Shown: piece after piece, positions 1 through 22,110 of the stretch
Layout: each line of letters begins with the position of its first letter
Numbering within the stretch: the first letter of the stretch is position 1
Origin: a virus
Reading direction: 5' to 3' (one strand)
Virus record (IMG/VR): IMGVR_UViG_3300037069_003744
Span: 1-22,110 of that record
DNA length: 22,110 bases
Position numbers and translations under genes: made by a program
Notes under the pieces: generated by a model
What the model was told of the DNA's origin: nothing
Database searches by the model: none
The model's input: only the letters and a program-made list of their open reading frames with translations

Positions 1-537
1 ACTGAGCCTGCGGAGGAGATGCACGTCACCCTGGTGTATCTTGGCACCGTCCGAGAGTTTCCCGATGGCCCCTCTGTACTCAAGGAGAAGGTTCGACGGT
101 TTGCGGAACGCGCAAAGCCGGTTAGCGGTTATTACAGCGGTTCTGCAATCTTCCACGCTGGCGATGACTCTGACGGGGTTGAACCCGTGGTCGCCCTGCT
201 CGATGTCCCCCACCTTGCCGAGCTACGAACCGGCCTGGTCCAATGGTTGGAGAGAGACGGGCTGTCAATATCATGGCTGCACGACTTTACCGCTCATACC
301 ACCCTCTCTTATTCAGAGGGAAAGGCCAAGAGACTGCCACGGGTTCCCCACATGGCTGTCACATTTGGGACAATGCTCCTGTACTTCGGAGGCGATATCT
401 ACCCTTTTCCCCTAAAGGGTGATAGCTACTTCCCCGAGCAGGAACTGCTCAAGAATCTCCCTCCCATACCAACTCTGCGTTCACCCCTGGTCTTTGCATT
501 AAAGAATGGCTACAATAACGCGCATCCGGGCCGATAA
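1..537 (+). CDS. 2H phosphoesterase / 2'-5' RNA ligase-like protein, 5' partial
   Basis: The 2H superfamily acts on 2'-5' or cyclic phosphodiester bonds of RNA and nucleotides, using two H-x-T motifs. Both are visible: HVT followed by LVYLG at the very start, and HTT followed by LSYSEG about 91 residues later, the normal spacing. The first internal ATG (19) lies one codon before the first HxT. The family needs an N-terminal strand and helix before that motif, and the frame is open to base 1 (reading TEPAEE before the Met), so the gene probably begins outside the window. It may be the C-terminal domain of a larger head protein, as in some phages where this domain lies next to portal or minor head genes. 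Its 3' end overlaps the next gene by 32 bases. The substrate is unknown; anti-CBASS Acb1 proteins are also 2H enzymes, but nothing here proves that role. Confidence 0.75.
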   Translation, partial: TEPAEEMHVTLVYLGTVREFPDGPSVLKEKVRRFAERAKPVSGYYSGSAIFHAGDDSDGVEPVVALLDVPHLAELRTGLVQWLERDGLSISWLHDFTAHTTLSYSEGKAKRLPRVPHMAVTFGTMLLYFGGDIYPFPLKGDSYFPEQELLKNLPPIPTLRSPLVFALKNGYNNAHPGR

Positions 538-1909
538 GACAAACTATTCTCGTCATTACGACGATACGAACGTTGTTACGGCTGTTGTTTATCTCAGTGG
601 TGCATTGAGTGGAGACCATGTTTCCATCAACCTTGTGCGCGCTGATGGTTACGGTATCGTCTCTACCATTACTTCGCCTGCACTAACGACGGGCCAGGCG
701 AACGTGCGCGTGCAGTTCCCCCTCGACAATGTTGTCGATAGTAATTACCCCCATGTTAATAGGGCAAAATCTGGACAGTATTACCTGTCTGACGCGCTAA
801 ATCCTCTCTCAATGCAGTCGCCCCTCTTCACCCTCTCCGTCGTCCCCGTGAAGCGCTTCCGCGAGCAGCTTCTCATGGGTTTGCCCCTGCTCACGGGCGA
901 GACCGTAGGACCCCTCGACCCCCTCGTCAATATCACCGGGGTCGAGGTTGTCGCCACAAGGCCGGATACCTTCAATGATGTCTATACCTTTAACTATACG
1001 CAGTCTGCTGGAACGCTTTCCTGGGGCGGCGGAACGCCCGTTACTATTAGTGCCGGTGGCACGTATCGTCTGGTCGATGCCACCAAGCGATTCTGGACCC
1101 AGGTCCAGGTAGACGACACGGCGCTCCCCACGACCAACCAGACAGACTCCATCACCTACGACCGGCAGCAGTTCACCGACGACATGTTGCTGCGCGAGAT
1201 TCAGTATGCGGCGACCCAGGTGGGTGACTATCTGCACATTTACCTTGAGCCGACGCAACTCTGTACGCAATATCTCGGCGACTGGTTGAAGGCTCCCACA
1301 CATACGCCCGATGCGCCCACCAACCTCTTCTACGACATTGAGGCGCAGCCGGTTGACCATCGCCTGCCCACGACCGATTCAGAGTGGTACACCATCTTCC
1401 TGCCGGTGAATTACATCCAGCAGCTAGAGGGCCTGCATGGTTATATGAACACCTCGGATGTCATCTCCATCGATTCGGATTGGTGGACGGTAGCGAAGAG
1501 GTCGGGACTGGTGACGCTCGTGCCGAACCAGGGTGCAGAGATTAGCTGGAGCGTTTACTCTGGCTTCTTCGCGCAATTCCTGATGGTCGGCTACGCCATC
1601 ATCCCCAACTTCTGGCACTGGAAGGCGACGGCTGGGCTGCCAAACCTCAAGGACCGCTATACGTCTGTACGACAGGCCGTCGAATATCAGGCCGCCGTCA
1701 ACGTGCTGCGCCAGGCCGGACTTGCCGAGAGCGGCGGTATGACGAACTTCTCCCTCTCCCGCGATGGCATCTCGCAGACCATCCAAAAGGGCTCGGGGCC
1801 GGGTGGCATTTACTCCTCCTATATCCAGAACTACGAGATGTGGCTCAAGGATAACCTCAAGTCTATCCGCCAGCGTTTGTTGGGGCTTGGCGAGGTCCTA
1901 TTCGTCTAA
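506..1909 (+). CDS. Large neck/adaptor-like virion protein (inferred)
   Basis: This 467-residue protein is not recognised with confidence. The first ~130 residues look beta-rich. The middle holds a short beta segment (around YTFNYTQSAGTLSW) and a long Tyr/Trp-rich stretch. The last ~110 residues look helical and end in NLKSIRQRLLGLGEVLFV. The C-terminal pattern (a helix with repeated Ala, then SLSRDGISQTI, a Gly-rich turn and IYSSYIQNYE) resembles phage head-tail adaptor proteins, which fits its place directly before other neck-type genes. The ATG at 506 overlaps the preceding gene; no strong Shine-Dalgarno is visible, only AAAG close to the start. It ends in a TAATG overlap with the next gene, so the two are probably translationally coupled. 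It could instead be another portal-proximal structural protein. Confidence 0.6.
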   Translation: MATITRIRADKTNYSRHYDDTNVVTAVVYLSGALSGDHVSINLVRADGYGIVSTITSPALTTGQANVRVQFPLDNVVDSNYPHVNRAKSGQYYLSDALNPLSMQSPLFTLSVVPVKRFREQLLMGLPLLTGETVGPLDPLVNITGVEVVATRPDTFNDVYTFNYTQSAGTLSWGGGTPVTISAGGTYRLVDATKRFWTQVQVDDTALPTTNQTDSITYDRQQFTDDMLLREIQYAATQVGDYLHIYLEPTQLCTQYLGDWLKAPTHTPDAPTNLFYDIEAQPVDHRLPTTDSEWYTIFLPVNYIQQLEGLHGYMNTSDVISIDSDWWTVAKRSGLVTLVPNQGAEISWSVYSGFFAQFLMVGYAIIPNFWHWKATAGLPNLKDRYTSVRQAVEYQAAVNVLRQAGLAESGGMTNFSLSRDGISQTIQKGSGPGGIYSSYIQNYEMWLKDNLKSIRQRLLGLGEVLFV

Positions 1910-2631
1910 TGGCCTTCGATAGCAGTCGCTTCAACAACGCCATCGTCAATCAGATGATTGATAGACAGGGTGAACGGGTACTCTGTTACCCCGCCGTGCG
2001 CTGCACCTGCGGTGTCAGTCCGCTCAATATGAACGCCCGCGCCTCAAACCCCAACTGTACTCTGTGCGGCGGCTGGGGGTGGTTCTATCAGACGCCCGTC
2101 GAGATTCGCGGCACGATTAGCAACTACGATATGCGGCGTGACCCGATGGAGCTTGCCAATATGGCTCCGGGCGACCTCACCCTCTCCGTCAGTCCTCGGA
2201 GCAGCTACATCGTTGCGGACTACGATAAGGTTGTTCTCCCCCGCCTTGAGGATGGTGAGCCCTTCTCCGGCGAACTGCTTCAACGGGGGTTTGGCGCGAC
2301 GATAGATAGGCTGCGCTTCCCCGTCGTGAAGATGGAGACGGTGAGCACCGTCGATGCCCAGACCTTCGTGCCCACCTTCTATACGCAGGGTGTAGACTTC
2401 ACCGTCAGCGGTGACGGCATTACCTGGCTCTCGGGCGGCGCTAACCCCGCTCCGGGCACCATCTACTCCGTGCGCTATCGCGCCAGATTTGAGTGGATAG
2501 CCTACGCGCCACCCTCATCGCGCCACGCCAGGGGTTCCAGTCAGGGGCAGCGCGTCCTCCTCCGCCGCCGCGATATGACACCCCTCACCAATGCACCGGG
2601 CGCTCTTGACCCGGTGATAGCCGAGCAGTAA
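1909..2631 (+). CDS. Neck/head-closure-like protein with Cys cluster (inferred)
   Basis: This is a 240-residue protein. Near the N terminus are Cys26, Cys32, Cys34, Cys50 and Cys53. The arrangement C-x-C then C-x2-C followed by GGWGWFY looks like a small Zn-binding knuckle. The rest is beta-rich (for example VDFTVSGDGITWLSGG and YSVRYRARFEWIAY), as expected of a small barrel-like connector. The last ~35 residues are basic (a run of Arg around residues 214-221). It starts and ends with TAATG overlaps, placing it in a coupled block with the adaptor-like gene before and the completion-like gene after. Head-closure or stopper protein is inferred from position and general look, not from a firm family match. 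Confidence 0.6.
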   Translation: MAFDSSRFNNAIVNQMIDRQGERVLCYPAVRCTCGVSPLNMNARASNPNCTLCGGWGWFYQTPVEIRGTISNYDMRRDPMELANMAPGDLTLSVSPRSSYIVADYDKVVLPRLEDGEPFSGELLQRGFGATIDRLRFPVVKMETVSTVDAQTFVPTFYTQGVDFTVSGDGITWLSGGANPAPGTIYSVRYRARFEWIAYAPPSSRHARGSSQGQRVLLRRRDMTPLTNAPGALDPVIAEQ

Positions 2632-3413
2632 TGGCAACCTCCGACAATATCATCACCCTCGATGTGAGCCCACTCACGTCTCTTGCCCGCGAATTGAACT
2701 CGCCGCAGGGGCGTCGTGAACTGCTGGGTGCCATGTTGGCCCTGACCCAGGCCGTCTGGTCGAGCGCCGTCAGCGGTGAAATATTTCCGCCGATGCAGAG
2801 CGAGGTTATCTCCGACGACTACTATGCTGCTATCTGGGATGAGCGTAGCGTCTCCTGGCAGGGCGACACCACCGTCATTCTCGACCCCTCCATCGCCTGG
2901 GATGGTGCCGGTGCCCTCGAAGAGGACAAGCCTCCCTATGATATGAAACCCCAACTCCTGGGCGGACCCAAGTCTCATCAGATGGCCGATGGTGGCCGCT
3001 ACGTTGACATCCCCTTCAAGCACGCGGGTCCAACGGACGATGGCAGTCCGCGTAAGGGCTTTGCCTCCACCATGAGCCCCACCGTCTACCGCATCGTCTC
3101 GCAGCTTCCCGATTGGGGGCGCTATAACACGAGTGAGCCGCCCATCACGAAGGCCCGTATAGGTGGCATGTCCGCGCCCTTCACGCACTCCACGCATATC
3201 CAGAACAACATGCAGAAGCAGCCGGACGGTCGAGGGGGAAGTATCTTCCGCACCTATCGTCGCGTTAGCTCAAACTCCCTCGATGATTCGTGGTGGAACC
3301 CCGGAAAAGAGGGTAACCCCATCGTGGAGGCCGTCGTTCGCGAGACGCAGAAGCGCATCGGTGAAGTTGTTGCCGGTTGGGTCAGTGACATGTCGAAGCA
3401 TGGTTTTGCTTAA
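2631..3413 (+). CDS. Tail-completion/neck protein-like (HK97 gp10-type, inferred)
   Basis: This is a 260-residue protein starting in a TAATG overlap with the preceding gene. The helical N terminus (LTSLARELNS, then a long helix around ELLGAMLALTQAVWSSAV) and a C-terminal block with FRTYRRVSSNS followed by DSWWNPG match the pattern of phage neck/tail-completion proteins. In those, an F-R-T-x-S-x-x-S segment is followed by SW-x-x-PG and a final helix; here the final helix is IVEAVVRETQKRIGEVVAGW. The middle (~80 residues, with DPSIAWDGAGALEE and a Pro/Lys-rich loop) is longer than in the small HK97 gp10 type. It probably acts where head and tail join. This is its family look plus position; no catalytic motif is present. 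Confidence 0.6.
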   Translation: MATSDNIITLDVSPLTSLARELNSPQGRRELLGAMLALTQAVWSSAVSGEIFPPMQSEVISDDYYAAIWDERSVSWQGDTTVILDPSIAWDGAGALEEDKPPYDMKPQLLGGPKSHQMADGGRYVDIPFKHAGPTDDGSPRKGFASTMSPTVYRIVSQLPDWGRYNTSEPPITKARIGGMSAPFTHSTHIQNNMQKQPDGRGGSIFRTYRRVSSNSLDDSWWNPGKEGNPIVEAVVRETQKRIGEVVAGWVSDMSKHGFA

Positions 3414-3487
3414 TAGCTGACACACTAACCACAGAAATCGTCTATTCCTTTTTATCGTGAGCATACGTGCTTCCCTCCCGCTCTTTC

Positions 3488-3492
3488 AAGGA
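3488..3492 (+). promoter_or_regulatory. Ribosome binding site for the 173-residue protein
   Basis: AAGGA lies 11 bases before the ATG at 3504. This is the first gene after the coupled neck block with its own spacer and site. The 90-base spacer 3414-3503 otherwise shows only a TATACT just before the start codon, not claimed as a promoter. Confidence 0.5.
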
Positions 3493-3503
3493 CTGTTATA
3501 CTC

Positions 3504-4025
3504 ATGTCTAAGGCGCTCTCCGCTAAGATTCGCTATTATATCGACCAGGCTTTTCCCTTCTTCACGCGCATGGACTACCCCCACAAGGGTTCCGATGTTC
3601 TCTTTCCTCTCTCGTCCGTTGAGTATGGCGCTATGGTCTCGTCCGGCTCGCTCTTCACGTTGAACGTGGACAGGGGCATCATCCGCGACCTCAATGGCAA
3701 TATCGTTGAGGTGACCGCTCAGGCCGCCGTGACGGGCGGTGCCACCTTCGCCGCCCCCGCCTCGGGCAAGTCCCTCTTCGTTTCCATCTATTGGGACACC
3801 GCCGCGAAGGCCGTGGTCGCTCACAATGGCGGCACCGCAAACGTGGGCAGTTCCAGCCCCGAGCCGGACCCCGCCAACCAGACGGTCTACACGGGCACGC
3901 CCGAGGCTTCGATGCCCGGTGCCAACCCGACCGCCAGCACCCTTGTGCTTCTGGCGGTGGCCGAGATGCGCAACGGCGACACGACCTTCACCCGCATTGA
4001 TAACACCGCGCGCCGCCAGAACTAG
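3504..4025 (+). CDS. Small Ala/Gly-rich virion protein, function unknown
   Basis: I do not recognise this 173-residue protein. It has a short charged N terminus (SKALSAKIRYYIDQAF), a region like a beta-sandwich (SLFTLNVDRGIIRDLNGNIVEV, GKSLFVSIYWDT), a loop rich in Pro, Gly and Ser, and a hydrophobic strand (STLVLLAVAEM) before the basic end ARRQN. It lies between the neck genes and the prohead protease, so a structural or head-accessory role is likely. There is no signal peptide, membrane segment or Cys. The start has an upstream AAGGA. It ends six bases before the protease start, suggesting joint transcription. Confidence 0.6.
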   Translation: MSKALSAKIRYYIDQAFPFFTRMDYPHKGSDVLFPLSSVEYGAMVSSGSLFTLNVDRGIIRDLNGNIVEVTAQAAVTGGATFAAPASGKSLFVSIYWDTAAKAVVAHNGGTANVGSSSPEPDPANQTVYTGTPEASMPGANPTASTLVLLAVAEMRNGDTTFTRIDNTARRQN

Positions 4026-4031
4026 ATAATC

Positions 4032-4919
4032 GTGAAAGCCTACCAGCGCCTGGGTGCCGAGCGCGAGCCGGAGACGGAGACCTTCTCCCTCTGGATACCC
4101 CTCGTTAAGTCCTCGACGGAGACGGACGAAGAGGGTAAGTTGGTGCGCTTCGTTGAGGGGCTCGCCTCGTCGGAGCATAAGGACCAGCAGGGCGAGACGA
4201 TTCTTCAGCGCGGCATTGACTATGACCCGCTGATGCGCGGCGGCTATATCAACTGGGACCACGAGCGCGGCCCCGACAATATCATCGGCGAACCCTCAGA
4301 GGCCGGTCTGCACGAGACGAAGCGCGGTTGGGGTCTCTTCTTCAAGGGATTCCTCTACGAGGGCCATAAGCGCGCCGAGGCGGCCTGGGACCTCCTCAAA
4401 GCTCAGGAGCGGGCGCAGCAGCAGGGTCACGGACACAGGACACTCGGTTGGAGCGTTGAGGGCGGCGTTGTCGGCCGCGCCACGCGCGACCAGTCCATCA
4501 TTGCCAAGTCTGTCGTGCGTTTCATGGCGCTCACCCATCAGCCCGTGAACGCCGAGTCCTATACAGAGATTTCCAAGAGTTTTGGCCGTATCTGGACGCA
4601 GAATGACACATTTGACCCACGTTCTAACGTGCATCATGCGTTTAATGACATAGACGCCCTCACAAAAGCCTTTGGTGCGGTAGGTTCTGAACAGACCCTT
4701 TACAAAACCGCTTATGCGGGTGAGGGTATGGGCGGCTCGTCCATGAGTTCCATCATGGATAACGTGATTGGCGCGATGGGTAGGGGCTGTAAGGGTTCCT
4801 GCTCTGACGAAAAACTTGGTCGTCGTAAGGCACTCCGTCACTTTGTTGAATGTAACGGTGGTGATGTCGATGATTCTTACAACGCTATCAAAGAAATGTA
4901 TGATTTCCTCATGCAGTAA
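4032..4919 (+). CDS. Prohead (capsid maturation) serine protease
   Basis: It cleaves scaffold and capsid precursors inside the immature head. The HK97/T4-type prohead protease fold is supported by a typical N-terminal half: SLWIPLVKSS, then FVEGLASSEHKDQQGE, then INWDHERGPDNIIGE with the likely catalytic His77, and LGWSVEGGVVGR with the likely nucleophile Ser141. VVRFMALTHQPVN closes the domain near residue 174. It lies directly before scaffold-like and capsid genes, the standard order. The start is GTG at 4032 (MKAYQRLGAE), with no strong ribosome site. The last ~110 residues, beyond the protease domain, form an unusual tail that contains CKGSC and a helical end (RKALRHFVECNGG); its bases look richer in A/T than the rest. 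The tail may be a scaffold-binding or self-cleaved segment. Confidence 0.85.
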   Translation: MKAYQRLGAEREPETETFSLWIPLVKSSTETDEEGKLVRFVEGLASSEHKDQQGETILQRGIDYDPLMRGGYINWDHERGPDNIIGEPSEAGLHETKRGWGLFFKGFLYEGHKRAEAAWDLLKAQERAQQQGHGHRTLGWSVEGGVVGRATRDQSIIAKSVVRFMALTHQPVNAESYTEISKSFGRIWTQNDTFDPRSNVHHAFNDIDALTKAFGAVGSEQTLYKTAYAGEGMGGSSMSSIMDNVIGAMGRGCKGSCSDEKLGRRKALRHFVECNGGDVDDSYNAIKEMYDFLMQ

Positions 4920-4946
4920 CGCCCCTTCTGAAGGATATCTAGGATA

Positions 4947-6266
4947 ATGGCAAAGCGAACGATGCGCGAGGCTCTCAACGCGATTGAAGAGGCGTCTCCG
5001 CTCAATTCTCTGGCGAAAGCCAACAAGAACCTCACTGATATGCTGGCAAAGGGCGGCAACTTCCTGTCTGACGGCCCCGTTAGCACGAAGGCAGACCAGT
5101 CACAAGATTTTATGGGCGGAGGCGATAAGATGAAGTTGGCCGAAGACGAGCGCGCTGGCGAAGACGAAGACGAAGATGGGGAAGAGGGCGCTGAAGGTCG
5201 CATCAAGCGCTCCACCAATAAGGGTAAGAACCCGAAAGACCCCGGTGGTGCTTCGCCGGGTGATAGTCCCGCCATGCTTCGTAGCGCTGCTTCGCAGTTG
5301 CGTGACCTTCAGAAGGGTCGCATGAAGAAAGCTTTCCCACCGTCGCAAGATGATGATGATGACAGCGATTCGGACGGCGGGCCCGCAGATAGTGATGATG
5401 GTAGCGACGGTGACCCCTCGATGGCCCCCGGTGGTGCGCCTCCGCCCGCCGCGATGCCCCCGCAGGGCGACCCCAACGCCATGGGGCCCGGCGACCCCTC
5501 GCAGAACCCCCAGGCCCAGGCGATTATCCAGGCACTCCAGCAGGACCCCTCGCTGATTGAGGTCCTCATTAACTATATCGAACAAAATATGGCCCCTGAC
5601 CAATCGCAGCAGCAGCCCGGTATGCCCCCTCCGGCAGCCCCGGCTGGTCCTCCGGCTGGCGCTCCGCCCCCACAGATGATGCGCTCTATGAATGACCACC
5701 AGAATGACCTCACGCAGCGCCTAGCCAAATCTGATGGCGCGAACGAACTGATTCAGGCCGTGGAGGCGTCCCCCGCAATGGAGGCGCTGACCAGCCAGAT
5801 GATTCAGTACGAGGCGCAGTCTCGCGCCCAGTTCGACCAGATGAGCCAGTTGCTGCGCTCCCTCGCCGCTGAGAATCAGGGGCTGAAGAAGAGCCTCAAT
5901 GGCCTCCTGGGCGGCGTTGCTACCCTGCTTGAATCGCAGGCGTCGATGCAGAAGAGCCTCGGTGCCGCCGAGCTTGCTCCGATGCAGAAGAGCAACGTTG
6001 TCAATGCCATCCCCTCGCAGCAGCCCTTTAATCCGGGCGTGCAGTGGACGGCACCGGGCCAGCAGCAGGCCGGTCTGAACAAGTCCCGCAACGTTGACCT
6101 CAATATCAACGCCCTCCAGAAGTCGCTCGAAGAGCACGCTCAGAAGGGCGATAAGCAGGCCGCAGTCCTGATGGGTGGCATTTCCAGTGACCCCCATCGT
6201 GTTGCTCAGCTTGTCTCGCAGGATATCTGGGATACCTACGAGAAGCTTGCCCCCAGCTTTCACTAA
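4947..6266 (+). CDS. Scaffold/internal head core-like protein, acidic and low-complexity
   Basis: This 439-residue protein is assigned as scaffold from position (between prohead protease and major capsid gene) and composition. A short N-terminal helix (MREALNAIEEASPLNSLAKA) is followed by two acidic runs (EDEDEDGEEGAE near residue 75; DDDDDSDSDGG near 136) and a long Pro/Gly/Gln/Met-rich region (~150-245). The C-terminal ~190 residues are helical, with coiled-coil potential (LTSQMIQYEAQSRAQFDQM, LLRSLAAENQGLKKSL). Short K-S motifs recur (KKSL, MQKSL, MQKS, LNKS, LQKSL) and could be cleavage or binding sites, but this is speculation. AAGGA lies 11 bases before the ATG and a second AGGA two bases before it. 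Confidence 0.7.
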   Translation: MAKRTMREALNAIEEASPLNSLAKANKNLTDMLAKGGNFLSDGPVSTKADQSQDFMGGGDKMKLAEDERAGEDEDEDGEEGAEGRIKRSTNKGKNPKDPGGASPGDSPAMLRSAASQLRDLQKGRMKKAFPPSQDDDDDSDSDGGPADSDDGSDGDPSMAPGGAPPPAAMPPQGDPNAMGPGDPSQNPQAQAIIQALQQDPSLIEVLINYIEQNMAPDQSQQQPGMPPPAAPAGPPAGAPPPQMMRSMNDHQNDLTQRLAKSDGANELIQAVEASPAMEALTSQMIQYEAQSRAQFDQMSQLLRSLAAENQGLKKSLNGLLGGVATLLESQASMQKSLGAAELAPMQKSNVVNAIPSQQPFNPGVQWTAPGQQQAGLNKSRNVDLNINALQKSLEEHAQKGDKQAAVLMGGISSDPHRVAQLVSQDIWDTYEKLAPSFH

Positions 6267-6298
6267 TCCCTATTATCTCGCTTATTCTTACTCACTCT

Positions 6299-6303
6299 AG
6301 GAG
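6299..6303 (+). promoter_or_regulatory. Ribosome binding site deciding the GTG start of the capsid gene
   Basis: AGGAG lies 12 bases before the GTG at 6316. No ATG is in a better position, and the reading VDTNIQSFDSLL makes a sensible capsid N terminus, so GTG is taken as the start. Confidence 0.55.
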
Positions 6304-6315
6304 TTCCCTTTCATA

Positions 6316-7815
6316 GTGGATACGAACATTCAATCCTTTGACTCTCTGCTCAAGAGTGAGCTAGACCCCAGTCTGTCCGCAGACCAGTGGGTTGAGATGT
6401 ACAAGAGCGAGATGGCTCGTTGGGCTGGCCAGATTGGTCCGCTGAGCAAGGCTGTCGGCTCTGGTCCGGGCCTGAACTTGAACGGTGTTGCCGGTGCCAG
6501 TGGCCTTGGCGACATGTCCTCGCTTCAGCTTCAGAACCTGGACTCGGTGCTCACGAGCATCCTCTTTACCGAGGAGCAGTTCAAGCTTTTCCGCAGCATC
6601 GTCAAGCGCCCCTCCATTAACCTCAACTACCAGTACGAGCGTCGGTTGCGCTACGGCGGTGGTCGTCGGTCTCCCGGCTTCATCGAGGGTGGCGTTCCCG
6701 CTGGTGGCACGTCCGCCTGGGAGCGTGACTCGGCGACCATCCGCTTCATGGGTGTTCGGCGCGGTATCACGCAGCAGTCCATCCAGATTGGCAAGATGGG
6801 CGGCTCCATGCTCGACCCCCTGGCCGAAGAGAACAAGAACGGTACGATGGAACTGATGGAGGAGATTGAACGAACAATCTACTTCGGTCAGGAAGCCATC
6901 AAGGACTCATCGGGACGCACCGTTAACTACGACGGTATCTATCAGCAGGCCATCAACTCGAAGGTCGCCACCACGAACGTTATCGACTTGCAGGGCGCTC
7001 CCATGCAGTTCGAGACGTTTGAAGAGATTGGCCGTCTGCTCTTTCAGAAATACTTCACCACGTCCTTCCGCTCGCTGAAGTGTCTGGCAAGCCCCGCTAT
7101 CATCGCTGACTTCTCGAAGCTGCGCTTGAATATCGACCGGCGTGACGTTCAGCACGGCCGCATCCCCGCTGAGGTGGTTGGTGCGCCGTGGAAGGGTTAC
7201 GACTCCAACTTCGGCTTCATTCCCGTCGAACCCCACATCTTCTTCGAGCGGGTTGCGGGCGATGCCCCCAAGCTGTCCTCGGATGGTGCCGACCCCGGTG
7301 CCCCCGCCGTTCCCGCCGCCCCAACCTGCACCGCTGGTGCCGCGCCCGGCAGCGCCGTCTCGCAGTTGAAGGCTGGCTCCTATGTCTATACCATCGGTAG
7401 CTTTAACGAGGCCGGTGAGTCCCTCCCCGTCACGCAGGCAACTCCCTGTGTTGCCACGGCGGGGCAGGCCAACGCTATCGCCATCGCCCAGGTTACGGGT
7501 GCCTGTGGCTATCGCATCTATCGTGGTAGCGCTACGAACGGTTCGGACGCGCAGTGGATTGCCGATGCGGCCGACCAGGGTAGCGGTGGCACCACCTACT
7601 ACGATATGAACCAGAAGGTGCCTGGTAGCGGGACTCTTCTTCTCTGGATTAACGAGGAGGACGCTATTGTCATTCCTCAGTTCATGCCGCTGCTCCGCTG
7701 GCCGATTGCTATCGTTAGCACGACCATCGAGTGGTTTCTGCTTCTGTACCACACCATTAAGATTAAGGCCCCTGAGCGTCTCTTTATTGTGACGAACGTG
7801 GGACGCCTGTCGTAA
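6316..7815 (+). CDS. Major capsid protein with Ig/FN3-like insertion
   Basis: This is the main shell protein, 499 residues. The N-terminal ~60 residues form a possible removable arm (LLKSELDPSLSADQWVEMY). The HK97-type features follow: an extended E-loop-like segment rich in Gly and Arg (RRLRYGGGRRSPGFIEGG), helical spine (LAEENKNGTMELMEEIER) and P-domain (TFEEIGRLLFQKYF). Residues ~323-440 look like an inserted Ig/fibronectin type 3-like domain (GSYVYTIGSFNEAGES, YRIYRGS, YYDMNQKVPG), Ala/Pro-rich at its start. Such a domain probably projects on the capsid surface. The chain then returns to the capsid core and ends in PERLFIVTNVGRLS. A strong terminator follows, which fits a very abundant product. 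Position after protease and scaffold supports the call. Confidence 0.9.
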   Translation: MDTNIQSFDSLLKSELDPSLSADQWVEMYKSEMARWAGQIGPLSKAVGSGPGLNLNGVAGASGLGDMSSLQLQNLDSVLTSILFTEEQFKLFRSIVKRPSINLNYQYERRLRYGGGRRSPGFIEGGVPAGGTSAWERDSATIRFMGVRRGITQQSIQIGKMGGSMLDPLAEENKNGTMELMEEIERTIYFGQEAIKDSSGRTVNYDGIYQQAINSKVATTNVIDLQGAPMQFETFEEIGRLLFQKYFTTSFRSLKCLASPAIIADFSKLRLNIDRRDVQHGRIPAEVVGAPWKGYDSNFGFIPVEPHIFFERVAGDAPKLSSDGADPGAPAVPAAPTCTAGAAPGSAVSQLKAGSYVYTIGSFNEAGESLPVTQATPCVATAGQANAIAIAQVTGACGYRIYRGSATNGSDAQWIADAADQGSGGTTYYDMNQKVPGSGTLLLWINEEDAIVIPQFMPLLRWPIAIVSTTIEWFLLLYHTIKIKAPERLFIVTNVGRLS

Positions 7816-7868
7816 CAGTCGTCTTTAGGGCCGAATGAGCTAACTTCATATCACCCTCGTTCCATAGC

Positions 7869-7909
7869 AACTGCCCTGCCTTATCACTAGGGCAGGGCAG
7901 TTTATTTTA
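7869..7909 (+). terminator. Rho-independent terminator after the capsid gene
   Basis: A perfect 12-bp stem (AACTGCCCTGCC at 7869-7880 with its complement at 7891-7902) encloses a 10-base loop and is followed by the T-rich run TTTATTTTA. It lies 53 bases after the capsid stop and 15 bases before the next gene, so it probably lowers, rather than ends, transcription into the tail genes. The rest of 7816-7923 shows no other feature. Confidence 0.85.
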
Positions 7910-7923
7910 GCTAGGCGGCACCA

Positions 7924-8337
7924 ATGGCTTTCGGAAATAGTGGTTATCCCGTTATCAGTCTTGCACCATCGGGCGGTAACGCGAACCCCGGCGCTCCGGG
8001 TGGGCGTGCCCTGTTGGGTTTGATGCGCGATGCCGACCAAGCCAGGGTCGGCTACGTCCTCCAGCCCTTTAAGGCGAGTTCGGGCACGGGCACCTTTGTC
8101 TATTCACTACCCGGTGTGAATTACTTCAGCTTTATCCTCTCAGGTACGCTGGGCTCCGCCTCTATCACGCTCTGGGGCAGCCACACGAACGCACCCGGTA
8201 GCTGGGTTGCCGTTGGCTCCGCTATCACTACGCTAGGTGAGACGATTATCACGGGTAAGTTCTATAAATACTTTGCTATCAGCGTTGATACGGCGGGAAC
8301 GTCTCTCACGCTTGATGTTCTGGCAATCCGCGTCTAA
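7924..8337 (+). CDS. Small beta-rich protein after capsid gene, possible decoration protein
   Basis: This 137-residue protein has a Gly/Pro/Ala-rich N terminus (APSGGNANPGAPGG) followed by a compact beta-rich domain (FSFILSGTLGSASITLWGS, KYFAISVDTAG, LTLDVLAIRV). The strands resemble a small jelly-roll or sandwich. No family is recognised. Lying directly after the major capsid gene and its terminator, it may decorate the capsid or sit at the neck. It ends in a TAATG overlap with the next gene, so its translation is probably coupled to that tail-terminator-like protein. The ribosome site is weak (AGGCGG, 5 bases before the ATG). Decoration is inference only. Confidence 0.55.
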   Translation: MAFGNSGYPVISLAPSGGNANPGAPGGRALLGLMRDADQARVGYVLQPFKASSGTGTFVYSLPGVNYFSFILSGTLGSASITLWGSHTNAPGSWVAVGSAITTLGETIITGKFYKYFAISVDTAGTSLTLDVLAIRV

Positions 8338-8987
8338 TGATTGTCGCTGAATACTATCTTCAGTGGGCCATCAACCAGGGACTCAAGATGCTCTCCACGG
8401 ATATCGAGCATCTTGAGGATATTCTTGATGGTCTCTCCATGATAGACACTGCGAAGTATCAACAGGCGCAGCAGTTCTATACGCAGAACGTTGTCCCGGT
8501 TATTCAGGGTTGGCCAGACCAGGACATCATGCGCTCCAATGTCGTCATCGCCATCACCGTCTCGCCACGACGTGAGTCGGACGACTTTATTGGTGGAGAT
8601 ATTGGCTCAACCAATAACTACGATACTAATGGCAACATCGTTGATGTCACGGTGAGGCAGGGTATGAACACCAGCGTGACGTATAACGTCACGGTCTACG
8701 GTGTTAACCAGGACCTCGTTATCTGGACATCCAACATTGTCTGGTGGTCCCTGATGCAATTCCGCGTCGCCCTGACAGAAAACGGCTTCATGACGCAAAA
8801 ATTGTCGCAAGCTGATGCCACACTAGACCCGCGCTTTCAGGGACAATCTATCTTTCGGCGCATCACAACATTTACCGCACTGGTACAGGATGCCGTCTCG
8901 ATTCAATACAGCACGGTGCTCAAACACATCTATGTTGAGGCTATTGACCCCGAAGACGAGCAACATCCCTATCTTCCTAACGATTAA
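8337..8987 (+). CDS. Probable tail terminator/tail completion protein
   Basis: This is a 216-residue protein. The N-terminal helices (YYLQWAINQGLKMLSTDIEHLEDIL) are followed by an alternating beta segment (DVTVRQGMNTSVTYNVTVYG), a helix (IVWWSLMQFRVALTENGF) and a final region with LDPRFQGQSIFRRITTFTAL and a last strand ending in PYLPND. The alpha/beta layout and the place just before the sheath gene fit the tail terminator group (T4 gp15, lambda gpU position), which caps the growing tail. The starting ATG shares its A with the TAA of the preceding gene. The family match is by layout only, so the exact role is uncertain. Confidence 0.55.
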   Translation: MIVAEYYLQWAINQGLKMLSTDIEHLEDILDGLSMIDTAKYQQAQQFYTQNVVPVIQGWPDQDIMRSNVVIAITVSPRRESDDFIGGDIGSTNNYDTNGNIVDVTVRQGMNTSVTYNVTVYGVNQDLVIWTSNIVWWSLMQFRVALTENGFMTQKLSQADATLDPRFQGQSIFRRITTFTALVQDAVSIQYSTVLKHIYVEAIDPEDEQHPYLPND

Positions 8988-8999
8988 GGCGTACTCCTC

Positions 9000-9305
9000 A
9001 TGAACGAAGCCCAGCCCCTGCCCGCGAACGACGATGAACTGGTGACGGCGACGCCCGTCAAAGAGGCCAACGCGCCGCCCGCTCCGCGTGCCCCTCTGCA
9101 CCCCGACGCGGTGATGCCGGTGGAGGACGAGGACCCCGTGGTCAGCCTGGAGCACTTCGTCATCCATTACACGCCTAACTGCTTTATTGAAATGTGCGCT
9201 GGCTTTCGCTTTCGCGAGCGGCAGGCGGACCCTCCCCGTCTCTATGACCGCGTGAGCGCCTACCAGGAGCGTCTCGCGGCCTTTCACAACGCCCCCCTGA
9301 GCTAA
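9000..9305 (+). CDS. Small Pro/Ala/acidic protein, unknown
   Basis: This 101-residue protein is not recognised. The N-terminal half is probably disordered (ATPVKEANAPPAPRAPLHPD, then acidic EDEDP). The C-terminal half appears folded and contains FVIHYTPNCFIEMCAGFRFR with two Cys, then a helix (YDRVSAYQERLAAF). TAAGG overlaps the stop of the preceding gene, 10 bases before this ATG, so it can act as its ribosome site. It lies between the terminator-like gene and the sheath gene; a small tail-assembly role is possible but not shown. The length and real ribosome site argue against a spurious frame. Confidence 0.6.
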   Translation: MNEAQPLPANDDELVTATPVKEANAPPAPRAPLHPDAVMPVEDEDPVVSLEHFVIHYTPNCFIEMCAGFRFRERQADPPRLYDRVSAYQERLAAFHNAPLS

Positions 9306-9309
9306 CACC

Positions 9310-9314
9310 GAGGA
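9310..9314 (+). promoter_or_regulatory. Ribosome binding site of the tail sheath gene
   Basis: GAGGA lies 12 bases before the ATG at 9327, just after the stop of the preceding small gene. Confidence 0.5.
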
Positions 9315-9326
9315 AGCACCCCTAAC

Positions 9327-11324
9327 ATGCCAATTACTTTTAAGGGCAACCAGCTTATCCAGCCCCAGGCTGCCGTCTTCGTTGACGATAGCGGCCTATC
9401 GGGGCAGACCCTCAATGGCTCGGGCGACCTCATCCTCGTCGGGCCAGCACAGGGCGGCGCTCCCAATGTACCCCTTTATTTCGTCACGCCGAACGACGCG
9501 AAAATTGCTCTGCGTGGTGGCAACGGTATGCGCGCCATTCAGCGCGCCTTTCAGCCGGGTCCCGAGGCCGTTGGCGCTCCCCGCGTCGCCTTCATTCGCG
9601 CTGGCTCGGCGTCGCAGTCAACCGTCACCCTGACCGACTCGAACTCCAACCCCTCGCTCGTGCTCACGTCTCAAGACTATGGCTCCTGGAACAACCTCAT
9701 TCGCGTGAACGTCTCCGCAGGTTCGACGGTGGGGCGGAAGGTTCAGGTCCAGTACGGCACCACGACCGCCGTTCTCGATAACGTGCAGCGACCGTCCTTC
9801 TCCTTCACTTATTCGGGCGCATCGACCACGCTCTCTTATGGCGTTGGCGCGCTCTCCACGAACGTGAACAACGCGACGACGACCAGCGCCTCCTCCATCG
9901 CGACGGCCACCTCGTTGACGGTTACGCTGGGCAGTGTGCTCCAGAGCGGTGGTATTGTCACCCCCTTCAAGGTATTGGTCGGCTATCCCGGCTCCGCCGC
10001 CGCCGAGGTCGTCACGGTAACCGCCGTCGCCACCAACACGCTCACCGTCTCCGCACTCGCCAACGCTCATGCATCGGGCGAGCCCGTCATCCTCTATACG
10101 GGTGAGCAGGGCATGTCCTTCTATGCGGCCACGGCGGGCGTCGTGAACGCGGCGGACAGCTTCCAGCTTCCCTTCTCGCTCTACACCACGATTCAGGACA
10201 TGGTGAACTACATCGCCGCCCATACACACTATGCGGCAACGATGCTCTCGCCCCTGCCCACGGACCCCTCCTCCTCTCTCGATGGCCTTCCTTCGGGGAC
10301 CAACGGCCTTACGGGGCCCGTCACCGTGAACAGCAACCTCTATGGTGTCATGCTGGCGCTGAACTCCGGCCAGCAGAGCTATGTGACGGCCACGCTGGCG
10401 ACGAACGCTACACAGCCCCCCGCCATCTCCGGCTCATCGAACACCTGGACCTACCTTGCCGGTGGCTCGGACGGCTCCATTGTTCCCACCTCGACCGATT
10501 GGACCAATGCGCTTCAGGCGGCAACGGCCATCGATTGCTCGGTGATTGCGGTGGCGACGGGAGATGCGACCATTCACGCCATGCTCCAGGCGCACGTTGA
10601 CTTCATGTCCACCATGCAGCAGGCGCGTGAGCGCGTTGCTATCGTGGGCGGCGTGGCCGGTGAGACGACGACGCAGGCTATCGCCAGGGCGAACAACCTG
10701 CGTGACCCGCGCTTTGGCCTCGTGTATCCCGGTATCGTGGACACCGATATCACGCTCTCAAGCTCCGCCCCCGTCACGCTTGACCCGTGGTTGGTCGCCG
10801 CACAGTTGGGTGGTATGTTCTGCGGCCTTGGCATCCGCGAGGCGTTGACGAACAAGTATATCTCCGCCAGCGGACTTGAGGTCTTCCTCTCGCAGAGTGA
10901 CCAGCAGACGCTGCTGCTCTCCGGTATTATTCCTCTCGTCTATCAGGTGAACAAGGGTTACCGTGTTCTCCACAGCATTAGCACTTGGACCGCCGATACT
11001 AACTTCCGCCGCAACGAACTCTCCACGATGCGCAGTTCCGACTTCCTCGTGAAGACGGTGCGTACCGCCGCTAACTCGTTGATTGGTCAGATTGTTGACC
11101 CTCAGCTTCTCAGTCGTGTGAAGAGCGTCGTGAGTTCCTCGCTTCAGGGACTCTGGGACAACGGTGTTATCGTTGGTGACGCCTTTAACCCCGCATATCG
11201 CAAGGTTGCGGTGAGCGGTGCCGGTGATACGGTGAACGTGCAATTCGAGGTGTCCATCGCTATTCCGGCGAACTATATCCTTATTACGGCGAGCTTGCAG
11301 CCCTACGTTGGAACGGCCGCCTAA
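9327..11324 (+). CDS. Contractile tail sheath protein
   Basis: The sheath surrounds the tail tube and contracts to drive it into the cell. The 665-residue product has the family pattern: an N-terminal beta region (LIQPQAAVFVDDSGLSGQ), a Gly-rich fold with GDLILVGPAQGG, an LTSQDYGSWNNLIRVNVSAG segment, and a C-terminal core with helices and the contractile lock region (AIARANNLRDPRFGLVYPG, LVAAQLGGMFCGLG, TSTWT-like then FRRNELSTMRS). Residues ~170-262 look like an inserted beta domain, Thr/Ser/Ala-rich (TATSLTVTLGSVLQSGG), of the kind seen in larger sheath proteins. It ends tail to tail with a - strand gene, overlapping by 3-4 bases. Placement before the tube gene is standard apart from that insertion. 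Confidence 0.9.
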   Translation: MPITFKGNQLIQPQAAVFVDDSGLSGQTLNGSGDLILVGPAQGGAPNVPLYFVTPNDAKIALRGGNGMRAIQRAFQPGPEAVGAPRVAFIRAGSASQSTVTLTDSNSNPSLVLTSQDYGSWNNLIRVNVSAGSTVGRKVQVQYGTTTAVLDNVQRPSFSFTYSGASTTLSYGVGALSTNVNNATTTSASSIATATSLTVTLGSVLQSGGIVTPFKVLVGYPGSAAAEVVTVTAVATNTLTVSALANAHASGEPVILYTGEQGMSFYAATAGVVNAADSFQLPFSLYTTIQDMVNYIAAHTHYAATMLSPLPTDPSSSLDGLPSGTNGLTGPVTVNSNLYGVMLALNSGQQSYVTATLATNATQPPAISGSSNTWTYLAGGSDGSIVPTSTDWTNALQAATAIDCSVIAVATGDATIHAMLQAHVDFMSTMQQARERVAIVGGVAGETTTQAIARANNLRDPRFGLVYPGIVDTDITLSSSAPVTLDPWLVAAQLGGMFCGLGIREALTNKYISASGLEVFLSQSDQQTLLLSGIIPLVYQVNKGYRVLHSISTWTADTNFRRNELSTMRSSDFLVKTVRTAANSLIGQIVDPQLLSRVKSVVSSSLQGLWDNGVIVGDAFNPAYRKVAVSGAGDTVNVQFEVSIAIPANYILITASLQPYVGTAA

Positions 11325-12013
11325 CGTTTGCGCTTCCCCGCGAGCGCCTCATCCATCGTCCAACCACGGCGGAGGCGCGCTCGCAGGGTAACGTACTTAA
11401 TACCCCGTTCACGGGCAACATCGGTTAAGCTCCGCTCCTTGCCCGTTTCCGCATCGAGAACACTGTAGGAGACCTGTAGACGCTTCGAGCACTTGGGGCA
11501 GCCACGCGAGACGCCGGAGATGAGATTTCCCGCCAGAACATCGCTCGTAACGCCACAGCGACAGAGACAGTGCCAGCGCGTCGGCTCCTGGTTCTGAACG
11601 AGACTGAGGAGTGTCCACTCACCAATGACATCGCCAGCGCTCAGAATCTTGCCCAAGCAACGTTGACAGGGTGGATTGTGCCGAAGGGAACTAATGCGAT
11701 AGCGGGCCTCGTGGCCAGATTCACAGCGCACCAGATGGCGACGGTCATCGTCAAGGGCGAAGTTGGGCTTCACAACCTCCCAACGCCCAAAGCGCTGTCC
11801 CCTCAGAACGGCGGTGCCGATTGTTAGACCAGACTTAGACTCGGGCGTCAGCGCCTCCTCTCGGGACCAGCCCCGCCGCAGGCGCGCATAGACCGTCTCT
11901 CTCTTTAGCCCCGACACCTGTGATAGCACCTCGGCATCGGCCCAGCTATTTCCCCAATTCTTCACAGCAATACCCCCATTAGAATCTCTTGATTCTCCAC
12001 TACTCGTGTACAT
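11321..12013 (-). CDS. Antisense DNA-binding-type protein: HTH, two Zn modules, HTH (homing-endonuclease-associated type)
   Basis: This 230-residue protein is encoded against the structural genes, between sheath and tube. Residues ~24-56 and ~193-226 are duplicate helix-turn-helix-like blocks: each has V/L-x-x-V/A, a turn, then RLRRGW-x-x-(D/E)EAL. That pattern is known from DNA-binding modules next to phage HNH/homing nucleases. Between them are two copies of a GxxxGxW-x-x-V/L type module with Zn ligands: Cys97, Cys116 and Cys119 (His101 possible) in the first, and Cys149, Cys151, Cys153, Cys172 and Cys175 in the second. No H-N-H, GIY-YIG or LAGLIDADG motif is visible. The ATG at 12013 has no ribosome site. 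A GTG at 11965 (residue 17) with GGGGGT six bases upstream is an alternative, and keeps both HTH blocks. It may be a degenerate or nuclease-free intruder, or a regulator. Confidence 0.75.
   Translation of the reverse strand: MYTSSGESRDSNGGIAVKNWGNSWADAEVLSQVSGLKRETVYARLRRGWSREEALTPESKSGLTIGTAVLRGQRFGRWEVVKPNFALDDDRRHLVRCESGHEARYRISSLRHNPPCQRCLGKILSAGDVIGEWTLLSLVQNQEPTRWHCLCRCGVTSDVLAGNLISGVSRGCPKCSKRLQVSYSVLDAETGKERSLTDVARERGIKYVTLRARLRRGWTMDEALAGKRKR
11981..11996. repeat. Short inverted repeat at the divergent gene starts (1)
   Basis: AGAATC and GATTCT form a 6-bp perfect inverted repeat with a 4-base spacer. It lies in the first codons of the antisense gene, ~40 bases before the tube gene start, and could be an operator half-pair; chance is also possible. 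Confidence 0.3.
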
Positions 12014-12021
12014 CAGTGTAC
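12008..12021. repeat. Short inverted repeat at the divergent gene starts (2)
   Basis: GTACA, spacer TCAG, TGTAC: a 5-bp repeat that contains the antisense gene's ATG (complement at 12011-12013) and sits 16 bases before the tube ATG. Confidence 0.3.
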
Positions 12022-12022
12022 C

Positions 12023-12026
12023 AGGA
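12023..12026 (+). promoter_or_regulatory. Ribosome binding site of the tail tube gene
   Basis: AGGA lies 10 bases before the ATG at 12037. It falls in the 23-base gap between the divergent starts, so the tube gene keeps its own ribosome site next to the antisense gene. Confidence 0.5.
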
Positions 12027-12036
12027 ATAGACTAAA

Positions 12037-12624
12037 ATGCCAACCGCACCAACGACCAGTAACACCGGAGCCACCGGGACGCCCTCGGGCGGTGGCGTTC
12101 GTCAGAATCAGATTGCCATCTCGGGCAATATCGTCAGCATCTACTTCGGCGGCGTGCTGGTCGGCTATCTCGATGAGTTCAGCAGCCAGGAGGATTTTGG
12201 CCTTCAGCCGCTGGTGGGCATCGGTGATGGTCGCCCCCAGGAATGGGTGCCCGGTATGTACAATGCCACGCTCACCGCAACCCGTGGTGTCATCATGGGA
12301 CCGTCACTTTTCACCCTGTTAAATGGCGGGGCACAGAATGGCGGTGGTGGCGATGGCGGTCCCGCCTTCGGTAATATGGCAGCCGCGCTCAAGGGCTACG
12401 TCTTCGATGTGACCGAACAGCAGAAGGGACAGTCGGGGCAGACACTGAAGGTTTTCCGCAACTGCTCCTTTAGCTCCGTCTCCTGCTCCGTGCGCGCCAA
12501 CGCCATCCTGATGATGAATATCACGATGCGCTGCCTGGATGCGACGGCCGGTGGTGATGGCGACTTCAGCGGTACCGGCGCGCAGTACGCCTCGGGTAAC
12601 ATGGACAATGCCAGCGGTACGTAG
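12037..12624 (+). CDS. Tail tube protein
   Basis: This 195-residue protein is expected to stack as hexamers inside the sheath and to carry DNA through. The N-terminal ~25 residues are Thr/Gly/Ser-rich and probably flexible. The core is beta-rich: QIAISGNIVSIYFGGVLVGY, YNATLTATRGVIMG, a Gly-rich loop (GGGGDGGPAFG), YVFDVTEQQ, then LKVFRNCSFSSVSCSVRAN and ILMMNITMRCLD. Size, strand content and place between sheath and chaperone genes fit the tube family; the order sheath, tube, chaperones, tape measure is the standard one. The TAG stop lies inside a 26-bp perfect palindrome, and a strong terminator follows, as expected for an abundant virion protein. Confidence 0.8.
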   Translation: MPTAPTTSNTGATGTPSGGGVRQNQIAISGNIVSIYFGGVLVGYLDEFSSQEDFGLQPLVGIGDGRPQEWVPGMYNATLTATRGVIMGPSLFTLLNGGAQNGGGGDGGPAFGNMAAALKGYVFDVTEQQKGQSGQTLKVFRNCSFSSVSCSVRANAILMMNITMRCLDATAGGDGDFSGTGAQYASGNMDNASGT

Positions 12625-12641
12625 TCTATAGACTACGTACC
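12616..12641. repeat. Perfect 26-bp palindrome covering the tube stop codon
   Basis: The left half is GGTACGTAGTCTA and the right half is its exact reverse complement. As RNA it gives an 11-bp stem with a TATA loop. It contains the tube TAG (12622-12624). Confidence 0.9.
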
Positions 12642-12652
12642 ATACCTAGACC

Positions 12653-12692
12653 AAGAAGCCCCAGCCTCGATGACATGAGGCTGGGGCTTCTT
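12653..12692 (+). terminator. Strong terminator-like hairpin after the tube gene
   Basis: A perfect 16-bp stem (AAGAAGCCCCAGCCTC at 12653-12668; complement at 12677-12692) encloses an 8-base loop. The right arm ends in CTTCTT and is followed by CCACG, so the U-tract is weak but the stem is GC-rich. The arrangement mirrors the terminator after the capsid gene and would reduce, not stop, transcription of the chaperone genes. Confidence 0.75.
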
Positions 12693-12702
12693 CCACGTAT
12701 CG

Positions 12703-12720
12703 CGCGACACTGAGGTCGCG
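12703..12720. repeat. Third hairpin in the tube-chaperone spacer
   Basis: CGCGAC and GTCGCG form a 6-bp stem with the loop ACTGAG. It lies 14 bases before the GAGAGGA ribosome site of the next gene. Together with the palindrome and the terminator it makes the whole 12616-12720 spacer hairpin-rich. No clear promoter is seen in 12693-12746. Confidence 0.5.
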
Positions 12721-12734
12721 AGAGTAAAACTTTC

Positions 12735-12741
12735 GAGAGGA
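12735..12741 (+). promoter_or_regulatory. Ribosome binding site of the first tail chaperone frame
   Basis: GAGAGGA lies five bases before the ATG at 12747, one of the better ribosome sites in the window. Confidence 0.6.
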
Positions 12742-12746
12742 CTACT

Positions 12747-13091
12747 ATGTCGGAAGACCCCCTGAAGCTAGACCGAGAGAGGGTTGCTAAAGCCAAAATC
12801 AAGCAGTTTGATGTGGAAGGGTTGGGAACCTTCACCATTCGTCGCCCAACGGCCAAACATATTATCGACATTGGCCGGGAATATACGCGCATCGTCGGAG
12901 GCAGCGTCATCCTCGATGGTGAGGCAAACTATACGGCCAAGGTACTCGCCGTGCTTAACCTGGCCGAGCAGAAGCCCGATGCCTACGATGGGGAAAATAC
13001 AGAAGAGGTCGAGGGCCTAGCCGACTTCTGGGCGGAGTATCAGACGTGGCTGGAATCCTTTCGGACTAAACAAACCACCCCAACCGCCTGA
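12747..13091 (+). CDS. Tail assembly chaperone, upstream frame (gpG-like)
   Basis: This 114-residue protein lies between tube and tape measure, the position of lambda gpG and its many analogues, which hold the tape measure while the tube polymerises around it. It has a beta-rich N-terminal domain (FDVEGLGTFTIRRPTA) and a helical second half (HIIDIGREYTRIVGG, ANYTAKVLAVLNLAEQ), then a Trp-containing helix (LADFWAEYQTWLESF) and a short tail. The assignment rests on position, size and the overlapping second frame. A UUU-C sequence at 13059-13062 near the end allows tRNA-Phe to slip +1 into the second frame. It has a good ribosome site. Confidence 0.75.
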   Translation: MSEDPLKLDRERVAKAKIKQFDVEGLGTFTIRRPTAKHIIDIGREYTRIVGGSVILDGEANYTAKVLAVLNLAEQKPDAYDGENTEEVEGLADFWAEYQTWLESFRTKQTTPTA

Positions 13092-13446
13092 TGACTGCCC
13101 CGATGATGTGTACTACGCCTGGCGCGAGAAGCATCAGGTGTGGCAGGACGAGGATGATGCTCTCTATAATCTCGCCAGAGATGATGTAGAGGGTATGTCC
13201 TGGGTCGTTCGGCAACACTATAAATTGTTGCCGAACGACCCTAATTTCCTTAAATTAGACGATATTGATATTCGTCGTGAGTTTCACGCCCTCGTCATGG
13301 ACGCCTATCGCCAGAAGCATGGCAAGTTGCCCGAGCGCAGCTTCGGCGGCGGGTTTGACGACCTCATGTCGCTTATATCACGCGGTAAGGTGCCGGAACT
13401 CGTTGATGAGGCGGACTTTCACCCCATTGACCCAGACTCCGTTTAG
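13063..13446 (+). CDS. Tail assembly chaperone, frameshift extension (gpT-like)
   Basis: This frame is open from 13021 to 13446, overlapping the end of the upstream chaperone frame in the +1 frame (equivalently -2). The best-looking join is TTT|C at 13059-13062: Phe on UUU re-pairs with UUC, skipping one base, and reading goes on as GGA (Gly). The fused product would be about 232 residues: 105 from the first frame and 127 from this one. A GTG at 13108 could start an 112-residue protein, but has no ribosome site. The product contains CPDDVYYAWREKHQVWQ and several helices (FHALVMDAYRQKHG). The coding region holds three adjacent hairpins (13202-13276). The tape measure follows eight bases after its stop. 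Confidence 0.7.
   Translation, partial: GLNKPPQPPDDCPDDVYYAWREKHQVWQDEDDALYNLARDDVEGMSWVVRQHYKLLPNDPNFLKLDDIDIRREFHALVMDAYRQKHGKLPERSFGGGFDDLMSLISRGKVPELVDEADFHPIDPDSV
13202..13276 (+). repeat. Three adjacent inverted repeats inside the second chaperone frame
   Basis: Hairpin 1 has a perfect 16-bp stem: GGGTCGTTCGGCAACA (13202-13217) and its complement (13226-13241), with an 8-base loop. Hairpin 2 has a perfect 7-bp stem, CTAATTT (13241-13247) and AAATTAG (13252-13258), with a 4-base loop. Hairpin 3 pairs GACGA (13258-13262) with TCGTC (13272-13276) and can add two pairs next to a bulged T. Neighbouring arms share one base each. The region is coding throughout (from SWVVRQHYKLLPNDP to about DDIDIRR). 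Confidence 0.75.
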
Positions 13447-13453
13447 GTAAGAG

Positions 13454-16400
13454 ATGTCAGACACGACTCAGGTGAAAATCCAGGCACAGGTGGACGCCAG
13501 TTCCATCGATGCTGCGGCGACGCGCTGGGAGAGGGCCGCTAGGGCGATTGGCGGTGCCTTTGGTGCCGTTGGCGGTGGCGGGCAGAATCCCAACGCTGAG
13601 TGGAATCCCAGAACGGGTCAATATCACGACCGCGATACGGGTCAATTTGTCTCTCAACCTCAGTCCAACTGGCGACGGGCCGCTCAGTATGGCTCAAACT
13701 TCGCCTCCTCCGCCGCCAAGCAAATGGGCTTCGTCGGTGTCGGTGGCATGGCTGCCGGTGACATCTACGGCGCTCGCCAGAGCATTGCCCAGGGTTCGCA
13801 GATTGAGGCGCTCTCCAAGAGCTTCGGCAACACCGCCGACCAACTGAATAAGTTCAAGGAGCAACTGCTCACCGTCACCCGCGCCTATGGCGTGAACTAT
13901 CAGGAGTTGACCAAGTTCACCGATGCCCTGAAGGCGGGCGGCGGTTCCGGTCTAACACAGGCACAGGCCAGCCGCAACGCGGCCTCTATCTTCTCGCTGC
14001 AAAACTCCGGCCTCTATTCAATGCAGGCGGGATATGGCCTTCAAACCTCCCTTCTTCAGGGCGGTGGCGGGGCAAACATGAACGTCATCAATGCCCAGGT
14101 GGCCGCCAGTCTGCGCACCAGCGGCAGTTCGATGGCCGGTAGGGGTGATGAACTCGTCTCCTCCGTGCAGAGCCTCGTGGATACACTTCAACAGCAGGGC
14201 GGAGCCACGGGCAATATCGACCAGCAGTTCGGTCAGTTCGCCTCGATGCTGGGAACGATGGGCGCTTCGGGCGTGCCGGGGCTGATGGGCGCTAAGGGGG
14301 CCAATCTCCTCTCCACGATGGGACAGTCCGACCAATCGGGCATTGGCTTTGCCCAAATGCTCTCGGGAATGGCTCAGCGCGGCGCTGCGCCGCGCAGTTA
14401 CGCTGACATGCTTCAGGCGAGGCAGAACTCCGGTTCACCACAGGGCCTCATGGATGCCATTAATGGCATGAATCTGCCAGCAAATGCTTCCGACGAGCAG
14501 ATTCGCCAGGCTATGGCTATTTCCCAGCAGAATCTGCCCGTTGCCACCGATGTTAGCCTTTATAAGGCCATCAAACAGTCCGGTAACGACCCAGCCCAGC
14601 AGAAGATGGTGCAGGCCATCATGGGTATTACCGATACATCAAAACAGGGCAACGCTCTCGACCTGATGACGGGTCAGGGCGACCAGTCCTCGCAATTGAA
14701 GACGATGCTCAAGCAAACGGGCATGAGCGACAACCAGATTAATAAACTGGTTAATGGACCCATGACCGGCTCGCAGGCGGCGAACGTCTATGCGCAGAAC
14801 ATTAACAACAGCACCACGGCGAGCGGCGATGTGGGGAAATATCAGGACGCGCAGCGCAGCGTTGAGGGCGTCATCACCGGCTTCGTCCAGGCGGGAGACA
14901 ATCTCGTTAGCTCCATCCAGAAGGTTGCCGAGACGGTACAGGGTATCCAGGGTCTTCAGAGTGGCCCCCTGAAATGGGCGAATCAGTCTGGTGCCCTACC
15001 AGCGCTTGCTCAGGTGGGCATGTTTGGCGGCGCGCTCTATGGTGGTCTCAAACTTGGCGGTAAAGTTCTCAGTGGACTAGGCAACCTCTTTGGTGGTGGC
15101 GGCGGCGCGGTCGCGGGTGGCGGGGGCGCACTGCCCGAGTTTGACTCGGTAACGGGCGCTGCCACGGGGGCTACAGATGCTGCGGCCTCTGTAGCCGGTG
15201 GGGCTGGTGCAGACGCTGCGGCCGGTGGGCTTATGGCGGGCTTCGGTGGCACCGCTATAGCTGGTGGTGCGGGACTTGTTCTGGGTGGTCTCGATATTGC
15301 TAGTAATCTCAAGAATGGTAACAAGGGTGGTGCTGCAACAGATGCGGGCTTTATGGCGGGTGGTGCCGCCATTGGTGGCATGTTAGGAGCACCACTCTTC
15401 GGTATTGGTGCTGTACCCGGTGCCATGATTGGTGGTGGTATTGGTGCCGGTGTTGGTTGGATTGCCAATAATACCAGTCTCTTTGATGGTATCGGTGGTC
15501 TCTTTGGGGGCGGTAAGAAGAAAGCCCCCACCTCGGGCGCTGCGGGGAAGCAGGCTGCCCCCGATAACACGCCGCTTGGCTCAACAGCGGCCTATGGCGT
15601 CTCCAACATGCAGGCGCAATCCCTCTCCGTACAGAGCCTCTCGCTCGCGGGCATGGACCTTTCCTCGTACTACCACAGCGCCATCGCCGTCTCCTGGCCC
15701 GATTCACAGATGACGGTGCTTGCACAGCGCATCGCGCAGTACGAGAAGGCCGCTGGTGTTGGCGGCGGTTCAAACGGTGGCGGCTCTAATGGGGCTGGTG
15801 GCAGCTTCAATACGCCCGGAGCGGCAACGGGTCAGGCGCAGAAGGACATTATCGCCTGGGCGAACGCCAACGCCAAGAAGCTCGGTGCAGACCCGGCAAA
15901 GCTCGCTCAAATGGAATTGGGCCTTAACTACTACGAGATTGGTGGTTCCGATAAGAATCCCTTTCAGTTCAGCAATGACCTCGCCGCTCAATACGGTACG
16001 AATGGAAGTGTTGGTAGTCAGCTTGATATTCTCGCCGGTATGGGTCGTGTTGGAGACGCCTATCAAGCCTATGTTGCTGCCGGTGGCGGCGCTGCCGGTC
16101 TCCAAAAGGCGGAGAACATTCAGGAGATACCCGACCTTAACGTTGAAGCTCAACGCGGCGGCCTGGGCGGCTTCAATAGTTCCGTTAGCTTTGCTAACAC
16201 AGCGTATACAGCAAATAGCACGCCCGCTGCTGCTTCTCCAGCAGCAACACCAGCAGCAGCTTCGGCCGCCGCATCAACAAACTCCACGGTGACGTGGCCC
16301 CTGGACGAGGTCATTGTCATGGCGGCCGAATCGGGCATGACACTTGAGCAGTTTCAGGCGCTAACACCCGACGAGAAGCGGGCTATTCACGATAAACTTC

Positions 16401-16828
16401 TTAAGAAGTATCCCAAGTTGGATACTGGTTATGATAGCGCTGGCGCAAATACCGCCGCTGCCGGTCAGGCAACAACGGCAAACGGAGCAGCAACTCCTGC
16501 TGCATCTACTAGCCCGAGTCCCGACTACACGGGCAAACAAGCTCATGACGCCTGGTTAGCTGCGCATCCCGGTGATTACTCCGGTGCTAATGCTGCGGGC
16601 ACGAACGCGGCGGCGGCTGCTGGTCCAGCACCTAAGGGGTGGAGCGCACCGCCCGGAGCCTCTCTGCTTCAACGTTCGCAGGGTAATTCCGGTAGCGCCT
16701 TAAACGTGGTCGTTAACGGAAAGGTTACGGTTGACCTGGGGTCCCTGGGTTCGTATGACCTTCCGGTGCAGGGCGCTGGACAGGCCAACGACGCCTCTCA
16801 GGTCCAACCAGTCGCCTCGAACTATTAA
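13454..16828 (+). CDS. Tail tape measure protein
   Basis: It sets tail length and is ejected through the tube. At 1124 residues it is the longest gene here and follows the chaperone pair directly. The N-terminal ~400 residues are helical, Gln/Ser/Ala-rich (QAQVDASSIDAAATRWERAA; LNKFKEQLLTVTRAYGVNYQ). The middle (~505-690) is hydrophobic and Gly-rich (GGALYGGLKLGGKVLSGLG; GGAAIGGMLGAPLFGIG), a typical membrane-insertion segment of tape measures. Later (around residue 828) YYEIGGS followed by NPFQFS resembles the E-x-GG...N/Q pattern of lytic transglycosylases, but this is weak. A long Ala/Thr/Ser/Pro-rich part follows, with a second small helical segment (LDEVIVMAAESGMTLEQFQA). The ribosome site is modest (AGGT close to the ATG). 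Confidence 0.85.
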   Translation: MSDTTQVKIQAQVDASSIDAAATRWERAARAIGGAFGAVGGGGQNPNAEWNPRTGQYHDRDTGQFVSQPQSNWRRAAQYGSNFASSAAKQMGFVGVGGMAAGDIYGARQSIAQGSQIEALSKSFGNTADQLNKFKEQLLTVTRAYGVNYQELTKFTDALKAGGGSGLTQAQASRNAASIFSLQNSGLYSMQAGYGLQTSLLQGGGGANMNVINAQVAASLRTSGSSMAGRGDELVSSVQSLVDTLQQQGGATGNIDQQFGQFASMLGTMGASGVPGLMGAKGANLLSTMGQSDQSGIGFAQMLSGMAQRGAAPRSYADMLQARQNSGSPQGLMDAINGMNLPANASDEQIRQAMAISQQNLPVATDVSLYKAIKQSGNDPAQQKMVQAIMGITDTSKQGNALDLMTGQGDQSSQLKTMLKQTGMSDNQINKLVNGPMTGSQAANVYAQNINNSTTASGDVGKYQDAQRSVEGVITGFVQAGDNLVSSIQKVAETVQGIQGLQSGPLKWANQSGALPALAQVGMFGGALYGGLKLGGKVLSGLGNLFGGGGGAVAGGGGALPEFDSVTGAATGATDAAASVAGGAGADAAAGGLMAGFGGTAIAGGAGLVLGGLDIASNLKNGNKGGAATDAGFMAGGAAIGGMLGAPLFGIGAVPGAMIGGGIGAGVGWIANNTSLFDGIGGLFGGGKKKAPTSGAAGKQAAPDNTPLGSTAAYGVSNMQAQSLSVQSLSLAGMDLSSYYHSAIAVSWPDSQMTVLAQRIAQYEKAAGVGGGSNGGGSNGAGGSFNTPGAATGQAQKDIIAWANANAKKLGADPAKLAQMELGLNYYEIGGSDKNPFQFSNDLAAQYGTNGSVGSQLDILAGMGRVGDAYQAYVAAGGGAAGLQKAENIQEIPDLNVEAQRGGLGGFNSSVSFANTAYTANSTPAAASPAATPAAASAAASTNSTVTWPLDEVIVMAAESGMTLEQFQALTPDEKRAIHDKLLKKYPKLDTGYDSAGANTAAAGQATTANGAATPAASTSPSPDYTGKQAHDAWLAAHPGDYSGANAAGTNAAAAAGPAPKGWSAPPGASLLQRSQGNSGSALNVVVNGKVTVDLGSLGSYDLPVQGAGQANDASQVQPVASNY

Positions 16829-17144
16829 CCGGGCCGAACATTTTCCCTACACCGTTTTCGCAAATTGCACAGAGAAGCTGGTCCCAGACGTTACTGAGGA
16901 CCAGCTTATTTGTCATCTCCTTGCAACAGGGACAGCGAAAGACGGGGTTGTAGCCGTAGTACATATCGCAGCAGTGAATACAGAGAGTGTGACTATCAAC
17001 GCAATGAGGGTCGTAGTCACCACCACACTTATCGCAGGAGAGAGGGGTCGTCAAAGAGAGTTTCCCAGTGGCTTCCCTGGTCGGATACCCCGATTTTTCC
17101 CTCTCCCTTGTGGGGTCCTCGGCAGAGCGGGCAGATTCGTCCAT
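16725..17144 (-). CDS. Cys-rich Zn-binding protein, overlapping both neighbours
   Basis: This is a 139-residue protein. The first ~36 residues are charged and probably disordered (frame overlaps the GNAT gene). A dense Cys/His region follows: Cys37 and Cys40, Cys48, Cys55, Cys58 and Cys59, Cys71, Cys73 and Cys74, Cys92 and Cys95. The pairs C-x2-C at 37/40, 55/58 and 92/95 and the C-x-CC at 71-74 look like two Zn-binding folds. Eleven Cys in such order in one open frame is unlikely by chance, and no other frame covers 16829-17028. AAGGA at 17153-17157 lies eight bases before the ATG. The last ~35 residues are antisense to the tape measure end. No family was recognised. Confidence 0.6.
   Translation of the reverse strand: MDESARSAEDPTREREKSGYPTREATGKLSLTTPLSCDKCGGDYDPHCVDSHTLCIHCCDMYYGYNPVFRCPCCKEMTNKLVLSNVWDQLLCAICENGVGKMFGPVNSSRRLVGPERRRWPVQRPAPEGHTNPGTPGQP
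16875..16907. terminator. Possible terminator hairpin between convergent genes
   Basis: A perfect 10-bp stem (AAGCTGGTCC at 16875-16884; complement at 16898-16907) has a 13-base loop that can extend the stem by CAG/CTG with a bulged A. It lies 47 bases after the tape measure stop and is followed by ATTTGTC, a poor U-tract. It is also inside the Cys-rich - strand gene, so it may be coding chance or a weak terminator. Confidence 0.45.
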
Positions 17145-18018
17145 CGGCTGAATCCTTCATCGAGCGCGTGAGCGCGTCGGGAATCTTGGGCTGGTGGGGA
17201 ATCTTCGCCTTCTGGGCGCGATATGCCTCACCGCGTTGAAAGGAGGGGTCTTCGGGCTTGAGGCTCATCGCTCCGTGCCAGCCGTTCTCGGGACCATCGA
17301 CACCATAGGTATTGAGCAGAAAGGACTTGCCAATGTGCCCTAGCTGGTTCGTCTTTCCCATCGTATTGTAGGGAATACGATGGCCCGTGTCGAAGCGGGC
17401 AATATCACCGACGCTCTGAAGCCCCATCGCCACCTTGTGGTGTTCGGGGCTTATTTTTCCCCTCTTCGCCAAGCCCGTCACGTGTCCCTGCCAGCGCGAG
17501 AGCATCTGCGACTTCTCATCGGGGTCAGAGGGCTCAAAGCCATGCAGGGCCCAGGCATAGGGCCCAACATCAACGTTGGCATGGAGTGAGATGCGGTCGA
17601 TGCCCATTTGCTGGTACTGCGGAATCATATGCTGCAACCAGGCGGACCCGGCACCCTGGTCCTGGACGTGTGACATCATCTGCTGTGACTCATGGTGCGC
17701 CTCGGGGCCACCGTGGTCGCCCACGCGGATGTCCCGCCAGAAGCTGCCCACGGGTTCGCCGTTCTGGTGAATCGTTCCACCGACACCTATTTTGGGGCGC
17801 GTGAGGTCGGGCTTGTGAGGCGGCCCCTCATGACCAAAATGTACCTGACCCGTCTTATAGCTAATGCCGCTCTCGGGGTGGGTGAAGTCGTACATCTTCG
17901 CCACCGTTCGCGGGTCGGCTATGCCAAAATGCCTGGCGGCATCAGCTTTACCCTGCGGTGTTGCGGTGTATTGCAGCCCCCCAACCTTTTGGATGACCGC
18001 ACCGTTTGCCATTGTCAT
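17029..18018 (-). CDS. GNAT acetyltransferase-like protein in baseplate operon
   Basis: This is a 329-residue protein. Residues ~100-165 carry a GNAT-like core: the helix with Q119-x-x-G122-x-G124 (the family's acetyl-CoA phosphate-binding pattern Q/R-x-x-G-x-G/A), then WLQHMIPQYQQMGIDRISLH with A147-N-V-D and G152-P-Y-A-W-A-L-H-G-F, the closing strand and helix. This version, with a GYAWA-type end, is known in proteins linked to phage or polymorphic-toxin contexts. The first ~95 residues are unusual (Gly/His-rich, FTHPESGISYKTGQVHFGHE). After ~165 comes a long unrecognised tail ending in a C296-P-L-C299 pair. It starts with an ATGA overlap with the gene before it. The substrate is unknown; it may modify virion or host proteins, or be a non-catalytic copy. 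Confidence 0.65.
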   Translation of the reverse strand: MTMANGAVIQKVGGLQYTATPQGKADAARHFGIADPRTVAKMYDFTHPESGISYKTGQVHFGHEGPPHKPDLTRPKIGVGGTIHQNGEPVGSFWRDIRVGDHGGPEAHHESQQMMSHVQDQGAGSAWLQHMIPQYQQMGIDRISLHANVDVGPYAWALHGFEPSDPDEKSQMLSRWQGHVTGLAKRGKISPEHHKVAMGLQSVGDIARFDTGHRIPYNTMGKTNQLGHIGKSFLLNTYGVDGPENGWHGAMSLKPEDPSFQRGEAYRAQKAKIPHQPKIPDALTRSMKDSADGRICPLCRGPHKGEGKIGVSDQGSHWETLFDDPSLLR

Positions 18019-18281
18019 GCCGCGTTCCTCATGGAGATACCGTTCTCTTTGAGAATAGACTCAATCTCATCGTAACGTCGGGGCAGAAAGCGCACCAGGG
18101 GTTCAACGGGAACGCCCCTGCTCACCCAGAGGAACTCCACACCCCTGATTCCCCTCTCGCAGTAGTCCACGTTTATCTCATCACTAATGCTTCGTGTTTT
18201 CGTAATCTCATCATCCATGAAGGTGATATAGGCGGCATCGGCCTCGGCATCGTGAGAAAAGGTCGTGGCGAACTCCTCTAT
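18015..18281 (-). CDS. DUF2283-like small protein, apparent ATA start
   Basis: The conserved DUF2283 shape (D-x-E-A-D-A-x-Y-I, then a short loop and INVDY-x-x-x-G-x-x-G-V-E) is visible as FSHDAEADAAYITF and INVDYCERGIRGVEFLW. The first methionine in frame (18218) would remove most of the first strand. The frame is open upstream through the end of the preceding gene, with no ATG, GTG or TTG. Reading from ATA at 18279-18281, which overlaps the TAA of the spike gene as TAATA, gives an 88-residue protein with the whole motif. Three other genes here use TAATG overlaps. It ends in an ATGA overlap with the GNAT gene. Function of the family is unknown; an assembly factor or small virion accessory is possible. 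Confidence 0.6.
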   Translation of the reverse strand: MEEFATTFSHDAEADAAYITFMDDEITKTRSISDEINVDYCERGIRGVEFLWVSRGVPVEPLVRFLPRRYDEIESILKENGISMRNAA

Positions 18282-19951
18282 TAAGGGACCGTGACGGCGG
18301 TTCCGTTGATGAAGACCCCATTGGGGGCGGTGATGTTCACCGTTCCCGCCTGGGAGTCGAGAATAATGCTGGTCGTGTGAGCGCCCATGACCTCAAGCAC
18401 GATGGTTGCATCGTGGGCGGCATCGGAGGTGACGCTGACGGTGTAGTTAGCGTTGTCCTGGCTGCCCGCCAATGTCCAGGATGCATCCGCGTGACCCTGT
18501 GTGGGCAGCAGCGTTGCCGACCAGTTGACGTGTCCGTGCGCCGTCGTTTGCACCAGCGTCCAGTTGCAGTCTGAGGTTATCTCATTATCAATGGGCGGCT
18601 GCTTATTCACGAGATTCCAGGTGAAGGCCATCGGCCCATCCTTCAACGAGTCGAAGGGTCGCGCCCAGAGAAAGTTAACGTTCGCCCCACGTAGGTAATT
18701 ATCCTGCTTCGTGCCGCGCCAGATTTTATCCGTGCCCACCTGGGACTTGAAGTCGGGATTAAGAACAGCCTCGTCCCACAATGTGCCGGGGTCCACGCCG
18801 CCCAGCCCCGTATTCCAGCCCACATCGTAATCGCCAATTTTGAGGTCCAGCCCCTCCACGAAGGTCTGCGTCACCTGACGCCTCACGCCGATGTTCCAGT
18901 CGCGCTGCACCATGAGCGAGGCCGAGCCCGTCGCCTTCGCCTTCTTCAGCGACTCGTCACGGGCCAGACCATCGGGCACCTTGCCGTCGTGGCGGGGGCG
19001 CATCCGCACCCACTCAAACTTATCGCGATGCCAGCCCTGGTAGCCCAACCGGCTCCAGATGGTCATATCACCCTCGGCCACATCCTTATCGTTAAAGTGG
19101 GTGGAGTCGAAGTCACGACCCTCCGCACGGAGGGTGATATTGCCGTTGTTGTCTATCTGGAAGCGCGAGCGCCAGCGCTGATTGAGCGTGAACCCGCGCG
19201 CGTAGTCCCTCTGTGCCTTCTTCAGGTCGCCCATCTGCGCCAGGGAGAGTTGGAAGGGGTGTTTGTCCTTATCAAAGTTACTGTTGGTGAAGACGCGCGG
19301 TAGGTCGCGGTAGCCCCAGACCATATAGGACTGGTAGTCATCGCCATTATCCATCCCACCATCGGGCGGCACGTCTTGATAGCGGTCGGGGAAGGATAGC
19401 TGCCAGTTGCCATTGAGCACTTCGAGCGGATGTTTCGGGTCAACGGGTCCCTGACCAAACGGCGGTGGACGCACATCGTTGTGGTTGTCCGTCCAGGTGA
19501 CGTTGAGGATATCGTGAATATCCCGCTTCAGCGCCATGTTCGGCTCTTTGAAGCTGTTCTGGTGGGAGTTAGGGGCGGTCATACCCAGAACGAAGGGTTT
19601 GTTCTGATAGCCATTGGCAAAGCCGACAATCGCATAGCTGTCATGCGCGTGGGTGGGGTCACCCTCATCGTAAAGCTTGCGCAAACCCCCGCTTAAACCC
19701 GCCTGCGGTTCCACGAAGGCGTCCTTGCCGTTGTAGACCTGTGGCAGTCCGTTCTGACCCGCCTGTGTACCGCCCGAGTCGCTGAGCATCGTCGCGCCGC
19801 GCACGATATAGCCATCAATCGTCGCCACATCCACCGTATTGTGCTCGGCGTTGGTGTCGATGATGCGACCCACGAGAATGGAGTTCTGCGAGCGCTGCGG
19901 CGTTGTGCCGACCTGACGAATCTTATGGGCTAGGCCCGTCTGCATACGCAT
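18281..19951 (-). CDS. Baseplate spike/puncturing protein (gpV/gp5-like)
   Basis: This is a 556-residue protein. The N-terminal OB-fold-like region (ILVGRIIDTNAEHNTVDVAT then GYIVRGATML; ~25-60, continuing with SYAIVGFANGYQNKPFVLG) is the pattern of the baseplate spike family. A long middle part rich in aromatic residues and Asp/Arg (WQLSFPDRYQDVPPDGG, SRLGYQGWHRDKFEWV) follows. The last ~110 residues are beta-rich repeats like a beta-helix tip (ATIVLEVMGAHTTSIILDS, VNITAPNGVFINGTAVTVP). It would cap the tube and pierce the cell surface together with the hub protein. The start ATG lies six bases after the hub stop; a second ATG is two codons later. The end overlaps the DUF2283-like gene as TAATA. 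Confidence 0.8.
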   Translation of the reverse strand: MRMQTGLAHKIRQVGTTPQRSQNSILVGRIIDTNAEHNTVDVATIDGYIVRGATMLSDSGGTQAGQNGLPQVYNGKDAFVEPQAGLSGGLRKLYDEGDPTHAHDSYAIVGFANGYQNKPFVLGMTAPNSHQNSFKEPNMALKRDIHDILNVTWTDNHNDVRPPPFGQGPVDPKHPLEVLNGNWQLSFPDRYQDVPPDGGMDNGDDYQSYMVWGYRDLPRVFTNSNFDKDKHPFQLSLAQMGDLKKAQRDYARGFTLNQRWRSRFQIDNNGNITLRAEGRDFDSTHFNDKDVAEGDMTIWSRLGYQGWHRDKFEWVRMRPRHDGKVPDGLARDESLKKAKATGSASLMVQRDWNIGVRRQVTQTFVEGLDLKIGDYDVGWNTGLGGVDPGTLWDEAVLNPDFKSQVGTDKIWRGTKQDNYLRGANVNFLWARPFDSLKDGPMAFTWNLVNKQPPIDNEITSDCNWTLVQTTAHGHVNWSATLLPTQGHADASWTLAGSQDNANYTVSVTSDAAHDATIVLEVMGAHTTSIILDSQAGTVNITAPNGVFINGTAVTVP

Positions 19952-19957
19952 GAATTG

Positions 19958-21997
19958 CTACTTACTAAAACAAGATGATATATCAACTGAGTTGCCGTTC
20001 GCATCGTATACGGCGAGATGGAGGTGTGGACCCGTTGATGTTGGTCCACTTGGCGTATTAATAAATGTGTTATCGGAAAGACCAATCTGTTGACCAGCAC
20101 TAACGGTCGTACCAACGGCCACCATGCCACTCGGGTCCATATGCCCATAGCGCACCGTGGAACCGTTGGCAAGCTGAATGACGACGTATGAGCCAATTCC
20201 CGGCTCAACGCCGCCCGTTCCCGCATGGATGACGGTTCCCGCGCCCACGGCATAGAGCGGTGTTCCCGAGTGCGCGGCAAAGTCGATACCCTCATGAAAA
20301 TGAACACCATTGTGGATGGGTTCCGCCGCCTCGCTCGTGGGGCCATATCCCTGTGTAATAGCCGGTGTGGCGTTGGGACCAAAGGGAGAGTGGTCCATCG
20401 TTGAACAGTTGACCGGCTGTGACGATGGTGAGGTTGATGGATTGCCCGGTGTTGAGGGTGGACCGCCGAAGACGGGTGGTGGTGTGCCCGAACCCACGGC
20501 GAAGGAGTTGAGGCCCAGGTCGGGCTCGGGACCGGCAATCACCTCATAGGGCGACATACCATCGGGGTATTGTCCTCGGGTTACCGTCAGTGAGGTGGTG
20601 AAGGAGATGGTGTTGAGCCCTATCTGAAAGTCGTGGTCCACACCCTCGATGTAGAAGGTAATCTTGGCGTCCTCCATGAGCGTGTGACGGCCCACACGAT
20701 AGGCTGGGTCACCAGGAATGGTGATGGTGCCTGACAATTGCAAGTAGTTGCTCTGATAGACATCGTAGAGCCACTTGGAATACTTACGCATCAGCGGCAT
20801 CGCCGCATCTTTATTGCTGTCGTTGGTGGTCTGTGTGCCCGCCAAGGGCTGTGTCGTGCCCATCGGCGAGACGGCCAACTGCCCCTCAAGCTCGGTGAAG
20901 CCGAAGCGGCGCGTGAGCTTCTCATCCCAATAAGCGGCACCACCATTGGTCACGGGCGGAGCATAGGTGTACCACATGGAATCGCCCGTGAAGCCGCCAT
21001 AGGTGGGATAGCAGAGGAAATAGGAGAACTGCTGCGCGTCGCTACGTCCCACATTAATGGAGGCGATATCGCGATTCCTGATATTGGGGGCGTCGGGAAA
21101 AACCATCTGCGCGTCATCGGCGGCAGTTTGATTGTAGATATTGCGATAGGGTGCCCGCCTCCAAACGATGGTGGGGTGTGTTTGCGAGGCATTGATGGAC
21201 TCGTTCGATGACGTGCCAATAACGTCGTCGGTAACGAAGAGTTCAAAGAAGGGGGCGGACTGATAATACTGGAGAGCGTTCCAGACGCTGCCGGTGAAGG
21301 GCGTCTGCCCATCATTGTAGATGAGGTAGTTGGAGTCAAGGGGCGGGTCAACGTTGAGGTTCAACTTGGGGGCACCCGGAGGAATCGACATGATACCCGA
21401 TACCCGTGTTGACCCTGATGAGTCTGTAACACTGCCCTCAACGGCCTTGAGCAGTTCTCTCGCGTAGGTGGCGGGGTGCTCCGTTGAACCAATGGCCATA
21501 CCCATCTCAGCACCAATCGGTATAAGAAACTTGCTCTGTTGGTCACCCGTGATGGGCTCACCCAGGTTTGTGCCGGGTAGCGTCACGAAGAGGGCGCGTA
21601 GGAGCAGCTTCCCGTAGTCCCTGCCCGATATCTCACAGTAAACCTGTGGTGTCCCATCTGATGTTGCCGATACGCTGGTATTGGTTGAGTCAACGAATCC
21701 ACGCATGACGAGCGTCTCACTCTGCGTATCATCGTAATCTTTCGCTACGCGAATCTCAATGTAATCCATTGGCGATAGTAGCTCAGACCACGTTCGTCCC
21801 GTTGAATCTTTGTGTGCTGTTGTACGTATCGTCCACGTACCCGCGACTTCACCGATATCTTTATGCGTGTGGATACTAACAGCATCATCGAGGATATGTG
21901 CTCCATCGGCAGATACTATTTCTTTTGCCGTATCACTGGCGTTAGCAATAGCTGTTATTTGAATACGGGGGTGGTGTTGGTCAACGATGACAGTCAT
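19958..21997 (-). CDS. Baseplate hub protein fused to M23 metallopeptidase (tail lysin)
   Basis: This is a 679-residue protein. The N-terminal ~480 residues look like the baseplate hub (gp27/gpD) family: beta-rich modules near YIEIRVAKDYDDTQ, VYCEISGRDYGKLLLR, and LNTISFTTSLTVTRGQ. A Pro/Ser-rich linker (~498-525) joins it to a C-terminal M23 (LytM) peptidase domain. The zinc ligands are visible: His568 and Asp572 in HEGIDF, and H658-L-H660 in GPHLHLAV, with YGHM (His619) and the IGLSDNTF turn in their normal order. M23 enzymes cut peptide bridges of peptidoglycan, so the hub probably opens a path through the cell wall. It is the first gene seen of the - strand operon. GAGGAGA (22012-22018) lies 14 bases before the ATG, a long spacing. 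Confidence 0.85.
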   Translation of the reverse strand: MTVIVDQHHPRIQITAIANASDTAKEIVSADGAHILDDAVSIHTHKDIGEVAGTWTIRTTAHKDSTGRTWSELLSPMDYIEIRVAKDYDDTQSETLVMRGFVDSTNTSVSATSDGTPQVYCEISGRDYGKLLLRALFVTLPGTNLGEPITGDQQSKFLIPIGAEMGMAIGSTEHPATYARELLKAVEGSVTDSSGSTRVSGIMSIPPGAPKLNLNVDPPLDSNYLIYNDGQTPFTGSVWNALQYYQSAPFFELFVTDDVIGTSSNESINASQTHPTIVWRRAPYRNIYNQTAADDAQMVFPDAPNIRNRDIASINVGRSDAQQFSYFLCYPTYGGFTGDSMWYTYAPPVTNGGAAYWDEKLTRRFGFTELEGQLAVSPMGTTQPLAGTQTTNDSNKDAAMPLMRKYSKWLYDVYQSNYLQLSGTITIPGDPAYRVGRHTLMEDAKITFYIEGVDHDFQIGLNTISFTTSLTVTRGQYPDGMSPYEVIAGPEPDLGLNSFAVGSGTPPPVFGGPPSTPGNPSTSPSSQPVNCSTMDHSPFGPNATPAITQGYGPTSEAAEPIHNGVHFHEGIDFAAHSGTPLYAVGAGTVIHAGTGGVEPGIGSYVVIQLANGSTVRYGHMDPSGMVAVGTTVSAGQQIGLSDNTFINTPSGPTSTGPHLHLAVYDANGNSVDISSCFSK

Positions 21998-22110
21998 AGA
22001 CGGGCGGGTATTCTCCTCAGCCTATGCTAGGACAGAGTTCCGCGCGGGCGAGAAAGAATGGCAACGACAGCAAAGCTCTCACGCAGGGGTCCACACGCGC
22101 AGCGTGACTA
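21998..22110 (-). other. Right edge: leader of hub gene, possible end of an upstream - strand gene
   Basis: It holds the hub ribosome site (GAGGAGA). Two - strand frames run in from the edge: one ends at 22079 (VTLRVWTPA) and one at 22017 (next to the ribosome site). Which, if either, is a real gene end cannot be told from so little sequence. Confidence 0.3.

Follow-up and report, generated by a model that had tools for sequence, protein, structure and literature searches.

The minus-strand gene that separates the tail sheath and tail tube genes of the window (a complete IMG/VR record of 22,110 bases) encodes a protein composed of four modules in the order HTH-Zn-Zn-HTH, and no nuclease motif is visible in it. 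We consider, with moderate confidence, that this gene is a moron-like free-standing cassette with a Zn-HNH-HTH homing endonuclease as its ancestor, of which the beads were kept and duplicated and the core was lost, and that it was inserted antisense and probably acts by occupying DNA. It would thus be a variant on a known kind of gene, distinguished by the loss of the core and by an HTH on both sides; the other nuclease-free arrays of the phage group were newly found here.

The sheath/tube junction

The sheath gene (9327-11324, +) was identified by its matches to Pfam PF04984 (E 9.8e-10) and phrog_279 (E 2.5e-62), and the tube gene (12037-12624, +) by phrog_985 (E 7.4e-16) and alignment with annotated major tail proteins; both identities are further backed by alignments in which five cultured phages with annotated genes are 28-36% identical. 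The array gene is an open frame of 230 codons (11321-12013, -), which fills the space exactly between the two, as the preliminary description had claimed. The overlap of 3-4 bases with the sheath stop reported there amounts to four bases common to both convergent frames (11321-11324), with the sheath TAA at 11322-11324 and the array TAG at 11321-11323, and the tube does keep its own ribosome site, AGGAA (12023-12027), inside the 23-base spacer before its ATG.

A survey of 85 sheath-bearing loci, representing 59 lineages at 90% identity, revealed a median sheath/tube gap of 14 bp. The gap is 23 bp or less in 46 of the 59 lineages and 91-184 bp in nine, and it exceeds 300 bp only in the window (712 bp), in L092 (1023 bp) and in the group of L050, L061 and L070 (some 4.5-5 kb; two clusters in the count). 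Universal presence of the array gene at this place among the relatives was looked for and did not occur; the gene is missing from the junction in all 58 other lineages. Removal of 11325-12013 would restore a normal gap of 23 bp, which matches the short gaps of the relatives. The cargo of L092 (7713-8746) comprises a pair of antisense ORFs, of which one has an Lcl_C domain, and that of L070 (7710-12240) comprises LPD1 polyvalent protein genes and an antisense DUF29 gene; both are unrelated to the window gene. The short gaps in most lineages, along with unrelated cargo in others, show the junction to tolerate cargo and the window gene to be a derived insertion. L050, L061 and L070 were not retained as three independent insertions, since most of their cargo is ~99% identical.

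The third-position GC of the array gene (0.63) is lower than that of the sheath and tube genes and equal to that of the tape measure and hub genes; composition is hence uninformative, and foreign origin on this ground was rejected. A promoter-like site, TTGGCA-17-(TGg)TACACT (12015-12043, -), lies just upstream of the array gene. It is the sole such match on either strand between 9000 and 13000, where shuffled sequences give 1.4 per region, and is suggestive by its position only. If real, it would start transcription just downstream of the ATG at 12013, so this ATG may not be the true start and the GTG at 11963-11965 (-), which retains all four modules, would be used instead. No terminator-like site was found downstream of the gene. 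The 5' leader contains a perfect inverted repeat, AGAATC-N4-GATTCT (11981-11996), unique in the window with up to two mismatches, which is a candidate operator or leader hairpin; neither the repeat nor the hairpin is beyond chance, and both were dropped as significant signals.

Several other features of the window were recorded. Residues about 170-290 of the sheath (9327-11324) comprise roughly 100 extra residues in the alignment with the five cultured relatives. At its 3' end the tape-measure gene overlaps a cysteine-rich ORF of 139 aa (16725-17144, -; CDKC, CPCC, CAIC), for which no family match was obtained. The minus strand at 16829-21997 holds putative hub/baseplate and lysin genes; in the cultured relatives almost every gene beyond the tape measure runs in the direction of the sheath, and the window lineage thus displays a strand switch. 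At the head-gene end, 19-537 (+) resembles a 2'-5' RNA ligase/LigT-like phosphoesterase (PF13563, E 1.3e-4, below the curated cut-off), and its product could be an anti-defence cyclic-nucleotide phosphodiesterase.

Modules of the array protein and the missing core

The HTH-Zn-Zn-HTH plan was examined with profile models into which no window sequence went, and each of the four modules outscores the best of 200 shuffles (3.2 bits for HTH and 9.7 bits for Zn). HTH1 (residues 24-55, ARLRRGWSREEAL; 11849-11944, -) scores 34.6 bits and is predicted as a unit of three helices by the two structure models alike. Zn module 1 (residues 70-119, GQRFG...; 11657-11806, -) scores 19.1 bits over residues 70-111, the weakest of the four, and forms a beta hairpin and helix in the predicted structure; its ligands, C97-x3-H101 and C116-x2-C119, are non-standard as compared to CxC and CxxC. 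Zn module 2 (residues 127-175, WHCLCRCG...CPKC; 11489-11635, -) and HTH2 (residues 191-225, ARLRRGWTMDEAL; 11339-11443, -) score 32.9 and 48.1 bits, respectively. The AF2 model built with an alignment (mean pLDDT 69.9) displays four separate beads, HTH and Zn alone; that built without one is poor (pLDDT 43.7). The ARLRRGW motif is identical in HTH1 and HTH2 at the protein level, with four synonymous third-position differences in 21 bases. This conservation reflects selection since the common origin of the two HTHs, and not necessarily since the loss of the core.

The preliminary description had likened these modules to those of phage homing nucleases, and the comparison bears this out, as both the Zn modules and the C-terminal HTH of the phrog_374/phrog_3377-type Zn-HNH-HTH endonucleases are present. 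The full plan of that family is one or more Zn modules, a core (YGGRGI...DR.D..G.Y.P.NCRW) and at least one RLRRGW-type HTH. These endonucleases, like the window gene, stand free between phage genes, and they have the same Zn modules (GQRFG..WxCxCDCG..C..C) and the same C-terminal HTH in the same order; they possess the core, whereas the window protein lacks it and carries an extra HTH at its N-terminus. Among PHROGs, the array protein matches the HNH endonuclease families phrog_374 and phrog_3377, and also phrog_1065, over Zn or HTH stretches only. The match of its HTH module to phrog_1065, which holds PVL ORF-50-like HTH proteins (PF07768), has an E value of 2.1e-10 and covers only ~40 residues (profile positions 53-92 of 192), and the window protein has no PF07768 match.

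When 13 relatives (12 with the core and one nuclease-free) were aligned to the window protein, it was found to pass from the CPKC of Zn module 2 almost straight into HTH2, through a linker of residues 176-190 (11444-11488, -). The ~80-residue YGGRGI HNH core, which the relatives carry between Zn and HTH, is absent, as also evident from the score of the core model (-3.8 bits, under the best of 200 shuffles), and no frameshifted nuclease remnant was found in six frames of the junction. Descent of the gene from a homing gene whose nuclease was lost is the best supported account of these sequence features. The earlier suggestion of a selfish element without its nuclease is therefore upheld as regards origin, since the Zn/HTH framework lacks exactly the core and 58 of 58 other lineages lack the gene at this junction.

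Searches of Pfam, NCBIfam, PADLOC and PDB sequences with the array protein returned nothing above cut-off. The PDB fold search with the better AF2 model gave noise and no fold match, while the viral fold search gave low TM-scores, for the most part to phage proteins of no characterised function and to homing endonucleases. No close relative turned up when viral collections, genome collections and plasmids were scanned with the single protein.

Related arrays and selection

The module alignment was searched against 36 whole relatives of the myophage group, some of them incomplete records, and matches were obtained in 12, the remaining 24 being without one. Clear nuclease-bearing forms with these modules occur in five genomes: G001 (core and two HTH), G002 and G003 (three Zn and HNH), G005 (four Zn and HNH) and G028 (two Zn and HNH). 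G012 has a GIY-YIG-like protein with the same HTH at its end. Nuclease-free forms are found in G008 (antisense, Zn-Zn-HTH, 195-200 aa), G016 (three Zn, plus a 240-aa HTH..HTH protein), G018 (a homologue of that HTH..HTH protein) and G001 (two Zn), and G011 has a possibly nuclease-free array of one Zn (106 aa). Where G005 has its four-Zn gene (L023, 3578-4777, -; endonuclease-VII-like/HNH), L024 and L026, which are ~95% identical to L023, have a spacer of 23 bp, a clear case of an occupied and an empty site. This shows that homing genes with these modules are gained and lost within the group.

The array gene of G008 (L155, G008:C1:63500-73500; 4732-5319, -) lies directly upstream of the capsid maturation protease gene. 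It is convergent with the preceding gene, the 3' end of which it overlaps, and ends at the protease leader; the same site measures only 59-132 bp in five cultured relatives. The Zn2-HTH2 stretch of the window protein finds a match in its product (28%, E 5e-8). The two genes have the same antisense arrangement at different structural junctions.

Zn modules that pass directly into HTH, as in the window protein, were also found in the nuclease-free 150-aa protein of Xanthomonas phage PhiXhv-15, in L101/L013 and in L151/L155 (G008). These arrays have a single or double Zn and one HTH, and none was found with an HTH on both sides. In the viral-collection survey only one in 16 distinct proteins with Zn and HTH was of the nuclease-free type. 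The PhiXhv-15 protein (L007, 2968-3420) is annotated 'HNH endonuclease'; it consists of Zn-HTH only, with no nuclease, and judged by its sequence the label is a misannotation, common to other records.

Two further arrangements were noted. In Vibrio phage 277E43-1 (L010, 1958-3174) and Alteromonas phage V22 (L012, 2000-3350), homing genes stand in tandem and overlap or abut, a Zn-HNH-HTH gene being followed by a second HNH gene of phrog_1985. Nuclease-free tandem arrays of HTH only occur in other viral contigs (L104, 4746-5531; L105/L119/L130; L111, 6523-7260), with matches to the NUMOD1/I-TevI DNA-binding domain or weak ones to PVL_ORF50.

Selection was estimated on three pairs of the other nuclease-free arrays, two outside the phage group and one inside. 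The values of dN and dS were 0.074 and 0.656 for L013/L101, 0.018 and 0.068 for the PhiXhv-15/-12 alleles (13 differences only) and 0.114 and 0.988 for G018/G016. The resulting dN/dS of 0.11-0.26 denotes purifying selection, which indicates that at least some nuclease-free arrays are maintained proteins. Together with the antisense array of G008 at a structural-gene junction, this renders more plausible, on comparative sequence grounds, the earlier proposal of a regulator taken into the tail operon.

Origin, mode of action and significance

According to the favoured reading, a homing endonuclease ancestor would have lost its nuclease core, while its DNA-recognition beads were retained and duplicated to HTH-Zn-Zn-HTH, and the cassette would have been inserted antisense into a sheath/tube spacer of 14-23 bp. 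Its product would be an intact sequence-specific DNA-binding protein, made from its own minus-strand promoter, and is probably dispensable for tail building. By occupying DNA it may repress its own or neighbouring promoters; alternatively, it may cover a homing site and thereby keep cognate endonucleases from cutting. Autorepression, local repression or homing-site protection is thus the likely mode, by analogy with known systems. In T4, the late promoter of I-TevI is repressed by I-TevI itself through an operator (PMC2988022). CapR of the V. cholerae PLE satellites, a Zn-finger protein related to the DNA-binding domains of homing endonucleases, represses ICP1 capsid expression (PMC10448857). 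Like the window protein it is nuclease-free and homing-related, a likeness of architecture alone, and its action on phage structural-gene expression offers an analogy for a gene placed among structural genes. However, CapR is kin to T5orf172 nucleases, has a CxxC...CxC Zn signature and is satellite-encoded, whereas the window array is encoded by the phage itself. Morons and other late-operon cargo are likewise lineage-specific, lie between late genes and may have their own promoter, but the promoter match of the window is weak and no adjoining terminator was found.

Counted against the homing-derived cassette are the lack of a close homologue in our searches, the promoter and inverted repeat that fall within chance, the divergent ligands and lowest score of Zn module 1, and the abundance of truncated homing genes that are remnants in decay, which in skunaviruses number 56 of 268 (PMC12724721). 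This abundance, the divergent Zn module 1 and the lack of close relatives showing conservation of the gene would equally suit an inert remnant, in which the nuclease was recently lost by deletion and the gene drifts, its frame merely still unbroken. We regard this as unlikely, though deserving of weight, as the 230-codon frame is intact and retains the two HTH motifs and the ligands of Zn2, simple loss of the core does not explain the added N-terminal HTH, and the other nuclease-free arrays are under purifying selection in pairs both outside and inside the group.

Homing in trans, in which the array gene would stay mobile because another locus of this phage supplies a nuclease that cuts empty sheath/tube junctions, appears improbable. 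The process is documented, the defunct I-TevIII intron of T4 being mobilised by MobE (PMC2988022); other genomes of the group have nuclease-bearing module genes, and L010 and L012 pair a Zn/HTH homing gene with an adjoining second HNH gene. On the other hand, no nuclease gene was found within the 22-kb window, nor were near-identical empty and occupied alleles of its junction. That the Zn/HTH beads hold a catalytic centre of unrecognised kind, which would make the protein a true endonuclease, is very improbable, even though unexpected nuclease types occur in homing genes, as F-CphI illustrates (PMC6083498). A nuclease of unknown type, as had been envisaged, is disfavoured, since beyond the disordered N-terminus the protein comprises recognised modules and short linkers, leaving no room outside them, and profile and fold searches for a hidden nuclease (Pfam, PHROGs outside Zn/HTH, PDB sequence and fold) found none. 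A conserved required regulator of tail-gene expression, to which the sheath-tube position and the DNA-binding modules might point, is largely refuted by distribution and hardly credible, as the junction is without the gene in 58 of 59 lineages and no such array occurs anywhere in 24 of the 36 whole records, some of them incomplete.

More tentatively, domestication could have turned the recurring nuclease-free arrays of these ~90-kb myophages into antisense local repressors or site-protectors at structural-gene junctions, namely sheath/tube and the capsid protease of G008; we regard this as possible and distinctly short of probable. If true, such arrays would control late-gene timing or guard essential junctions against the homing endonucleases that co-infecting relatives bring. 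Should nuclease-free arrays prove functional, phages would hold a pool of swappable DNA-recognition beads that serve as repressors or site-blockers, and a route from selfish gene to regulator would become visible, one that the sheath/tube and protease junctions, with their empty relatives, make directly testable.
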